Position numbers and translations under genes: made by a program | Assembly (NCBI GenBank): GCA_004322215.1 | Contig: SCSM01000011.1 | Span: 372,001-436,000, forward strand | Direction of reading: 5' to 3' | Origin: Bacteroidota bacterium | Lineage (GTDB): Bacteria > Bacteroidota > Ignavibacteria > Kapaibacteriales > UBA2268 | DNA: 64,000 nucleotides | In this document: in pieces, positions 1-64,000 of the stretch | Position numbering within the stretch: the first letter of the stretch is position 1 | How the letters are laid out: each line of letters opens with the position of its first letter | The notes under the pieces: generated by a model | Seen by the model: only the letters and a program-made list of their open reading frames with translations | Database searches by the model: none | Told to the model about the DNA's origin: nothing

Positions 1-2261
1 TAACTATGAAAATTCCGGGAGTATTCCAGGCAGCCGATGCCATTTCCTCCGCAGCATTTTTCTCCGGTGATGCAGGAGCATTGGTGATTTTTGTAGCATC
101 AGATTATGTGCCTTCAAGCACACAGCACGTAATTGACCCGAGATATTTCTTCTCTTCGATATGCGTTCCTGTATTAGAGCCGCGTGACCATCAGGAAATG
201 TATGAAATCGCTGCAACTGCTGCTGATATTAGTAAAAATTTCAGGACACCTGTCGTTGTTCTTGCTTCGGGAATGTTAACTCACTCAGAAGGATTAGTTA
301 CATTGAAGGAACCCAGGATAATAGAACCAAAGGGATTACCTAAGAACATGACCGACTGGATGTGCCTGCCTTTTATAGCCAGAAACAATTATGACAAGGT
401 AATTCAGACGAGGTTACCCGCAATTGCCGCATGGGCTGAGGATTCAAATCTTGTTAACATAACAAAAGGCACTACTGATTGGGGAATAATTACATGCGGT
501 ATAAATGATATTGTCGTCAGGGAAGCTCTTCAGTTGGTGAATCTAAAGGTACCGATTCTATCATTAGGCAAAACGAATCCATTGCCGATTAAAATAATTA
601 AAAAATTCAGGGATAGTGTCAAAGGAAAAGTATTTGTCATTGAGGATGGGTACAGGTTTTTGTGGGAGAAAATTACATTTAATGGTATTGATGTAATTGG
701 AAAAGAGGAGACAAGCACAATCACAGAATGGACCCCCGATAGAATTTTGGACTTTCTGTCTTCTCATTTGAAAGATTTTGAATTTAAGCCCAAGAGAACA
801 AAAATTGACATCAAGCCGGTCGCAAGACCTCCTTCAATCTGTCCGGGATGTCCCTACAGAGCTTTGGCTGTGACAATTAATAAATTAAAGCGTAAGAAAT
901 TATTATTTGCTTCGTTTGGTGATATTGGATGTTCGACATTGCTCTATTTCTTCAATGCTCTCGATACAGTACTTTGCATGGGTGCTTCCGATTCTATGAG
1001 GCAAGGTTTCGTAATGTCTCGTCCCGATATGGCTGATAAGGTTATAAGTATTATTGGTGATTCAACCGAGTGCCATAGCGGCTTGGATTCGACAAGAAAC
1101 GCAATTTTCAGAAATGTCCCCGGTGTAAAAATAATTTTAGATAACAGAATCACCGCAATGACAGGAGGGCAGCCGGCACCTAGTACACCTATGAATCTGG
1201 CAGGTGTAAGACATAATTTTAATTTGAGAAAAGCAGTTGAGGCTGAAGGATGCAGAACAGTAGTTTTAGATGGATTTAATCTTAAGCAAGTCGAAGATGA
1301 ATTGAGAAATTCGCTTGCACTTGCAAAAGATGGAATATTTACTGCATTAATTATAGAAGGCGATTGCATAAATGAAGTTCCAAAAGAGCGAACTATTCCA
1401 AATCTCGATATTGATTATAATATATGCGTGAATTGCGGTATATGCAATATATGTACGGGAATCGAACTCGATGAAAATAAAAAGCCATCATTTACCGTGT
1501 TCTGCACCGATTGCGGTTCGTATGAACAGGTGTGCAAGCAAATATGCCCGATTGACGGAGCTATTGTACCGAAACAGGATAAAAAAAGAGTTACTAAAAC
1601 ATCGATACCAACAATTCCTGAGCATAAATATGAGAAGGTTTCAATCACCAAAGAATCATTACCCGATTCAATTAGAGTGGCTATAAGAGGAATCGGTGGT
1701 CAGGGAAATTTATTTTTCGGAAAAGTACTTTCTGAATTAGCATTAAGAACACCTTTTTCCGATATGCATATAGTTAAAGGAGACACTCACGGGATGGCAC
1801 AACTTGGCGGACCTGTAATTTCGGTATTCTGTTGTGGAGATGTTTTTTCTCCCGTACTGGCACCAAATTCTGTGGATATTTTGGTTGCTATGGAAATCAA
1901 TGAGGTATTGAGACCAGGATTTATTGATTTACTGAAACCGGACGGGACATTGATTTTTAATGATTTCTCTGCTCTTCCTGTCAATACAAAAAAAGGTGAT
2001 TATCCCGAATTTGAGCAAATTAAAAATGGATTAAAAGATTATAATGTTGTAATCGCCGATTTTTATAAGGCTGCTAAAGAACTTGGAGATAATAAGGGTA
2101 TTACAGCTAACGTTGTAGCAATCGGGTTGCTATCAACAATTAAACCTTGCAGTTCAATTCCACTTGAATTATGGCTCGATGCAATAACATCAATTTCACC
2201 GAATGAAATAGCGAGAGATGCTAATATCTCTGCGTTTTTAAAAGGCAGGGAAATCCATTAA
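1..2261 (+). CDS. iorAB: Indolepyruvate:ferredoxin oxidoreductase, fused IorA-IorB (5' end outside window)
   Basis: Oxidative decarboxylation of aryl pyruvates (from Trp, Phe, Tyr) to aryl-acetyl-CoA with ferredoxin as acceptor. The frame is open to the window edge. The first in-window Met (position 6) lies inside the pyrimidine-binding domain, so the true start, probably some 70 codons upstream, is missing. Counting from that Met: a CPGCP motif near residue 279; a thiamine-diphosphate region with GDIGC (about 305), GDSTECHSG (about 353) and NRITAMTGG (about 380); a Cys-rich two-cluster [4Fe-4S] ferredoxin-like segment from about 474 (CVNCGICNIC, then CTDCG and a CP motif); then an IorB-type gamma domain from about 557 starting IRVAIRGIGGQG. 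IorA and IorB are usually separate proteins in this phylum; here they are one chain. The stop runs straight into a 7-bp-period repeat. Family assignment is firm; substrate preference is inferred. Confidence 0.9.
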   Translation, partial: TMKIPGVFQAADAISSAAFFSGDAGALVIFVASDYVPSSTQHVIDPRYFFSSICVPVLEPRDHQEMYEIAATAADISKNFRTPVVVLASGMLTHSEGLVTLKEPRIIEPKGLPKNMTDWMCLPFIARNNYDKVIQTRLPAIAAWAEDSNLVNITKGTTDWGIITCGINDIVVREALQLVNLKVPILSLGKTNPLPIKIIKKFRDSVKGKVFVIEDGYRFLWEKITFNGIDVIGKEETSTITEWTPDRILDFLSSHLKDFEFKPKRTKIDIKPVARPPSICPGCPYRALAVTINKLKRKKLLFASFGDIGCSTLLYFFNALDTVLCMGASDSMRQGFVMSRPDMADKVISIIGDSTECHSGLDSTRNAIFRNVPGVKIILDNRITAMTGGQPAPSTPMNLAGVRHNFNLRKAVEAEGCRTVVLDGFNLKQVEDELRNSLALAKDGIFTALIIEGDCINEVPKERTIPNLDIDYNICVNCGICNICTGIELDENKKPSFTVFCTDCGSYEQVCKQICPIDGAIVPKQDKKRVTKTSIPTIPEHKYEKVSITKESLPDSIRVAIRGIGGQGNLFFGKVLSELALRTPFSDMHIVKGDTHGMAQLGGPVISVFCCGDVFSPVLAPNSVDILVAMEINEVLRPGFIDLLKPDGTLIFNDFSALPVNTKKGDYPEFEQIKNGLKDYNVVIADFYKAAKELGDNKGITANVVAIGLLSTIKPCSSIPLELWLDAITSISPNEIARDANISAFLKGREIH

Positions 2262-2330
2262 GTTTTGAGTTTTAAGGTTTAAGTGATGAGTGTTGAATGT
2301 TAAGATGATAATTGTAAAATTGAATTTAAT
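2261..2330. repeat. 7-bp-period degenerate repeat after iorAB
   Basis: Starting on the last base of the stop codon the spacer reads in heptads: AGTTTTG, AGTTTTA, AGGTTTA, AGTGATG, AGTGTTG, AATGTTA, AGATGAT, AATTGTA and so on, drifting but keeping register for about ten units. Confidence 0.7.
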
Positions 2331-2340
2331 AATTTTTCGG

Positions 2341-2407
2341 ATTATCGCATAGCGATAATATATTAATAGTGGATGATTATCTGCTTCCACACTTATCCCA
2401 TAGGGAT
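2341..2407. repeat. Two REP-like palindromes with three-base ATA loops
   Basis: ATTATCGC-ATA-GCGATAAT at 2341-2359 (8-bp perfect stem) and ATCCC-ATA-GGGAT at 2395-2407. The second, with its upstream flank (from about 2379) and following TATATA tract, is closely matched at 18671-18710. Same architecture as the palindrome cluster at 3967-4187. Confidence 0.75.
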
Positions 2408-2544
2408 TATATAATTAATTATTAACGGTTAAAAATATTTTCAAATGAAAATAAAAGATTGGAATTTTAAAATAAATAGTATAAATTATTTTTTATTTTT
2501 ATTGATAAACAAAAATAGAACATTTTATTAACTGGTGTACTTAA

Positions 2545-3057
2545 ATGTTAAAATCCGATTCTAATATAACACAGTTGGGATGGCAGAAAATTAACTTTAA
2601 TGTTAATGGCACACCTGTTGAAGTTTACATTCCGCAATCTTTGCTTTTGATTGACCTTATTCGTGATGTATTAAATCTTAAAGGTACAAAACCGGGTTGC
2701 CTCGAAGGAGAATGTGGTGCCTGCACAGTGTTGATAGATGGAAAAGCAGTTAATTCCTGCTTATATCTTGCAATTAATATATATGGAAAAAATTTGACTA
2801 CAATTGAGGGCTTATCAACAACTGAAAAACCTTTGGATGTTGTACAATTAAAAATGATTGAACATGGTGCTGTTCAGTGTGGTTTTTGTTCTCCCGGTAT
2901 GGTGATGTCTATCAAAGCATTCCAAAATGAATGTGAAACTAATCCGATTATCGGCAGAGATTCCGAAGCTATTAAAAAAGCAATAGAAGGCAATTTATGT
3001 AGGTGTACCGGATATGTCAGGATAATTGATGCTGCAGAGGATTTATTATCAAAATAG
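2545..3057 (+). CDS. Molybdenum hydroxylase (xanthine dehydrogenase family) small [2Fe-2S] subunit
   Basis: Iron-sulfur subunit of a three-subunit molybdopterin hydroxylase, passing electrons from the Mo site to FAD. 170 residues, the usual size. The N-terminal plant-type [2Fe-2S] domain has Cys52, Cys57, Cys60 and Cys72 (GCLEGECGAC...C). The C-terminal helical domain holds the second cluster: Cys112/Cys115 (QCGFCSPG) and Cys152/Cys154 (LCRCTGY). First of three subunit genes (large at 4733, FAD at 7376), but two unrelated genes lie between it and the large subunit. The substrate cannot be read from this subunit; xanthine, aldehydes and aryl-CoA are all known in the family. No gene symbol is assigned for that reason. 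Confidence 0.93.
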   Translation: MLKSDSNITQLGWQKINFNVNGTPVEVYIPQSLLLIDLIRDVLNLKGTKPGCLEGECGACTVLIDGKAVNSCLYLAINIYGKNLTTIEGLSTTEKPLDVVQLKMIEHGAVQCGFCSPGMVMSIKAFQNECETNPIIGRDSEAIKKAIEGNLCRCTGYVRIIDAAEDLLSK

Positions 3058-3125
3058 AGTTTTAAGTGTTGGTTATTGAGTTTAATTTGAAAATTGAAAA
3101 TTGAAAATTAATAAATTGAAAATTT
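3058..3125. repeat. 7-bp-period repeat between hydroxylase small subunit and membrane protein
   Basis: Begins directly after the stop: units such as TTAAGTG, TTGGTTA, TTGAGTT, TAATTTG, AAAATTG, AAAATTG, AAAATTA. It ends just before a strong AGGAGGT ribosome-binding site. Confidence 0.7.
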
Positions 3126-3139
3126 CATGAGGAGGTATT

Positions 3140-3895
3140 ATGAATTCCGGATTTAATCTTAAGTCTTTACTTGTATCAATTGTTGTAGGTATAATTGTTG
3201 TCTTATTCTTTTCCTGGGCATCTGGAAGCAGGTTTGATACATCATTATTTCCTGTACTTGCAATGCTTACAGGGTTTATTATTACAGGATTCATAATAGC
3301 TATAATAACAAAAGGTGTTACAATAATAGAGCCGGCATTGGGTTCAATTATAGTAGCTTCAATTACATATTTTATTTTGCCAACTTTAAAGATAAAGGGT
3401 TTTGCTGAAATAAATCAGGATAGTGATTGGATTATAATTCTTATGAATGCGGTTGTTTTAACTTTCCTTGGCGCATGGCTTGGAGAGATGTTCCAACACG
3501 GAGAACTGACTAAAGAAGATAACAAAGCTTTATCATTTAATTGGGGATGGGTGTTTGCAGGAACTATTTTCGGAATATTGATAAGCATTATAATTGCCAT
3601 TGTTGTAAACTTGATTGTTGGAAATGAGCCATTTTATTTTATTATTCCATTCTTTATCGGACTATTTTTTACAGGGATTATGGTTGGACTTAAATCTCCT
3701 GGAATAACAATAAAAGAAGCGGGATTATCAGGATTTTTAACAATAACAATTTTAATTTCTATAGTTCGCTTGACTTTGGTAACAGAAATTGAGTTTGAAT
3801 ATATTATTCTCGGGTTGGTTCTTGGCTATGTTGTTGCTATGTTGGGCGGTTTGGCTGGTGAAAAAATTCAATCAGGAAAAGAAAAGACTGCCTAA
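3140..3895 (+). CDS. Polytopic membrane protein of unknown function inside the Mo-hydroxylase cluster
   Basis: 251 residues, mostly hydrophobic, with about seven or eight predicted membrane segments (roughly residues 8-27, 37-59, 64-82, 93-114, 131-157, 161-180, 188-207, 213-233). Soluble parts are short; the longest, around residues 115-130, is acidic (HGELTKEDNK). There are no Cys pairs, His clusters or nucleotide motifs to suggest catalysis. The start is well supported by AGGAGGT seven bases upstream. I do not recognise the family. Its place between hydroxylase subunit genes suggests co-transcription, but no mechanistic link (transport, membrane anchoring) can be shown from sequence. Confidence 0.8.
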   Translation: MNSGFNLKSLLVSIVVGIIVVLFFSWASGSRFDTSLFPVLAMLTGFIITGFIIAIITKGVTIIEPALGSIIVASITYFILPTLKIKGFAEINQDSDWIIILMNAVVLTFLGAWLGEMFQHGELTKEDNKALSFNWGWVFAGTIFGILISIIIAIVVNLIVGNEPFYFIIPFFIGLFFTGIMVGLKSPGITIKEAGLSGFLTITILISIVRLTLVTEIEFEYIILGLVLGYVVAMLGGLAGEKIQSGKEKTA

Positions 3896-3904
3896 ACAAA
3901 GTCA

Positions 3905-3939
3905 AATTTTGAATGTTGAATGTTGGTTGTTGAATTGAG
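3905..3939. repeat. 7-bp-period repeat (AATGTTG units)
   Basis: AATTTTG, AATGTTG, AATGTTG, GTTGTTG, AATTGAG in exact 7-bp register, starting within ten bases of the preceding stop codon. Confidence 0.75.
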
Positions 3940-3966
3940 TAAATAAATGCAAAATAATTTTTTATA

Positions 3967-4187
3967 GAATCACATAGTGATTCAATGTTTGTAACGTGAA
4001 GATAAAAGCTAACTCAGAATCTCGTAGAGATTCAACGTTTGTAATTATATATATGAATTCACAATCAGAATCTCATAGAGATTCAACGTATGCTTAAAGT
4101 AAAACTTGAGTTAACGTTCAATTCCTATGGAATTACTGTTAAAGTTAGGATATGCTCAGTTACAAACATATAATTTCTATGAAATTA
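3967..4187. repeat. Cluster of five REP-like palindromes upstream of the Y1 transposase
   Basis: This fills the 328-base gap before the transposase. Three units in forward orientation: GAATCAC-ATA-GTGATTC (3967-3983), GAATCTC-GTA-GAGATTC (4017-4033), GAATCTC-ATA-GAGATTC (4068-4084), each followed by CAAYGTTTG or CAACGTATG. Two in reverse orientation: AATTCC-TAT-GGAATT (4120-4134, preceded by AACGTTC) and TAATTTC-TAT-GAAATTA (4171-4187, preceded by TTACAAAC). All have three-base loops (RTA or its complement). The stems vary while complementarity is kept, which points to selection for or generation of the hairpin. This is the arrangement seen where REP elements sit beside their RAYT transposase. 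Confidence 0.85.
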
Positions 4188-4223
4188 TTATTATTATCGA
4201 ATAAAATTATTATTATAATTATT

Positions 4224-4685
4224 ATGGCTAATACTTACACTCAGGTTTATGTGCATCTTGTTTTCGTTGTTGAAGGAAGGCAAAATTTAATAACAAAAAA
4301 ATACAAAGAAAATTTAAACAAATATATTACAGGTATTATTCAAAATAGGGGACATAAGTTAATAATAATTAATGGAATGCAGGATCATATACATATTCTC
4401 ATAGGTTTATCTCCTGATGAATCAATATCAGGGCTTGTTCATGAGGTTAAAAGATGTGCTACTAATTTTATTAATGATAATAATTATATAAATGGAAAAT
4501 TTAGATGGCAGAAAGGATATGCTGCATTTTCATATTCAAAATCTAATATAGATAATGTATATAATTATATTAAAAATCAGGAAATTCATCATAAAGAAAG
4601 AACTTTTAAAGAAGAATATATGGAATTACTAAAAAAATTTGATATTAAATTTGACGAAAAATATATATTTGAAGATGTTATTTGA
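4224..4685 (+). CDS. IS200/IS605-type Y1 transposase (TnpA / REP-associated tyrosine transposase)
   Basis: Single-strand DNA transposase of the HUH superfamily. Starting at the ATG at 4224 the protein has 153 residues and the typical N-terminus MANTYTQVYVHLVF. An upstream in-frame ATG at 4152 would add a low-complexity Ile-rich leader overlapping a palindrome and is unlikely. The HUH motif is His55-Ile-His57 (DHIHI). The probable nucleophile is Tyr115 in NYIKNQ. The tail TFKEEYMELLKKFDI is usual for the family. No tnpB-like gene follows, and no matching palindrome is seen in the short spacer before the next gene. The gene lies within the Mo-hydroxylase cluster, directly downstream of five REP-like palindromes, so it is probably a domesticated REP transposase rather than a complete insertion sequence. 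It appears intact. Confidence 0.9.
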   Translation: MANTYTQVYVHLVFVVEGRQNLITKKYKENLNKYITGIIQNRGHKLIIINGMQDHIHILIGLSPDESISGLVHEVKRCATNFINDNNYINGKFRWQKGYAAFSYSKSNIDNVYNYIKNQEIHHKERTFKEEYMELLKKFDIKFDEKYIFEDVI

Positions 4686-4732
4686 ACAAATCATTTTGAT
4701 GTGTTAAATGAACATATTATTAGTTAGAATCT

Positions 4733-7033
4733 ATGACAAAGAACTTAAAAATAATCGGGAAACCGACACCCAAGATTGATGCTAACATCCGTGTTACCGG
4801 CGAGGCACAATTCGGACACGATATTCAGCTTCCTAACATGCTATACGGAGCAATCCTGAGAACCAAATATCCTGTTGCTGAGATTATTTCTATAGATACG
4901 TCAAAGGCAAAGAAGTTGGAAGGTGTTAAATGCGTAATTACTGCCGATAATATTGATGTTAATAATATAAGTTACAGGAGAGACCATCCGATTTTAAAAA
5001 AAGGACAAGTGAATTGCATTCGTGATGAAATTGCCGCTGTGGCTGCAACATCCAAGGAGATTGCACAAAAAGCTCTTGAATTAATCGAAGTTAAATACAA
5101 AGTCAGGGAAGGAATCTTCGACCCGTTTGAAGCTATTAAAGAAGATGCACCTCAAATAAATCATTTCATAGACGGAAAATATCCCAATAAGAATATTGCT
5201 GAACATTTTCATTATGAACATGGCAATCTTGATGAAGAAAAAGCAATAAGTAAATATATAGTCAGTCACAGATACACTCTTCCAAGAGTTACTCACTGCT
5301 GTATGGCAACGAGTAATATGACTGCTGATTATTCAAAAACAGATGGCAAATTAACTCTGTACAGCACAACCCAGGTACCTTTTTTATACCAAAGAGACAT
5401 TGCACGTGCCTTAAAAATGGAACCGTCAAAAATCAGAATAATTCAAGTTGTCATTGGGGGTGGTTTTGGAAGCAAATTGGATATGTATCCTTATGAGCCG
5501 ATTTGTGCTTTGCTTTCAATGAAAACAGGACAGCCTGTCCAACTTATTTTTTCAAGGGAAGAAGAATTTATTGCATCCCCAACCCGTCAGACAATGATTT
5601 ATGATGTAACAGCCGGAGCAGACGAAAACGGAAGATTTACTTTCAGGGATGTAAGAGTCACTCTCGATAATGGTGCTTACACATCCTGGGGAGCAACAAC
5701 TCCATTTGTAATGATGCAAACTTTTTCTTCATTGTACCAATGCCCTGCCTGCAGATTCGATTCTACATCTGTATATACAAATAATGTATATGCCGGCTCA
5801 TTCAGGGGATATGGAAATCCACAAGCAACTTTTGCATTAGAAAGAACAATTGATATGCTTGCTGAAGAAATCGGAATGAGCAAATCAGAAATTCGTATAT
5901 TAAATGCAAATTTCAAGGGTGAAATTACCAAACAGGGTTTGCACTTTAATACCTGCGGTCATAAGGAAGCATTGGAGACTGTGATAGAAAAGGTTAAAGG
6001 TCATACACATCCCTTAGTCCCCTCTCAGGAGTGGAAAACTAAAAGGTATAAGCGGGGTGTGGGCTATGCTTCTATGCTCCATGTAGGAGGCGGTGCAAAA
6101 ATATATCCCTCAGACGGGTGTGGGACAACTCTCAAAATTGACCCGTTCGGCTATTTAACTATCATCACCGGGTCAAGTGAAATCGGGCAAGGTTCAGAGA
6201 CTGTGCTTGCAATGATTGCTTCAGAAGAGTTGGGAATTGATATTTCAAGAATAAAAGTAATTAATACAGACACTGATATAAAACCCTGGGACGTCGGTGT
6301 TCATGCCTCGAGGACAAGCTTTGTAGCTGGAAATTCCGTTCTTGGTGCTGTTAAAAAGTTAAAAGAGAAAATTTCTCCGAAAGCAGCTCAATTGTTAAAA
6401 ACAAATGTTGACGATTTAATCTATGAAAAGGGATTAATTAAATCCGTCATTAATGAAAGTTCAATCGAACTTGATAAAGTAGTGAGGGCTATTCACTTTA
6501 AAGAACCGGGAGAGTTGTGCATTGACACATATTTCTTTGAGCCAAGCAGTGAATTTGCCGATAATGAGTTCAAAGGAAATGTTTCAGGTGCTTATGCTTT
6601 TGCATCACAATCTGTCGAAGTTGAAGTAGATACATATACAGGAAATGTTAAAGTTTTAGATGTATATGTGGCACAGGACGTAGGCAAGGTTCTGAATCCG
6701 CTTGGATTGGCAGGGCAAATCGAAGGAGGTGTTGTTATGGGAATGGGCTATGCACTGCTCGAGGAATTAATAGTTGATAAGGGAATGATATTGAATCCAA
6801 ATTTTCACAACTATAAACTTCCGACTGCAATGGATGTTCCAGGAATTCATTTCTATCCGATTGAAACTGAAGATTCACTCGGTCCTTATGGAGCAAAAGG
6901 TGTCGGAGAAGCACCGCTTATTCCAACTGCTGCGGCTATTGCAAATGCCGTATCGGATGCAATAGGTGTTCAAATTGATTCATTGCCTGTTACTCCTGAG
7001 AAAGTGTTAAGAGCATTAGAAGAAAAGTTTTGA
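4733..7033 (+). CDS. Molybdenum hydroxylase large subunit (Moco-binding, xanthine dehydrogenase / aldehyde oxidase family)
   Basis: Catalytic subunit binding molybdopterin cofactor. 766 residues, normal for the stand-alone large subunit. The N-terminal hammerhead domain starts KIIGKPTPKIDANIRVTGEA. A cofactor motif GGGFGSK is near residue 241 and SFRGYGNPQ near 357, where an Arg is typical of hydroxylases acting on aromatic or N-heterocyclic substrates. The C-terminal catalytic glutamate is Glu726 in GVGEAPL, followed by the family tail PVTPEKVLRAL. GGGFGSK replaces the common GGGFGGK. The nearest motif match I recall is to 4-hydroxybenzoyl-CoA reductase / nicotinate-type enzymes, but the FAD subunit here lacks the extra [4Fe-4S] loop of 4-hydroxybenzoyl-CoA reductase. 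Substrate unassigned. It follows the transposase by 47 bases. Confidence 0.93.
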   Translation: MTKNLKIIGKPTPKIDANIRVTGEAQFGHDIQLPNMLYGAILRTKYPVAEIISIDTSKAKKLEGVKCVITADNIDVNNISYRRDHPILKKGQVNCIRDEIAAVAATSKEIAQKALELIEVKYKVREGIFDPFEAIKEDAPQINHFIDGKYPNKNIAEHFHYEHGNLDEEKAISKYIVSHRYTLPRVTHCCMATSNMTADYSKTDGKLTLYSTTQVPFLYQRDIARALKMEPSKIRIIQVVIGGGFGSKLDMYPYEPICALLSMKTGQPVQLIFSREEEFIASPTRQTMIYDVTAGADENGRFTFRDVRVTLDNGAYTSWGATTPFVMMQTFSSLYQCPACRFDSTSVYTNNVYAGSFRGYGNPQATFALERTIDMLAEEIGMSKSEIRILNANFKGEITKQGLHFNTCGHKEALETVIEKVKGHTHPLVPSQEWKTKRYKRGVGYASMLHVGGGAKIYPSDGCGTTLKIDPFGYLTIITGSSEIGQGSETVLAMIASEELGIDISRIKVINTDTDIKPWDVGVHASRTSFVAGNSVLGAVKKLKEKISPKAAQLLKTNVDDLIYEKGLIKSVINESSIELDKVVRAIHFKEPGELCIDTYFFEPSSEFADNEFKGNVSGAYAFASQSVEVEVDTYTGNVKVLDVYVAQDVGKVLNPLGLAGQIEGGVVMGMGYALLEELIVDKGMILNPNFHNYKLPTAMDVPGIHFYPIETEDSLGPYGAKGVGEAPLIPTAAAIANAVSDAIGVQIDSLPVTPEKVLRALEEKF

Positions 7034-7069
7034 GTTTTAAATGTTGAGTGTTGAATGGTGAATTTTAGT
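7028..7069. repeat. 7-bp-period repeat overlapping the large-subunit stop
   Basis: TTTTGAG, TTTTAAA, TGTTGAG, TGTTGAA, TGGTGAA, TTTTAGT in exact register. The first unit includes the TGA stop of the hydroxylase large subunit. Confidence 0.75.
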
Positions 7070-7098
7070 ATTGATTAATAAAATACTTTACTTATTTA

Positions 7099-7359
7099 AT
7101 GGATTTTTTACGAACTTTGCAAGAAAAAAAATATTTAAATAAGATTTCAGAAATGAAAACTAATGCAGAAATATATTTTGAAGAACAAATGAAAAATCCT
7201 GAATTTCGAGTTCACTATTCATTTGCAAGGGAGAAATATAAATTAGAATTTATGCTCGAAAAACTTATTGAAAATATTAATAGTGATTTTGAAAAAACAA
7301 AATTATTGAAACAGGCAAAGAAAATCGAAAAGTACGTTTCAAAAATTTGCTTAATGTAA
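7099..7359 (+). CDS. Small hypothetical protein (86 aa) within the Mo-hydroxylase cluster
   Basis: A charged, helical, Lys/Glu-rich protein without Cys clusters or membrane segments. The stretch FEEQMKNPEFRVHYSFAREK resembles the N-terminal leader of HigA/XRE-type antitoxins (which carry similar NPEFR..Y segments before their HTH), but no helix-turn-helix follows and the rest is a long helix ending KICLM. It may be a stand-alone helical adaptor or the remnant of an antitoxin-like gene. It sits between the large and FAD subunit genes on the same strand, with 65 bases before and 16 after, so co-transcription is likely. Coding status is moderately sure; function unknown. Confidence 0.55.
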   Translation: MDFLRTLQEKKYLNKISEMKTNAEIYFEEQMKNPEFRVHYSFAREKYKLEFMLEKLIENINSDFEKTKLLKQAKKIEKYVSKICLM

Positions 7360-7375
7360 AAACCAGGTTATTTTA

Positions 7376-8254
7376 ATGTTATCTATGGTTGATTTTAATG
7401 TTATTTCTCCTGAATCTGTAGATGAATTGATTCTTGAAATTGAAAATAATCAATCCAATAATTTCAGATTTGGTGCGGGTTATACTGACTTACTGCTTGA
7501 ATTGAGAAAGCAGTCAGGACCAAAAATTAATGTGATAAATTTATCAAAGCTCAATGATGCAAAATTTTCTGCAATTGAAAAAACTGATGATAAAATTAGA
7601 ATCGGCTCACTTATTACAGCAGGAGAATTAGTTAAAAATAAAGAAATTCAGGAACTTTTCCCTGTATTGCACCAAGCTGCAAATTCACTTGCATCAAAAC
7701 AAATCAGGCAGGTTGCGACTGTTGGAGGAAATATTTGTACTGCATCACCTGCAGGTGATATTGCTACTGCATTAGTTGCATTGGAAGCTATTTGCGAAAT
7801 TTTATCAACAAAGAATGAAATTAGAGAAGTTCCTATTAAAGAATTTATGCTCGGTGTTAGAAAAACAGCATTGAAAAAAAATGAGATACTAAGAAGTGTA
7901 GTAATACCTATTATATATGCCGATACAAAAATTATTTCTGATTTCATTAAAATCGGTACAAGAAAGTCAATGGAATGTGCTATAGTATCCTTAGCTTATC
8001 ACTTTCTACTTGATGATGATGGAATAATTAAACATTCAGGTATTGCCATCGGCTCCTCTGCCCCAACAATAAAATTTACTCAGGGAGCATGTGACTTTCT
8101 TATTGGAAAAAAAATTGTTGATTTCACTGATGATGATAAAAAGGTATTCGCAGATAAAGTTCTTGAATATGCTACCCCGATTTCAGATATTCGCGGTTCG
8201 GAATGGTATAGGAAGAAGGTATTACATAATATCAGTAAAAGCATTTTGGAATAA
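7376..8254 (+). CDS. Molybdenum hydroxylase FAD-binding (medium) subunit
   Basis: Third subunit of the hydroxylase, carrying FAD and passing electrons to the external acceptor. 292 residues, standard for the CoxM/XdhB-like family. N-terminal FAD-binding segment with FRFGAGYTDLLLEL (about residues 30-43) and the family motif VATVGGNICTASPAGD (about 118-133). The C-terminal domain (CO_deh_flav_C type) runs from about residue 190, with the SDFIKIGTRKSMECAIVS stretch. No additional four-Cys loop is present, unlike 4-hydroxybenzoyl-CoA reductase beta. An ATG three codons downstream (7385) is an alternative start. Last gene of the cluster; followed by about 230 bases of AT-rich DNA in which I see nothing. 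Confidence 0.92.
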   Translation: MLSMVDFNVISPESVDELILEIENNQSNNFRFGAGYTDLLLELRKQSGPKINVINLSKLNDAKFSAIEKTDDKIRIGSLITAGELVKNKEIQELFPVLHQAANSLASKQIRQVATVGGNICTASPAGDIATALVALEAICEILSTKNEIREVPIKEFMLGVRKTALKKNEILRSVVIPIIYADTKIISDFIKIGTRKSMECAIVSLAYHFLLDDDGIIKHSGIAIGSSAPTIKFTQGACDFLIGKKIVDFTDDDKKVFADKVLEYATPISDIRGSEWYRKKVLHNISKSILE

Positions 8255-8485
8255 TAAATAATAGTTAATTTCCTATTATATACACTAATCCCAATATGCC
8301 TTGTAAAACCCTATTAAATATATAAAGACTAACCACTTATCATTAAAATTTTAGAACTTTTCTCAGAACATTTTTTCTCATAACACCCAGACATACTTCA
8401 TTTTTATTAAAGCAAGAATTAATTTATTAAAAATTTATATTCTTTTATTTAATTTGTATTTGATTGTTAATCAATATTTAAAATT

Positions 8486-9820
8486 ATGGAACAAGAAATA
8501 AGAAAAGACACACCAATTAAGTTTGAAATTGTTAAAAAGTACGTTGAAATTTATAATCCCAGGAATATAAGCTTAGGCAATACAAGGATTATAAGCAAAA
8601 TTGTTGATAATATTGAAAATGATACCGGAGAAAAATTTATCCGAATGGAAATGGGGGTTCCCGGAATAAATCCGTCTGAAATCGGAATAAATGCCGAAAT
8701 CAATGCCTTAAAAAATAATGTTGCAGGAATTTATCCACCGGTTGATGGTATTCCACCTCTAAAAAATGAAATATCCAGATTTGCAAAATTATTTCTCAAC
8801 GTTGACATTTCACCGGATAACTGCGTTCCTACAGTCGGTTCTCTTAATGGTAGTTATGCCGCATTCATGGTTACAGGCAGAAGGAATAAAGAAAAGAATA
8901 CAATTCTGTTTATTGACCCTGGATTTCCTGTCCACAAGAAATTAGTCCACATGTTAGGTTTCCGGCAAGAATCTTTTGATGTTAATAATTATAGAGGGAT
9001 AAAACTTAAAGAAAAATTAGCTGAAAAACTCAAAAATGGTAACATTGCGGCAATTCTTTACTCAAATCCTAATAATCCTACATGGATATGCTTCACAGAA
9101 GAAGAATTGAAAATAATTGCTGATTTGGCAAAAGAACATGATGTCATAGTAATCGAAGACCTGGCTTATTTCGCTATGGATTTCAGAAAAGATTATTCAC
9201 ATCCCGGTATTCCTCCATTCCAACCAACAATTGCTAATTATATGGATGAATATATTTTATTAATATCCGGCTCCAAATCATTCAGTTATGCAGGACAAAG
9301 AATTGGTATTTTAATATTATCAGAAAAATTAACAAAAACAAAATTTCCTGATTTATTAAGATTTTATTCTAATGATATTTTGAGCAATGCCCTGATTTAC
9401 GAAACCATATTTCTGACTACTGCAGGCGTTCCGCACTCAATCCAATACGGATTTGCCGATATACTGAAAGCTGCTAACGATGGTGACTATGCCTTTGTCG
9501 ATGATGTCAGAATCTATGGTGAAAAAGCAAAAATTATGAAGAAAATATTTACTGATAATGGTTTTAAAATTGTTTACGACCTCGATGGTAACGAACCGAT
9601 CGCAGACGGATTTTATTTTACTGTTTCCTTCCCGGGTCTGCAGGGTGATGAACTATCAGAAATACTTCTTTATTATGGAATCAGCAGTATCCCATTATCA
9701 TCTACCGGTAGTCTGCATACTGAAGGTATAAGAGCTTGTGTATCATTAGTTCGAAAAGAGCAATTTCCCTTATTGGAAAAAAGATTAAATCTGTTTTCTG
9801 AACATTTTACTCATGTATAA
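8486..9820 (+). CDS. PLP-dependent aminotransferase, class I/II
   Basis: Fold-type I aminotransferase, 444 residues. The Schiff-base lysine is Lys264 in SGSKSFSYAGQRIG. Other family marks are the SNPNNPTW motif (about 196-203), the conserved Asp/Tyr stretch VIVIEDLAYFAMD (about 222-234) and a C-terminal Arg in GIRACVSL that would bind the substrate carboxylate. The family covers aspartate, aromatic and branched-chain aminotransferases, and the exact donor and acceptor are not determined. A nearby indolepyruvate oxidoreductase suggests, as inference only, a role in aromatic amino-acid catabolism. It appears monocistronic: a spacer of about 230 bases precedes it and a convergent tRNA follows. 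Confidence 0.88.
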   Translation: MEQEIRKDTPIKFEIVKKYVEIYNPRNISLGNTRIISKIVDNIENDTGEKFIRMEMGVPGINPSEIGINAEINALKNNVAGIYPPVDGIPPLKNEISRFAKLFLNVDISPDNCVPTVGSLNGSYAAFMVTGRRNKEKNTILFIDPGFPVHKKLVHMLGFRQESFDVNNYRGIKLKEKLAEKLKNGNIAAILYSNPNNPTWICFTEEELKIIADLAKEHDVIVIEDLAYFAMDFRKDYSHPGIPPFQPTIANYMDEYILLISGSKSFSYAGQRIGILILSEKLTKTKFPDLLRFYSNDILSNALIYETIFLTTAGVPHSIQYGFADILKAANDGDYAFVDDVRIYGEKAKIMKKIFTDNGFKIVYDLDGNEPIADGFYFTVSFPGLQGDELSEILLYYGISSIPLSSTGSLHTEGIRACVSLVRKEQFPLLEKRLNLFSEHFTHV

Positions 9821-9856
9821 ACAATATACACTTTTTACTTTAATAACCAGAAATTG

Positions 9857-9930
9857 TCGGGGTGAGAGGATTTGAACCTCCGGCTCCTACGTCCCGAACG
9901 TAGTACTCTACCGGGCTGAGCTACACCCCG
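9857..9930 (-). tRNA. tRNA-Pro (anticodon CGG)
   Basis: On the minus strand a 74-base cloverleaf begins CGGGGTG and ends CACCCCG plus discriminator A. The acceptor stem pairs fully. D-arm AGCTCAGCCCGGTAGAGT; anticodon arm CTACG-TTCGGGA-CGTAG with anticodon CGG; T-arm GGAGGTTCAAATCCTC. CCA is not encoded. It reads codon CCG and lies convergent with the aminotransferase gene. Confidence 0.95.
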
Positions 9931-10066
9931 AAATGGGATACAAAATTAACCATTTTTTTCCACCTGAAAAAATTCTCTCTCTCATTTTATACTTTTGTGA
10001 ATTAAAAAATCTTTAATCTGCTTAATCGTTATTCGTTGAGATTTATTTACATTTTATAAGAATTAA

Positions 10067-10777
10067 ATGAAAAAAGAAATATACAGAAATAATACACGGG
10101 GTTTTTTCGATTACGGATGGCTCAAAACTTATCACTCCTTCAGCTTTTCGAATTATTATGATAATAACAGGATTCACTTCGGAAAGCTTAGGGTTTTAAA
10201 TGATGATACAATTGCACCTGCAACCGGCTTCGGATTACATCCTCACGATAATATGGAAATCATTACTATACCTCTTTCTGGTGAACTGAGACACACTGAC
10301 AGCGAGGAACACTCTCAAACAATTAAACCGGGAGAAGTTCAGATTATGTCTGCTGGTACTGGTATCTGGCATTCCGAATTTAATAATTCCGATACAGAAC
10401 CGGTTTCACTCTATCAAATATGGATTTTGCCTAAGGAGAAAGATATTCAGCCCCGTTATGACCAAAAACTGTTTGATAAAAATCAACGTAAAAATCAATT
10501 TCAATTACTCGTCTCTCCAGTGAAAAATAATGAAACACTTTGGATAAATCAGGATGCTTATATAAATATTGCAGAGCTTGACGATAAATTTCAAATTAAT
10601 TATATATTGAAAAATGAAAATGATGGTATCTTTATTATGCTGACAAAAGGAAAAATTGAAGTTGCTGATGAATCACTTGAGAAACGTGATTCAATCTCGA
10701 TTTACGATATTAACAATTTAAAAATCAAAGCTATCGATAAATCAGAGTTACTTATTATTGAAGTACCAATGAACTAA
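10067..10777 (+). CDS. Pirin family protein (bicupin, quercetin 2,3-dioxygenase-like)
   Basis: Pirin-type bicupin, 236 residues. The N-terminal cupin holds the metal site: His58 and His60 (LHPHDNMEI), His102 and Glu104 (GIWHSEFN), matching the Fe-binding set of human pirin and E. coli YhhW. The N-terminal RGFFDYGWLKTYHSFSF stretch is a family hallmark. The C-terminal cupin is more degenerate and lacks an obvious metal set, as is common. Some members have quercetinase activity or act as redox-sensitive cofactors; the role here is unknown. The VWA-like gene starts 9 bases after the stop, so the two are probably co-transcribed. Confidence 0.92.
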   Translation: MKKEIYRNNTRGFFDYGWLKTYHSFSFSNYYDNNRIHFGKLRVLNDDTIAPATGFGLHPHDNMEIITIPLSGELRHTDSEEHSQTIKPGEVQIMSAGTGIWHSEFNNSDTEPVSLYQIWILPKEKDIQPRYDQKLFDKNQRKNQFQLLVSPVKNNETLWINQDAYINIAELDDKFQINYILKNENDGIFIMLTKGKIEVADESLEKRDSISIYDINNLKIKAIDKSELLIIEVPMN

Positions 10778-10785
10778 TAAATATA

Positions 10786-12966
10786 ATGAATTCATATTAT
10801 CTTGGATTATCCGGTCCCTGGTGGTTAACAGTTTTATTAATATTAATTGCTGTTGCATTTTCAATTTTTTCGTATCGTACGACTGTACCTCCAATAAGTT
10901 TATTTAGAAAAATTGTATTAATTTCTTTAAGGTCGTTTGGACTTTCATTGATGTTGTTCATAATTTTCGAGCCGATTCTCACTATTATAAGTGGAAGTCA
11001 GGAACCACCAAAACTTGTCGTATTACTCGATAATTCATTATCATTAAGTCAAACTGATGCTCTCGGCGATAGAAAAATATTTTTCAATAAAGCAATCGAT
11101 AATTCCAATTTCAGTTCGTTAGAAAAAGAAAATATCAAAACTGCTTTGTTCAATAGTGACATTTATTCCCCTGAGGAATTCTCAATAAAAGAATTAAATT
11201 TTAAAGGTCAGTTGACTGATATTTCAAAAGCAATAAAGTGGGTTTCGTCAAATACCGAAAAAGAAAATATCCAGGCAGTTCTTTTAATTACAGATGGTGC
11301 TTTTAATGCAGGGAACAATCCTGTATATGATGCAGAATTTCTCGGTAAACCAATATTTACGATTGGCATTGGTGATTCAACTGAACCTCGGGACGTTTCA
11401 GTTCAGTCAATTATTACAAATGAAAATGTTTACATAAATAATCCGGTTCCTGTAAATGTCAATATTAAAGTTAATGGCTATAATGAAGGGGAATTAACTC
11501 TCAGACTTCTTGATAATGGTGTTCAAATCGGAGAACAAAAATTTACTGTTAATCCTGATAGAAAATCTTTCACTGCGGTTTTTGAATATTCACCAAAGCA
11601 GGAAGGCATCAGAAAACTGACTACTGAAATCAGTTCTTTTAAAAATGAAATCACCCTGAGAAATAATTCTGCCAATGAATTTGTAAATGTTCTGAAAAAT
11701 AAAAGAAAAATCGCAATTTTCTCTGGCTCTATAAATCCTGATTATTCTTTCGTAAAAAATTCATTTCAATCCGAAAAAGGAGTTGAGATAATTTCTTTTA
11801 TTCAAAAGAAAGGTTCTGAATTTTATGACAAACAACCGACTGAAGCTGATGTTAAGGATGCTGAAATGTTCGTTTTAATCGGATTCCCAATTTCAGAAAC
11901 ACCTCCAAATGTTTTGCAAATTATTAAGAAAGAACTCGAAAAAGGAAAACCTCTTTTATTTATTGCTTCTCAATATCTGGATTATAATAAATTAAAAACA
12001 CTTGAAGAATATTTGCCATTCACTACAATTTCTTCAAAACCACAGGAATTTCTTGCTGTGGCTGATATAAAACCGGAGTATTCTTCAAATCCTTTACTAA
12101 GAGTTACTGGAAAGGACAGCGATATAGATTTATGGAATCAACTTCCACCCGTCTTTCGTACTGAAACTTTTGTAAAAGTCAAACCCGAAAGTGAAATCGT
12201 ATCCGGCTTTAAAGTGAATAATGCTCCGTTAAAAGAGCCACTGATTTTAACACGTACTTTCGGTAACAAAAAATCAATTGCATTTCTCTGCTATGGATTA
12301 TTCAGGTGGAAATTACTTGGATATGCCTCGGAGTTATCTAAAGGAAGAACCGAAACACCTGACCTCTTTGACATCATTATAGAAAACAGCAGAAAGTGGC
12401 TTTCCACACCTCAGGATAATAAACAAGTGATAATTAGAACAACAAAAAAACTATACACTAATAATGAAACTGTAGAATTCCTCGGACAAATTTATGATGC
12501 GGCTTATACACCAATTGAAAATGCTAATGTCCAGGTAAAAGTAAGTGGTGGTAATCAGGAAAGAGACTTAACTTTGACTTCCATTGGTAACGGAAGATAT
12601 GCAGGCAAGCTCGAAGGATTACCTGAAAGTGATTACTTTTTTACCGGAACTGCAATTCATAACGGGAATAAAATCGGCTCTGACAAAGGTAGATTTAATG
12701 TTGGTCAAATCGCTCTCGAATTTCAGGATTTGAAGATGAACTCATCTCTGCTCCATACAATTTCTGAAAGAACTGGCGGTAAATTTTATCTCCCCGAAAG
12801 TGCAAAATCATTTATAAGAGATTTGGAACAATTAAAAAACTTCAAACCGAAAAGCGTTACCACAAGAAATGAATCAGCACTTTGGAATTTACCTCTATTA
12901 CTAATTATCTCGATTATTTGTTTCGGTACAGAATGGTTCCTGAGAAAAAGAGCCGGTATGTTATAA
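10786..12966 (+). CDS. Membrane-anchored VWA-like protein
   Basis: 726 residues with two N-terminal membrane segments (about 12-30 and 43-68), a periplasmic von Willebrand A-like domain and a C-terminal membrane helix (about 700-718) ending in basic residues. The VWA metal-site motif DxSxS is Asp82-Ser84-Ser86 in LLDNSLSLSQ, and the domain continues to about 200 (AVLLITDGAFNAG, PIFTIGIGD). The middle has Ig-like sandwiches and an amidotransferase-like Rossmann segment. This N- and C-terminal membrane layout is typical of large VWA proteins in this phylum, sometimes near BatA/MoxR clusters. No MoxR ATPase or DUF58 gene is nearby. Function unknown; domain assignment fairly sure. Confidence 0.75.
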   Translation: MNSYYLGLSGPWWLTVLLILIAVAFSIFSYRTTVPPISLFRKIVLISLRSFGLSLMLFIIFEPILTIISGSQEPPKLVVLLDNSLSLSQTDALGDRKIFFNKAIDNSNFSSLEKENIKTALFNSDIYSPEEFSIKELNFKGQLTDISKAIKWVSSNTEKENIQAVLLITDGAFNAGNNPVYDAEFLGKPIFTIGIGDSTEPRDVSVQSIITNENVYINNPVPVNVNIKVNGYNEGELTLRLLDNGVQIGEQKFTVNPDRKSFTAVFEYSPKQEGIRKLTTEISSFKNEITLRNNSANEFVNVLKNKRKIAIFSGSINPDYSFVKNSFQSEKGVEIISFIQKKGSEFYDKQPTEADVKDAEMFVLIGFPISETPPNVLQIIKKELEKGKPLLFIASQYLDYNKLKTLEEYLPFTTISSKPQEFLAVADIKPEYSSNPLLRVTGKDSDIDLWNQLPPVFRTETFVKVKPESEIVSGFKVNNAPLKEPLILTRTFGNKKSIAFLCYGLFRWKLLGYASELSKGRTETPDLFDIIIENSRKWLSTPQDNKQVIIRTTKKLYTNNETVEFLGQIYDAAYTPIENANVQVKVSGGNQERDLTLTSIGNGRYAGKLEGLPESDYFFTGTAIHNGNKIGSDKGRFNVGQIALEFQDLKMNSSLLHTISERTGGKFYLPESAKSFIRDLEQLKNFKPKSVTTRNESALWNLPLLLIISIICFGTEWFLRKRAGML

Positions 12967-13160
12967 TTCTCAGTTATTCATTTAAATATAAAAATATAAA
13001 TTGTAAATTTAAAATCATTAACAATTTTTTTCCGTTCTAAATTATTACATATCATAAACTTAAAAAATTCTAACTTTAATTTGATTAATATTGAAATTGT
13101 TTTAACTTTGTTCAAGATATTTCTTTAAGGTTCTTTTCAATAAAATATCAAGGAGGAATT

Positions 13161-14861
13161 ATGAAGAGTGTGTCTTTTAGAAAGAAAAGTAATTATTTCT
13201 TGTTAATGTTTATTTGCTTGTTTTTCTTATGTCTGTCTGAATTTACCAAAGGACAAGTTCCGTTCTCAACTGTTAAAAAGGATTTACTAAAAGACTGGAA
13301 AGGTGTAACAATCACCGACAGAGGTGGCGGACATATTGCTGTTGATGAGTCCGTATTTCCTAATCGAAGATACTATGTCGCCTTCGCCAGGGTTGACAGC
13401 AAAGAAAAAATTGAAGGTCACGATGCTGTTCATCACAGGGACCTCGAAGTTTATTATGACATTGTCGGCGGTAAATATGTTTTCAACTCTTATGCTAAGT
13501 TTGCAAGTTGGTACACTGGTGATCTCGTACCCCCAACTTTCGAACTAGCCGCAAAACTATTAAGTCCTGAAAACAGTTTTGAAATTTTCGACAGTTATTC
13601 ACTTGGTTATTTGACCGATTATGAAGGTATCAAGGAAATTTCAAAGGAAAAATACACTGCTTATGATGGTTCCGACAATTTTTATTATTCGGGTGAATCT
13701 GCAGAAAAGAAAGTTTGGTTCAAAGTTAAAATTGTCTTCAGTCAAATATCCGGCAATAAAATTGAAAAACGAGAAGCTTTAGTCGAAATCGGATTGGGAC
13801 GTGATGGAATCAATACTCCATGGAAGATTGTAATTGGGGGTTTAGGTGTCGTATCAGCAGGCACTGTTATCGAATCGAGAGAGTTATCCGATGAAGAATC
13901 AAAAGAAATGGATTGCAATACTCTTAAAGCGAAGGTAAATATTAAAAAGAGTCTCGAAAATTTTAACAAACTTCCTGTTGTCGATATTCCAAAATTCACT
14001 AAGGCAATGGAAATGACCTGGTGGATTCATAAGTATTTAATGAACGCAAAACCTGCAGAAGCTGAGTACGTTTTTCTAAAACTTTTACAGCCATGGTATT
14101 TTCTATCCTGTGGTAATTATATGCTCAACGAAGAAGGTTACAAATTAATTGAGAACGTGAAAAAGATGGTTGCTGACGAAAGATGCAATTACGGGAAACA
14201 ATATTGCGAAAATCCCAAAATCAAAGAACAATCAGGCAATGACCAGGATTACCAGGTGGCTTTCTATCAGAAAACAGGACCTTCATTCTCAAGAATTCGG
14301 GTTGGTACATTTAAAGGTGAACTGAAAATTTCCAGCATCAACCCTTCATGGAATTCATCAAAAGAATATGCCGATGAAATTGCAAATCTTCCTGCCGGCA
14401 CTTGTAAAGAAGGACCAATGGCATTCTGGAAAACTTATAAGCTCGATGAATTTGCTATTCAGGCATCTTTCCCGGGTGAACCGAAAAGTGGAAATGGTAA
14501 AAACCTTCAATGCAATTTTGGCGGAATAGAATATTTCATCTCAGGCGAACCAGTTTCCATCGGTGGTGGAGGTGGATTACTCGGTAAATTCACAAAAGCC
14601 ATTCCAAAAGCTGATGCAAAAAGTCTAAGTGAAGCTACAAAAAGTAAATATAGAGCCAGTGTCGAAAATGAAGGCGTGTGGCAAATCAGGGGTGCAAGAG
14701 GTTATGATGCTACATGGTCTGCTAATAAAGAAGGCAGCATTGCTCCTATGAGATACCGCTCAGTTATCTTCAAAGATATACTATACCAGATTTGGGTATT
14801 AGGCAATGCTGCAACGGAAGATGTTAATCAATTCTTCGAGTCTGTGAGTATTTACAAATAG
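13161..14861 (+). CDS. Secreted protein of unknown function
   Basis: 566 residues with an N-terminal signal peptide (basic start, hydrophobic core about 12-27, cleavage probably near FTKGQ). AGGAGG eight bases before the ATG makes this start firm. No catalytic motif is recognised. Residues about 250-260 and 330-350 carry several Cys that could form disulfides (CNTLKAK, DERCNYGKQYC), and the last 150 residues (FPGEPKSG through VNQFFESVSIYK) resemble the C-terminal ..F..S.. module seen in many exported bacterial proteins that end in a short beta domain. A Gly-rich loop (SIGGGGGLLG) interrupts it. It stands alone between the VWA gene and a repeat-rich spacer. Confidence 0.8.
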   Translation: MKSVSFRKKSNYFLLMFICLFFLCLSEFTKGQVPFSTVKKDLLKDWKGVTITDRGGGHIAVDESVFPNRRYYVAFARVDSKEKIEGHDAVHHRDLEVYYDIVGGKYVFNSYAKFASWYTGDLVPPTFELAAKLLSPENSFEIFDSYSLGYLTDYEGIKEISKEKYTAYDGSDNFYYSGESAEKKVWFKVKIVFSQISGNKIEKREALVEIGLGRDGINTPWKIVIGGLGVVSAGTVIESRELSDEESKEMDCNTLKAKVNIKKSLENFNKLPVVDIPKFTKAMEMTWWIHKYLMNAKPAEAEYVFLKLLQPWYFLSCGNYMLNEEGYKLIENVKKMVADERCNYGKQYCENPKIKEQSGNDQDYQVAFYQKTGPSFSRIRVGTFKGELKISSINPSWNSSKEYADEIANLPAGTCKEGPMAFWKTYKLDEFAIQASFPGEPKSGNGKNLQCNFGGIEYFISGEPVSIGGGGGLLGKFTKAIPKADAKSLSEATKSKYRASVENEGVWQIRGARGYDATWSANKEGSIAPMRYRSVIFKDILYQIWVLGNAATEDVNQFFESVSIYK

Positions 14862-14876
14862 AAATTTTATCAACTA

Positions 14877-14902
14877 TTCCCCTTCTTAATTAAGGAGGGG
14901 AA
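14877..14902. repeat. Near-perfect palindrome of the CCCCTT...AAGGGG dispersed type
   Basis: TTCCCCTTCTTAATTAAG followed by GAGGGGAA: 13-base arms with one mismatched pair. Related runs of C and G occur at 17107-17146 and 21972-22012. No T-run follows, so it is not a typical terminator. Confidence 0.6.
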
Positions 14903-14926
14903 TTCAATATTGTTTTAAAAATAATT

Positions 14927-15174
14927 ATGACATCTTATCATTTTCCAAAAGTAATGGAGATGTTATTAATAAAACTGATATTAATACTTTAGTCGAAGAT
15001 TTATCTACACTTGATATAGAATCCCAAGAGTACCTTGTTGATATTTTTCAAAAGCAGGTTACTCAAAGTAAGAGAGAGAAACTTATTAATACTGTTCATG
15101 AAGCTGAAGTAAATTATAAAGCTGGTAATATTAAGCATGGCTCAGTTCAAGATTTGATGAAAGATTTATCCTAA
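14927..15174 (+). pseudogene. Relic of an addiction-module antitoxin-type gene
   Basis: In the frame ending at the TAA at 15172 an open stretch from about 14959 reads DVINKTDINTLVEDLSTLD, then residues resembling a known small antitoxin-like family: an E..YLVDIFQKQ segment, K.REKLINTVHEAE and a GNIKHGSVQDLMKDLS tail. No ATG, GTG or TTG start exists in this frame between the upstream stop and the conserved part. A plausible ATG at 14927 (MTSYHFPK) is in another frame that hits TAG after 17 more codons, so a frameshift is likely. No toxin gene follows. This accounts for most of the 398-base gap after the secreted protein; the rest is a palindrome and a heptad repeat. Confidence 0.55.
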
Positions 15175-15214
15175 TTATTATATCACTTCATTAATTAATT
15201 TCTATTCTTAATAT

Positions 15215-15256
15215 TTTCAATTCATAATTCAGAATTCAACATTCAAAATTCATCAT
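15215..15256. repeat. 7-bp-period repeat at the 3' end of the ABC exporter gene
   Basis: TTTCAAT, TCATAAT, TCAGAAT, TCAACAT, TCAAAAT, TCATCAT in exact register, reaching the stop codon of the leftward ABC gene (15260). Read on the minus strand the units are ATTNTGA-like, as in the plus-strand tracts. Confidence 0.75.
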
Positions 15257-15259
15257 TAC

Positions 15260-17032
15260 TCACGCAGCAATCTGCTCCTTAAATTGCAATTGATAAAGTT
15301 TTGCATAGATGCCATTGAGTGAGAGCAGTTCTTTGTGAGTTCCCATCTCCCTGATTTTTCCTTTATGCAAAACGATTATTCTGTCTGCCCTTCGGATTGT
15401 GGAAAGACGATGAGCTATGATTATTGAAGTGCGATTCTCCAAAAGTTTTTCGAGCGATTCTTCAATAATTCTTTCTGTCTCGGAATCAATATTTGATGTT
15501 GCTTCGTCCAAAATCAAAATCTCAGGATTCATTGCATAAGCCCTGCAAAATGCAATCAACTGCCTCTGCCCTGCCGATAGTGCCGAGCCACGGTCAATCA
15601 TTTCAGTATCGTATCCCGATGAAAGCCGCTCGATAAAATCAGAAGCACCGAGAGCCACTGCAGATTTACGAATATCTTCCATACCGATATTCTCTTTGCC
15701 GAGTGATATATTATCCGCAAGCGACCTGGTAAATAAATATACTTCCTGTGTAACTAATGCAAAATGCTCTCTTAATGAATTTTGCCCGATGTCGCGAATA
15801 TTTTTTCCATCAATGAGTATTTCACCGTCATTGTAATCGTAGAACCTGCATAGCAAATTTATTATACTTGTCTTCCCTGCTCCTGTTGCTCCGACTATTG
15901 CGACAGTCTCCCCCTTTTTTACTGTGAATGTTACATCCCTCAACACCCACTTAGCGGAATCATAGCTGAACGACACATTCTTAAATTCAATCGCCTTGTG
16001 GAACCCATTCATATCTTTTGCATCAGCCCTGTCATCCGCTATATCCTTTGTGTCGAGTATCCCAAGAATCCTTTCAGCAGAAGCCATTGCACTTTGAAGC
16101 GTAGTAAACTTCTCTGTCAAATCCCTGATGGGTCTGAAAAACATTTCCGCATATTGTGTGAATGCTATCAAAATCCCGACTGTCATTACTCCCGAAATTA
16201 TATTCCCTGCGGAATACCACAATACAATTCCGAGGGCAATAGCACTCAGCATTTCGACTGTCGGAAAGAATATTGCATAATAGAAAACTGTCCTTACCCA
16301 CAAATCCTTATGCTTTGCATTAATGATGTCAAACTTGTTATTCTGATTTTCCTCCTGTGTGAATACTTTCACTGTGTTTATTCCCGTTATAAACTCATTC
16401 AGAAATGTATTCATCTCGGCAACTCTCAATCTTATATCCCGGAAAAGCACTCTCACCCTTTTCCTGAAGATAATCGTTGCAAGCAGCAATACAGGGACTA
16501 TTGATAAAGTCAGCAAAGCAAGCACAGAGTTTGTGTAAAACATAAATCCGATAATCCAGAAAATCAGCATTATGTCTGCGGCAATCATCACCACGCCCTG
16601 CGAGAAAAGTTCGTTCAGTCCTTCCACATCATTCGTTACTCTTGTTACGAGCCGCCCGACGGGGTTAGTATCATAGAACTTCATATTCAACGATTGAATG
16701 TGCTTAAAAACAGACATGCGTACATCAAACAAAACCTTCTGCCCAAGCCACTGCATGAGGTATGTCAGACCAAATCTGAGCAGAGCATTAAAAAGAAGTA
16801 GTACAGCAATTGCAAAAATAATCCCAACTAAACCATTCCAGTTCTTCGGTTCGATGTACTTGTCAATAGCGATTTTTGTCAGGTAAGGCAGAACAGGTGC
16901 AAGTGCCGATGATATTATAGTAATCACAACAGAAAGTGCAACCCACTTCTTATATGGCTTGAGATAGACTAAGAGCCGCTTCAGGATTTTCAGGTCTATC
17001 GCTTTGTATTCTTTATCTTCTTGTATGCTCAA
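15260..17032 (-). CDS. ABC exporter, fused membrane-ATPase half-transporter (MsbA/MdlB type)
   Basis: 590 residues. Exporter-type transmembrane domain (about residues 30-320, six helices) followed by a nucleotide-binding domain: Walker A GATGAGKTS (381-389), ABC signature LSAGQRQ (485-491), Walker B LILDEATSNID (Asp509, Glu510) and H-loop IIAHRLS. Works as a homo- or heterodimer at the inner membrane. Substrate unknown: lipids, peptides and drugs all occur in the family. No partner half-transporter is adjacent, so a homodimer is likely. GC content is somewhat higher than in neighbouring genes. Confidence 0.92.
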   Translation of the reverse strand: MSIQEDKEYKAIDLKILKRLLVYLKPYKKWVALSVVITIISSALAPVLPYLTKIAIDKYIEPKNWNGLVGIIFAIAVLLLFNALLRFGLTYLMQWLGQKVLFDVRMSVFKHIQSLNMKFYDTNPVGRLVTRVTNDVEGLNELFSQGVVMIAADIMLIFWIIGFMFYTNSVLALLTLSIVPVLLLATIIFRKRVRVLFRDIRLRVAEMNTFLNEFITGINTVKVFTQEENQNNKFDIINAKHKDLWVRTVFYYAIFFPTVEMLSAIALGIVLWYSAGNIISGVMTVGILIAFTQYAEMFFRPIRDLTEKFTTLQSAMASAERILGILDTKDIADDRADAKDMNGFHKAIEFKNVSFSYDSAKWVLRDVTFTVKKGETVAIVGATGAGKTSIINLLCRFYDYNDGEILIDGKNIRDIGQNSLREHFALVTQEVYLFTRSLADNISLGKENIGMEDIRKSAVALGASDFIERLSSGYDTEMIDRGSALSAGQRQLIAFCRAYAMNPEILILDEATSNIDSETERIIEESLEKLLENRTSIIIAHRLSTIRRADRIIVLHKGKIREMGTHKELLSLNGIYAKLYQLQFKEQIAA

Positions 17033-17106
17033 TTATTTTTTTTCCGTCTTCAAATTAAATTTTGGTTAACCACGTTTTATTATTTTAATTGTTTTATTCC
17101 CTTCAA

Positions 17107-17146
17107 ATTCCCCCTTATTAAAGAAGGATTCAAGGGGATTATTAAA
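17107..17146. repeat. Dispersed CCCCCTT / AAGGGG element
   Basis: TTCCCCCTTATTAAAGAAGG then ATTCAAGGGGATT. Same type as 14877-14902 and 21972-22012 (a C-run, an A/T palindrome, then GGGGATT). I recognise this as a common spacer repeat in Bacteroidota-like genomes. Confidence 0.5.
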
Positions 17147-17166
17147 TTAATTTATCCTTAAATCGT

Positions 17167-17187
17167 AATTAGTAATTAGTAATTAAA
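17167..17187. repeat. 7-bp-period repeat (AATTAGT) before the thioredoxin-like gene
   Basis: AATTAGT, AATTAGT, AATTAAA immediately upstream of the AGGAA ribosome-binding region of the gene at 17195. Confidence 0.7.
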
Positions 17188-17194
17188 GGAAATT

Positions 17195-17755
17195 ATGTCA
17201 GCAACACCTTCAAATATGTTAGCTCTCGGGACAATAGCTCCCGGCTTCAACCTGTTCGACACGGTATCGGGTAATACACTTTCATTTGTTGAATTGAAAT
17301 CCGAAATCGCAACGGTGATTATGTTCATCTGCAATCACTGCCCTTACGTCAAGCATATCAATTCGGAATTGCTTTCATTATCTAATAAATACATTCAGAA
17401 AGCCATATCATTTATCGGCATCAGCTCTAATGATGTTGAGAATTATCCTGAAGATTCTCCTGAATTAATGAAGCTCACAGCCGGGGAACTCGGCTACCAA
17501 TTCCCTTATCTTTTCGATGAGACACAGGAAATTGCCAAAGCATACAAAGCCGCATGTACTCCCGATTTCTACATATTCGACAAAGAATTGAATCTCGTTT
17601 ACCGCGGTCAATTCGATGACTCCCGACCAGGCAACGGGATTCCCGTTACAGGCGATGATATTCGTTTTGCTCTCGATGCCATACTCTCCGGTGAACCAGT
17701 GAGCAAATTTCAGATGCCGAGCATCGGCTGCAACATCAAATGGAAATCTAAATAA
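17195..17755 (+). CDS. Thioredoxin-family protein (AhpC/TSA-like redoxin)
   Basis: 186 residues, cytoplasmic (no signal peptide). Thioredoxin-fold protein of the widespread group with active-site motif CNHCPYVKH (Cys at about residues 46 and 49). It then follows the peroxiredoxin pattern: FIGISSNDVENYPEDSPE, PYLFDETQEIAKAYKAACTPDFYIFD with a cis-Pro-type TPDFY, and LVYRGQFDDSRPGN. These proteins are annotated as thiol-disulfide or alkyl-hydroperoxide reductases, but physiological substrates are poorly defined. The 3' end (PSIGCNIKWKSK) is repeated as a relic at 18448-18531, indicating an old tandem copy. Confidence 0.88.
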   Translation: MSATPSNMLALGTIAPGFNLFDTVSGNTLSFVELKSEIATVIMFICNHCPYVKHINSELLSLSNKYIQKAISFIGISSNDVENYPEDSPELMKLTAGELGYQFPYLFDETQEIAKAYKAACTPDFYIFDKELNLVYRGQFDDSRPGNGIPVTGDDIRFALDAILSGEPVSKFQMPSIGCNIKWKSK

Positions 17756-17788
17756 TTACTAATTACTAATTCCTAATTACTAATTTTT
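17754..17788. repeat. 7-bp-period repeat (AATTACT) after the thioredoxin-like gene
   Basis: AATTACT, AATTACT, AATTCCT, AATTACT, AATTTTT in exact register, starting inside the TAA stop. Confidence 0.75.
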
Positions 17789-17790
17789 GT

Positions 17791-17837
17791 TGTCACTCTG
17801 AACTCCGAATCAAGTTCGGGACGAAGAATCTAATCTC
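17791..17837. repeat. Dispersed TGTCACTCTGAA...GAAGAATCT element
   Basis: TGTCACTCTGAACTCCGAAT then CAAGTTCGGGACGAAGAATC. The same family occurs at 18571-18599 and, reversed, at 31244-31280. Similar elements are common in Bacteroidota spacers. Confidence 0.55.
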
Positions 17838-17878
17838 CTATTTTCTATTTCGGATAAGCACGAGATGAACAATTATTA

Positions 17879-18106
17879 TCAGACAGGTTGTCCGACAAAC
17901 TGAACATCCTTTATTGGCAGACTATTAAATATTATTGAATCGAAAGTAAATTTTTTCTTCACATTCAGAACTTCGAGCCCTAATACCCTACCCGTTGCAT
18001 CTACATCTACTATATAATCAGGAGCCATTTCGAATGAATCTACCCCCGGCTCATCGATAAAATTTATATAAAGAGCATCTGTTTCTTTGTCATAATTGAA
18101 TTTCAT
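17879..18106 (-). CDS. DUF2283 family protein (putative antitoxin-like)
   Basis: 75 residues from the ATG at 18106, preceded on the minus strand by AGAGGAGT. An upstream extension to 18181 would run over the neighbouring gene and is rejected. The sequence follows the DUF2283 pattern: MKFNYDKETDALYINFIDE, then DYIVDVDATGRVLGLEVLNV. DUF2283 proteins are small beta-rich proteins often encoded right after a DUF4258-like gene, as here, and are suspected to be one half of toxin-antitoxin-like pairs. That role is inference; no biochemical function is established. Confidence 0.82.
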   Translation of the reverse strand: MKFNYDKETDALYINFIDEPGVDSFEMAPDYIVDVDATGRVLGLEVLNVKKKFTFDSIIFNSLPIKDVQFVGQPV

Positions 18107-18116
18107 AATCACTCCT

Positions 18117-18347
18117 CTATAATTTAAAATTTCTGTCAAAAAAAGCTGTATGAATTGTTTCACCATCTTCAAGCATAACAATCCTTATATATTTATTGTA
18201 TTTTGACGAAAATCCCCACAATTTCATTCTTTTATCATCCTGTAATTCTACCCTAACTGGATTCTCCAATATTTCCTCAATCATATCAACAGTAATATAA
18301 GGTCTTTTGGGATGTACATTATTTACAAAATGTTCAGAAAATTTCAT
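18117..18347 (-). CDS. Small protein, DUF4258-like, partner of DUF2283 (putative toxin-like)
   Basis: 76 residues. It begins MKFSEHFVNNVHPKRPYITV, contains a MIEEILENPVRVELQDDKRM segment (the helix preceding a beta sheet in DUF4258-like folds) and ends IRIVMLEDGETIHTAFFDRN, the ending I associate with proteins encoded next to DUF2283. The stop is 10 bases before the DUF2283 start on the same strand, so the pair is an operon with this gene first. The pair lies between an intact thioredoxin-like gene and the relic of a second copy, so it may have arrived by insertion. Confidence 0.75.
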   Translation of the reverse strand: MKFSEHFVNNVHPKRPYITVDMIEEILENPVRVELQDDKRMKLWGFSSKYNKYIRIVMLEDGETIHTAFFDRNFKL

Positions 18348-18447
18348 TGTTATTCACATATAAGTATCTATCGTTTTACGAATATATTATTTGCATTTTT
18401 TTAAAATTAACTATATCCAAATTTAAAAACAAGAAACCATATAGTAG

Positions 18448-18531
18448 ATACTCGACAACATTCTCGCCGCTCTGCCTTTCAACTCTGAGCAGAAGCCGAG
18501 CATCGGCTGCAATATCAAATGGAAGTCCTGA
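18448..18531 (+). pseudogene. 3' fragment of a second thioredoxin-like gene
   Basis: The frame ending with TGA at 18529 reads ILDNILAALPFNSEQK then PSIGCNIKWKS. It aligns without gaps to the last 27 residues of the protein at 17195-17755 (ALDAILSGEPVSKFQM, PSIGCNIKWKSK). A stop codon lies directly upstream, so only the 3' end survives. Over the last 37-38 bases the DNA is nearly identical to 17711-17747 (three mismatches), forming a direct repeat around the DUF2283 pair. Confidence 0.75.
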
Positions 18532-18837
18532 AAAATGTTGAGTGTTGAGTGTTTAGTGTTGAATTGCGGATGTCATTCTGAATTTATTTCAGAATCCATT
18601 GCCTAAAACCCTCATCAAATCAATATAACAATTCTATCCCGTAGGGATTATATATCGGTAACTACATCATATCTGCCTCCACCCTTATCCCGTAAGGATT
18701 ATATATTTGGTTGCACGCAGAGCCGCTGCGACGCGGAGAGGCGGAGAGCAAAGAAAAAGTCAATATTGATAAATAAGTTAATTTTAGTTTTAAATTAGGA
18801 CTAGTACAAGAGAAACTAATTTTTAATCACATATTAA
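18532..18837. repeat. Spacer packed with dispersed repeats
   Basis: No gene is seen. It holds: a heptad tract TGTTGAG, TGTTGAG, TGTTTAG, TGTTGAA, TTGCGGA (18536-18570); a TGTCATTCTGAA element with the palindrome TTCTGAA-TTTAT-TTCAGAA (18571-18599); REP-like ATCCC-GTA-GGGAT (18636-18648); a second, imperfect one at 18687-18699 with flanks matching those at 2379-2415; and a GC-rich ACGCAG...GCGGAGAG block (18715-18752) related to one at 43155-43175. Confidence 0.7.
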
Positions 18838-19497
18838 TTATGTAATTACATTATTATTAATTTGAATTTCAGTTGATAAGATAATTGGATTAATCAAAGT
18901 TTCACTTATTCTTTGATTATTACTTTCTAACCATTTTATGAAATGCACATAATAATCCTTTAAATAATTAAATATAATATCAAAATTGTAAGATAAATTG
19001 TTCATTGATAGACTAACGTTACTTACATATTTCCTTTCAAACCTATCAAAAGCACAACTTGAAAATTTAACATTATTAATATTTGTACCTATTATCACTT
19101 TATAGCACTTTCCATTATTATTCTTATCAACCCAAGATAATGAACCCCATACAGGAAAATCAACAAATTCGTTTTTATTTAATTCTAGTCGAAGATGCTG
19201 TATATAATTTCTATATGTTTCTGTAATTTTTGTACCTTCTAGAAAACTAATTAATTTTCTATCTTTTTGATTAAGCTGAGGAAATGCTTGTAATATTTCC
19301 CTTATTCGATGAACAGAATCAATAAAGGACCAGCATAACATTAATGCTTCATAAATTTTTGTTTTATCTTCGTTGATTCCACAACAAAGGGTATATAATT
19401 TAGAATTTATATTTTTTACCATTTCATAAGAAAAAATTATACCCTCTAAACATTTAGATTTTTTAGTATCAATTTTATCTTTTATTTGAATGTCCAT
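18838..19497 (-). CDS. Hypothetical protein with HEPN-like RNxxxH motif
   Basis: 219 residues, very AT-rich, no signal peptide or membrane helix. The middle is helical: IYEALMLCWSFIDSVHRIRE (residues 48-67), then a loop, then ETYRNYIQHLRLELNKNE, giving Arg96-Asn97-x-x-x-His101. RNxxxH is the catalytic signature of HEPN ribonucleases when it falls at the start of the last core helix, as it appears to here. A PVWGSLSW motif follows (about 114-121). I recall hypothetical proteins with the same VHRIRE...RNYxQHL...PVWG order but no established function. Lone gene, possibly acquired. The HEPN link is inference from motif and helical context. Confidence 0.7.
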   Translation of the reverse strand: MDIQIKDKIDTKKSKCLEGIIFSYEMVKNINSKLYTLCCGINEDKTKIYEALMLCWSFIDSVHRIREILQAFPQLNQKDRKLISFLEGTKITETYRNYIQHLRLELNKNEFVDFPVWGSLSWVDKNNNGKCYKVIIGTNINNVKFSSCAFDRFERKYVSNVSLSMNNLSYNFDIIFNYLKDYYVHFIKWLESNNQRISETLINPIILSTEIQINNNVIT

Positions 19498-19559
19498 TCT
19501 TTATATAAATATCATATATATAAATATTAACAAATTTGAATTGCAAATAAGTTGCATTT

Positions 19560-20276
19560 TTAATCAAAATAACTATCTTTCAAACTAGATATAGAATAAT
19601 ATGTAAAACTGTCATCATATTCATACCAGAGATATTCAACTCTTTTAAATCTTAATTTGTCCATAATAGAACTTATTGTTTCTTGCATATCACTTTTATT
19701 TTTATTATTAGCAAAAATTCCACCTATAAATCTCAAAATATCCTTGTTGGAACCCCTTAGTTTAATAGTAATATTATTTTTCCATAAATCATTTTCTACA
19801 TTATTCACATAGTTAGTTCTAATTTTTGGAAATTGTCTAACACATACTTTTATGAATATTGATTTGAATTCTTGGAGTAATTTATCTTTTTCGTTATCTT
19901 TCAATTCAGAATATTTGAAAGTAATATAATCATATTTATACTTATCTAATATTTCCACTTGATAACTCGGATTATTGCTATTAGGCAAGTCTTCTTTCAA
20001 GTAAGTTTTTAATTCACCTATTTTGTTTTTAAAATCAATTTTAATGGATTCAGGATTTACATCCTTTCTTAAAGTTTTTGAATCAGGTTCATTTTGTTTT
20101 GTTAAATTCTCAATTTTAGCTAAGCTATCTTTTTCTGCTTGTTTTCTCTCGAGTTCCTCGAAATATTTCGGATTTGAAAATCTAATTATAAGAGATATAA
20201 GAATTATTATAACAATAACACTTGTAACAATAGACCAAGTTTTTTTGTAGAGTGGCTTTGAAACTGAATTTGTCAT
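19560..20276 (-). CDS. Hypothetical protein with single N-terminal membrane anchor
   Basis: 238 residues. One membrane helix (about 15-31, SIVTSVIVIIILISLII) is followed by a Lys/Glu-rich linker that may be a short coiled coil (residues about 40-65) and a mixed alpha/beta soluble domain (about 85-238) with no motif I recognise. Very AT-rich like its neighbour at 18838-19497, which follows 62 bases downstream on the same strand, so the two could be co-transcribed. A bitopic inner-membrane protein with a large soluble domain is the safest description. Low-GC composition suggests recent transfer. Confidence 0.7.
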   Translation of the reverse strand: MTNSVSKPLYKKTWSIVTSVIVIIILISLIIRFSNPKYFEELERKQAEKDSLAKIENLTKQNEPDSKTLRKDVNPESIKIDFKNKIGELKTYLKEDLPNSNNPSYQVEILDKYKYDYITFKYSELKDNEKDKLLQEFKSIFIKVCVRQFPKIRTNYVNNVENDLWKNNITIKLRGSNKDILRFIGGIFANNKNKSDMQETISSIMDKLRFKRVEYLWYEYDDSFTYYSISSLKDSYFD

Positions 20277-20454
20277 ATTTCACCTCAATAATAATTGAAA
20301 AATAATGAATACTTCTTAATATGGAGTTCACTGAATTGAACGAGACAGACGCTGAAAATGAGTGTGTTCATTGATTTACGACAGAAAATTTAAACATATA
20401 AACTAAATTTAAGAAGAAAATTTATTAAAGTCAAGGGAAAAAATGTCTGAACGA

Positions 20455-20533
20455 TGATTTAAGTGATTATAATGATTGTTGTAATTAAAGAATAAATAAT
20501 CATATTAATCACATTAATCATGTGAATCATAGT
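20455..20533. repeat. Period-9 repeat in two inverted blocks
   Basis: TGATTTAAG, TGATTATAA, TGATTGTTG (20455-20481), then the reverse-oriented units AATCATATT, AATCACATT, AATCATGTG, AATCATAGT (20498-20533). The two blocks could pair as a long imperfect hairpin. The second block merges into the 182-bp tandem repeat. Confidence 0.65.
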
Positions 20534-20940
20534 TCAGACAATTTACGTCCTTCATGTCCTTTATGTCTTTCTCTCTGTCTTTTCATGAAACTATAAAATA
20601 AAGTCCCTCGCCAACTGGGAGAGGGATTTATTGAAGTAAAACGTAAATCCCGATTCATCGGGAGGGTGAGGGAATAAAAAATCCGCGAAATCACTTCAAT
20701 CCGCTTAATCCAGGTTCAGACAATTTACGTCCTTCATGTCCTTTATGTCTTTCTCTCTGTCTTTTCATGAAACTATAAAGTAAAGTCCCTCGCCCACTGG
20801 GAGAGGGATTTATTGAAGTGAAACGTAAATCCCGATTCATCGGGAGGGTGAGGGAATAAAAAATCCGCGAAATCACTTCAATCCGCTTAATCCAGGTTCA
20901 GACAATTTGCGTCCTTCATGTCCTTCGTGTCTTCCCTCCG
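20532..20940. repeat. 182-bp tandem repeat, two full copies and a partial third
   Basis: Unit starts GTTCAGACAATTTACGTCC; copies begin at 20532, 20714 and 20896, exactly 182 bases apart. Copies 1 and 2 differ at only a few bases; copy 3 diverges after about 45 bases. Each unit holds CCCTCGCCNACTGGGAGAGGG and the hairpin CCCGAT-TC-ATCGGG followed by GGTGAGGG. Units are not spaced by unique DNA, so this is not CRISPR. Confidence 0.88.
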
Positions 20941-21002
20941 TGCCTCTTTGTGCTAAAATTTGCTTCCGCTTACAGTCTAACAACCTTTCAATCATATAAC
21001 CA

Positions 21003-21044
21003 CAACTCAACACTCAGCACTTAAAACTCAAAACTTAAAATAAA
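21003..21044. repeat. 7-bp-period repeat
   Basis: CAACTCA, ACACTCA, GCACTTA, AAACTCA, AAACTTA, AAATAAA in register; reads as TGAGTTG-like units on the minus strand. Confidence 0.7.
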
Positions 21045-21125
21045 AACCATTTTAAAACCATTTTATTTTTATATCAATCCTTCTTTTTATTTTCAGCATG
21101 ATATAAATTATTAATGGAGAAAATT

Positions 21126-21881
21126 ATGGACGAAGAAAAAACAACTCAGGAACCACCAAAAGAAAAAGATTACCCCTGGCTTCGGCGTCCAGGCGAATCC
21201 GAAAAAGTTTACTACCTCTTTTGCATCTACGTTGACCTCCGGCATGAGCGTTCATTCACCCGTGTCGGCAAAATTTCCGGCTATTCACCCCGCACCATTT
21301 GCCGCATTGCCAAAAACTGGAACTGGAAACAGCGTGCCTTCTTCTACGACAGGCAGGTTTACAGGAACCTTTACAATGAAACTTCCGAAGATATGTCCGA
21401 ATTAAACTACAGGAAAATCAACCAGCGAATCTCACTTTCCGCCTCCTACCAGGAAGCACTCGACCAGTTGCAGAACTACCTCACCTACTATGACAAGGCA
21501 TATAATCTGCCTGATGTGAAAGAAAAATTAGACTTCCTGCATAAAGTCTCCCGCCTCCTTGCATACATGATGAAGATGCAGAATTTTTCCGTCTCTGACG
21601 TCATCAGGGATGTTTCAGGACAACGTTTGGATATCGTGAAAGTTTTCAGGGACAGGATTTCCGGCTCTTGGGCACCAAACCTTACACCGAACGATTTAAA
21701 AGAAAAAATTTCACCTTCTTTGCCTTCTGCTCTGCTAAAAAATGATTATAAATTAGATATGGATGCATTGAATAAATTAACCGCCGATGATGTCCAAAAT
21801 AGTGACATCCAACAGGACAACAATAGGACAAATTCGGACAAAACAGGACAAAATGAGACAAATATTCCAGATTCGCAATGA
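21126..21881 (+). CDS. Phage-type helix-turn-helix protein (terminase small subunit-like), orphan
   Basis: From the ATG at 21126 the protein has 251 residues. An ATG at 21114 is in frame, but its own ATGGAG supplies the ribosome-binding site for the second ATG, which I prefer. The N-terminus WLRRPGESEKVYYLFCIYVD and the HTH segment FTRVGKISGYSPRTICRIAK followed by NWNWKQRAFFYDR are typical of phage/Mu-like small-terminase-type or replication HTH proteins. The middle is helical. The C-terminus is low-complexity (DIQQDNNRTNSDKTGQNETN), encoded by a GGACAAA/GAGACAAA repeat that continues past the stop. No other phage gene is nearby. GC is clearly higher than in the AT-rich genes to its left. Confidence 0.7.
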   Translation: MDEEKTTQEPPKEKDYPWLRRPGESEKVYYLFCIYVDLRHERSFTRVGKISGYSPRTICRIAKNWNWKQRAFFYDRQVYRNLYNETSEDMSELNYRKINQRISLSASYQEALDQLQNYLTYYDKAYNLPDVKEKLDFLHKVSRLLAYMMKMQNFSVSDVIRDVSGQRLDIVKVFRDRISGSWAPNLTPNDLKEKISPSLPSALLKNDYKLDMDALNKLTADDVQNSDIQQDNNRTNSDKTGQNETNIPDSQ

Positions 21882-22213
21882 TGAATATTTCTTATAAATC
21901 AACAAATATTACTGAATAGTTATGGGAAAAATAAAAAAAATAGGTCAAAATGAGACAAAACAGGACATTTTCCTTTTTCCCACTTTGTAAAAGGGGGATT
22001 CAGGGGGATTTTTTTCTTCTTAATTCTTAAATCGTTAATCCTTATTCGTAAATATTTCTATTAATAAAATTTGTTCTTTGATATAGTTTTTAATTTCAAG
22101 AAAATGTGCAAATAGTTGCTTCGACTGGTTCAGCATTACAATTATTATATTATCTTTTTTCTATTATCTTTTTGCTATTTTCTATCTTCCAGCTCCCGGC
22201 TTCCGGCTTCCAG
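21882..22213. repeat. Repeat-derived spacer after the phage-type gene
   Basis: No gene supported. AGGTCAAAATGAGACAAAAC (from 21942) repeats the end of the preceding coding sequence. 21972-22012 is a CCCAC...AAGGGGGATTCAGGGGGATT element. 22019-22050 shows heptads (AATTCTT, AAATCGT, TAATCCT, TATTCGT). A short open frame at 22106-22330 runs through the hppA terminator and is not credible. Confidence 0.6.
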
Positions 22214-22250
22214 CAAAAAAAACCACACCCGGTTTGGATGTGGCTTTTTA
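22214..22250 (-). terminator. Rho-independent terminator of hppA
   Basis: On the minus strand: CCACATCC, loop AAACC, GGGTGTGG, then TTTTTTTT. Eight-pair stem with one G-U pair, 20 to 56 bases past the hppA stop. The A-run on the other arm makes it potentially bidirectional. Confidence 0.85.
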
Positions 22251-22269
22251 TAATTCTAATTTGTAGTTT

Positions 22270-24756
22270 CTATTTTGTTACGGCTCCAGCCGGCTTGGGT
22301 GGTATTCTCATGGAGAAGAATGACCTATAGACAAATACCAGAGCCAGTGCGAAGAATACACCGCCAACGTAGGGAGCGGTACTTACAAATTCGGGAACGA
22401 TTGCGATTTCCATTGCAAGCAATCCGAACAGTGTCGTGAACTTGATGATTGGATTCAAAGCAACCGATGAAGTATCCTTGAAGGGGTCGCCGACAGTGTC
22501 TCCGATTACAGTTGCCTCATGCAATGGAGTTCCTTTTTCCTTCAGGTCAACTTCGACGATTTTCTTTGCATTGTCCCAGCATCCGCCTGCATTAGCCATG
22601 AAGACTGCCTGGAACAATCCGAATATGGCGATTGAAATCAGGTAGCTGATGAAGAATGCGGCAGGCATAGCCGAATGTAAATTCAATGGGTCGGTCGGTC
22701 TGCTCGATGTCGAGAAACACGCAAACGCAAGTGCAAATGAGAAGATTGCAACGAATATGTTGAACATTCCCTTCTGTGCGTACTGGGTGCAAATTTTGAC
22801 GACTTCCTTGGAATTTTCGACAGAGGATTTTGAATCGAGCTTTATGTGGCGCTTGATAAATTCCACAGCTTTGTATGCACCTGTTGAAACTGCCTGCATG
22901 GATGCACCTGTGAACCAGTAAATCACAGCACCGCCGCAGATGAAGCCGAGAATCGTATAAGGATTCAGGATATTCAAAATGGCAGTCGGTTCGACTCCCG
23001 GAGGAAGAATGACTTTCTTGAGAACAAGGATTAATGAGAAAATCATCGTAGTGGCACCTACCACGGCAGTACCGATGAGTACGGGCTTGGAGGTGGCTTT
23101 GAATGTATTTCCGGCACCGTCGTTGGCTTCGAGGTAATCTTTTGCTTTGTCGAAATTGGGTTTGAATCCGAAATCTTTTTCGATTTCCTTGTCAATTCCG
23201 GCAACGCCTTCAATCATTGACAGTTCATAGATTGACTGTGCATTATCGGTAACGGGACCATAGCTGTCAACTGCAATCGTAACGGGTCCCATGCCGAGGA
23301 AACCGAAAGCAACGAGACCGAAAGCAAATATTGATTCATAGGTCATAAAGGCACTTAAACCATGAGTGCTTGCCTGGTATGCGATGAACATCAATGCGAA
23401 GAACACCATACCTAGCCAGAAAGCAGAGAAGTTTCCGGATACAAGTCCTGATAGTATCGTAAGTGAAGGACCACCTTCACGGGATGCAATGACAACTTCT
23501 TTTGTATGTCTTGATTTTGTGCTGGTGAATATTTTGGTAAACTCGGGAATCAATGCCGCACCAAGAGTGCCGCAGGAAATGATTATAGCTAGTACAAGCC
23601 ATAAGTTTGTAGAATTACCTGCGGGGTCTTTCAGACCGAATAATTGCCAGTAGCTGATGATGAAAGTTATAATGATTGAAAGGATTGAAGTAATCCAGAC
23701 CAGCGAAGTTAAAGCCGCCTCGAAATCTAATTCATCCTTTCCACCATAACGGATTTTGCTGATGAATCTATTGATATAGAATGCAACGAGCGATGTCAGA
23801 ATCATTGCAATACGCATAATGAAAATCCAGGTGATTAGTTCTGCCTGGTATTGTGGAAGAACTGCAAGGACTATGAAGCTGATGAGTGCTACACCTGTAA
23901 CGCCGTAAGTTTCAAAACCGTCTGCAGTGGGACCGACGCTGTCACCGGCATTGTCGCCGACGCAGTCAGCGATTACACCGGGATTGCTGGGGTCGTCTTC
24001 CTTGAGATTAAATACTATTTTCATCAGGTCAGAGCCGATGTCGGCAATCTTGGTGAATATACCGCCTGCAATACGAAGAGCAGATGCACCGAGTGATTCA
24101 CCGATTGCGAATCCGATGAAGCATGCTCCGGCAAATTGTCTCGGGATGAAAAGCAGAATTATTAACATCATAATCAGCTCGACGCAAATCAGAAGAACGC
24201 CGATGCTCATACCTGCCTGAAGCGGTATGTTCAAAAGCTTAAGTGGTTTTTTCTCGAGCGAGGCAAATGCCATGCGGCTGTTAGCGAGTGTATTGACCCT
24301 GATGCCGAACCAGGCAACTGCATAAGAGCCGAGTATGCCGACGACAGACCAGCCGAGGATTAGAAGCACTCCGCCGAATCCCATTGTCTGGCCTGCTTCG
24401 TTTTTGCTCAGTACGCCGAAATAAACGGCGATGGCAGTGCCGACGAGTATAAAGAGCAAGATAAGAAATTTACCCTGCTGCAAAAGGTAAGTTTTTGCAG
24501 TCTGGAAAATAAGCTCGGCAACATCGAGCATTGATTTGTGGGCTTTGAGTTTCTTCAGATGGAAGAACTCATACATTCCGAAAATCATACCGAGAATGCA
24601 GACTGCGATACCTATTAATAACAGGTTGAACTGATGCGGTAAAAGATTTGGGATTTTAAGTTCTGCTTCACTTGCGAAAAGCGGTGAAGCCATTAAAAGC
24701 AGGAGTACAGTTACAACTGCCTTAGTTAGAAAAGATTTAATAGAATTTAATCTCAT
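22270..24756 (-). CDS. hppA: Membrane-bound pyrophosphatase (H+ and/or Na+ pump)
   Basis: Couples pyrophosphate hydrolysis to ion export across the inner membrane. 828 residues, longer than the usual 670-770, with a cleavable-looking N-terminal signal (to about residue 28, LFASEAE) and about 16 membrane helices. Substrate-site motifs: ADIGSDLMKIVFNLKEDDP, NPGVIADCVGDNAGDSVGPT and, near the end, DTVGDPFKDTS. The common DVGADLVGKVE is replaced by DIGSDLMKIVF, placing it in a divergent clade. GNTFKATSKP has Lys where K+-dependent enzymes have Ala, suggesting a K+-independent enzyme. Ion specificity cannot be decided by eye. Monocistronic, with its own terminator and a 219-base divergent promoter region shared with the kinase at 24976. 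Confidence 0.93.
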   Translation of the reverse strand: MRLNSIKSFLTKAVVTVLLLLMASPLFASEAELKIPNLLPHQFNLLLIGIAVCILGMIFGMYEFFHLKKLKAHKSMLDVAELIFQTAKTYLLQQGKFLILLFILVGTAIAVYFGVLSKNEAGQTMGFGGVLLILGWSVVGILGSYAVAWFGIRVNTLANSRMAFASLEKKPLKLLNIPLQAGMSIGVLLICVELIMMLIILLFIPRQFAGACFIGFAIGESLGASALRIAGGIFTKIADIGSDLMKIVFNLKEDDPSNPGVIADCVGDNAGDSVGPTADGFETYGVTGVALISFIVLAVLPQYQAELITWIFIMRIAMILTSLVAFYINRFISKIRYGGKDELDFEAALTSLVWITSILSIIITFIISYWQLFGLKDPAGNSTNLWLVLAIIISCGTLGAALIPEFTKIFTSTKSRHTKEVVIASREGGPSLTILSGLVSGNFSAFWLGMVFFALMFIAYQASTHGLSAFMTYESIFAFGLVAFGFLGMGPVTIAVDSYGPVTDNAQSIYELSMIEGVAGIDKEIEKDFGFKPNFDKAKDYLEANDGAGNTFKATSKPVLIGTAVVGATTMIFSLILVLKKVILPPGVEPTAILNILNPYTILGFICGGAVIYWFTGASMQAVSTGAYKAVEFIKRHIKLDSKSSVENSKEVVKICTQYAQKGMFNIFVAIFSFALAFACFSTSSRPTDPLNLHSAMPAAFFISYLISIAIFGLFQAVFMANAGGCWDNAKKIVEVDLKEKGTPLHEATVIGDTVGDPFKDTSSVALNPIIKFTTLFGLLAMEIAIVPEFVSTAPYVGGVFFALALVFVYRSFFSMRIPPKPAGAVTK

Positions 24757-24975
24757 ATAAACCGAACCTTCCTAAAATTAATTAATTTTGAAAATGTATA
24801 ATATTTATTTATGTTAGTCAGAATTTTATATTTGAATTTATAATAAAATTCAAAATTAATAATAACGAATTTAACTTTTGTGTTTGTTTTGTTTTTTTTC
24901 AATATTTTTTTTCGGTAGATAAAAGAATAATAAAGTATAAAACTAATTTAACAACAATAGGTTAAAGATAACAAT

Positions 24976-26097
24976 ATGAAAGAAATCACACATTTCAGAG
25001 TCAGCACCGATGAATTATTTGAAAAGTCAAAGATAGTATCCGAATTATTCAGAACAAATGACCTTTTGAAAATGATACCCGATATTGTCATGATTTTAAA
25101 TTCACAAAGACAGATAATTTATTGTAACTTGAGTTTATTGAATCATCTCAATATTGAATCTGTCAATGAAATTGTCGGTAGAAGGCCCGGAGAAGTATTC
25201 GAATGCATCCATGCATTTGAAAATGAAGCGGGTTGCGGGTCATCCGAATTCTGTAAGGAATGCGGAGCTTTTAAATCAATTGTATCATCTCTGAACAACA
25301 AAAAGGAGACGAAGGAATGCAGGATAACCCAAAGGAATACCGGAAGTGCATTGGACTTTAAGGTCTGGACAAGTCCGATATTATTTAAAGATGAGCTGTA
25401 TGTTTTATTTTCTATAAGGGACATATCGAGTCAAAAGAGGAAGGAGGTTTTGGAAAGAATTTTCTTTCATGATATTGTCAACACTGCAACGTCCATAAAA
25501 GCGATAATGGAACTGCTTGAACTTAAAATACCCGGGGATTTTTCAACCTACAGAAATATACTAAAAAATGCTACAAACAAACTCTTTGATGAGATAAATA
25601 CCCAAAAACAATTAGTGGAAGCCGAAACTTCATCATTGAGCATCGAACTTAGCAAACTGAATTCGGTTGAATTAATAAATGAAGTAGTAGAAATAGTGAA
25701 ATTCTATGATTATTCGAAGAAAGTCCAAATCGAGTTATCCGGTGAATTATTAAATTTCGATATAATGAGTGACAAGTCATTATTAGGAAGGGTATTGACA
25801 AATTTGCTCAAGAATGCAGTCGAGGCGGAATTTCCGAGTGGGAAAGTTGTTATAGGTTGCAGTTTACAAAATGGAGTTACTCATTTCTGGATAAACAATA
25901 AGAAATTTATGCCGAAGGAAGTGCAGTTGCAATTGTTCCAGCGTTCATTTTCAACAAAAGGTACGGGAAGAGGTATAGGGACATATAGTGTAAAATTATT
26001 AACTGAAAAATATCTTCATGGAAAAGTGGATTACACTTCGAATGAAGAAACGGGAACTACTTTCAATTTGTATTTCCCCCAGAATTATGATGGATGA
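24976..26097 (+). CDS. PAS-domain sensor histidine kinase with Cys-rich PAS
   Basis: 373 residues, no membrane helices, so cytoplasmic. A PAS domain (about 30-148) contains Cys77, Cys87, Cys93 and Cys96 in CIHAFENEAGCGSSEFCKEC, a conserved pattern (AGCG.SEFC..CG) I recognise from other PAS kinases; it could bind metal or an Fe-S cluster or act as a thiol switch. The dimerization helix carries the phospho-accepting His165 (FFHDIVNT). The HATPase_c domain has an N-box (LLTNLLKNAVEA type, near 273-282) and G-boxes (GRGIGTYSVKLL; TGTTFNLYF). No response regulator gene is adjacent, so the partner is elsewhere. Divergent from hppA. Confidence 0.88.
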   Translation: MKEITHFRVSTDELFEKSKIVSELFRTNDLLKMIPDIVMILNSQRQIIYCNLSLLNHLNIESVNEIVGRRPGEVFECIHAFENEAGCGSSEFCKECGAFKSIVSSLNNKKETKECRITQRNTGSALDFKVWTSPILFKDELYVLFSIRDISSQKRKEVLERIFFHDIVNTATSIKAIMELLELKIPGDFSTYRNILKNATNKLFDEINTQKQLVEAETSSLSIELSKLNSVELINEVVEIVKFYDYSKKVQIELSGELLNFDIMSDKSLLGRVLTNLLKNAVEAEFPSGKVVIGCSLQNGVTHFWINNKKFMPKEVQLQLFQRSFSTKGTGRGIGTYSVKLLTEKYLHGKVDYTSNEETGTTFNLYFPQNYDG

Positions 26098-26158
26098 GTA
26101 TCAATAGTAAGGAACGATGAATAGATTTTTTAAAGTATTACAATTTATTATTGTAATA

Positions 26159-26431
26159 TTAAGTGTCTTTCCAGTTCCACCATTTTAACAATTCCGGGTT
26201 GTGGATTTTATTTGATGCAAAATAAACAGCACACCTGAAAACATAAAGCAGGCATCTATCGATATGCATTCCCTTTAAATGGCAGAACTTATTGTACATT
26301 TTTTCAGGATTTTGATTTTTCAGTTGAATCACAGAACGGTAACCGAGTTCCCATAAATCCAGTGCAATAGAATTGCCGACACCGGGTATAATTTGAAATT
26401 CTTTCAATATTTTCGATTTAGTTTTATCCAT
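26159..26431 (-). CDS. Helix-hairpin-helix protein (pathogenicity-locus Cdd1 type)
   Basis: 90 residues. The N-terminal helix-hairpin-helix KEFQIIPGVGNSIALDLWEL matches the small Cdd1 (pathogenicity locus) family, followed by GYRSVIQLKNQNPEKMYNKF and the helical Cys-containing tail RCLLYVFRCAVYFAS. HhH domains usually bind DNA without sequence preference, but the role of this family is not known despite the name. It follows argS by 25 bases on the same strand and may be the last gene of that transcript. Confidence 0.8.
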   Translation of the reverse strand: MDKTKSKILKEFQIIPGVGNSIALDLWELGYRSVIQLKNQNPEKMYNKFCHLKGMHIDRCLLYVFRCAVYFASNKIHNPELLKWWNWKDT

Positions 26432-26456
26432 AATTCTTCATTTTACAATCAAGAAA

Positions 26457-28100
26457 TTACATTCGTTTAGGTGCAGAAATACCCAGAATTAAGAGTCCGT
26501 TTTTCATAGCAATTTGGGTAACTTTTGCAAGAGCCAATCTTGCATTGCATAAATTTGCCCCGGCATCTAAAATTCTACATTCATGGTAAAACACATGGAA
26601 TGCGGCAGCTAATTCTCTAAGATAATCCGCAAGGATTTGCGGTTCGCCCTTGTTACATGCAGTTTCGATTGAAGCCGGTAAATTCATTAATTGTTTTATA
26701 AGTTTTATTTCTGCTTCATGTTGTAATAAATTAAAATCAATATCCTTATTTAGATTAATTCCTTTTTGTTCCGCAATATCGAAAATAGAGCAAAGTCGCG
26801 CATGGGCATATTGAAGATAGAACACAGGATTTTTTTCGCTTTGCTCACGAGCTAATCCCAGGTCAAATTCGAGATGAGTTGAGATTCCTCTCATCAGGAG
26901 GAAGAAGCGAACGACATCGGGACCGACTTCATCCAGTAAGTCATCGAGGGTGTAATTTTTCCCCGTACGCTTTGACATCTTTATTTGCTCACCATTTTCT
27001 GTCAAAGTGACAAACTGATGAATGTAAACTTTGACTTTTTCCGGATTGAAGCCGAGTGCTTTGACTCCAGCAAGTACATCCGGGACAGTAGCAATATGGT
27101 CTGAGCCGAAAATATCAATAAGTATATCGAATCCTCTAAGGAATTTTTCACGGTGATATGCAATATCAGGCAACCTATATGTTGGCTCCCCAGATGATTT
27201 TACAATAACCCTGTCATCATCCAAACCCATTTTTGAGAGAGCCAGCCACAAGGCACCATCCTTCTCATAGGCAAGTTCATTGCTTTTGAAATAATCAATT
27301 ACGTCTTTTATTTTACCATCGGCATAAAGAGAATCTTCATTATAATAAACTTCCTGATGAATGCTCATTCTTTCGAGTGTTTGTTTGATTTTGCCGAAGC
27401 ACCAAACTTCACCGAATTTTCTGATAATTGTTAAATTATCTTCATCATCAGTGATTAATTTATCTCTATGCTTTTCGATTAATTCGGCAGCTATTTCTTT
27501 TATATAATCACCGTGATAGCCATCTTCAGGAAATGGAAAATCAGGATTATCGAGTTGTTGTCTGTATCTTGCGTAAATAGATTTGGCAAGATTGTTCATC
27601 TGGTTGCCGGCATTGTTAAAGTAGTACTCGCGTGTTACATCATATCCCATCCACTCATATAAATTAGCAATGGTATCGCCTATACATGCATTCCGCCCAT
27701 GCCCGAGATGGAGTAATCCCGTGGGATTAACACTCACATATTCGACATTAACTTTTGAACCTTTACCTTTTTCGGATTTCCCGTACATATCACCGAAGGA
27801 ATATATTTTATTTAGTGAATGAGCATAAAATTCAGGTTTTAATTTAATATTTATAAAGCCGGCACCTGCAATTTCAAATTTCTCAATAAAATTACTATCA
27901 TACTCAATTGTGTTGATGATTTCCTGTGCTATTTGGCGTGGTTGTTTTTTGAGCTTACCTGCTAATTGCATAGCAATATTAGTTGATAAATCACCGTGAT
28001 TTGGGTTCTTAGGGAATTCAAAAAAAATATCAACATCTTCATTGATATTCAATTTTGATAAACAATTTTGAAAGGATAATTTTATGATTTCATCGTACAT
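26457..28100 (-). CDS. argS: Arginyl-tRNA synthetase
   Basis: Class I aminoacyl-tRNA synthetase charging tRNA-Arg. 547 residues, normal length. The N-terminal additional domain (about 1-110) recognises the tRNA D-loop. The HIGH motif is HLGHGRN (from His131) in NPTGLLHLGHG. The KMSKS-like motif is MSKRTGK (near 378), and the C-terminal anticodon-binding DALR domain runs from about 425 (FYLQYAHARLCS) to the end (ALAKVTQIAMKNGLLILGI). All expected parts are present. Downstream of rsfS by 36 bases, same strand. Confidence 0.97.
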   Translation of the reverse strand: MYDEIIKLSFQNCLSKLNINEDVDIFFEFPKNPNHGDLSTNIAMQLAGKLKKQPRQIAQEIINTIEYDSNFIEKFEIAGAGFINIKLKPEFYAHSLNKIYSFGDMYGKSEKGKGSKVNVEYVSVNPTGLLHLGHGRNACIGDTIANLYEWMGYDVTREYYFNNAGNQMNNLAKSIYARYRQQLDNPDFPFPEDGYHGDYIKEIAAELIEKHRDKLITDDEDNLTIIRKFGEVWCFGKIKQTLERMSIHQEVYYNEDSLYADGKIKDVIDYFKSNELAYEKDGALWLALSKMGLDDDRVIVKSSGEPTYRLPDIAYHREKFLRGFDILIDIFGSDHIATVPDVLAGVKALGFNPEKVKVYIHQFVTLTENGEQIKMSKRTGKNYTLDDLLDEVGPDVVRFFLLMRGISTHLEFDLGLAREQSEKNPVFYLQYAHARLCSIFDIAEQKGINLNKDIDFNLLQHEAEIKLIKQLMNLPASIETACNKGEPQILADYLRELAAAFHVFYHECRILDAGANLCNARLALAKVTQIAMKNGLLILGISAPKRM

Positions 28101-28136
28101 TTAACTCTCATAAGTAACATTCAACATCTTTTTATT

Positions 28137-28556
28137 TTACATTAATAAAGATTTTAACTCATCATTTTTAATAGTGATGGTTCTACCTGATTTACTCAAT
28201 TTTGAAAAAACGGCATCACCCCAGAGTTTTTCCAATTTATAAAAATCTCTTGCCTTTTTGTGCATAACGTGAACAACAACATCGAAAAAATCGAGAATTA
28301 CCCATGTACCGCCTTTCAATCCTTCAACTCTGGGTTTCTTAATATCGGATTCCCTGCATTCGAACATTATTTCATCAACGACAGCAGCAATCTGAACATC
28401 AGAATCGCAGGAACATATAACAAAATAATCAGAGGGTGAAACTTCAATTTCTGTTAAATTAAGGATTAATACTTCATGAGCAAGTTTTTCTTCGGTTATT
28501 TTGGCACAAAAGGATGCCAGCATTTTTGATGAACGTGGTTTTGACAATTTCGCCAA
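28137..28556 (-). CDS. rsfS: Ribosomal silencing factor RsfS (Iojap family)
   Basis: Binds ribosomal protein uL14 and blocks subunit joining during starvation. 139 residues. Family motifs: the conserved SDYFVICSCDSDVQ (about 43-56), PRVEGLKGGTWVILDFFDVV (about 75-94) and HVMHKKARDFYKLEKLWGDA (about 96-115). The N-terminal extension of about 20 residues is slightly longer than in E. coli. It lies between a LytR_C protein and argS on the minus strand, a gene order I associate with this phylum. Confidence 0.93.
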   Translation of the reverse strand: MAKLSKPRSSKMLASFCAKITEEKLAHEVLILNLTEIEVSPSDYFVICSCDSDVQIAAVVDEIMFECRESDIKKPRVEGLKGGTWVILDFFDVVVHVMHKKARDFYKLEKLWGDAVFSKLSKSGRTITIKNDELKSLLM

Positions 28557-28658
28557 TATTTCTCCAATTAATTAAAGATTAATTATTAAACAATTGTATT
28601 GACGTTTATTAATTTAAATATTGAAATTTACAGTTGACAGAACAAAGTACTGCCCACT

Positions 28659-29129
28659 TTATTTACTTTTGAATGGCTTCAAGAGAGAATAATCCTTACC
28701 AATCACAATCGTAATTGACTGATTCTGTACATTATTCTGTGAACTTTTGAGCATACTTTCATCAATACCGAGTTCTGAAGCCAAACCCAGTGTTTTACTG
28801 TCGGTAAAACTGCATTTTATATATGATTTTTCTGCAACTGAGGTTAAATTACCAATACTGACAACATTGTATTTGTTCTGATTAAGAAATGATTTCAATT
28901 TTTTTGCCATACCATCAACACCGCAAGCATTCATTATACTGATTTGCATCGGTGGAGCAGGAATAACTAATTCCACATTGCTTGTCGGCTTTGACTGCAA
29001 TTGCTGTGGATATGTAATTCTGAAAATGAAAGAAACAAGCATCAGCAAAATCACAAATCCGAAACAAGCGGAAAAAATATTCAAAGCAATTGCTTTTTTA
29101 TCCCTGATTTTAATTGTCTTCTTTTCCAT
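28659..29129 (-). CDS. LytR C-terminal domain protein, membrane anchored
   Basis: 156 residues. One membrane helix (about 17-36, NIFSACFGFVILLMLVSFIF), then a Pro-rich linker and a periplasmic LytR_C-type domain: ISIMNACGVDGMAKKLKSFL (about 63-82), then NKYNVVSIGNL and a C-terminal strand ITIVIGKDYSLLKPF. Here the domain occurs alone without the LCP phosphotransferase part, as is usual beside rsfS in this phylum. A cell-envelope role is likely, but the biochemistry of the free domain is unknown. 102 bases before rsfS. Confidence 0.85.
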   Translation of the reverse strand: MEKKTIKIRDKKAIALNIFSACFGFVILLMLVSFIFRITYPQQLQSKPTSNVELVIPAPPMQISIMNACGVDGMAKKLKSFLNQNKYNVVSIGNLTSVAEKSYIKCSFTDSKTLGLASELGIDESMLKSSQNNVQNQSITIVIGKDYSLLKPFKSK

Positions 29130-29218
29130 ATTTATTCATTATTAATTAAACAAACAATAATAAGAAACAAAAAATGTGCCGCTTTTAATTAGTGAATAAT
29201 AAATAATTATTTAAGTAA

Positions 29219-29839
29219 TTAATTCTCGAGGAAGGCGGATTTTTGTCCTTTGAGTTCAGAAAGAAGAATTTTTCTTGCGCGGAAAAGGTGTGCTTTTACA
29301 GTACCGAGTGGCAGGTTCATTTTTACTGCTATTTCATTATAATCTAATTCATCTTCGTGGCGAAGTTTAATGATTTCCCTGTAATTTTCAGGTAAAGAAT
29401 TGATTGCCTTCATGAGGAGATTCTTTCTTTCCTGGTTCATATAATTAATATCGGGGATATAGGTTCTGTCCTCGATTTCGAAGACCATATCTTCTTCAGC
29501 TCCTGCAATGGGTTGATTAATTGAGACAGTCGGAAATCTTTTCTTGCGTAGGAAATCAATGCAAGTATTTGAAGCAATCCTGTAAATCCATGCTGAGAAA
29601 GCATAACCGAATTGAAATGTTGAAAGAGCATTATATGCTTTGATAAAAGTTTCCTGTGTCAAATCTTTAACATCATCCTCATTATGAATCATTTTTCTAA
29701 TTAATGAAGCAATTAGCCGTTGATATTTTTTTTGCAATTTTGTAAAAGAGTGCTTATTCCCTGAAAGTACAGATTTGACATTTTCAAAATCTTCTTTCAT
29801 AGAAGCTTCTTTTTCGAGCTTATCTTTAATTTGTGCCAT
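29219..29839 (-). CDS. RNA polymerase sigma factor, ECF (RpoE) type
   Basis: 206 residues. Sigma-70 region 2 spans about 45-115 (IRKMIHNEDDVKDLTQETFI, then FSAWIYRIASNTCIDFLRKK) and region 4 about 145-200 (SLPENYREIIKLRHEDELDY, then NEIAVKMNLPLGTVKAHLFR). Regions 1.1 and 3 are absent, as in ECF factors. No anti-sigma factor gene is adjacent. The next minus-strand gene is the LytR_C protein after 89 bases, so the factor may head a transcript including rsfS and argS. Codons 1-14 may be an extension; MKEDFEN is an alternative start. Confidence 0.92.
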   Translation of the reverse strand: MAQIKDKLEKEASMKEDFENVKSVLSGNKHSFTKLQKKYQRLIASLIRKMIHNEDDVKDLTQETFIKAYNALSTFQFGYAFSAWIYRIASNTCIDFLRKKRFPTVSINQPIAGAEEDMVFEIEDRTYIPDINYMNQERKNLLMKAINSLPENYREIIKLRHEDELDYNEIAVKMNLPLGTVKAHLFRARKILLSELKGQKSAFLEN

Positions 29840-29943
29840 TAAACGGTAAATTTTCAGAATTTACGAATTACAAAAAATAAATATAAGAATTATCATTCTA
29901 ATAATAAACGTAATCTCATCAAATGATAATTTAATATTGATTA

Positions 29944-30000
29944 TGAAATGTAAAATTAAGAATGTAAAATGTAAAAGCTGAAAATATAAAGTTGAAAATT
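29944..30000. repeat. 7-bp-period repeat before the AmrS-like gene
   Basis: AATGTAA, AATTAAG, AATGTAA, AATGTAA, AAGCTGA, AAATATA, AAGTTGA, AAATTAT, in register. Confidence 0.6.
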
Positions 30001-30015
30001 ATTAAGAAAAAATAA

Positions 30016-31098
30016 ATGGGAAGAATAGAAAGTGAATATTACCATCACCCTGCTATTCTGTATGACAGATTAGGAGATGAAAAGAAAACAGTGTTTTGCA
30101 GGTTATGTTCTCATTATTGTGAAATCAAGGATGGAAATATAGGAATATGCCTTCTTAGAAAAAACATAGGAGGTGAATTATACACGATGACATGGGGAAG
30201 AACCGAAGGACTTGCAATCGACCCAATCGAGAAGAAACCATTTTATCATTTTAAACCGGAAACGAGAGTGCTGTCATATGGAACACCGGGATGTAATTTC
30301 AGATGCATGAATTGCCAGAATTGGCAGTTGTCGCAAGCGGTGAAATATTACTCTGATAAAAATCTTACGACAAAGGTTTTTCTTCCCGAACATATTGCAG
30401 AATATGCGGCAATAAATAAAATAGACGGTATTTCATATACATATTCCGAGCCAACTATTTTTTTTGAGTATGCACGCGACACAATTATAGAGTGCAGGAA
30501 AAATAAAAAAACCGAATCTTTATTTCATGTTTTTGTATCGAATGGTTTTTTTACAAAAGAAACAGTCGATATAATTGACAAAGAAAACCTGTTGAATGCT
30601 ATAAACATTGACCTAAAATTCATGGATGACCAAAAATACAAAAAAATTACAGGAGGAAAACTTAATCCAGTATTGGATTCGATAAAAAGAATTTACGATT
30701 TAAGAGATAATATTCATCTCGAAATAATAAATCTTGTTATACCCGATGAAAATGATAAAGAAGAAGATATCGCAAAACTCTGTGAATTCATAGTATCTGT
30801 TTCACCTGATATACCCTTGCATTTCAGCCGGTTTTATCCACATTACAAGATGGGGAACAAGCCACAAACGGAATATAATACTTTAATTCAAGCAAAGAAG
30901 ATTGCAAAAAGCATGGGGATTAAATATGTTTATATAGGGAATACATCTATACCCGGAGGTGAAGATACTCATTGCCCGAATTGCAATGAATTGCTGATTG
31001 CAAGGAGCAGATACGGAATTAATGAGAATAATTTGTATATAAATAATAACAAATCATACTGCCCGAAATGCAGTACTGAAATAGGAATCATACTGTAA
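30016..31098 (+). CDS. amrS: Radical SAM enzyme of the AmmeMemoRadiSam type (AmrS)
   Basis: 360 residues. The radical SAM cluster motif is Cys93-x3-Cys97-x2-Cys100 (CNFRCMNC), preceded by a Cys-rich N-terminal segment (Cys28, 31, 35, 45; FCRLCSHYCEIKDG) typical of AmrS and followed by the GISYTYSEPTIFFEY motif shared with pyruvate formate-lyase activating enzymes. The last 40 residues form a zinc-ribbon-like unit (CPNC...CPKC, about 323-353). AmrS normally works with AmrA and AmrB (Memo); neither is in the window. The substrate is not established. The gene is isolated between repeat-bearing spacers. Confidence 0.92.
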   Translation: MGRIESEYYHHPAILYDRLGDEKKTVFCRLCSHYCEIKDGNIGICLLRKNIGGELYTMTWGRTEGLAIDPIEKKPFYHFKPETRVLSYGTPGCNFRCMNCQNWQLSQAVKYYSDKNLTTKVFLPEHIAEYAAINKIDGISYTYSEPTIFFEYARDTIIECRKNKKTESLFHVFVSNGFFTKETVDIIDKENLLNAINIDLKFMDDQKYKKITGGKLNPVLDSIKRIYDLRDNIHLEIINLVIPDENDKEEDIAKLCEFIVSVSPDIPLHFSRFYPHYKMGNKPQTEYNTLIQAKKIAKSMGIKYVYIGNTSIPGGEDTHCPNCNELLIARSRYGINENNLYINNNKSYCPKCSTEIGIIL

Positions 31099-31464
31099 GA
31101 TTATTTAGTTGTGTTCAGGTTAAATTTTCAATTTAAAATTTTCAATTTTCATTAAACTTTCAAATTCCCAATTTTTTATATTGGTAATTAAGTATATATA
31201 GTTAATATTTATGAGTAAAGTGAAGAATCTTAAAAATGGGTGTAGATTCTTCATTTCACTTCGTTCAATTCAGAATGACATGAATACTAATTTAGCAATA
31301 GCCAAATTTTGTAATTAGTTATAACTGAAAAACATCAATTAATATTGCTATTCAAAATTGGTTCAATTATTGATAATGTTCATAAATGAAAGGGAGAACA
31401 TATATCAGAACGGTGTTCTGTCATTATATATTTATTAAATAATTATATTTAATTCTGAATTTAA
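31099..31464. repeat. 366-base repeat-bearing spacer
   Basis: No gene. A heptad-like tract (TTTTCAA, TTTAAAA, TTTTCAA, TTTTCAT) occupies about 31128-31177. TGAAGAATCT (31221-31230) and AGATTCTTCA (31244-31253) form a perfect 10-bp inverted repeat, the right arm running into a reversed TGTCATTCTGAA element (to 31280). A REP-like palindrome CAGAAC-GGT-GTTCTG with a three-base loop lies at 31406-31420. Confidence 0.65.
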
Positions 31465-32976
31465 ATGAAAAATATTACTTTTTTCTTATTATTGGCTTTA
31501 TTGTCTTCATGCTTCAAAGTACCTGAACAACTCGTCATGCCGGGCTGGGACACAGAATTGAATCTTCCATTGACAAACAGAACATACACACTCGCTGAAA
31601 TAATTAAATCTGATAAATATGTCAGAGTTGATACCATAGAGGGAAAGGATGTATTCCTGATATCATCCGATTCGATGTATTATTCATTCGGAATCGGAGA
31701 ATATCTTAAAAATAAATTAGACCAGGGATTCACAGATATTGAACTGAATTTACAAAATGGTGAGGCAACGATTGAGGTTGAACTCACGAATGGAGTAGAA
31801 CTCGATTCTGCCTTATTTTCCGGTGGTGAATTAGTTTTAGATATTATCAATACAGGCAGTTCGGTTATTGAATTTGAAGTTACATTACCAGATTTGTATA
31901 AAAACGACGGAAAAAATTTTAAAATAAAAAGCAGTGTTCCCGGAAATGGCAGAAGCACATCGAATCTGGATTTGACAGGTTGTTATTATTCTTCAGAGCA
32001 AGTGTCGGACAAAAGAAAATTAAGAATAAGAGGGAAAATATTAAGCGGAAGCGGTACTAATCTTGTTAAATTAAATGTAAGAATACAAAACTCGGACTTC
32101 AAATATATAAGTGGAAAAATCCCTTCAATGGATTTGACTCAAATTCATGATTCATTCGAGATGCCAATTACAACAACATTGGAAAAGTTCAGAGATAAAT
32201 TTACTTTAAATAATACAGTGCTTACAATCGAAGCGGAATATAAAACCCAGCTTAAAAATCCATTTGAGATACAAGTTAAAAACATCGAAGTAATGGGGAG
32301 AATTAATGATGGTACGGTTAAATACCTGGAGGAAAATAACGGAAACAGGAATCTTGGCGGACTCCTGATAACAAAAAATAAAATTAACCGAAAATTTAAT
32401 AACAGCAACAGCAACATAGCAGATTTTCTTTCATTCCTGCCTGATTCAATAATTATAAATGCAGATGTTACGGTTAATCCCCAGGATAAAAGGGGTGAAG
32501 CAAGCTCATCGGATTCAGTTATGTTATTTTTGAAATTCGAATTAACGGGAGAAATGTCATTTAATAATATCCCCTATTCGGATTCGGTCAGGTTGGATTT
32601 TGACGAAGAAAACAGAAAGGCAATAAGGAATGGCAGAGAGGCAATTTTATATATCGAGGTAACCAATGCAATCCCCTTGACGGTGGATTTCGATATTGTT
32701 TTCGAGGACAGTACGGGTAATGCATTATTCAATAAAAAAACATTAGTCCGGGCAAGTGAAGTGGATAATTTCGGAATTAGCTCCATTCCATCAGAGAATT
32801 TTTCCCAGATTATAATTGATTCGACCGAAATCCAAAAATTTGCAGATTGTGAAAAAGTAGTATATAATCTGATATTGAGTACATCGGATAATGGAAGGAA
32901 GGTTTCGATAGAGCCGGAGAATTGGATTAAACTTCTAACTTATTTTAAATTGAAATATCATTTAAAGTTTGAATAG
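31465..32976 (+). CDS. Lipoprotein of unknown function
   Basis: 503 residues. The lipoprotein signal has lipobox LLSSC with Cys at residue 16, so lipidation and export are expected; the residue after Cys is Phe. The mature protein starts with a WDTELNLPL motif I associate with beta-rich lipoproteins of this phylum. The rest looks like tandem beta-sandwich domains without catalytic motifs. The following gene encodes a DUF5723-like outer-membrane protein and the spacer is only 44 bases, so the two are probably co-transcribed and may act together at the outer membrane. Function unknown. Confidence 0.8.
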   Translation: MKNITFFLLLALLSSCFKVPEQLVMPGWDTELNLPLTNRTYTLAEIIKSDKYVRVDTIEGKDVFLISSDSMYYSFGIGEYLKNKLDQGFTDIELNLQNGEATIEVELTNGVELDSALFSGGELVLDIINTGSSVIEFEVTLPDLYKNDGKNFKIKSSVPGNGRSTSNLDLTGCYYSSEQVSDKRKLRIRGKILSGSGTNLVKLNVRIQNSDFKYISGKIPSMDLTQIHDSFEMPITTTLEKFRDKFTLNNTVLTIEAEYKTQLKNPFEIQVKNIEVMGRINDGTVKYLEENNGNRNLGGLLITKNKINRKFNNSNSNIADFLSFLPDSIIINADVTVNPQDKRGEASSSDSVMLFLKFELTGEMSFNNIPYSDSVRLDFDEENRKAIRNGREAILYIEVTNAIPLTVDFDIVFEDSTGNALFNKKTLVRASEVDNFGISSIPSENFSQIIIDSTEIQKFADCEKVVYNLILSTSDNGRKVSIEPENWIKLLTYFKLKYHLKFE

Positions 32977-33001
32977 TCGTTAGTCGTTAGTCGTTAGTCG
33001 T
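32974..33001. repeat. Perfect 7-bp tandem repeat, TAGTCGT x4
   Basis: Four exact copies of TAGTCGT, beginning with the TAG stop of the lipoprotein gene and followed by a variant TAGTTGA. The cleanest heptad tract in the window. Confidence 0.95.
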
Positions 33002-33020
33002 TAGTTGAAAGTAAATTGTA

Positions 33021-34445
33021 ATGGTGATGAAAATATTAAATATAGTGATTTTTTTATTTATGCTTTGTGAGTTCAGCAAAGCACAGATTGGTTCTTATGG
33101 ATTTGGTGATGCAAGAAGCATTGGGATGGGAAATACATTTAATATAACAGCTATAAATGTTTATTCGTTAGGTAAAAATCCTGCTTTATTAAATACATCC
33201 GATACAAATGAAAGAACAATGAAATTCATTTTACCCGGTATATCATCAGATGTACAAACCAATTCGATACCATTAGACGAAGTGGAGTATTTCTTTGGAG
33301 GACCTGAAAGCAGGAACCTGACTGAAAGCGAAAAGAACAGATTATACAGTTATTTTGCTGAGGGGAACGGTACTTACAATTACTTCGCATCTGTCAATCC
33401 GATTGTAATAGTATATAAGCCGACAAAAAATTTCGGGACTTTGGGTTTCAGTATGACAGATTTTATCTCGGGCGGCTTTGAAATTCCATCTACACTTGCA
33501 AAATTGGTATTGAACGGTAACGAACCGGGCAGGACATATAATTTCGATGATTTGAGCTTGCAATCATGGTGGCTAAGGTCTTATAATCTCAGCTATTCAA
33601 AAGAATTGCTGAAAAATGATGAAGGATTAATAAAAAAATTAAACGCCGGAATTAGTTTTAAGTATATATCCGGATTTGCGTACACAGGAATAAAAAAAGT
33701 CAGTTCGACGTTTCATACAAGTGAGAAGAATGTATTGAGCGGGAATTACTATGTTGAGGCATACTCATCATTTAGTGATGATTTGGCTGTTCAATATGAT
33801 TATGATACAGTTTCACATGTATATGACCTGAATTATTTCTCGACACCTGCCGGCTCGGGAGTGGGAATAGACATTGGTTTTTCAGCAGAACTGGATTCGG
33901 GCATTTCAATCGGTTTGGCATTTACCGATATCGGTGCGGTTAACTGGTCAACGAATGTGGCAAAACATATTAGTGAAAAACAGATTTATCTCGATGACTT
34001 GTTCAAAAAGGAGCAATTGGATTCGGTAACTGACATAGGAAGAACAGAAAGCAGACCGGTTGGGGATTATATGACAATGCTGCCGTCCTGCTTTAGAATA
34101 GGTGTTTCAGTAGAATTAAGCGATTATATCCCTGGAATTCCCGGTAAGATGTTAACTGCATTCGATTATAATCAGGGATTTAATTCGATGCCTGCAAATT
34201 ACACAATACCAAGATTTTCTTTAGGATTAGAATGGATGCCATTTTCAAAAGGTATTTCAATTTTAAGCGGTTTATCCAACGATGAAACTTTCAGTTTGAA
34301 TTGGTCGTTTGGATTGGGATATTCGAGTTCATTTTTTGAAGTATATTTATCCACATACGATATAATCTCAACACTAAGTCCAAATAATACAAAGCCACAT
34401 GCATCATTTGCATTGAATCTTGCGTGGAAGGTAATCGGAAATTAA
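33021..34445 (+). CDS. Outer-membrane beta-barrel protein, DUF5723-like
   Basis: 474 residues with a signal peptide (MKILNIVIFLFMLCEFSKAQ; the second ATG at 33027 fits the signal better than the first at 33021). After cleavage it reads GSYGFGDARSIGMGNTFNIT, then SLGKNPALL, the FadL/PorV-like start seen in DUF5723 proteins, where a Gly-rich segment plugs the barrel. Alternating hydrophobic strands continue to the end, with a terminal aromatic-containing strand (FALNLAWKVIGN). It may be a transport porin or a shuttle-type outer-membrane protein; DUF5723 has no assigned substrate. Second gene of a pair with the lipoprotein. Confidence 0.8.
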   Translation: MVMKILNIVIFLFMLCEFSKAQIGSYGFGDARSIGMGNTFNITAINVYSLGKNPALLNTSDTNERTMKFILPGISSDVQTNSIPLDEVEYFFGGPESRNLTESEKNRLYSYFAEGNGTYNYFASVNPIVIVYKPTKNFGTLGFSMTDFISGGFEIPSTLAKLVLNGNEPGRTYNFDDLSLQSWWLRSYNLSYSKELLKNDEGLIKKLNAGISFKYISGFAYTGIKKVSSTFHTSEKNVLSGNYYVEAYSSFSDDLAVQYDYDTVSHVYDLNYFSTPAGSGVGIDIGFSAELDSGISIGLAFTDIGAVNWSTNVAKHISEKQIYLDDLFKKEQLDSVTDIGRTESRPVGDYMTMLPSCFRIGVSVELSDYIPGIPGKMLTAFDYNQGFNSMPANYTIPRFSLGLEWMPFSKGISILSGLSNDETFSLNWSFGLGYSSSFFEVYLSTYDIISTLSPNNTKPHASFALNLAWKVIGN

Positions 34446-34731
34446 TAATTAATAATTTCAATATTTAAAAAGCCGAATGGTAAAGTTTTTCCTTGCTTTT
34501 TAAGAATATATTTTATAGATTAAAATCGAAGATGATTGCGGGTTAGATAAAAAATAATTAATCTTTGCTTAATGAATTATTAAATCAAATTAATAATAGA
34601 TACTAAATAAACTTAATTTAGTGAATAACTGAAATAACTAATAGGAATCATAATAGTAAAATTAAATAAATCGTTATGATAAATTATTATCCTTCACAAA
34701 ATTATTCTTTCACTAATTAGAGGAGCTCTGT

Positions 34732-35322
34732 ATGTATCCATTTAAGTTCTCAATTGAGTATCCTGAGAAATTATCAAGAGGAATCTTGTTTCTTAGGTTA
34801 TTTTTTGGGTTTATTTATGTTTTGATACCACATGGATTTTGCCTGTTCTTTTTGGCAATAGGTGTTGCCGTGGTACAAGCATTAGCATTTTGGATAATTT
34901 TATTTACCGGAAAGTTCCCGAAAGGGATGTTCGATTTCGTTGTTGGATTTTATCGTTGGGTAGCAAGAGTAAATGCATATATGAACTATATGACAGACAA
35001 ATACCCCAAATTCACAACAAAACCATACGATGGAGACCCGGTAGTATTGGAACTTGAATATCCTGAAAAATTAAGCCGAGGCAAGTTACTTTTAAAAGTT
35101 TTCTTTGGATTGATTTATGTTATGATTCCTCACTATTTCTGTTTAATATTTGTTGGTATTTGGGCAAGTATTTTAGGATTCCTTGCATGGTGGGTAATCC
35201 TTTTCACAGGTAAATATCCTGAGGGTTGGTTCCATTTCGTCGAGGGTTATTGTCGCTGGTCATCAAGAGTAGGATTATATTTCTATTACTGCGATGTATA
35301 TCCACCGTTCAGCACAAAATAG
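34732..35322 (+). CDS. DUF4389 protein with two tandem domains
   Basis: 196 residues made of two copies of a unit of about 97 residues. Each copy has a short beta start (IEYPEKLSRGILFLRLFFGF / LEYPEKLSRGKLLLKVFFGL), two membrane helices, FTGKFPKGMFDFVVGFYRW or FTGKYPEGWFHFVEGYCRW, and a Y..Y....YP.F end. This is the DUF4389 pattern; the function of the family is not known. GAGGAG is seen upstream of the ATG. It is followed by a strong terminator, so it appears to be a single-gene transcript. The 286 bases before it show nothing besides AT-rich sequence. Confidence 0.88.
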   Translation: MYPFKFSIEYPEKLSRGILFLRLFFGFIYVLIPHGFCLFFLAIGVAVVQALAFWIILFTGKFPKGMFDFVVGFYRWVARVNAYMNYMTDKYPKFTTKPYDGDPVVLELEYPEKLSRGKLLLKVFFGLIYVMIPHYFCLIFVGIWASILGFLAWWVILFTGKYPEGWFHFVEGYCRWSSRVGLYFYYCDVYPPFSTK

Positions 35323-35345
35323 TAATTAAATTTCATCATAGTTAT

Positions 35346-35385
35346 GAAAAAAACTGCATCCTTTGTGGGTGCAGTTTTTTTTTTT
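35346..35385. terminator. Bidirectional Rho-independent terminator
   Basis: AAAAAAA-CTGCATCC, loop TTTGT, GGGTGCAG-TTTTTTTTTTT. Eight-pair stem (one G-U) with an A-run on one side and a long T-run on the other. It serves the DUF4389 gene on the plus strand and can also serve the leftward C1 peptidase gene. Confidence 0.9.
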
Positions 35386-35390
35386 AATCG

Positions 35391-35421
35391 TGTAGGGGCA
35401 GGTTATGAACCTGCCCCTACA
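35391..35421. repeat. Perfect 14-bp inverted repeat with ATG loop
   Basis: TGTAGGGGCAGGTT-ATG-AACCTGCCCCTACA. Perfect arms and a three-base loop, like the REP-type palindromes elsewhere in the window but longer and GC-rich. It lies between the terminator and the C1 peptidase stop. GTAGGGGCAGG palindromes are common dispersed elements in several phyla. Confidence 0.92.
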
Positions 35422-35437
35422 TTGAAATTCTAATATT

Positions 35438-36670
35438 CTATTTAAATTTTTTCAATAAATCCTCGACAGCAGAGCGATGGACAGTGAAAGTCATCATTTT
35501 CAGTTTGATGTAATCTTCGTGGTAAAAATAGTATCCTTTGTTGATATGGCTTTGGGCACTACTGCCGGAATCTTTTATGAGAAACCACATTTTACCATCC
35601 TTTTCTTCATAACCAACAATATGAATGCCATGGTCATCGGTTGTTGTAGCGTTGCTGAACCTGAATTGGCGGGCATATTCATTAATATAATCCGAAGGAA
35701 TATCGAACGAAGGAACCATTGCAACTTCTGATTTTGAGTCATAACCGGCTTCTGATACATCGCCGCCGATTGCAACGGTATAACCTTTCTTTACAACTTC
35801 TTTAAGTGTTTTCATAAAATCATCGAGAGGTACATTGTAATAAACTTTTGAGTGCCACCAGTTGTCCCCCACTTCATACTCAACTTGCTGCCAATATGGC
35901 TTTTCCATCAGTGACATTATATCAACATAATCATTAGGTTCAATCTTAACAACATTATCGAGATACTCTTTCGGATTCATTTTAGCACCCTGTGCCTGAA
36001 CTTCTTTAGGCGGTTCGCCAAGATAATGGTTTAGTATAGTTTTAATAGTAGAAAGTACAACTTCCTCATTCCATGCGTTATTTGCTTTAACTGATTTAAG
36101 ATATTTATCCATTTCATCGAACATGAGGTGGTGGTCATGGAATTTTTGTTCGGGAAGTAAGCCGGTGTAATCTTGCTCCGGAACACATCCGTATTGTTTC
36201 CAGATACGCAGAACAGCATTGGATTCGGAACCCTCACCGAAGTTGGAGCTGCCTCTTTCACGAACAAATCGTCTTGCTTTTTCGACATACTCCCAATAAA
36301 CAGTGAACATTTCAGATAACTTTAGTTCTTTATTTTGCATCCTTGAATATTCCGATTCGAGATAAGATGTCGTCGAAAAGCACCAGCATGTACCTGTCCA
36401 GCCCTGCGAAACAGGTGGTGTATGTTTGAATATGGTAAATTCCTTTGTTGATTTAGGAATATCAACATCGGTGAAATCCATTTTGAAAACTTTTTTCTCA
36501 TCTTTTTTGGGATTGTTGAATTCTTCGGCTGTATTCTTGATAGTCTCCCAAAATTCATTTTTATATTCTTTAAAAATACCCTTGTCCTGCTTTGGTTCCT
36601 GTGAATGAACAGCAGATGAAATCAATATAATGCTTAAGAATAAACTTAGACCAATTGGCAATCGCTTCAT
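35438..36670 (-). CDS. C1 family cysteine peptidase (bleomycin hydrolase-like), exported
   Basis: 410 residues with a signal peptide (to about 23, SAVHSQ). The papain-fold active-site Cys is in QGWTGTCWCFSTTSYLES (about residue 95), the His in DDHGIHIVGY (about 349), and the third position is Asp in LIKDSGSS where Asn is usual, as in several bacterial C1B members. The layout (long insertion between Cys and His; a KxSEMFTVYWEYVEKARRFV segment) fits PepC/bleomycin hydrolase-type aminopeptidases. A periplasmic or surface peptidase for peptide scavenging is the likely role. Monocistronic, convergent with DUF4389. Confidence 0.88.
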   Translation of the reverse strand: MKRLPIGLSLFLSIILISSAVHSQEPKQDKGIFKEYKNEFWETIKNTAEEFNNPKKDEKKVFKMDFTDVDIPKSTKEFTIFKHTPPVSQGWTGTCWCFSTTSYLESEYSRMQNKELKLSEMFTVYWEYVEKARRFVRERGSSNFGEGSESNAVLRIWKQYGCVPEQDYTGLLPEQKFHDHHLMFDEMDKYLKSVKANNAWNEEVVLSTIKTILNHYLGEPPKEVQAQGAKMNPKEYLDNVVKIEPNDYVDIMSLMEKPYWQQVEYEVGDNWWHSKVYYNVPLDDFMKTLKEVVKKGYTVAIGGDVSEAGYDSKSEVAMVPSFDIPSDYINEYARQFRFSNATTTDDHGIHIVGYEEKDGKMWFLIKDSGSSAQSHINKGYYFYHEDYIKLKMMTFTVHRSAVEDLLKKFK

Positions 36671-36802
36671 AAAAACACCTGACTTTTATAATATTAAAGT
36701 AAATAATAAACTGCAAATTTGAGAAATTTTATCGGTTTTTGATAAAGGAAAGCGAAAAAAAATTTAGTATTTTTGCCAGATTATTTATTTTTAGTTGGAT
36801 TA

Positions 36803-38806
36803 ATGCCAAAATTCTTATTATATATTTTAATCTTTACAATCTATTTGGTAACCGATACATCGGCATCAGAATTTTTTTCCAAATCAGAAATCGGACTTTC
36901 GTTTAACTATGGAATTGCAAACCATATTGCTAATTTTCAAAAATATCCTGATGTCCCAAGTTGTTGCCCGAATTATACAGGTGGCAGCGGAAGTAGTCTA
37001 TCAATCGGACCGATATTTAAATTTGATATAGACAATAATATTGAAGCCGATATAAAATTGAATTATAACAGGATTTCCGGCTTCATGAAAGAATCACAGT
37101 CAATTAATTTAATAATAGATGGTAAATCCCAGGAGGGATTGTTTGATTATAATTTTAATTCCATTTTAAATCTGATTACGCTTGAACCATCAGCCGGATA
37201 TAGATTCTCAAATAATTTTAGAACATACGCGGGATTAAATTTAGGTTATTTATTTACGGGTAATTTTGATAATTATGAAAAATTAATAAAGCCGGAGAAC
37301 AGAGGCACTTTTGATAACGGAAGAAGATTAAGAAATGATACGGTTGGCAAAATGTCATATTTGAATCCGATTCAGATGGGTATCAAATTGGGGTTATCAT
37401 ATAGATTGCCCCTCGATAAATATTCGGATTGGTCATTGACACCCGAATTAAATTATATATTTTATTTTACTAATGTGGCGACAGAAACCGACTGGAATAT
37501 TAATCCTCTGAATCTTGGATTATCTTTAACATCTGGAATTTTTAAGGAATCAAAACCGGTAAAACTTCCACCCGCTCCCCCGCCATTACCGGAAATGCCT
37601 GAATTTCCGATACCTGAAAAAACCGAAATTGATATTAAAGTAATGAAATTGGACAGCAACGATAATGAAATAAAATTACTTTCTCTTAAACTTGAAGATG
37701 TTGTAACATTGAACATGAGACCGTTGCTGAATTACATATTCTTTGATAAGGTTTCATCGGAAATACCTGAAAGGTATGTAAAGTTAACTCCCGAACAGAC
37801 AACAGAATTCAACCTGAAAACAATTCATGACCTTGACCCGATGCAGACATATTACCAGATACTGAACCTCGTAGGGATAAAATTAAAAGACAATCCCGAT
37901 TATCATATAAAACTTGTAGGAACAAACTCTGGAATTGGGAGGGAAAGGAATAATAAGGAATTATCACAGCAAAGAGCAGATGCGGTTAAAAGTTATTTTA
38001 CAGATGTCTGGAAAATACCATCAGAACAAATTGAAGAAGAAGCAAGAAATCTGCCCGAAGATTACTCTACACCTAAGGAATACGATGCATGGGAAGAAAA
38101 TCGCAGAGTCGAGATTTTCCCATCAAACAAGTCAATACTTGAACCCATATTAACGCTCGATACAATTCCAAATCCTGAAAAGGTAAAATTCAGGTTCTTC
38201 CCTATTGCACCAAATTCAATTGATATTAAAAACTGGGAAATTGATATATTATCAGGTGAACATCAGATTGAAACGATTGACGGTAAGGGAACAATTCCAA
38301 ATTCAGTTGATTGGACACCTAATGAAAAAGAGTTCTTAAATGTTGATGATGTTACGGATTTAACTTATAATCTGTCAATTACAGACGGGGAAGGAAATTC
38401 ATTCCAATCCAGAACGAAAAAAATTCCGCTTGAAAAAGTAACAATCGAGAAGAAAAAACTACAGGGATTAACCGGAAAAAATGTTGAATATTATCGGCTA
38501 ATATTATTCGATTTCGGTAAAACCAATCTTCTCGAAGAACATTCGAATATTATTCAATACATCAAAAACAGAATTAGTCCCGACGCAAAAGTTTCGATTA
38601 TCGGTTATACCGATAAAATCGGAGATAAGGAAACAAACAGACAAATAGCAAAAAAAAGAGCCCAGGAAGTTGCAAAGCTGCTTGAATTACCTGAAGCTGA
38701 AATAGTAGGAAGCGGTGAGGAAATGCTTTTATATGACAATACGTTGCCGGAAGGCAGATTCTATTGCAGGACGGTGAATATTACTGTGGAAATGCCTGTT
38801 AGATAA
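36803..38806 (+). CDS. OmpA-family outer-membrane protein with two OmpA-like domains
   Basis: 667 residues from the ATG at 36803. An in-frame TTG at 36773 would give a poorer signal peptide. Signal peptide to about residue 22 (DTSASEFF), then a beta-barrel-like domain (about 23-255; NFRTYAGLNLGYLF, YSDWSLTPELNYIFYF), a Pro-rich hinge (KLPPAPPPLPEMPEFP), and two OmpA_C-like parts. The first (about 300-440; SQQRADAVKSYF, EENRRVEIF) is incomplete; the second (about 570-667; ILFDFGKTNL, IIGYTDKIGD, AKKRAQEVAKLL) keeps the peptidoglycan-binding pattern. An Ig-like segment lies between them. Probable role: tethering the outer membrane to peptidoglycan. Confidence 0.85.
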   Translation: MPKFLLYILIFTIYLVTDTSASEFFSKSEIGLSFNYGIANHIANFQKYPDVPSCCPNYTGGSGSSLSIGPIFKFDIDNNIEADIKLNYNRISGFMKESQSINLIIDGKSQEGLFDYNFNSILNLITLEPSAGYRFSNNFRTYAGLNLGYLFTGNFDNYEKLIKPENRGTFDNGRRLRNDTVGKMSYLNPIQMGIKLGLSYRLPLDKYSDWSLTPELNYIFYFTNVATETDWNINPLNLGLSLTSGIFKESKPVKLPPAPPPLPEMPEFPIPEKTEIDIKVMKLDSNDNEIKLLSLKLEDVVTLNMRPLLNYIFFDKVSSEIPERYVKLTPEQTTEFNLKTIHDLDPMQTYYQILNLVGIKLKDNPDYHIKLVGTNSGIGRERNNKELSQQRADAVKSYFTDVWKIPSEQIEEEARNLPEDYSTPKEYDAWEENRRVEIFPSNKSILEPILTLDTIPNPEKVKFRFFPIAPNSIDIKNWEIDILSGEHQIETIDGKGTIPNSVDWTPNEKEFLNVDDVTDLTYNLSITDGEGNSFQSRTKKIPLEKVTIEKKKLQGLTGKNVEYYRLILFDFGKTNLLEEHSNIIQYIKNRISPDAKVSIIGYTDKIGDKETNRQIAKKRAQEVAKLLELPEAEIVGSGEEMLLYDNTLPEGRFYCRTVNITVEMPVR

Positions 38807-38974
38807 AAATTTTCAATTATAAATTTTCAATTTCCAATAAATTTCTAATTTAAAAAATTTCAAATATTAAAACTACTTAACACCAATTCTAAGAATTTTA
38901 GTTTAGGTTAAAATCGGATTACAATAGTCGGATTTAAATAACGTCAAAGTTGTTAATAAAAAAGAAATTGAAAA

Positions 38975-39382
38975 ATGATAAAGTTATCGAAGAAAATAGA
39001 ATACGGAATACTTGCCCTGCAATACATTGCGGTTCATTCTGATAAAATTGTTTCGGCAAAGGAAATTTCAGAGCAGATGGGCATTCCTTATGAATTTTTA
39101 TCTAAGACTTTACAACAGTTGATGAAGAAGGGTCTGATTGTATCGCAACACGGAATTAAAGGCGGTTATGTACTCGGGAAGAATGCAGCAGATGTGACAG
39201 TGAAAGATATAATAATTGCTTTGGAAGGTAAAGCGTCTTTTCTTGATTGTTTCGTATCCAGTGACGGATTAATCTGTGAGAGGTCACCAAATTGTACGAT
39301 AAAGGACCCGATGGAAAAACTGCAATCGAAAGTGATGCAGGTTTTCAATAACACTACAATTGCCGAAATAGCAACAACTTAA
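38975..39382 (+). CDS. Rrf2-family Fe-S-sensing repressor (IscR/SufR-like)
   Basis: 135 residues. N-terminal winged helix (KIEYGILALQYIA, then KEISEQMGIPYEFLSKTLQQ, then GIKGGYVL wing). The dimer helix is followed by three Cys, Cys92, Cys101 and Cys107 (spacing 8 and 5), the expected Fe-S ligands. The gene heads the sufBCDSU-sufT cluster, 80 bases before sufB, so autoregulation plus control of the suf genes by cluster status is likely. That is inferred from position and family; no operator palindrome could be fixed by eye. Confidence 0.92.
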   Translation: MIKLSKKIEYGILALQYIAVHSDKIVSAKEISEQMGIPYEFLSKTLQQLMKKGLIVSQHGIKGGYVLGKNAADVTVKDIIIALEGKASFLDCFVSSDGLICERSPNCTIKDPMEKLQSKVMQVFNNTTIAEIATT

Positions 39383-39462
39383 AGAATAGTGTCAAGTGTT
39401 AAATGATAAATGTTGAATTGATAATTCATTGAAAATTGTGAAATTGAAAATTGGGAATTGAG
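39383..39462. repeat. 7-bp-period repeat between rrf2 and sufB
   Basis: GAATAGT, GTCAAGT, GTTAAAT, GATAAAT, GTTGAAT, TGATAAT, TCATTGA, AAATTGT, GAAATTG, AAAATTG, GGAATTG: a heptad-phased tract filling the whole spacer. Confidence 0.65.
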
Positions 39463-40908
39463 ATGGAAGATGTAAACATAGTTGAGCAAATTACACTAAG
39501 CGATTATAAGTATGGATTCATTTCAGATATTGAAAATGATACTGCTCCGAAGGGTTTGAGTGAGGATACAATCAGATTCATTTCGGAAAAGAAGAAAGAG
39601 CCGAAGTTCATGCTCGATTGGAGATTGAAAGCATACAGATATTGGCTCAATATGAAAGAACCCAAGTGGGCTAACATCAAATACCCTCCAATTGATTACC
39701 AGGATATTTATTATTATGCAGCACCAAAGAAAGCAGGCGAAGGACCGAAAAGCTTAGAGGAAGTTGACCCTGAAATAAGAAACACTTTTGCTAAACTTGG
39801 AATACCTCTGGCAGAACAGCAAAAGCTTGCGGGAATCGCTGTAGATGCTGTGCTGGACAGTGTTTCAGTCGCTACTACATTTAAGGATAAGTTGTCTGAG
39901 CTTGGAATTATTTTTTGTTCTATGAGCGATGCTTTACAAAATCATCCTGAATTAGTTGAAAAATATCTCGGAACGGTTGTCCCTTCGACAGATAATTATT
40001 TTGCCGCATTAAATTCGGCAGTCTTCAGTGACGGTTCTTTCTGCTTTATTCCAAAAGGAGTAAGATGTCCTATGGAACTTTCAACGTATTTCAGAATTAA
40101 TGCCAAATCATCAGGACAATTCGAACGAACCCTTATAGTTGCCGAAGAAGGAGCTTATGTAAGCTATCTCGAGGGATGTTCTGCACCGATGCGTGATGAG
40201 AATCAGCTTCACGCAGCGGTCGTTGAACTTATTGCTGAAAAGAATGCAGAAATAAAATATTCGACTGTCCAGAACTGGTATCCCGGAGACAAAGAAGGTA
40301 AAGGGGGCATTTATAATTTCGTAACAAAACGGGGAATGTGCAGGGGGGATAATTCAAAAATCTCATGGACTCAAGTCGAGACAGGTTCAGCCATTACATG
40401 GAAATATCCAGGTTGCATACTGAAGGGTGATAATTCAGTAGGAGAATTTTACTCAGTTGCACTCACAAACAATTACCAGCAGGCAGACACAGGAACTAAG
40501 ATGATGCATATCGGCAAAAACACAAAGAGCAGGATTGTATCAAAAGGTATTTCTGCCGGTAAAAGCCAGAACAGTTACAGGGGGCTTGTAAGCGTAAATA
40601 CAAAGGCAACAAATTCAAGGAATTATTCACAATGCGATTCGCTATTAATTGGAGATAAATGCGGAGCCCATACTTTTCCATATATTGATATCGGAAATAA
40701 AAGCTCGGTAGTTGAACATGAAGCTACTACCTCGAAAATTTCTGATGATATTATTTTTTACTGCAACCAGAGAGGTATTTCTACCGAAGATGCGGTAGGT
40801 TTGATTGTGAATGGTTATGCAAAGGAAGTGCTGAATCAGTTGCCTATGGAATTTGCAGTGGAGGCACAGAAACTGCTTGCAATAAGCTTGGAAGGAAGCG
40901 TAGGATAG
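39463..40908 (+). CDS. sufB: Fe-S cluster assembly protein SufB
   Basis: 481 residues from the ATG at 39463 (a TTG at 39451 is less likely). Scaffold component of the SufBCD complex. Recognisable stretches: [80 protein letters not shown] and the C-terminal core [18 protein letters not shown], which carries the Cys implicated in cluster building. Length and order are standard. First structural gene after the Rrf2 regulator. Confidence 0.97.
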
Positions 40909-40982
40909 AAATTACGTATTACCAATGAAATCTGAGAATCAAATCAAAGTTAAATTATTTAGAAAAAATAAATGAGTAGGAA

Positions 40983-41741
40983 ATGTCAATATTAAAGATT
41001 GAAAATTTAAAAGTAAATGTTAATGGCAATCAGATTCTGAAAGGTATTAACTTTGAAGTTAAATCGGGGGAAATCCATGCAATTATGGGACCGAACGGTT
41101 CGGGGAAAAGCACTCTTGCCAATGTTCTAGCGGGAAGAGAAGATTATACTGTTACTGAAGGTAAAGTTACTTATATGGGAAAAAATCTTTTCGATATGCC
41201 CTCGGAAGTCAGAGCAAGAGAAGGAATTTTTCTTGCGTTTCAATATCCTGTGGAAATACCAGGCGTGTCAAATGCAAACTTTATGAGAACTGCTCTTAAT
41301 GAATTGAGAAAATTCAGAAATGAAGAACCATTGGATGCAATGGACTTTCTTCAACTTATGAGAGAAAAAGCGAAACTCGTCGAGATTGATAAAACATTTC
41401 TGAATCGTTCTGTTAATGAAGGATTTTCGGGAGGAGAGAAAAAACGCAATGAAATTTTCCAGATGGCTATGCTTCAACCGAAACTTGCTATACTCGATGA
41501 GACTGATTCCGGACTCGATATTGATGCCTTGAAAATTGTTGCAAATGGAGTAAATAAATTAAGTAATGAGAACAACGCTTTTGTTGTGATTACTCATTAC
41601 CAGCGATTACTTGATTACATAATTCCCGATTTTGTACACGTACTTTATAAAGGACAAATTGTTAAATCCGGAACAAAGAAGCTGGCTTTGGAACTTGAAG
41701 AAAAAGGATATGATTGGATTAAAAAAGAAATAGATGTTTGA
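40983..41741 (+). CDS. sufC: Fe-S cluster assembly ATPase SufC
   Basis: 252 residues. ABC-type ATPase of the SufBCD complex, lacking membrane segments. Walker A GPNGSGKS (36-43), signature-like [15 protein letters not shown] (about 147-161), Walker [14 protein letters not shown], and switch His in [21 protein letters not shown] and DETDSGLD are SufC hallmarks separating it from transport ATPases. Located between sufB and sufD, same strand. Confidence 0.97.
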
Positions 41742-41782
41742 CGAATTAAAAATTAATAATTCAAAATTAAAATTAAAAAAAG
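41742..41782. repeat. 7-bp-period repeat between sufC and sufD
   Basis: GAATTAA, AAATTAA, TAATTCA, AAATTAA, AATTAAA; AT-rich heptads starting at the sufC stop. Confidence 0.55.
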
Positions 41783-41789
41783 AAATATA

Positions 41790-43145
41790 ATGGCAGGAGA
41801 GTTAATAAATAACATATTATCGAATTTTAATGAGTTTGAGAACAAGCTGAACGGCAGCAAAGTTTCGGCTGTTCATATAATCCGGAAAGATGCATTTGAC
41901 AAGTTCAAACAATTTGGATTTCCAACTGCAAAAGATGAGGAATGGAGATTCTCTAATCCGGGATTTATTAATAAATTTCAATTTGAATTATGTCTGAGTG
42001 GAAATGATGAGAAAATATCCCAGGAAATAGTCAATCAATATAAATTTGAAAACCTTGATGAGCATCTGTTAGTTTTTGTCAATGGATTTTACTCACAACG
42101 GCTTTCAGATGTTAAACCCAAAAAGAAACAAATAATCATAGGAAGTTTTGCCGATGCAGTCGAAAGAAACAGTGTTGACATAATCAAATACTTCGGGAAA
42201 TTCGCCGATTACAATCAAAACGGATTTTCTGCATTGAACACAGCATTTGCACAGGATGGTGCCTTTATTCTTATTCCTGATGGAACAGTTATTGAAAGAC
42301 CAATCAGACTCCTATTTATAACTGATGCCCGTGAAAAATCAGTTCTGACAATGCCCAGGAATCTCATTATTTCAGGCGAATGCAGCCAATTCAAAATTGT
42401 CGAGAATAATCATACTATTGGTTCACTTCCAAGTTTTAATAATCCGGTTTCCGAAATCGTTATGGATTTTTCATCTAACGTTGAATATTACAACATACAA
42501 AATAATAATGAAAATTCTTATTATGTCGGAACAACCCAGGTAAGCCAGCAGAGGGCTTCAATTTTTACCGGAACGACAATTACCCTGAACGGCAATTATA
42601 TCAGGAATAATTTAAATTCTTTACTCGAAGCCGAAGCATGCGAGACCAACTACAATGGACTATACTTTGTTGGTGGAAATTGTTTTGTTGACAATCATAC
42701 ACTGATTGACCACGCAAAACCGAATTGCAATAGTAATGAAATTTACAAAGGTATTCTGAACGATAAAGCCCATGTAGTATTCAATGGAAAAATAATCGTC
42801 CGTCCCGATGCACAGAAGACTAATGCATACCAGACAAACAGGAATATTTTGCTTACAGACGATGCAAAAATTCACACGAAGCCGCAGCTCGAGATTTTTG
42901 CCGATGATGTGAAATGCAGTCATGGAGCAACATCGGGATACCTCGACAGGGAATCATTATTCTATCTCAGGTCGAGAGGTATAGGTGAAGAAATGGCAAA
43001 GACACTGCTATTGAATGCTTTTGCCAGTGAGGTAATAGAAAAAATTAATATTGCAGAATTGCGGGATATGGTGAAAAGTTACATTGCAGATAAACTAATA
43101 AAAGATGATGTATATTTCTGTGACGTACTTGACCAATTGAAATAA
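41790..43145 (+). CDS. sufD: Fe-S cluster assembly protein SufD
   Basis: 451 residues. Paralogue of SufB and its partner in the complex. The N-terminus (FKQFGFPTAKDEEWRFSNPG) and the beta-helix core with C-terminal TLIDHAKPNCNSNEIYKGIL, FNGKIIVRPDAQKTNAYQTN and DVKCSHGATSGYLDRESLFY are the standard SufD signatures. The final helical part (RGIGEEMAKTLLLNAFASEV) is present. Spacing to sufC is 48 bases and to sufS 46. Confidence 0.96.
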   Translation: MAGELINNILSNFNEFENKLNGSKVSAVHIIRKDAFDKFKQFGFPTAKDEEWRFSNPGFINKFQFELCLSGNDEKISQEIVNQYKFENLDEHLLVFVNGFYSQRLSDVKPKKKQIIIGSFADAVERNSVDIIKYFGKFADYNQNGFSALNTAFAQDGAFILIPDGTVIERPIRLLFITDAREKSVLTMPRNLIISGECSQFKIVENNHTIGSLPSFNNPVSEIVMDFSSNVEYYNIQNNNENSYYVGTTQVSQQRASIFTGTTITLNGNYIRNNLNSLLEAEACETNYNGLYFVGGNCFVDNHTLIDHAKPNCNSNEIYKGILNDKAHVVFNGKIIVRPDAQKTNAYQTNRNILLTDDAKIHTKPQLEIFADDVKCSHGATSGYLDRESLFYLRSRGIGEEMAKTLLLNAFASEVIEKINIAELRDMVKSYIADKLIKDDVYFCDVLDQLK

Positions 43146-43191
43146 ATTAAAATTTACGCAGAGAAGCAGAGAAAATAAAATATAGAATATT

Positions 43192-44415
43192 ATGAATGAT
43201 TTTGATGTAAATAAAATAAGGCAGGACTTTCCGATACTCAGCAGGTTGGTAAATGGCAAACCTCTCGTATATTTCGATAATGCGGCAACTACTCAGAAAC
43301 CAAAAGCTGTTATTGACAAATTGAATGATTATTATTCTAACATCAACAGTAATGTGCATCGCGGTGTACATTATTTGAGTGAAACAGCTTCCAAAGAATA
43401 TGAAGACACAAGGAAACTTGTTCAGAGTTTTATTAATGCCGGAAGTTCTAATGAAATCATCTATACAAGGGGTACAACGGAATCAATCAATCTTGTTGCC
43501 GCAACTTATGGCAGGGCTAATATCAAAGAGGGAGATGAAGTATTAATCACTCACATGGAGCATCATTCTAATATTGTACCGTGGCAATTGCTCTGCGAAG
43601 AAAAGGGTGCCAAGCTCAAAGTAGTACCAATAAATGATGACGGCGAATTAATGTTGAGTGAATTTGATAAGTTGATTAATGAAAAAACTAAATTTGTTTC
43701 TGTCGTTCACATTTCAAATTCTCTTGGAACAGTTAATCCAATTAAAAAAATAATCGGGAAAGCGCATAAAATTAATATACCTGTTCTTGTTGATGCAGCA
43801 CAATCAATACAGCATACAAATGTAAATGTTCAGGAATTGGATTGCGATTTTCTTGCATTCTCCGGGCATAAAATGTATGGTCCAACCGGAATTGGAATTT
43901 TGTATGGTAAAAAAGAACTGCTCGAAAAGATGCCACCATACCAGGGAGGCGGAGATATGATTCTATCAGTTTCGTTCGAGAAAACCTTATTTAATACCAT
44001 ACCATATAAATTCGAAGCTGGTACTCCTCATATAGCAGGTGTGATTGGTTTGTCGGAAGCAATCAAATATATCCGGAATGTTGGTATTGACAACATATCA
44101 AAATATGAAGCAGATGTATTGAAATATGCAACAGAAGCCATCTCAGAAATTAAAGAAGTGAAAATTATTGGAACTGCAAAGGAAAAATCAAGCATTTTGT
44201 CTTTTGTGATTGATGGGATTCATCCTCACGACATCGGTACATTTCTCGACCGCGACGGAGTTGCAATAAGAACCGGGCATCATTGCACCGAGCCGATTAT
44301 GAGGAGATTCAATGTTCCTGCTACATCCAGAGCATCATTTGCTTTTTACAATTTAAAAGAAGAAGTGGATGTTTTCGTTAAATCATTGAGAAATGTTATT
44401 AAATTATTCAGTTGA
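43192..44415 (+). CDS. sufS: Cysteine desulfurase SufS
   Basis: 407 residues. PLP enzyme taking sulfur from cysteine to the SufU acceptor. The Schiff-base lysine is Lys227 (FSGHKMYGPTG); the persulfide Cys is Cys365 (RTGHHCTEPIM) on the short group-II active-site loop. Other markers are FDNAATTQKP, HMEHHSNIVPW and DAAQSIQH. It is followed by sufU, whose preferred ATG lies 12 bases past this stop. An ACGCAGAGAAGCAGAG element (43155-43170) lies in the spacer before it. Confidence 0.97.
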   Translation: MNDFDVNKIRQDFPILSRLVNGKPLVYFDNAATTQKPKAVIDKLNDYYSNINSNVHRGVHYLSETASKEYEDTRKLVQSFINAGSSNEIIYTRGTTESINLVAATYGRANIKEGDEVLITHMEHHSNIVPWQLLCEEKGAKLKVVPINDDGELMLSEFDKLINEKTKFVSVVHISNSLGTVNPIKKIIGKAHKINIPVLVDAAQSIQHTNVNVQELDCDFLAFSGHKMYGPTGIGILYGKKELLEKMPPYQGGGDMILSVSFEKTLFNTIPYKFEAGTPHIAGVIGLSEAIKYIRNVGIDNISKYEADVLKYATEAISEIKEVKIIGTAKEKSSILSFVIDGIHPHDIGTFLDRDGVAIRTGHHCTEPIMRRFNVPATSRASFAFYNLKEEVDVFVKSLRNVIKLFS

Positions 44416-44426
44416 GTTGTATTAGT

Positions 44427-44885
44427 ATGGATGCGGAATTAAACGATTTGTATCAGCAGGTGATTCTTGACCACAACAAAAGCCCCCGGAATTTCGGCGA
44501 GCTTGAGCATCCGAGTCATACAGCGAAAGGACATAATCCTCTTTGCGGAGACCAGCTCGATTTGTACTTATTGATTATCGGTGATACAATAAGTGATATA
44601 AAGTTCAAAGGTTCAGGTTGTGCAATTTCAAAATCATCCGCCTCGATAATGACTACACTACTAAAGGGAAAAAAGATTAATGAAGCAAAAGAATTATTTA
44701 CCAAATTTCATGATGTGGTAACAGCAGATATTGATAAAAAAATTGATGAAGAATCTCTCGGCAAGCTTGCAGTATTCAGTGGCGTGAGGGAATTTCCAGC
44801 AAGAGTTAAATGTGCGAGCTTAGCTTGGCATACATTACTCAATGCATTGGAGAATAATACAGAAGAGGTAGTGGTAACCGAGTAA
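44427..44885 (+). CDS. sufU: Fe-S assembly sulfur acceptor / scaffold SufU
   Basis: 152 residues from the ATG at 44427 (a TTG at 44412 would overlap sufS by 4 bases). Zn-dependent sulfurtransferase partner of SufS. Ligands as expected: Cys40 and Asp42 (PLCGDQLD), Cys65 (GSGCAISKSSASIM) and Cys129 (VKCASLAWHTL). The insertion between the second and third ligands marks SufU rather than IscU. With sufS this makes a Gram-positive-type SufSU pair in a Gram-negative, as is known in this group. Confidence 0.94.
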   Translation: MDAELNDLYQQVILDHNKSPRNFGELEHPSHTAKGHNPLCGDQLDLYLLIIGDTISDIKFKGSGCAISKSSASIMTTLLKGKKINEAKELFTKFHDVVTADIDKKIDEESLGKLAVFSGVREFPARVKCASLAWHTLLNALENNTEEVVVTE

Positions 44886-44886
44886 T

Positions 44887-44921
44887 GAATAACGAATAGT
44901 GAATAGTGAATAATGAAAAAT
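44887..44921. repeat. 7-bp-period repeat (GAATAGT) between sufU and sufT
   Basis: GAATAAC, GAATAGT, GAATAGT, GAATAAT, GAAAAAT in exact register, starting two bases after the stop. Nearly the same units follow the A-type carrier gene at 52909. Confidence 0.85.
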
Positions 44922-44928
44922 TGAGGAA

Positions 44929-45252
44929 ATGGAACAAGACATAAATATTGAAGAGCTAAAATCAAGAGTCATCGAACAAATAAAAAAAGTGTATGACCCT
45001 GAAATTCCTGTGAATATATGGGAACTTGGATTGATATATGATATACAAATTACGGCTGAAGGTGAAGCGGTAATACTGATGACACTGACTGCACCAAACT
45101 GTCCTGAAGCCATGAGTATTCCGATGGATGTGGAGCTTAAGGTAAGGGAAATCGAAGGGATTAAGGATGCCCGGGCAATCATAACTTATGACCCTCCCTG
45201 GGATAGAAATATGATGAGCGAAGCGGCAATGTTGGAATTAGGGTTTTTGTGA
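44929..45252 (+). CDS. sufT: SUF-associated MIP18/DUF59 family protein (SufT-like)
   Basis: 107 residues. DUF59 domain: VYDPEIPVNIWELGLIYDIQ (about 22-41), a LTAPNCPEAM motif with the conserved Cys, and the C-terminal AIITYDPPWDRNMMSEAAML. Stand-alone SufT-like proteins help mature Fe-S proteins; the Cys is needed in homologues. It is the last gene of the compact suf cluster. The kelch protein gene starts 48 bases later on the same strand. Confidence 0.9.
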   Translation: MEQDINIEELKSRVIEQIKKVYDPEIPVNIWELGLIYDIQITAEGEAVILMTLTAPNCPEAMSIPMDVELKVREIEGIKDARAIITYDPPWDRNMMSEAAMLELGFL

Positions 45253-45300
45253 GAAAATAATTAAATTGACATAAAAACTAATTATACAATTAGAAATTAA

Positions 45301-47961
45301 ATGAAAAAATATTTTTTCATAACCCTTTTTTTAATGAACATTTATTATCCGTCAGAACTTTATTCAGCTCTAACATGGAAAATATTTGGTAATCTAAATG
45401 AACCACGTCAATATTTTGGTGCAATCCCAATTAATAATACTGAAATATTAATAATTGGGGGCTATGACAACACTAGCGGAAGTGGCAAATCATTATCAAC
45501 CTGTGAAATTATAAATCTAGACAGTGGGTATACTACTTACACTCAGAGTATGAATGAAACTAGATTTTGCTTTGTAACACTAATTACAAAAGATTCAAAT
45601 ATTATTGTTTTGAGTGGTACCAAAAATCCAAGTGGAAGTGTATTAACATCATCTTGTGAATTATTTAATACAAAAACAAGAAAATGGTCAATTATTGGAT
45701 ATTTAATTGAACCAAGATTTCAATTCAGTGCTGATTTTATTAATGATCATGAAATAATTATTGTTGGAGGCAGACAGGAAGGTAATGATATCTTAGATGA
45801 AGTTGAAATTTTTGATATTTCGACAGGAATTAGCAGACAAGTAAATAATTTTATTTACAGATCAGGTGATAATGTTAGCGGTTATACCAGTAACAATAAA
45901 TTTATTGTATTTGGTGGTAGGGATGGCGGACCTAATAGTTACCGATCAGAGGTTATATATACTTATAATATTGCAAATGATGCGTGGGATATATTCGACG
46001 TATTTAACAACCAGACATTATTCCCTTCAGCTTTAAAATTATCAGATCAAAGATTAGTAATTTCAGGAGGCAGTTTTTCTGAAAGTCCAAATAATAATTC
46101 TCGAGATATTTATATTGAAAATAACGGAGGGATTTCATTAGCCGGTATTATGTTTTATCCTCGTCACTGGCACAATATGGCTCAATGGAATTCTGACTCT
46201 GTTTTAATAATAGGTGGCTTTGACAGTAACGTAAATAATATATTTGAATGTGAATGGTTTAATACTCAAACTCGAATTACTTCAAGGGGACCCATTCTCA
46301 ATTATGGCAGAAGTATGTTTAAAGTTGTTTCTCTGCCTTCGAAACAAAATATAAATTTTAGACGAATACTTGCTATAGGAGGTAAAGACAGTAATTCAAG
46401 AAGTATAGAATCAATTGAAATATTAGAACCTGAAATATCATCATATCCACCGATAATCACTCAATCTTCATCTGATTGTGATAATTTCTATTTCACAGTT
46501 TCTGATTCTAATTTGATTAATAAAGTAGAATTGACAGGATTCAAAAATAATAATGTTAAGGTTTCTACAATCGAGTCACTTCCAGCAAGTGTTGTCCATG
46601 TTGTTGTGTCATTAATAGATAAAAAACAAAATGGCTATTTCACTGTTACCTGCACAAGTTCCAAAACAGGATTATCTGTTGAATTAAGTGATACAATCTT
46701 TAGTAAAATCTATTTTTTAAAACTAATTTCACCAATAAAAAACGGAACAATAGACATCGGCGATACTATAAACGACAGTGTAAAATGTGTTGATGTCGAA
46801 TTAAAAAATGATGGATATCAGGATATAATAATAGATTCTGCCCGCTTAGTTAAAAATTATGAATTTTATATTCCTTCCGGTCAATTACCAATTACTATAC
46901 CAAAAGGACAGCGAGGAACATTGAGAATCTGCTTTGAATCATCAGTAATAGGCACTTTCAATGACTCTTTAATACTAAAGGACGATTGTGATAGTTTGAT
47001 ATTCCCGGTTGTAGGAAGGTGTATTGTAAATAAACCTCCATATTCATCTGATGGAAGACTGGATTGTGAAAATTTCTACTTTACCGTAACTGATCCAAAT
47101 TTTATTGACCGAATAGAATTGACTGGATTTAATCAAAATGTAACGATTACTATTATTGAAACACTCCCGGATAGTGTAGTTCATGTTGTAGTGTCTCTTA
47201 TTGACCGAAAGAAGACAGGTTTTTTCGAAGTTACCTGTTACTCTAATAAAACAGGCTTATCCGATAGAATTATGGGGAAAATAGATGGCAAATCTTCTGT
47301 ATTGAAAGTTCTTACTCCACTCGACAGCGGAGTTATCATTGTCGGAATAACAGATTCGGGTGTATTGAAATGTATCAAGGTGTTAATCCACAATACCGAC
47401 TCCGAGGAGTTTGTCCTGGATTATGCCCGATTAGATACGAACATCGAATTTTCGATTCCGCAAGCTCAGTTGCCATTGACCATTCCGCCGGGAGACACTG
47501 CAGAACTTGTAATATGTTATTTGCCTTCTTCATTGGAAGAACAATCCGACACACTTACATTAGGGGATTTATGCGATACATTGAGAATTCCGGTAATTGC
47601 ACAAGGTGATACGGCGTTTTATAGTGGAAAAGGAAGATGTGGAACTTTACTTAACGGAAAGACATTGACTCCGGGTTCGATGATAAAAGTTGGTTATCCG
47701 GTACCTAATCCTGGGAGTAACGAAGTTTCGATTATAGTTTCGGGTTCAAATGGATTACCAGGAAGATGTTATTTAATTGACTTAAGGGGTGAATTAATAC
47801 AAGAAGCAGAAAAAGTAAATTCGGTTAGTGGAACAGATGAAGATGAGAAAAAATCAATTGAATATAATATAAATTTGAATAATGTATCAACCGGTGTTTA
47901 TTTTATAATAGTAGAAACTATTGAAGGAAAAAGAATTTTTCCTTATTTTGTGATGAAATAA
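45301..47961 (+). CDS. Secreted kelch-repeat protein with two 196-aa modules and T9SS-like C-terminal domain
   Basis: 886 residues. Signal peptide to about 23. Residues about 24-375 form kelch-type beta-propeller blades (repeated IIGGYDN, IVGGRQEG, FGGRDGG, IGGFDSN motifs). Two tandem modules of 196 residues start at about residues 391 and 588. Each has an Ig-like part (DCDNFYFTVSDSN, KVELTGFKNNNVK, VVHVVVSLIDKK, KTGLS) and an ASPM/HYDIN-like part (VELKNDG..., IRICFE, DDCDSLIFPVVG). The last about 90 residues match a type A T9SS sorting domain (YPVPNPGSNE, CYLIDLRGEL, LNNVSTGVYFIIV). Probably exported to the cell surface by T9SS. The kelch part is more AT-rich than the second module. Ligand unknown. 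Paralogue at 48849. Confidence 0.85.
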   Translation: MKKYFFITLFLMNIYYPSELYSALTWKIFGNLNEPRQYFGAIPINNTEILIIGGYDNTSGSGKSLSTCEIINLDSGYTTYTQSMNETRFCFVTLITKDSNIIVLSGTKNPSGSVLTSSCELFNTKTRKWSIIGYLIEPRFQFSADFINDHEIIIVGGRQEGNDILDEVEIFDISTGISRQVNNFIYRSGDNVSGYTSNNKFIVFGGRDGGPNSYRSEVIYTYNIANDAWDIFDVFNNQTLFPSALKLSDQRLVISGGSFSESPNNNSRDIYIENNGGISLAGIMFYPRHWHNMAQWNSDSVLIIGGFDSNVNNIFECEWFNTQTRITSRGPILNYGRSMFKVVSLPSKQNINFRRILAIGGKDSNSRSIESIEILEPEISSYPPIITQSSSDCDNFYFTVSDSNLINKVELTGFKNNNVKVSTIESLPASVVHVVVSLIDKKQNGYFTVTCTSSKTGLSVELSDTIFSKIYFLKLISPIKNGTIDIGDTINDSVKCVDVELKNDGYQDIIIDSARLVKNYEFYIPSGQLPITIPKGQRGTLRICFESSVIGTFNDSLILKDDCDSLIFPVVGRCIVNKPPYSSDGRLDCENFYFTVTDPNFIDRIELTGFNQNVTITIIETLPDSVVHVVVSLIDRKKTGFFEVTCYSNKTGLSDRIMGKIDGKSSVLKVLTPLDSGVIIVGITDSGVLKCIKVLIHNTDSEEFVLDYARLDTNIEFSIPQAQLPLTIPPGDTAELVICYLPSSLEEQSDTLTLGDLCDTLRIPVIAQGDTAFYSGKGRCGTLLNGKTLTPGSMIKVGYPVPNPGSNEVSIIVSGSNGLPGRCYLIDLRGELIQEAEKVNSVSGTDEDEKKSIEYNINLNNVSTGVYFIIVETIEGKRIFPYFVMK

Positions 47962-48771
47962 TCAAGGATTCTTCATTGCTATTAATGTTCGGATATCTGA
48001 ACATTTATCTTTAAAATTATTGTAAATTTCTAATGGATAATGTTTATAATAACACAAAGTATCTTTGACAGATAAAATTGTAAAATTCAATTCACTGAGC
48101 AATTTTTCTATTTTATTCCATTCAATATGGTCATCATTCCAAACATGTATATCACCTTCTGCCTGCCATCTTGGATTTTTAATTTTCTTCAATTTTCTGA
48201 CATACCAAAAAGGATTAAAAAGATTAAGTAAAATTATGGGATTGAATGATGGTGTAACTTTTTCTTTATATTCCAAATATTCAGGTTTCGGGTTCCATAC
48301 TTCAGGGCTCGCTTCATGGTCAATATATAAAATACCCCCTTTCTTAATGGCTCTGCATATATCTTTTAATGCCAAAAGATAATCAGGAATATGATGAAGA
48401 ACCGAAAATGTTGCAACCATATCAAAAGACTCACTTTCAACATTATTTAAATCAATACCATTCAGTAATAATGTTGATAAATTTTCATTTCTGAATGTAT
48501 CTTTTACAAGTTTTAGGAAAGACTCAGATATATCAGCAGAAACAACCTTTTGATGAAAAGATAATAGATGATTTGTTAGATTCCCTGCACCACAGCCATA
48601 ATCAAGAAATATTTTGATATCAGATTCGGTATTAATTAAATTCACTGCATCTGATAAGGAATCAAACAATCTTTGTTGTTCAATATCGTTGTAGATTTCA
48701 GGGTGTCTTTTTGTATATTTTTTGGCAATTTTGTTATGAATTGCTATATTATATTGTATCTGTTCATTCAT
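47962..48771 (-). CDS. Class I SAM-dependent methyltransferase
   Basis: 269 residues. The Rossmann-type methyltransferase core shows motif I FLDYGCGAGNLTNHLLSF (about residues 56-73), then VVSADISESFLK, and FDMVATFSVLHHIPDYLLAL (about 115-134), with KKGGILYIDHEA as the post-motif strand. It fits the methyltransferase 11/25-like group acting on small molecules, lipids or quinones; substrate unknown. The gene lies on the opposite strand between the two kelch paralogues, and its stop directly abuts the stop of the first with no spacer. A glycan or lipid modification role linked to surface proteins is only a guess. Confidence 0.88.
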   Translation of the reverse strand: MNEQIQYNIAIHNKIAKKYTKRHPEIYNDIEQQRLFDSLSDAVNLINTESDIKIFLDYGCGAGNLTNHLLSFHQKVVSADISESFLKLVKDTFRNENLSTLLLNGIDLNNVESESFDMVATFSVLHHIPDYLLALKDICRAIKKGGILYIDHEASPEVWNPKPEYLEYKEKVTPSFNPIILLNLFNPFWYVRKLKKIKNPRWQAEGDIHVWNDDHIEWNKIEKLLSELNFTILSVKDTLCYYKHYPLEIYNNFKDKCSDIRTLIAMKNP

Positions 48772-48848
48772 AAAAAATAATATTGGAATTTTTAGAAATT
48801 TTAAAATAAAGAAAAAAAATGTGAATTGAAATTTTCCATCATTTTAAA

Positions 48849-51800
48849 ATGAAAAATAAATATTTATTTTTACTGGTTATCATTATCATTTCTAATGTTA
48901 ATATCCTTAGCTCAGAGGTTAAATGGAGAATTTTTGGTAACCTGAATCAGCCAAGAACATTTATAAATGCTGTAGCAATTAGTGATACTGAAATAATAGT
49001 AATCGGTGGTTATAATAGTTTCACTAATGATAAAAATTTATCTTCATGTGAAATTATTGATGTAAAAAATGATACTATTAAAAATGGTCCTTCAATGAAT
49101 TTTCCAAGAAGTTATTATGCTACTATTGTAACGAAAGATACCAATATAATTGTCGTCAGTGGTTGCAGGGTTGGTATAGATCAACTTACTCCTTCAGTAG
49201 AAATGTTTGACAGAAAAACAAGAAGATGGAGATACTTGGGAAATTTAAAAGTAGCAAGATGGCAGCATAATGCCGAATTAATAAATGACAATGAAATAAT
49301 TGTCATTGGTGGCAGGTTAGGTGACCAATCTGTAATCAACAGTGTAGAAATTTTCAATTTAAATAACGGCATAAGCAGAATAATAAGTCCATACCCATTT
49401 CCAACAAGCGATGGAGTAAGCGGATTTACATCGGAAGGAAAATTAGTTGCATTTGGTGGCAGAGCGGGAGGACCCGGAAGTTATCGTGAAAAGAATATTT
49501 ATATTTTTGACACAGTTTTTAAAGATTGGACACAAAGTGGTATGCTTAACACGTCTATAAACAAACCTTCTTTATTAAAATTATCTGATTTAAGATTGTT
49601 TTGTGCTGGTGGCAGTACTGCAGAATTACCAGATGCTTTCTCTGATGAAATTTATATTGAGAACAACGGATTATTTTCATTTAGAGGCAATATGATTTAT
49701 AATAGAATCCGATTTGGAATTACACAATATAACAGTGATTCTGTTATTATAGTAGGCGGTTATTTAGGAAATAGAAATTATACAGGTAAATGTGAATGGT
49801 ATAATATAAAAACCTATGAAATTTCATCTGCACCTGACCTGAATTTTGCAAGATTTAATCATGCAACAATAACATTACCGGATCCAAATAATAAACTTAG
49901 TAATGTTGTCTTGGTAATTGGTGGTAATATAAATAATGATGTAAGCTTAAATTCGGTTGAGATTTTAAGAGATACAATAATATATAAACCGCCGCCGCCG
50001 CCTTTAATATCTGAATCATCAGCCGATTGCGATAATTTCTATTTTACGGTTGCGGATTCGAATTTGATAGACAGGGTGGAATTAACGGGATTCGATAACC
50101 AGAATGTCAGGATTTCGACGATTGAATCCTTGCCTGCGAGTGTTGTGCATGTTGTTGTTTCGCTGATTGACCATAAAAAGAACGGTTATTTCGAAGTTAC
50201 ATGCTTTTCAAATAAAACAGGATTGTCGGCAAGTATAAAAGATACGATTTTGAGCAGGATGTACTATTTGAATGTGATTTCACCCGTAAAAAACGGCAAT
50301 ATAGACCTGGGAGATACAGTCGTAAATAATATGAAGTGCGTTGATGTTCTGATTGAAAATAATGGATTCCAGGATGTAATGATTGATTCGGCTAATCTTG
50401 TAACAAATTCGGAATTTTTCGTACCCACAGGACAATTGCCATTAAATATACCTTATGGACAACAAAGAATCATAAGGATTTGCTTTCAAGCGGGCAAACC
50501 GGGTAATTATGCAGATACATTGTATCTGAGAGATAATTGTGACAGTTTAAGCTTTCCTGTAATAGGAAGAGGATTTGTTGAAAATGCACCTTTAATAAGC
50601 GATTCGAGCCGCGACTGTTATAATTATTATTTTACGGTTGTTGATTCTAATTTTATTGACAGCGTTAAATTGGAAGGTCCATCTAATAAAAATGTAAGAT
50701 TATCTGTTGCTGAAACCTTACCTTCTCAGATTGCGCATATTACAATATCTTTAATTGATAAAAGACTGGCTGGTATTTTCAACATAAGTTGTATTAGCAA
50801 TAATACAGGATTGTCAAAAACGATAAGTGGTATGATAGAGGGAGATATGTCAGGCATATATGCCCATTTTCCGTTCCCGGACACATATATTTTTATTTTT
50901 GATACAATTGTGAATGCATCAAAATGTGAGAATTTGATTATAGAAAATAAAGGGACAGAAACAATTAGTATCGATTCTGCATTCTTTCATTTCGATAAGA
51001 AATTCTCAATTCCGGCTATTCAATTGCCAATTGTAATACCACCGGGAGAGGAAGCCCAGCTTATGATATGTTTTATGTCCGATACAAGCGGATTTTATTC
51101 AGATACCTTATACCTAACAGATTTTTGTGATACATTGGCTTATACGGTAGTTGGCAAAGCATACGGGAATATTCCGACACAGGTCGCGGATTCATCATTT
51201 GATTGTGAAAATTATTATATTACCGTAGTAGATAGTAATTATATAAACAGGATAGAATTATCAGGGAACGAGAATATTAATGTCAAAATAAATATCCAGG
51301 AAAATTTACCTGCACGAGTTGTACATATTACCATATCATTAATAAATCCGGACAGGGATGGATATTTTACAATCACGTTTTACTGTATTGCCTCAAACAA
51401 ATCGGTTGACAGGAAAGGAACGATATACAGCCATCCTGAATACCTTCTTGTATTAGACCCGCTTGATTCAGGGGCGATAAATTTAGATAATACTGAATTC
51501 GGTGAATTGAATTGCGTTAAGGTGTTGCTTCAGAATACCGCTCCAAAGGAGTTAGTATTGGATTATGTACAATTGTCAAGAAACATTGAATTTTCAATTC
51601 CCCAGTACCAGTTGCCAATCATCATTCCTACAGGAGAAAGAAGAGTACTCAAACTCTGTTACCAGCCGTCAATATTGGGTGAACAATGGGATACTCTGTC
51701 ACTGAATGATATATGCGACACACTTGTAATTCCTGTAAAAGCAGTTGGTGATACAGTACATTACACAGCTAAAAGCAGATGTAATATTCCAATTCTTGGA

Positions 51801-52118
51801 AATACACGAGAATTATGGAATAATGTTTATATAAGAAATCCATATCCAAATCCGGGAAATACAGTTGCAACGGTTGAGGTCATAAGTGATAATTCAAATG
51901 AATCGAATTTATCAATATCCGGTACATTCTTGAGTAATATAGGGAATAGTATATCTATACCCATTAATATAACTGAAACAAATATTGTCATGGGTGGAGA
52001 AATTTATAAGAGCAGTAAATTTGAATTTAATATGGACGGGTTAGCTTCAGGAGCATATTTTATACAGATTATGGCTGGTGAAAATAAGAAAATTCTGCCA
52101 TATTTCATATTACGCTAA
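48849..52118 (+). CDS. Secreted kelch-repeat protein with three 196-aa modules and T9SS-like C-terminal domain
   Basis: 1089 residues. Paralogue of the protein at 45301, with the same order: signal peptide (to about 22), kelch propeller (VIGGYNS, VIGGRLG, FGGRAGG, VGGYLGN), then 196-residue modules and a T9SS type A-like ending (PYPNPGNTVATVEV, LASGAYFIQIMAGE). Modules start at about residues 392, 588 and 784, so it has one more than its partner. That unit accounts for almost all of the 203-residue length difference. The first module is about as close to the partner's first module as to its own later ones, but is written with more GC-rich codons. Modules 2 and 3 diverge more (DCYNYYFTVVDSN; DCENYYITVVDSN). 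Probable surface adhesin or binding protein. Confidence 0.85.
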   Translation: MKNKYLFLLVIIIISNVNILSSEVKWRIFGNLNQPRTFINAVAISDTEIIVIGGYNSFTNDKNLSSCEIIDVKNDTIKNGPSMNFPRSYYATIVTKDTNIIVVSGCRVGIDQLTPSVEMFDRKTRRWRYLGNLKVARWQHNAELINDNEIIVIGGRLGDQSVINSVEIFNLNNGISRIISPYPFPTSDGVSGFTSEGKLVAFGGRAGGPGSYREKNIYIFDTVFKDWTQSGMLNTSINKPSLLKLSDLRLFCAGGSTAELPDAFSDEIYIENNGLFSFRGNMIYNRIRFGITQYNSDSVIIVGGYLGNRNYTGKCEWYNIKTYEISSAPDLNFARFNHATITLPDPNNKLSNVVLVIGGNINNDVSLNSVEILRDTIIYKPPPPPLISESSADCDNFYFTVADSNLIDRVELTGFDNQNVRISTIESLPASVVHVVVSLIDHKKNGYFEVTCFSNKTGLSASIKDTILSRMYYLNVISPVKNGNIDLGDTVVNNMKCVDVLIENNGFQDVMIDSANLVTNSEFFVPTGQLPLNIPYGQQRIIRICFQAGKPGNYADTLYLRDNCDSLSFPVIGRGFVENAPLISDSSRDCYNYYFTVVDSNFIDSVKLEGPSNKNVRLSVAETLPSQIAHITISLIDKRLAGIFNISCISNNTGLSKTISGMIEGDMSGIYAHFPFPDTYIFIFDTIVNASKCENLIIENKGTETISIDSAFFHFDKKFSIPAIQLPIVIPPGEEAQLMICFMSDTSGFYSDTLYLTDFCDTLAYTVVGKAYGNIPTQVADSSFDCENYYITVVDSNYINRIELSGNENINVKINIQENLPARVVHITISLINPDRDGYFTITFYCIASNKSVDRKGTIYSHPEYLLVLDPLDSGAINLDNTEFGELNCVKVLLQNTAPKELVLDYVQLSRNIEFSIPQYQLPIIIPTGERRVLKLCYQPSILGEQWDTLSLNDICDTLVIPVKAVGDTVHYTAKSRCNIPILGNTRELWNNVYIRNPYPNPGNTVATVEVISDNSNESNLSISGTFLSNIGNSISIPINITETNIVMGGEIYKSSKFEFNMDGLASGAYFIQIMAGENKKILPYFILR

Positions 52119-52180
52119 AAACATACAATTATTCCAATGTAAATCAGTCATATAGAAATCAAAATAAAAGACGATAATTA

Positions 52181-52477
52181 ATGTCGGATTTAGAATTTCA
52201 GAAAAGAACAGTAAAAATAAAATTATACGCAGAGGAGCACAGCTTCGATGTTGAACCAGATGAAACGATATTGCAAGCGGCTATGAACGAAGGGCTTGAC
52301 CCTCCTTTTAGCTGTCAGATTGGCATTTGTACCACCTGCAGAGCTATGCTGAAAAGCGGTAGAGTTCAAATGGATGAAAGAGACGGACTTACAGATGAAG
52401 AGATAGAAGAGGGATTTGTGCTTACTTGCCAATCCCACCCGATGACAGATGATGTTTATGTAGATTATGATGTTTGA
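52181..52477 (+). CDS. [2Fe-2S] ferredoxin
   Basis: 98 residues. Plant-type ferredoxin with ligands in FSCQIGICTTCRAML (Cys45, Cys50, Cys53) and Cys near 84 (LTCQSHP). The 22-residue N-terminal part and acidic C-terminus (DDVYVDYDV) resemble the PaaE-like/free ferredoxins of Bacteroidota. Electron carrier, partner unknown; its position before an A-type Fe-S carrier suggests a link to the suf cluster. The A-type gene starts 19 bases after the stop. Confidence 0.92.
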   Translation: MSDLEFQKRTVKIKLYAEEHSFDVEPDETILQAAMNEGLDPPFSCQIGICTTCRAMLKSGRVQMDERDGLTDEEIEEGFVLTCQSHPMTDDVYVDYDV

Positions 52478-52496
52478 ATTTTAATAAGGATTAGAG

Positions 52497-52901
52497 ATGA
52501 CAGAATTAATGACAGATACGTTGACCGAAACTGGGGTTGGGTTTGAAAGAATTGCAACCGGAGTAATCGGAGCAGACACAGAAGAAGATATATTGATTTC
52601 GCAATCAGCAATAAACGAGATACATAATATTCTTGAAAACAGTAATGTTCCGGACGGGTATTTCCTGAGAATAGGAACAAGAGGCGGTGGATGTTCGGGA
52701 ATGAGTTATGTACTCGGATTCGATGCAAGAATCGGAGAAGAGGACAGGGTATTTACTTCAAGTAATCTCAGAGTAGCAATAGATGCAAAGAGCTTGTTTT
52801 ATATGATGGGTGTAAAAATTGATTTTGTTGACGATGTTCAAGGCAAAGGATTCACGTTCTCATCACCAAATGACAGTTTGACTTGCGGATGTCACGGGTG
52901 A
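52497..52901 (+). CDS. A-type Fe-S carrier protein (IscA/SufA/ErpA family)
   Basis: 134 residues. Delivers Fe-S clusters to target enzymes. The HesB/IscA core starts at about residue 33 (ISQSAINEIHNILENSNVPD) with the conserved RIGTRGGGCSGMSYVLGFD (first Cys) and ends LTCGCHG (the other two Cys). An N-terminal extension of about 30 residues (MTELMTDTLTETGVGFERIA) is unusual; the ATG at position 5 is an alternative start. It lies between ferredoxin and sodB, downstream of the suf genes. Confidence 0.92.
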   Translation: MTELMTDTLTETGVGFERIATGVIGADTEEDILISQSAINEIHNILENSNVPDGYFLRIGTRGGGCSGMSYVLGFDARIGEEDRVFTSSNLRVAIDAKSLFYMMGVKIDFVDDVQGKGFTFSSPNDSLTCGCHG

Positions 52902-52908
52902 AATTAGT

Positions 52909-52943
52909 GAATAATGAATAATGAATAACGAATAGTGAATAAT
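52909..52943. repeat. 7-bp-period repeat (GAATAAT/GAATAGT)
   Basis: GAATAAT, GAATAAT, GAATAAC, GAATAGT, GAATAAT in exact register, eight bases after the stop of the A-type carrier. Almost the same unit set as at 44887-44921, 8 kb away. Confidence 0.85.
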
Positions 52944-52983
52944 AAAGAATTTATTTATTAATAATATAAAAATTGGAGGAATT

Positions 52984-53559
52984 ATGAAATTCGAATTACC
53001 GCCGCTTCCTTTCCCAAAGGATTCTCTGAATCCGGTAATTTCACCGGAAACATTAGACTACCATTACGGCAAGCACCATGCTGCTTATGTGAATAACCTT
53101 AATAATCTGATTCCAGGAACACAGTATGAGAATATGAAACTCGAAGATATAATCAAGAAATCCGAAGGAGGCATATTCAATAATGCAGCACAGACATACA
53201 ATCATACATTTTTTTGGAATTGTCTTTCACCACACAGCGGTGGAACCCCGACAGGTAATATAGCCGATGTGATTAATAAAAGTTTCGGTTCATTCAAGGA
53301 TTTTAAGGAAAAATTCTCGAAAGCCGCAGTAACATTGTTCGGTTCGGGCTGGGCTTGGCTTGCAAAGAATGCAGACGGTACATTGGAGATTCTCCAGTTG
53401 AGTAATGCAGGCACTCCCCTGACTCTCGACAAGAAGCCGATTCTTACTCTCGATGTCTGGGAGCACGCATATTACATTGATTACCGCAATGCACGGCCGA
53501 CATTCGTAGAAAAATTCTGGGAAATCGTAAACTGGGATTTTGCGAATAAGCAATTGTAA
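52984..53559 (+). CDS. sodB: Superoxide dismutase, iron type
   Basis: 191 residues, cytoplasmic. Metal ligands His27 (YHYGKHHAAYV), His74 (YNHTFFWNCLSP), Asp157 and His161 (LDVWEHAYYIDYRN). NHTFFWNCLSP, GSGWAWL and NAGTPL favour the Fe rather than the Mn form. GGAGG ribosome-binding site six bases before the ATG. It stands at the end of the Fe-S gene island with its own terminator; protecting Fe-S clusters from superoxide makes functional sense. Confidence 0.95.
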   Translation: MKFELPPLPFPKDSLNPVISPETLDYHYGKHHAAYVNNLNNLIPGTQYENMKLEDIIKKSEGGIFNNAAQTYNHTFFWNCLSPHSGGTPTGNIADVINKSFGSFKDFKEKFSKAAVTLFGSGWAWLAKNADGTLEILQLSNAGTPLTLDKKPILTLDVWEHAYYIDYRNARPTFVEKFWEIVNWDFANKQL

Positions 53560-53577
53560 TATTTAAATAAATTTCAT

Positions 53578-53615
53578 AAAAAGTGCAGATGGAGAGATTC
53601 ATTTGCACTTTTTTT
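53578..53615 (+). terminator. Rho-independent terminator after sodB
   Basis: AAAAAGTGCA...TGCACTTTTTTT: seven to ten paired bases with a 16-base loop and a T-run, 19 bases past the sodB stop. Confidence 0.85.
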
Positions 53616-53633
53616 ATTAAATAGGAAAAAAGT

Positions 53634-53969
53634 ATTATTGTAAAGAAAAAAAGTAATATTGAAACGAATAAGTTAGTCAAAAACCGGCTTGAAGAAATCA
53701 GAAAACTTTGCATCAAATATGATGTAAAGTCTTTATATATTTTTGGCTCAGGAGCATCGGGAAAACTTCGAGATAAAAGTGATATAGATTTGTTGGTTTC
53801 CTTTAAAAAAATCCCAATTAAAAAATATACAGATAATTACTTTTCTTTACATTATTTATTTCAGAAGCTTTTCAATCGGGAAATTGACCTGATTACAGAG
53901 AATTCACAATCAAATCCACATTTTATCGAAAGCATAGAAAGAACAAAATTGTTATTATTTGAATCTTGA
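53634..53969 (+). pseudogene. MntA-type nucleotidyltransferase antitoxin, start codon lost
   Basis: A continuous open frame without ATG, GTG or TTG start: the upstream in-frame stop TAG (53622) is followed by GAAAAAAGT ATT ATT GTA. It reads KLVKNRLEEIRKLCIKYDVK then SLYIFGSGASGKLRDKSDID, LLVSF. That is the minimal nucleotidyltransferase motif GSxxxGxxxxxSDIDLLV. The end is REIDLITENS...LLLFES. About 111 codons, full length for the family. MntA antitoxins AMPylate their HepT partner, encoded immediately downstream, as here. Either a rare ATT start is used or the gene is dead; the damaged partner favours decay. Confidence 0.8.
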
Positions 53970-53972
53970 AAT

Positions 53973-54313
53973 ATAAAAAATATCTATCATATAATTAATT
54001 CTATTAATTCAATTTTTGAATATTTAGTTAGAAGAAGAGATTTTAAAATATATCTCACAATCAAACAATTACGTAGAGCTATTGAAGAGAATTAGAGATT
54101 ATTGGTGAAGCTGCAAAAAGGATACTTAATATAGATGATAAAATTGAAATTGATGATGCCCGTAGAATAGTTGACCTTAGGAATTGGGTTATACACGGAT
54201 ATGATAAAGTTGATGATGTTATAATCTGGGGGATAATTTCCAACGATTTACCTAAATTGAAGAAGCAAGTTAAAAAAACTAATAGAATAGGTTTATTGAA
54301 ACTGTCATATTAA
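53973..54313 (+). pseudogene. HepT-type HEPN toxin (DUF86), inactivated by frameshift
   Basis: Follows MntA by three bases. The expected start is ATA (53973) where ATG would give M-KNIYHIINSINSIFEYL. The frame runs to RRAIEEN then stops at TAG (54093). One base missing near 54091 restores NLEIIGEAAKRILNIDDKIE and DARRIVDLRNWVIHGYDKVD, through to TAA at 54311. The HEPN RNase motif RNWVIH (Arg-x4-His) survives in the second frame. The start and the reading frame are both damaged, so this toxin is very probably not made. Confidence 0.82.
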
Positions 54314-54441
54314 TGAATAAATTCATTTATTATCGCTTAATCTATTTAACCTTCATTTCACTTTTGGTAAGCAACTCATAAACAGCTAATTTTGTGTTTT
54401 GTATTATTTTATTAATGAATTTAGATGATTTAGGAGTTGTA

Positions 54442-55782
54442 ATGTCTTTTGTACCGAATACCGATGATGACAGAAAATTGATGTTAGAAAAAATTGGAGT
54501 TTCATCCTTTGAAGAATTAATTGAGAATATTCCAGATTCAATCAGATTAAAAAAACCACTCGATTTGCCACCCAAACTATCTGAATATGAAGTCGTTAAA
54601 CTTATGCAATCTTATGCAAACAAAAATAAGGATGCAAGTAATTATACCTGCTATCTCGGAGGAGGAGCTTATGACCACTTCATTCCGACTATAGTAAGTA
54701 TGGTATTGGAAAGGCCTGAGTTTAAAACCGCTTATACGCCTTACCAGGCAGAAGTATCACAGGGAACACTTCAGGCAATGTATGAGTACCAGTCAATGAT
54801 TTGCACACTGACGGGGATGGATGTATCGAATGCATCCCTTTATGACGGGGGAAGCGCTATGGCAGAATCAGTGCTGATGGCTTATGCACATAATAAAAGA
54901 AATACCTTTATTTATGCCGGTTCCGTTAATCCACAGTATAAGAAGGTTGCAAGTACAATCAGCAGCGGAAAGAAATTAATATTTAAAGCGTTTGTTGCGG
55001 AAGATGGCACCTGTGATTTAGAAGGATTGAAAAAGTCAATTGATAAAAATGTTTCTGCGGTAATTGTTCAACAGCCGAATTTCTACGGCAACCTGGAAGA
55101 TGTTCAGGAGATTGAAAAACTCGCACATTCAGTCGGTGCATTATTTGTTGTTTCGGTTGACCCGATTTCACTTGGTGTATTGCAGGCACCGGGAGAATAC
55201 AATGCAGATGTTGTGATTGGTGAAGGGCAGTCGTTAGGTATTCCATTAAGTTTTGGTGGTCCCTATCTCGGATTATTTGCTGCGAAACAAGAATTTGTTA
55301 GAAAAATCCCCGGAAGATTATCCGGTGTAACCAAAGATACCGACGGAAATAGAGGATTCGTTCTAACTTTACAGACAAGAGAACAGCAGATTAAGAGAGA
55401 AAAAGCCACTTCAAATATATGCACAAACCAAGGGTTGTTTATGCTTGCAGCTACTGCATATATGGCTACTATGGGTAAGCAAGGAATTAAAGAAGTTGCT
55501 GAACAGTGCCTGCAAAGAGCACATTATCTTGCATCAAAAATCAAAGAAATAAAAGGATTCAGTTTGTTAAGCAATAAACCATTCTTCAAGGAATTTCTTG
55601 TAAAGACACCTGTTCCTACGTCGAAAATAATCGAAGAAGGTGAAAAGGAAGGTATTTTGGCAGGTATTGATACATCAAGGTTCCCGGAGTGCAAACAAGG
55701 TCTGCTGATAGCTGTTACAGAGAAGCGTTCAAAGGAAGAATCGGATAAATTTGCTGAATTTCTAAAAAGATTTGCTAAGTAA
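54442..55782 (+). CDS. gcvPA: Glycine dehydrogenase (aminomethyl-transferring) subunit 1
   Basis: 446 residues from the ATG at 54442, preceded by TAGGAG. The in-frame ATG at 54394 adds a non-homologous leader without ribosome-binding site. N-terminal half of the split P-protein of the glycine cleavage system. Motifs: MSFVPNTDDDRKLMLEKIGV start, FLGGGAYDHFIP-like CYLGGGAYDHFIPTIV, TPYQAEVSQGTLQAMYEYQS, VDPISLGVL and FVLTLQTREQQIKREKATSN with NICTNQ. The PLP-binding Lys is on subunit 2 (gcvPB), which is not in the window. No gcvT or gcvH nearby either. Confidence 0.96.
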   Translation: MSFVPNTDDDRKLMLEKIGVSSFEELIENIPDSIRLKKPLDLPPKLSEYEVVKLMQSYANKNKDASNYTCYLGGGAYDHFIPTIVSMVLERPEFKTAYTPYQAEVSQGTLQAMYEYQSMICTLTGMDVSNASLYDGGSAMAESVLMAYAHNKRNTFIYAGSVNPQYKKVASTISSGKKLIFKAFVAEDGTCDLEGLKKSIDKNVSAVIVQQPNFYGNLEDVQEIEKLAHSVGALFVVSVDPISLGVLQAPGEYNADVVIGEGQSLGIPLSFGGPYLGLFAAKQEFVRKIPGRLSGVTKDTDGNRGFVLTLQTREQQIKREKATSNICTNQGLFMLAATAYMATMGKQGIKEVAEQCLQRAHYLASKIKEIKGFSLLSNKPFFKEFLVKTPVPTSKIIEEGEKEGILAGIDTSRFPECKQGLLIAVTEKRSKEESDKFAEFLKRFAK

Positions 55783-55790
55783 AAAAATCG

Positions 55791-55838
55791 GGATAATGTA
55801 TCCCCCATTATCCTTCTTAATAAGAGGGAAAATTTTAA
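55791..55838. repeat. Hairpin with C-rich loop after gcvPA
   Basis: GGATAATG-TATCCCC-CATTATCC: perfect 8-bp stem (55791-55813), followed by TTCTTAATAAGAGGG. Resembles the CCCC...AAGGGG dispersed elements. No T-run, so terminator activity is uncertain. Confidence 0.6.
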
Positions 55839-55849
55839 ATGCATAAGAG

Positions 55850-56176
55850 GTGGAAGTGTTTGAAAGAATCAAAAACTTCATAACTGAAAAGACTAAAAAT
55901 CCTAAGCTGATTTTTACGTTGCTTGTGTTAGCAATTGTTCTCGGCTTTCTTCTGTTTTCCAATTATGGCTTATATACACGACTCAAATTGAGAGATGAGA
56001 AACTTGAATTAGAACAACGGATAATAGATGAGAAGAAAATCCAGGACTCTCTTAAACACGAAATAAATAAATTGAAAAATGACAATTTTGAAATAGAAAG
56101 AGTAGCCCGTGAAAAATATGGTATGATTAAACCCGGTGAGAAGGTTTTTTTGATAAATAAGGAAAAAGAAAAGTAA
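55850..56176 (+). CDS. Septum formation initiator (FtsB/DivIC-like)
   Basis: About 108 residues. No ATG is available; GTG at 55850 or GTG at 55856 (better spaced from AGAGG) is the start. One membrane helix (about 20-40, LIFTLLVLAIVLGFLLFSNY) is followed by a coiled coil (about 45-85, LRDEKLELEQRIIDEKKIQD...HEINKLKND) and the FtsB/DivIC ending FEIERVAREKYGMIKPGEKV. Bitopic division protein, acting with FtsL and FtsQ at the septum. Same strand as the M64 peptidase gene 23 bases later. Confidence 0.88.
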   Translation: MEVFERIKNFITEKTKNPKLIFTLLVLAIVLGFLLFSNYGLYTRLKLRDEKLELEQRIIDEKKIQDSLKHEINKLKNDNFEIERVAREKYGMIKPGEKVFLINKEKEK

Positions 56177-56199
56177 CATTCATTGAAAAGGTTAAGTTT

Positions 56200-57672
56200 A
56201 TGAAAAAATATACAAATGCAATTCTATTTATTTTTGTCTTTTCTTTTGTTACTTTACATTCACAAGTAAAATTCAATGACTATTTTATTGATAAAACACT
56301 AAGAATTGATTATCTGCATATCGGAGATGCTAAGGCAGAATCTATTGTTTTCGATAAAGCATACCAATATGGAATTTGGGCCGGCAGTATAAAAAATCTT
56401 ATTGATAATTTTGATAACGGCAGATATTACTGTAAAATTTATGATGTGGCAACTGGTAATCTGATTTTTTCCAAAGGTTACGACACATATTTCGGTGAAT
56501 ACAGGACAACAACACCGGCAATAAATGGAATTGCGAAATCTTATAATGAATCGGTGCTGATACCTTTACCTAAGAATAAAATAAAATTCACAATCGAGTC
56601 CAGGACAAAAGAGCAAAAGCCGGTTCAGATTTTTCAAACAGATATTGACCCGAATGATATTAATATTATCAGGGACAAAATAATTGATAAATCTGTAAGG
56701 GTATATAAAACTCATGTTTCAGGTGAACCGCATAATAAAGTTGATATTGTCATTATCGGTGAAGGATACGATTCAAACGAAGACATGAAATTCATCGAGG
56801 ATATGAAAAGATTCACAGAAATTTTTTTCAGCCAGGAGCCATATAAATCAATTCAGGATAAATTTAATTTTTATGGTATATACAAACCATCAGAAGAAAG
56901 CGGAGTTGATATTCCTCAAAATAATATATATAAAAAGACAGTTGTAAATGCTACCTTCAATTCACTTGGTTCAGAAAGATACCTGCTCACTGAAGATAAT
57001 AAAACATTAAGAGATGTTGCCGCCCATGCGCCTTATGATGCAATATATATTATGGTAAATACCGATAAATACGGCGGAGGAGGTATTTATAATCAATATG
57101 CAACCTTCGTCAATAACAATGTCTGGAATGAATATGTATTTCTCCACGAGTTCGGACACGCATTTGCCGGCTTGGGGGATGAATATTATACTTCAGATGT
57201 TTCCTATAATGAATTTTATCCGAAAGGTATCGAACCGACAGAACCGAATCTGACTGCTTTACTCAACAAAAATGATTTAAAATGGAAGGGATTTTGTTCC
57301 CCCGATATAGAACTACCATCGCTTTGGGAAAAAGCCGAGTATGAAAAATTGGATAAGGAATGGTTGCCGGAAAGAGCAAAACTTCTGAAAAACATAAACG
57401 ATTTGAAATTGGCAAGTGCCCCGGAAAGCCAGATTAAATCGGCTGAGAAGGAATACCAAATAGCAGAAAAGAAAAGGATAGAAAAATTAGATAAATTTTT
57501 CGCAGGCAGTAAATATGCAGGTAAGGTTGGAGCTTATGAAGGAGGCGGCTATGCTTCGCAAAGTATATACCGTCCAATGATTGACTGCATAATGTTCAGT
57601 AAAGGGAAAAAGCCATACTGCAAAGTATGTGAAAATGCAATTTTGAATATGATTAAATTTTATACAGAGTAG
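56200..57672 (+). CDS. Secreted M64-family zinc metallopeptidase
   Basis: 490 residues with a signal peptide (to about 22, LHSQV). N-terminal beta-rich domain (about 25-150), then the catalytic domain with zinc motif HEFGHAFAGLGDEYY (His316, Glu317, His320, Asp327), the HExxHxxxxGxxD type of M64 (IgA-peptidase-like) enzymes. A charged helical insertion, probably coiled coil (about 385-440, EYEKLDKEWLPERAKLLKNI...), separates it from a C-terminal GAYEGGGYASQSIYRPMIDC segment typical of M64. Substrate unknown; not evidence of pathogenicity. The ROK kinase gene starts four bases after the stop. Confidence 0.9.
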   Translation: MKKYTNAILFIFVFSFVTLHSQVKFNDYFIDKTLRIDYLHIGDAKAESIVFDKAYQYGIWAGSIKNLIDNFDNGRYYCKIYDVATGNLIFSKGYDTYFGEYRTTTPAINGIAKSYNESVLIPLPKNKIKFTIESRTKEQKPVQIFQTDIDPNDINIIRDKIIDKSVRVYKTHVSGEPHNKVDIVIIGEGYDSNEDMKFIEDMKRFTEIFFSQEPYKSIQDKFNFYGIYKPSEESGVDIPQNNIYKKTVVNATFNSLGSERYLLTEDNKTLRDVAAHAPYDAIYIMVNTDKYGGGGIYNQYATFVNNNVWNEYVFLHEFGHAFAGLGDEYYTSDVSYNEFYPKGIEPTEPNLTALLNKNDLKWKGFCSPDIELPSLWEKAEYEKLDKEWLPERAKLLKNINDLKLASAPESQIKSAEKEYQIAEKKRIEKLDKFFAGSKYAGKVGAYEGGGYASQSIYRPMIDCIMFSKGKKPYCKVCENAILNMIKFYTE

Positions 57673-57675
57673 TAT

Positions 57676-58605
57676 ATGTATCTTGGCATTGATTTAGGTG
57701 GAACAAATCTCAAATCCGGTGTTATTGATGATAATGGGAATATAATTGAAAATTCCAATTGCCCTACTAATGCTGATGAAGGTTATAACAGCGTAATCAA
57801 TAAAATTAAAGAAATCATCGGAGATTCGGAAAGTAAATTCAATATAAAATCTATAGGAATAGGTGTTCCGGGTATTGTTTCGGATGAAGGATTAATAAGA
57901 ATATCGCCTAATCTACCCGGATGGATAAACCTGCCATTGAAAAAGAAATTAACTGAATCTACAACACTACCATTGACAATTGACAATGACGCTAACACTG
58001 CTGCAATAGCAGAACTCGAACTTGGGGCAGGCAAAGAACTAAATAATTTCATATATATCACGCTCGGCACCGGGGTAGGCGGAACAATTATTATCAACCG
58101 AAAAATTTTTCGTGGCGATTCAGGCGGTGCCGGAGAAATAGGACATACGATAATCGATGCAAATGATAAGTCAAATTGTTATAATACCTCATTCCGTTCA
58201 GGAATACTTGAAGAATTTATAGGGAGAAAACAGATAATAGAACTTGCTAAAAGAATTCTTTTGAATTTCCCGGATTCGATACTGAATAAAAATGATGAGG
58301 TCGATGTTAGTTCCATATCCGATGCTGCCGCAATGGGTGACACGGCAGCAATCGAATGTTTCAATAAAATTGGTTATTATCTCGGTGTCGGCATTGCGTC
58401 GGCAATGAACCTGCTCGATATATCTACCTCAATTATCGGTGGAGGAATTTCGTTATCAGATAATATTCTTTTTGATTGTGCATTAAAGATTATAAAGCAA
58501 AGAGCATTGCCGCCAATCGCACTGAGAGCAGAATTAAGAAAAGCATTCTTTACTAAACATGCTGGAATAATTGGTGCGGCACTACTTGGAAAGAAACTAT
58601 TATAG
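57676..58605 (+). CDS. ROK-family sugar kinase (glucokinase-like)
   Basis: 309 residues. ATP-binding start YLGIDLGGTNLKSGVID, catalytic Asp in LTIDNDANTAAIAELELGAG (Asp near 104), ITLGTGVGGTIIINRKIF, and GGAGEIGHTIID with the conserved His. The ROK zinc motif CxCGxxGC is missing: after the His it reads DANDKSNCYNTSFRSG, so only one Cys remains. That is a notable deviation but is seen in some ROK kinases. Glucose or another hexose is the likely substrate. Its start, four bases after the M64 stop, suggests translational coupling. Confidence 0.9.
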   Translation: MYLGIDLGGTNLKSGVIDDNGNIIENSNCPTNADEGYNSVINKIKEIIGDSESKFNIKSIGIGVPGIVSDEGLIRISPNLPGWINLPLKKKLTESTTLPLTIDNDANTAAIAELELGAGKELNNFIYITLGTGVGGTIIINRKIFRGDSGGAGEIGHTIIDANDKSNCYNTSFRSGILEEFIGRKQIIELAKRILLNFPDSILNKNDEVDVSSISDAAAMGDTAAIECFNKIGYYLGVGIASAMNLLDISTSIIGGGISLSDNILFDCALKIIKQRALPPIALRAELRKAFFTKHAGIIGAALLGKKLL

Positions 58606-58694
58606 AAAATAATTTAAAATTTTTATTTTAAATTTTCTATGAATTTCTAAAAAATAAATTTGAAAAAAATTAATTATAGAATCAGGAGAAATGA

Positions 58695-59075
58695 ATGAAA
58701 AAAATAGTTTATACCGAAAATGCACCCAGCCCGATTGGTCCTTACTCACAGGCAGTTTCAGCAAAGGGAGAAATGCTTTTCATTTCGGGTCAGATACCAT
58801 TTAAAGCGAATGGCACACTCGCTGGAGATGATATAGTAACTCAGACTGAACAAGCAATAAAAAATATTGAAGCAATACTTAAATCAGTTAATGCATCATT
58901 AAACGATGTTGTTAAAACAACCGTTTTAATGAAAGATATGGAACATTTTGCAAAAATGAATGAAGTATATAATAAATATTTTGGTGAAAGCAAGCCGGCA
59001 AGAGCCGCTTACCAGGTAAGCCGTTTGCCGAAAGATGTTTTGATTGAAATCGAGGCAATTGCAGTATTAAATTAA
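58695..59075 (+). CDS. ridA: RidA family enamine/imine deaminase
   Basis: 126 residues. Hydrolyses reactive enamines and imines such as 2-aminoacrylate from PLP enzymes. Start [20 protein letters not shown], then FISGQIPF, and the signature [20 protein letters not shown] containing the catalytic Arg (near residue 107) and the conserved Glu at the end. AGGAGAA upstream of the ATG. Forms homotrimers in known cases. No direct partner enzyme is adjacent. Confidence 0.95.
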
Positions 59076-59089
59076 TAATTTGATTTTAA

Positions 59090-59653
59090 GTGATAAATAA
59101 ATTCAATATAGAAAAATTAATATTCCTGTTAACGGCAATTTTTGTAATCAATTTGACTGTAAATAAATCCTTTGCCAATGACAACTCTGATTCAGTAAAT
59201 TTAAATAAAGATACAAGCAAAGTTCATCTTTTTGAGATGAAGAGGTCTCCCCTGCTTGCTGTCGGAATGTCATTAATTCTTCCGGGAAGCGGACAGGTTT
59301 ATGTTGGTTCTTATTGGAAAGCACCTCTGTTTCTTGGAGGCGCCGTTGCCTTGGGATACAGTATTTATCATTTTAACAGGAGATTCCAGGATACTTATGT
59401 TCAGTATGATTTGGTGAAACAAAACGAGCCGGATAATGCATTTAAAATTGATTCATTGAGAAGATACAGGGAGTATTACCGCGACAACCGTGATATGAGT
59501 GCTTTCTACCTTCTCGGTGTATATATTCTCGCTGCGGTTGATGCCTATGTAGGAGCACACCTATACGATTTCACAGTTTCTGATGAATTTACATTTATCA
59601 TTACACCTGATATTAGATATGCACCGGGTGTAAATTTGATAATTAGGTGGTAA
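59090..59653 (+). CDS. DUF5683 family membrane protein
   Basis: 187 residues starting with GTG (59090); no ATG is available nearby. Signal or anchor helix (about 9-30, IFLLTAIFVINLTVNKSFA), then the DUF5683 core: KRSPLLAVGMSLILPGSGQV, YVGSYWKAPLFLGGAVALGY, a charged loop (RRYREYYRDNRDMSAFYLLG) and AAVDAYVGAHLYDF. Family widespread in Bacteroidota-type bacteria, often with two or three membrane helices; function unknown. 14 bases after ridA. Convergent with the BamA/TamA-like gene, with five bases between the stops. Confidence 0.85.
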   Translation: MINKFNIEKLIFLLTAIFVINLTVNKSFANDNSDSVNLNKDTSKVHLFEMKRSPLLAVGMSLILPGSGQVYVGSYWKAPLFLGGAVALGYSIYHFNRRFQDTYVQYDLVKQNEPDNAFKIDSLRRYREYYRDNRDMSAFYLLGVYILAAVDAYVGAHLYDFTVSDEFTFIITPDIRYAPGVNLIIRW

Positions 59654-59658
59654 AAATA

Positions 59659-61977
59659 TCAGAATGAATAGCCAAGCCCGATATGAAGCTTCAGGTCCTT
59701 CAAAACATTTTCACGGGTAAAAATTGTTTTGTCTTTTTCCGCTGACGGATCATATATAGGTAAAGCCAGGTCAATTCTGAAAGGTCCGACAGGTGTCATA
59801 TATCCCATTCCTACACCTCCTGCCACGGCAAGTTTTGTAAAATAATCATACCAATTGTAATGATAATTATAATCGGAATACCAATGGAAAGTGTTTCCCC
59901 AATCAAGGAAAGCAGTCAATCCGATGTTTGATATTATTTCTGACAATAACTCATCGAAGTTTTTCGGTCTGAGGAATCTGAATCTTAATTCAAATGAGCC
60001 CTCGAGTATTGTACCACTGCCAACAAAGTCTTCAAAGAAATCGAGTGTGCCTTTTGCATAATCCGATTGGTTGGGCTGTGGATATCTCAACCTTCTGGAT
60101 GCCCAGCCGCGAACGCTGTTAGCACCACCGGCAAAGAACTGTCTTTCGACAGGAACATAAGTGCTATCCTGGTTACCCCAGGTTGTAACGCCGCCACGGA
60201 CTTTAAATGCAAATATCGTAGTAGGACTAAGACGCTTAAAAAGGTAGTAACTCGCCTGCGCCCTGTAAAATTGTGCAATACCAAGCATGGGGATGAAACC
60301 AATCTTTGGAATCGTCAAATCGAGGGAGAAATTAAAATAATATCCTGATGACGGATTGAAAATGTCATTTCTTGTGTCTCCAATTAATGAGCCGCCGAAA
60401 ATAAATGCAGACGGCACCAACATGCCGGTTTCATTCCTGTATTTATTAAGTGCCTCATAAATTTTGAAACTACTTTTGATTTTTTCTATTTCTGAAACAC
60501 TGTCAGCTTTATTTAGCTCATTCTGATAAGCTACATCATAATTCATGGGCACTTGCCTTTCAAATAGGACATCAATAGTACCATACTGAATAAAAGTAAA
60601 TTCAGGAAATTTAATGGGCAATTTTATTGGAGCAGAAATTGTACTTAACTGCAATTCAGAAAAAATCTTAGTATATGAATAAATTAATTGACCTGCTGCA
60701 CCGAATCTTGCTTTATCGATAATAAACAATAATGGCTGGGCAAGTGATATACCTGCCTGGAGTTGGAAGTCCGCCTTTGATATAGCCAAACCTTCCTGAA
60801 CCCATCGGCTAATATCCCGTATTTCAGGTCTAAGGTATATATTAAAGTTTTGTGCTATACCGCCAATGTTTTTATGTGAATAGGATGCCTCCAAACCGGA
60901 ATTAGTAAAATTATCAATTGCAGTTCTATTGATGTACCAACTTACACCCCACTCCTGCTGTTTGCGGTATTGAGTGAAAACCAACATTGAAAGAGTAGAA
61001 TCTGTCTGTGGTTTAAAAATTGAAGATGTATCAATTTTTACAATGTCGAAAGTACCGAGAGATAAGAGATTGTTGCTCGACCTGTTTATTTTATTTATAG
61101 AATACCAATTCCCTATTCCGAATTCGAGCTGCTTATCCTTCATTTCATTTACGACAAGGTTTTGTCCCTTAGTGCTGTCAACGTAATCAATTCCTGATAT
61201 TTTTTGTCTTTTACCGGTATGAAAAGTAATTATTATACTATCTATGTTTTGAACCGTATCTTTCAACACGAGCGGAACATCGAATTTTGCAAAGTAATAA
61301 CCATTATCCAATAGTTTAAAATGTATAGCCCTTATTTCATTAAATATCCGTGCTTCGTCAAATCGCTCTCCTATTCTGACTTTCATTAATGATTTGATAT
61401 TGTTAGCTAAATCGGCAGGAAGTGAATCTAACCCGTCGTATGTAATACTGTTGATTGTCGAAGCCGAATCCTCATTAATTATAAATGTAAGAACATTCAA
61501 CTGGCTTGCCTTGTCAGCATTGAATGAAAATGTGACTTTCGCTTTATGAAAACCCTTTTGATTATAATAATCCTGGAGTGTAAAGGCATCGTTTTCGGCT
61601 TTAGTCTGCTCAAAGAACTGAACTTCATTTATCATTGAAAGAAGTGCCTGGTCAAATGATTTCACCATTATTGGGGGTATTATTTTTCTTGCATAAGGAT
61701 ATTTAAACTGAACATCGTAATAAAGCAAAATCTTATGGTCGAATCCCCTGTTTGTTTGTCTTGATACAAGAATATTCTGGAGTTCCGATGAGTTGAAAGA
61801 TTTATTCCCAATAAACCTGATTTCACCGATTTCATATTGGAATTTATTAATATAAGAGGGAATCAAATCATGGTTATTATTATTTTGTGCGTTGAGGATA
61901 TTTGAATTAATGATTATAATCAATGAAAAAATATTCAATACAGGTAAGAAAATTTTTTTTAAAATCATATTTAACAT
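59659..61977 (-). CDS. BamA/TamA-family outer-membrane protein
   Basis: 772 residues with a signal peptide (to about 30, SNILNAQN). POTRA-like repeats in the N-terminal half (YEIGEIRFIGNKSFNSSELQ; INSITYDGLDSLPADL; KISGIDYVDSTKGQ) and a C-terminal 16-strand barrel-like domain from about 355. The barrel contains the conserved RGW motif in FFAGGANSVRGWASRRLRYP and an ending with terminal aromatic (LHIGLGYSF). It fits the Omp85 superfamily, closer to TamA-like members than to BamA because it is short and not next to other envelope-biogenesis genes such as skp or lpxD. Role: insertion or translocation of outer-membrane proteins, client unknown. Confidence 0.88.
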   Translation of the reverse strand: MLNMILKKIFLPVLNIFSLIIIINSNILNAQNNNNHDLIPSYINKFQYEIGEIRFIGNKSFNSSELQNILVSRQTNRGFDHKILLYYDVQFKYPYARKIIPPIMVKSFDQALLSMINEVQFFEQTKAENDAFTLQDYYNQKGFHKAKVTFSFNADKASQLNVLTFIINEDSASTINSITYDGLDSLPADLANNIKSLMKVRIGERFDEARIFNEIRAIHFKLLDNGYYFAKFDVPLVLKDTVQNIDSIIITFHTGKRQKISGIDYVDSTKGQNLVVNEMKDKQLEFGIGNWYSINKINRSSNNLLSLGTFDIVKIDTSSIFKPQTDSTLSMLVFTQYRKQQEWGVSWYINRTAIDNFTNSGLEASYSHKNIGGIAQNFNIYLRPEIRDISRWVQEGLAISKADFQLQAGISLAQPLLFIIDKARFGAAGQLIYSYTKIFSELQLSTISAPIKLPIKFPEFTFIQYGTIDVLFERQVPMNYDVAYQNELNKADSVSEIEKIKSSFKIYEALNKYRNETGMLVPSAFIFGGSLIGDTRNDIFNPSSGYYFNFSLDLTIPKIGFIPMLGIAQFYRAQASYYLFKRLSPTTIFAFKVRGGVTTWGNQDSTYVPVERQFFAGGANSVRGWASRRLRYPQPNQSDYAKGTLDFFEDFVGSGTILEGSFELRFRFLRPKNFDELLSEIISNIGLTAFLDWGNTFHWYSDYNYHYNWYDYFTKLAVAGGVGMGYMTPVGPFRIDLALPIYDPSAEKDKTIFTRENVLKDLKLHIGLGYSF

Positions 61978-62050
61978 GAATATCTCTCATAGATGAAAAG
62001 CAACGAGGAAAGATACTTTCCCGCAACAGAAATAGATTTAACAATAGATT

Positions 62051-62326
62051 TTAATAATACTGTTCCTCTTCATCATCGTTATAAAAATACTCTTCATTCG
62101 AAACATCCTCATATTCGGGCCAGAGGTCTTCCATAGACTCAATCAACTCGTCGGTATCTTCAAGCTCGTTTAAATTATCGAGAATTTGCTGAGGGCAACC
62201 CGTACGATTGGCAAAATCAATGAGTTCCTCTTTCGTAGCGGGCCAAGGAGCATCCTCGAGATATTTAGCCAGCTCGGGAGTCCAGAACATCTGGTTTCCT
62301 TCTTTAATTTTTGATGGTTGTGACAT
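62051..62326 (-). CDS. DUF2795 domain protein
   Basis: 91 residues, strongly acidic. Central domain WTPELAKYLEDAPWPATKEE then LIDFANRTGCPQQILDNLNE matches DUF2795 (a small helical domain), followed by an acidic tail (DVSNEEYFYNDDEEEQYY). Family members are common next to translation or DNA-binding genes, but no function is established. The acidic tail could bind a basic partner. 73 bases downstream of the Omp85 gene start, same strand. Confidence 0.85.
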   Translation of the reverse strand: MSQPSKIKEGNQMFWTPELAKYLEDAPWPATKEELIDFANRTGCPQQILDNLNELEDTDELIESMEDLWPEYEDVSNEEYFYNDDEEEQYY

Positions 62327-62470
62327 ATATTAAAACCAATTAGTTAATGTTATTTAAAATTGTCGCAAAAATATTGCTTGCGAACAAGAATTGCAAATAA
62401 ATTTTCCCTTTTTCAAAATATAATTTTTTTCAATTAATTTTGATTAACGATTACAATGAAGAAAAATTGA

Positions 62471-62504
62471 AAAAAATACCCCTTTTGCAAGGCAAAAGAG
62501 GTAT
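62471..62504 (-). terminator. Rho-independent terminator after rpsD
   Basis: On the minus strand: TACCTCTTTTGC, CTT loop, GCAAAAGGGGTA, then TTTTTTC. A twelve-pair stem with one mismatch, 22 bases past the rpsD stop. Confidence 0.9.
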
Positions 62505-62525
62505 ATATGAAAATCTAATTCCTGA

Positions 62526-63128
62526 TTATCTTGAATAAAATTCGACTACAAGCGGCACATCGCAAACCACTCCGATTTCCTCACGGGGAGGCACGTATAA
62601 GTATTTAGCAGTAAAATCTGCTTTTGATAATTCGATGTATGGAGGAGGTGCTGCAGACCTGATTGAATCCTGTATATTATCATTTTTACGTGTTTTCTCT
62701 TTTATTAGTATCAAATCGTTGACTTTTAGCTGGCAGGAAGGTACAGTCACCCGTTTGCCATTGATATTAATATGACCGTGGTTGACTAACTGGCGAGCCG
62801 CATATATCGAACGTGTCAAGCCAGCTCTGTATATGAAAGCATCGAGCCGCGATTCAAGTAACTGAACGAGGATATCACCTGTATTGCCAACGAGCTGTGT
62901 TGCTTTCTGAAAGTAATTCCTCATTTGCCTTTCAGAAACGTTATATTGAAGCCGCAATCTTTGCTTTTCAATTAATTGTCTCCCGTAATCTGACTGCTTG
63001 ATGCGACGTTTCGAAGCACCATGCTGTCCGGGAGGATAGGGTTTCCTTGAAGAATATTTATTTGATTTCTGTGTTAATTCAATTCCAAGTTTACGGGATA
63101 ACTTGACTTTGGGTCCTGTGTAATTCAT
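62526..63128 (-). CDS. rpsD: 30S ribosomal protein S4
   Basis: 200 residues. Primary 16S rRNA-binding protein. N-terminus MNYTGPKVKLSRKLGIELTQ, then YPPGQHGASKRR and YGRQLIEKQRLRLQYNVSER; S4 RNA-binding domain with RLDAFIYRAGLTRSIYAARQ and HININGKRVTVPSC. The zinc CxxC pair at the N-terminus is absent, so this is the zinc-free form. It is outside an rpsM-rpsK-rpsD-rpoA order: its neighbours are queC and DUF2795, and it has its own terminator. It may be a second copy or the only one, relocated. Confidence 0.96.
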   Translation of the reverse strand: MNYTGPKVKLSRKLGIELTQKSNKYSSRKPYPPGQHGASKRRIKQSDYGRQLIEKQRLRLQYNVSERQMRNYFQKATQLVGNTGDILVQLLESRLDAFIYRAGLTRSIYAARQLVNHGHININGKRVTVPSCQLKVNDLILIKEKTRKNDNIQDSIRSAAPPPYIELSKADFTAKYLYVPPREEIGVVCDVPLVVEFYSR

Positions 63129-63331
63129 TATTTCTCAATATATTTAAAATTTTTACAATATTATACTTAAAAAGAATACAAATATAAGGGTTTATTGAGA
63201 AAATCCCAAATTTTCCATACATTTATTAACATTTCATTTAATGATATAATTCATGTGTTTCTTGATATTATATTCTGAATCGGAAATTACTGTTTTTTTT
63301 AAAAATTAGGAATTTATAAGCAACCCTTATG

Positions 63332-64000
63332 CTAGTAAATCGGCTTTATCTTATATGATAACGGGTCATCTATCCCCGCTTGTTGGAATCCCCTTAACCG
63401 CAAGGCACAAGAATCACATACACCGCATGCCGTTTCCGATTCCTGATAACAACTCCATGTTAATTCAAATGGTACTTTCAGTTCATACCCGGCAACCACA
63501 ATATCCATTTTTGTCATTTCGATTAACGGGGTAATAATTTTGATATTAGTTTCAGATTTTGTCCCTTCATTAATTGCATCCTGAAAAGCAAGGAAAAATT
63601 CCTTCCTGCAATCCGGGTAACCACTGCTGTCTGCTTGTGTAGCTCCGATATATATCACTTCAGCACCAATTACTTCTGCCCAGCTAACAGCTATTGATAA
63701 TATATTTGCATTTCTGAAAGGAACATAAGTCAGAGGTATATCTTTTCTCGACAAGTCTGCATTTTCAATTGTAATTTTTTCATCTGTCAATGCCGAACCG
63801 CCAATTAATGATAAATGCTCAACATTTACAACGAGTTTTTTTTCGATTTTATAGTAATTACATAAATCATAATAGGATTTCAATTCCCTCGATTCGGTTC
63901 TTTGACCGTAATTCAGGTGAAGTGCAGCAATTTCATATCCTTCACTTCTGGCAATCCCCGTACAAACAGCAGAGTCCATTCCCCCGCTCATAAGAACAAT
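63332..64000 (-). CDS. queC: 7-cyano-7-deazaguanine synthase (5' end outside window)
   Basis: Makes preQ0 in queuosine synthesis. 219 residues are visible from an internal Met. The frame continues upstream to the window edge (Ile-Val-Leu before MSGGMDSAV), so only a few N-terminal codons are missing. P-loop-like SGGMDS, ALHLNYGQRTESRELK, LTYVPFRNANILSIA with GATQADSSGYPDCRKEF, and four C-terminal zinc Cys in SWSCYQESETACGVCDSCALR. Cys and P-loop complete, so functional. No other queuosine gene in view. Confidence 0.96.
   Translation of the reverse strand: MVLMSGGMDSAVCTGIARSEGYEIAALHLNYGQRTESRELKSYYDLCNYYKIEKKLVVNVEHLSLIGGSALTDEKITIENADLSRKDIPLTYVPFRNANILSIAVSWAEVIGAEVIYIGATQADSSGYPDCRKEFFLAFQDAINEGTKSETNIKIITPLIEMTKMDIVVAGYELKVPFELTWSCYQESETACGVCDSCALRLRGFQQAGIDDPLSYKIKPIY

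Follow-up and report, generated by a model that had tools for sequence, protein, structure and literature searches.

Short DNA hairpins arranged as direct doublets accompany most genes of a group of small HUH/Y1 transposases, and gene and hairpins together probably constitute a REP/RAYT-like system that is built on an IS200-class enzyme (TnpA-Y1 subclass 1.2) and uses direct doublets rather than inverted REPINs. The stretch of DNA in which the system was recognized (the window, 64,000 nt in length, from a source genome of 4.2 Mb in 47 contigs) carries one such 'REPtron', consisting of the gene plus its hairpin array. The system appears to be a second, undescribed kind of partnership between a REP repeat and a domesticated transposase. 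If this is confirmed, the conversion of a transposase into a keeper of hairpins in the genome has happened on more than one occasion, starting from two enzyme classes.

The transposase gene and its hairpin array

Five perfect hairpins with RTA loops occupy positions 3967–4188 of the window, immediately 5′ of an intact HUH/Y1 gene at 4224–4685. Three are in one orientation and two in the other, as the original prediction had it. The members of the family in the window are as follows.

3967..3983, + strand: hairpin, 7 bp stem, ATA loop; first of a three-hairpin direct array; GTAA at 3991–3994 (+10)
4017..4033, + strand: hairpin, 7 bp stem, GTA loop; middle of the three-hairpin direct array; GTAA at 4041–4044 (+10)
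4068..4084, + strand: hairpin, 7 bp stem, ATA loop; last of the array; without RTAR at +10, like most last hairpins
4170..4188, − strand: hairpin, 8 bp stem, loop TAT as read on the + strand (RTA on the − strand); first of the − strand doublet; GTAA (− strand) at 4163–4160
4120..4134, − strand: hairpin, 6 bp stem, loop TAT as read on the + strand (RTA on the − strand); second of the − strand doublet; without RTAR at +10
4224..4685, + strand: HUH/Y1 transposase, 153 aa, with the subclass 1.2 signature (DHIH, WQ, YIKNQEIHH)
2341..2359, + strand: dispersed copy, hairpin 1 of a doublet; ATAG at 2366–2369 (+10)
2395..2407, + strand: dispersed copy, hairpin 2 of the doublet; without RTAR
18636..18648, + strand: dispersed copy, hairpin 1; GTAA at 18658–18661
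18687..18699, + strand: decayed hairpin 2 (ATCCCGTAAGGAT), 51 nt from the 18636 hairpin

The centres of the five array hairpins (3975, 4025, 4076, 4127 and 4179) follow one another at a pitch of 50, 51, 51 and 52 nt. The window hairpins also obey the doublet rule described below, in that the tetranucleotide RTAR follows those at 3967, 4017, 4170 and 2341 and is missing after those at 4068, 4120 and 2395. A search of the window with GAATCTCATAGAGATTC (at most three mismatches) yields five matches at three places against 0.40 expected, a number that none of 100 shuffles reaches. Single copies fold as DNA only moderately better than shuffled sequences, with z-scores of −1.9 to −3.3 for six of them and −0.45 for the hairpin at 18636. 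At gathering thresholds, Rfam detects only a tRNA in the window and nothing at the hairpin sites, and no hairpin is found close downstream of the transposase gene.

Further palindromes with a loop of the same size had been proposed at five sites, and those at 2341 and 2395 (which form a doublet) and at 18636 belong to the family. The sites at 31406 and 35391 were rejected as members. The former has a GGT loop (CAGAAC-GGT-GTTCTG at 31408–31422) and, standing outside the doublet family, is perhaps an operator. The latter has a 13-bp stem and an ATG loop (GTAGGGGCAGG); this palindrome, GTAGGGGCAGGTT-ATG-AACCTGCCCCTAC at 35390–35421, is intergenic and unrelated to the doublets. The array itself is preceded by the gene of a 251-aa membrane protein (3140–3895), and the transposase is followed by what we take to be a molybdopterin-type oxidase gene (4733–7033).

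The transposase frame could begin at 4152, and the alignment with homologs begins at MANTYTQ. The protein matches Pfam Y1_Tnp at 7e-26 and places DHIH at residues 54–57 and WQ at 95–96; H55, H57, W95, Q96, Y115, Q119, H122 and H123 are invariant among 44 aligned sequences. The Y---Q--HH motif is present in 76 of 83 homolog translations, the seven exceptions being six short translations of 1–62 aa (L025, L030, L073, L077, L085 and L088) and one that is identical to an IS200-type protein (L031). The RAYT motif NP[LVI][RK]xG, a pattern taken after the available text of Nunvar 2010 (PMC2817692), occurs in none of the 83. The window protein scores 73.6 with the NCBIfam IS200 model (cut-off 55) and 27.9 bits with the RAYT model (cut-off 80). 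An AlphaFold model computed from 44 sequences (pLDDT 92.8) has the TnpA proteins of ISDra2 and IS608 as its nearest structures (Z 12.8, 108 residues, rmsd 2.2–2.3); for the RAYT structure 4er8, Z is 10.7. Judged by its protein signature, the enzyme is assigned to the IS200 class, TnpA-Y1 subclass 1.2.

Three homologs in all are encoded in the source genome, and they are 100, 59 and 39% identical to the window protein; the window gene is therefore not a multicopy insertion sequence, and a search for multiple identical copies of it in the genome returned none. A plasmid search added two nearer relatives, from Bernardetia (55%) and Persicobacter (39%), the others being IS200-like at 27–30% among the 25 records listed of 155.

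The doublet unit at homologous loci

Homologs were drawn from two collections. One was a set of 60 genomes, counting the source genome, of which 25 gave a match; the other was GTDB, whose genomes contributed 56 loci, mostly of Bacteroidota, with others from Ignavibacteriota, Chlorobiota, Calditrichota, Balneolota, Cloacimonadota and Acidobacteriota. In a phylum-wide search a homolog was present in 88 of 198 sampled genomes, again counting the source genome. A hairpin was defined by its triloop, C(RTA)G or C(GNA)G, on a stem of at least 5 bp, and by a position within 600 nt upstream or 400 nt downstream of the gene. The RTA class derives from the window, and the GNA class was added after inspection of the homolog loci, whereupon the rules were fixed for validation. 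The resulting set of 78 loci leaves out those of the source genome, three near-duplicates (L041, L047, L079), the fragments L091 and L093, and L033, which had no tblastn hit; it retains the hairpin-less locus of the IS200-type protein mentioned above and several fragments.

At least one hairpin is found at 65 of the 78 loci and at least two at 54. RTA/GNA hairpins near the 78 genes number 225; dinucleotide shuffles yield 1.65, and 6 are found in far flanks totalling 248 kb. The validation set of 28 new loci, drawn from the phylum-wide search and scanned 800 nt to either side, contains 25 positive loci and 87 hairpins against 1.3 in shuffles; near-copies (at least 88% over 200 nt) were sought within and between the two sets, and no further ones were found. 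Hairpins thus adjoin the gene at 90 of 106 homolog loci in the two sets together. They lie close to the gene ends, with medians of 67 nt upstream of the start and 35 nt downstream of the stop. No hairpin of the set definition is present at 13 of the 78 loci and 3 of the 28 validation loci, nor at the third homolog of the source genome (C5:19689), where only weak AAGGTT repeats are seen. The short stems and the modest folding of single copies would suit unrelated palindromes (terminators or chance), or another element's MITE, that happen to cluster at the gene, an explanation to which we assign next to no probability in view of the association at most homolog loci, the small number of hairpins in far flanks, the fixed position and spacing described below and the lack of Rfam matches at the hairpin sites.

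Where hairpins lie on both sides of the gene, they mostly face each other. The arrangement +gene− is found at 28 of 36 such loci (80 examined), the remaining 8 having the same orientation on both sides, and in validation at 9 of 12 (28 examined). This inverted arrangement bears on the possibility that the locus is an ordinary IS200/IS605 insertion sequence with two subterminal hairpins. The IS200 model score and the proximity of the fold to those of IS608 and ISDra2 speak for such an element, yet it would have its two ends on one strand; it is already contradicted by the flanks, by the lack of identical or near-identical copies in the genome and by the occurrence of hairpins without the gene, and we consider it highly unlikely.

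The hairpins at homolog loci have stems of mostly 5–8 bp and a C(RTA/GAA/GCA/GGA)G triloop. Of 246 hairpins, which come from 67 loci (two in the source genome), 127 have an RTAR beginning at +10 past the 5-bp stem, with 16 for the next commonest position; among the 87 validation hairpins the count is 42, with 12 for the next position. The distance between same-strand neighbours peaks at 50–52 nt in the first set, where 67 of 97 same-strand neighbours and 2 of 44 opposite-strand neighbours are 47–56 nt apart. The corresponding counts in validation are 21 of 30 and 6 of 20; all six of the latter come from two loci (L238 and L224), and the same-strand rule therefore has exceptions. The presence of RTAR depends on the rank of the hairpin: in the first set it follows 47 of 51 first hairpins, 11 of 51 second hairpins, all 20 in the middle of an array and 51 of 128 single ones, and in validation 19 of 20 first, 2 of 20 second and 20 of 46 single hairpins. 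From the position of RTAR, the pitch of 50–52 nt and the occurrence of RTAR after the first and not the second hairpin, the typical unit on one strand is hairpin 1, 9 nt, RTAR, about 25 nt, hairpin 2. What had been noticed from the window is extended here by the spacing of about 51 nt, the rule of same-strand doublets and the position of RTAR at +10.

Mutual information, computed over 66 distinct hairpins that have RTAR, reveals no clear guide/cleavage-site pairing like that of IS608, and the +10/+13 pair is unconvincing. The strongest pair is the stem-foot position just outside the 5-bp stem (A.G in 80 of 147 cases, T.T in 24, A-T in 19 and T-A in 8), which covaries while being mostly mismatched and may be a recognition feature.

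Dispersed copies and their pairing with the enzyme

Across the source genome, ATCNCRTAGNGAT is matched 39 times, on 15 contigs, and its reversed control 3 times, so that the enrichment expected of a REP-like repeat is present. At two free positions, where the pattern does not require pairing, 35 of the 39 matches are complementary (chance 25%, p = 2e-17). Both sides of the stem vary, and the compensatory changes first noticed in the window are thereby substantiated. With a longer pattern (at most two mismatches), three congeners have 105 (G001), 113 (G003) and 26 (G002) matches against control counts of 0, 0 and 1. The hairpins of the source genome are mostly intergenic, 4 of 42 falling within ORFs against an ORF cover of 77% for the DNA concerned. 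Among the 100 places listed of the 113 in G003, on 35 contigs, there are 24 same-strand pairs 49–54 nt apart, 46 of the places belong to such doublets, and opposite-strand neighbours within 400 nt are not found.

Whether copies are dispersed differs between lineages. In a distant genome on a single contig (G164), 28 matches are found against a control of 0, with 9 within 1.3 kb of one transposase gene, at the locus from which the pattern was taken, and 19 elsewhere. Dispersal is nevertheless not universal, because in another distant single-contig genome (G238) all 6 matches are at the transposase locus. Copy numbers run from tens to about a hundred per genome, not thousands. On five contigs of the source genome (C17, C19, C29, C31 and C40) hairpins approach a contig end to about 500 bases or less, and assembly breaks may therefore hide further copies. 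G002 has its 26 hairpin matches, yet the sole homolog found there is 37% identical, in an assembly that is 91% complete; it may be that hairpins persist after the enzyme has been lost, or that the gene is absent from the assembly. On C40 of the source genome, a partial Y1 frame (16731–16925) lies about 100 nt from a doublet-type hairpin at 16625 and is perhaps the remains of another such locus.

Hairpin subfamilies are tied to individual enzymes. In the source genome, subfamily 1 (stem GAATCNC, tail AAYGTTTGTAA) is located at the window gene, and subfamily 2 (stems such as ATCNC, tail of the type TATATGTCTATAG) at the homolog on C17. The closest relative of the C17 gene in the protein tree, on contig C150 of G001, has the same hairpins; the nearest relatives of the window gene (G001:C24 and G003:C11) have a similar tail and a different stem. 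Across 60 loci the loop type (GAA versus RTA) tracks the enzyme tree, with 3 changes against 10.3 after shuffling and none of 500 shuffles as low, a match that joint inheritance of the locus alone could produce. The last base of RTAR, taken as a co-evolving trait, gives no signal on the same tree (10 changes against 11.2 shuffled).

Known systems, candidate mechanism and possible turnover

TnpA-Y1 subclass 1.2 was first characterised, by the paper's own account, in Quentin et al. 2018 (PMC6006769), where Table 1 lists REP as 'no'. The automatic REP search described in the available text of that paper asked for GT[AG]G at 0–2 nt 5′ of the stem and for a stem of at least 7 bp, and because both were required, the doublet hairpins would escape it. 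The enzymes considered here resemble the subclass as described there in Y---Q--HH, WQ, DH[IV]H, a length of about 150 aa, low copy number and low intragenome identity, and their occurrence in Bacteroidetes. They differ from it in that most loci carry hairpin doublets. Since the signature defines the subclass and hairpins occur at 65 of 78 and 25 of 28 loci, the REP-less label given to subclass 1.2 in that text needs correcting, and a likely substrate is supplied for an enzyme subclass previously described as having none. No earlier description of the doublets was found in the openly available literature. For Y1 transposases or REPs together with Bacteroidetes, the matches listed were limited to PMC6006769 and PMC3733652, neither of which describes doublets in its available text. 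The GTAG/CGTC palindromic repeats of the second of these papers (Di Nocera 2013), as they are presented there, likewise are short-stem intergenic palindromes that occur in dimers.

The general layout is that of class-2 REP/RAYT systems as set out in the available texts of Nunvar 2010 (PMC2817692) and Corneloup 2021 (PMC8266576), with a low-copy gene, inverted flanking hairpins, dispersed intergenic copies and hairpin subfamilies tied to their enzymes. To this extent the REP/RAYT-like organisation that had been proposed for the window holds, namely a low-copy, non-identical Y1 gene, inverted hairpins flanking most relatives and dispersed copies between genes. Identity with the gammaproteobacterial system does not hold. 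In contrast to the systems of those papers, the enzyme is of the IS200 class, the GTAG foot is lacking, RTAR lies 3′ at +10, and the pairs are mostly same-strand doublets instead of inverted BIMEs or REPINs. A GT[AG]G foot 5′ of the hairpin was found in 1 of 246 hairpins (0 on the other strand) and in 0 of 87 in validation. A classical class-2 RAYT of gammaproteobacterial type with canonical GTAG REPs would explain a single gene, inverted flanking hairpins and dispersed hairpins; its defining features contradict it, in the absent NP[LVI][RK]xG motif, the near-absent foot, the RAYT model score below cut-off and the mostly direct doublets, and it is scarcely credible. As far as its sequences indicate, the system would work like REP/RAYT and yet stand outside the class-2 RAYT family, two of whose defining features it lacks.

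A parallel to the doublet is offered by the ends of IS200/IS605 elements. As described in the available text of PMC5934647, IS608 TnpA is a dimer that binds hairpins of single-stranded DNA and cuts at tetranucleotides, and in its circular intermediate the right end is joined to the left. From that description the circle junction would read, on one strand, right-end hairpin, cut site, left-end hairpin. The present system shares with IS608 and ISDra2 the fold, Y---Q and, if this order is right, two same-strand hairpins flanking a tetranucleotide as in the RE-LE junction. Unlike IS200/IS605, it has no transposon body between the ends, its gene is outside the unit, and identical copies are lacking.

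By analogy with these elements, the substrate of the enzyme would be single-stranded DNA, such as that of a replication fork. Acting probably as a dimer, as the TnpA proteins of IS608 and ISDra2 do, the enzyme would grip both hairpins of a doublet and cut the intervening RTAR or a position adjacent to it; this is suggested because the order within the doublet matches that of the circle junction. Doublets would be copied or moved in trans, and the enzyme's own gene would stay single-copy. It is also possible, although we hold it only tentatively, that an IS200/IS605 circle junction, with its cleavage tetranucleotide between the right-end and the left-end hairpin, was domesticated as the doublet and is now itself the replicating unit. 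REP/RAYT would then have had a second origin, in IS200-class enzymes and with direct pairs. The pitch of about 51 nt and the single RTAR between the hairpins amount to a prediction of what the enzyme binds and cuts, one that in vitro work can address directly; annotation of the doublets in Bacteroidota and related phyla is straightforward.

Comparison with congeners bears on whether the doublets move. Alignments of intergenic sites are noisy, and the one clear case is an absence in G003. The doublet cluster at C20:371534 of the source genome is missing from the syntenic site of that congener. For one doublet of G003, the matching site of the source genome contains a decayed one. The 2341–2407 doublet is matched by a doublet at the orthologous position in G003, and G001 has the other subfamily at this position. 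An alternative, which we regard as unlikely, is a domesticated, non-mobilising role: the hairpins would be retained as binding sites through which the transposase gene or its neighbours are regulated or the chromosome is processed, and would no longer be spread by the enzyme. The position of hairpins close to the gene ends, their restriction to the transposase locus in G238 and the G003 counterpart of the 2341–2407 doublet fit such a role, but it leaves unexplained the dozens of dispersed doublets that share one internal rule and the differences in presence at syntenic sites. The preferred reading remains a REP/RAYT-like system whose doublets would be mobilised by the IS200-class enzyme.

The spot orthologous to the window locus in G001 and G003 lacks both the gene and the hairpin array and contains other ORFs instead. 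A precise empty site for the window gene was sought; the replacement is not clean, the congeners carrying other genes there, and no insertion event with exact edges was found among the congeners compared. In both congeners (L167 and L168) the first ORF after the membrane protein gene is presumably nucleotidyltransferase-like, and different ORFs then follow; the transposase site there is a variable cassette spot. Two similar-looking small ORFs were also seen, one in the window at 7099–7359 (86 aa) and the other on C5 of the source genome (about 69 aa, at about 1082–1291 of locus L003), where it adjoins the third Y1 homolog; we take both to resemble antitoxin-type proteins.
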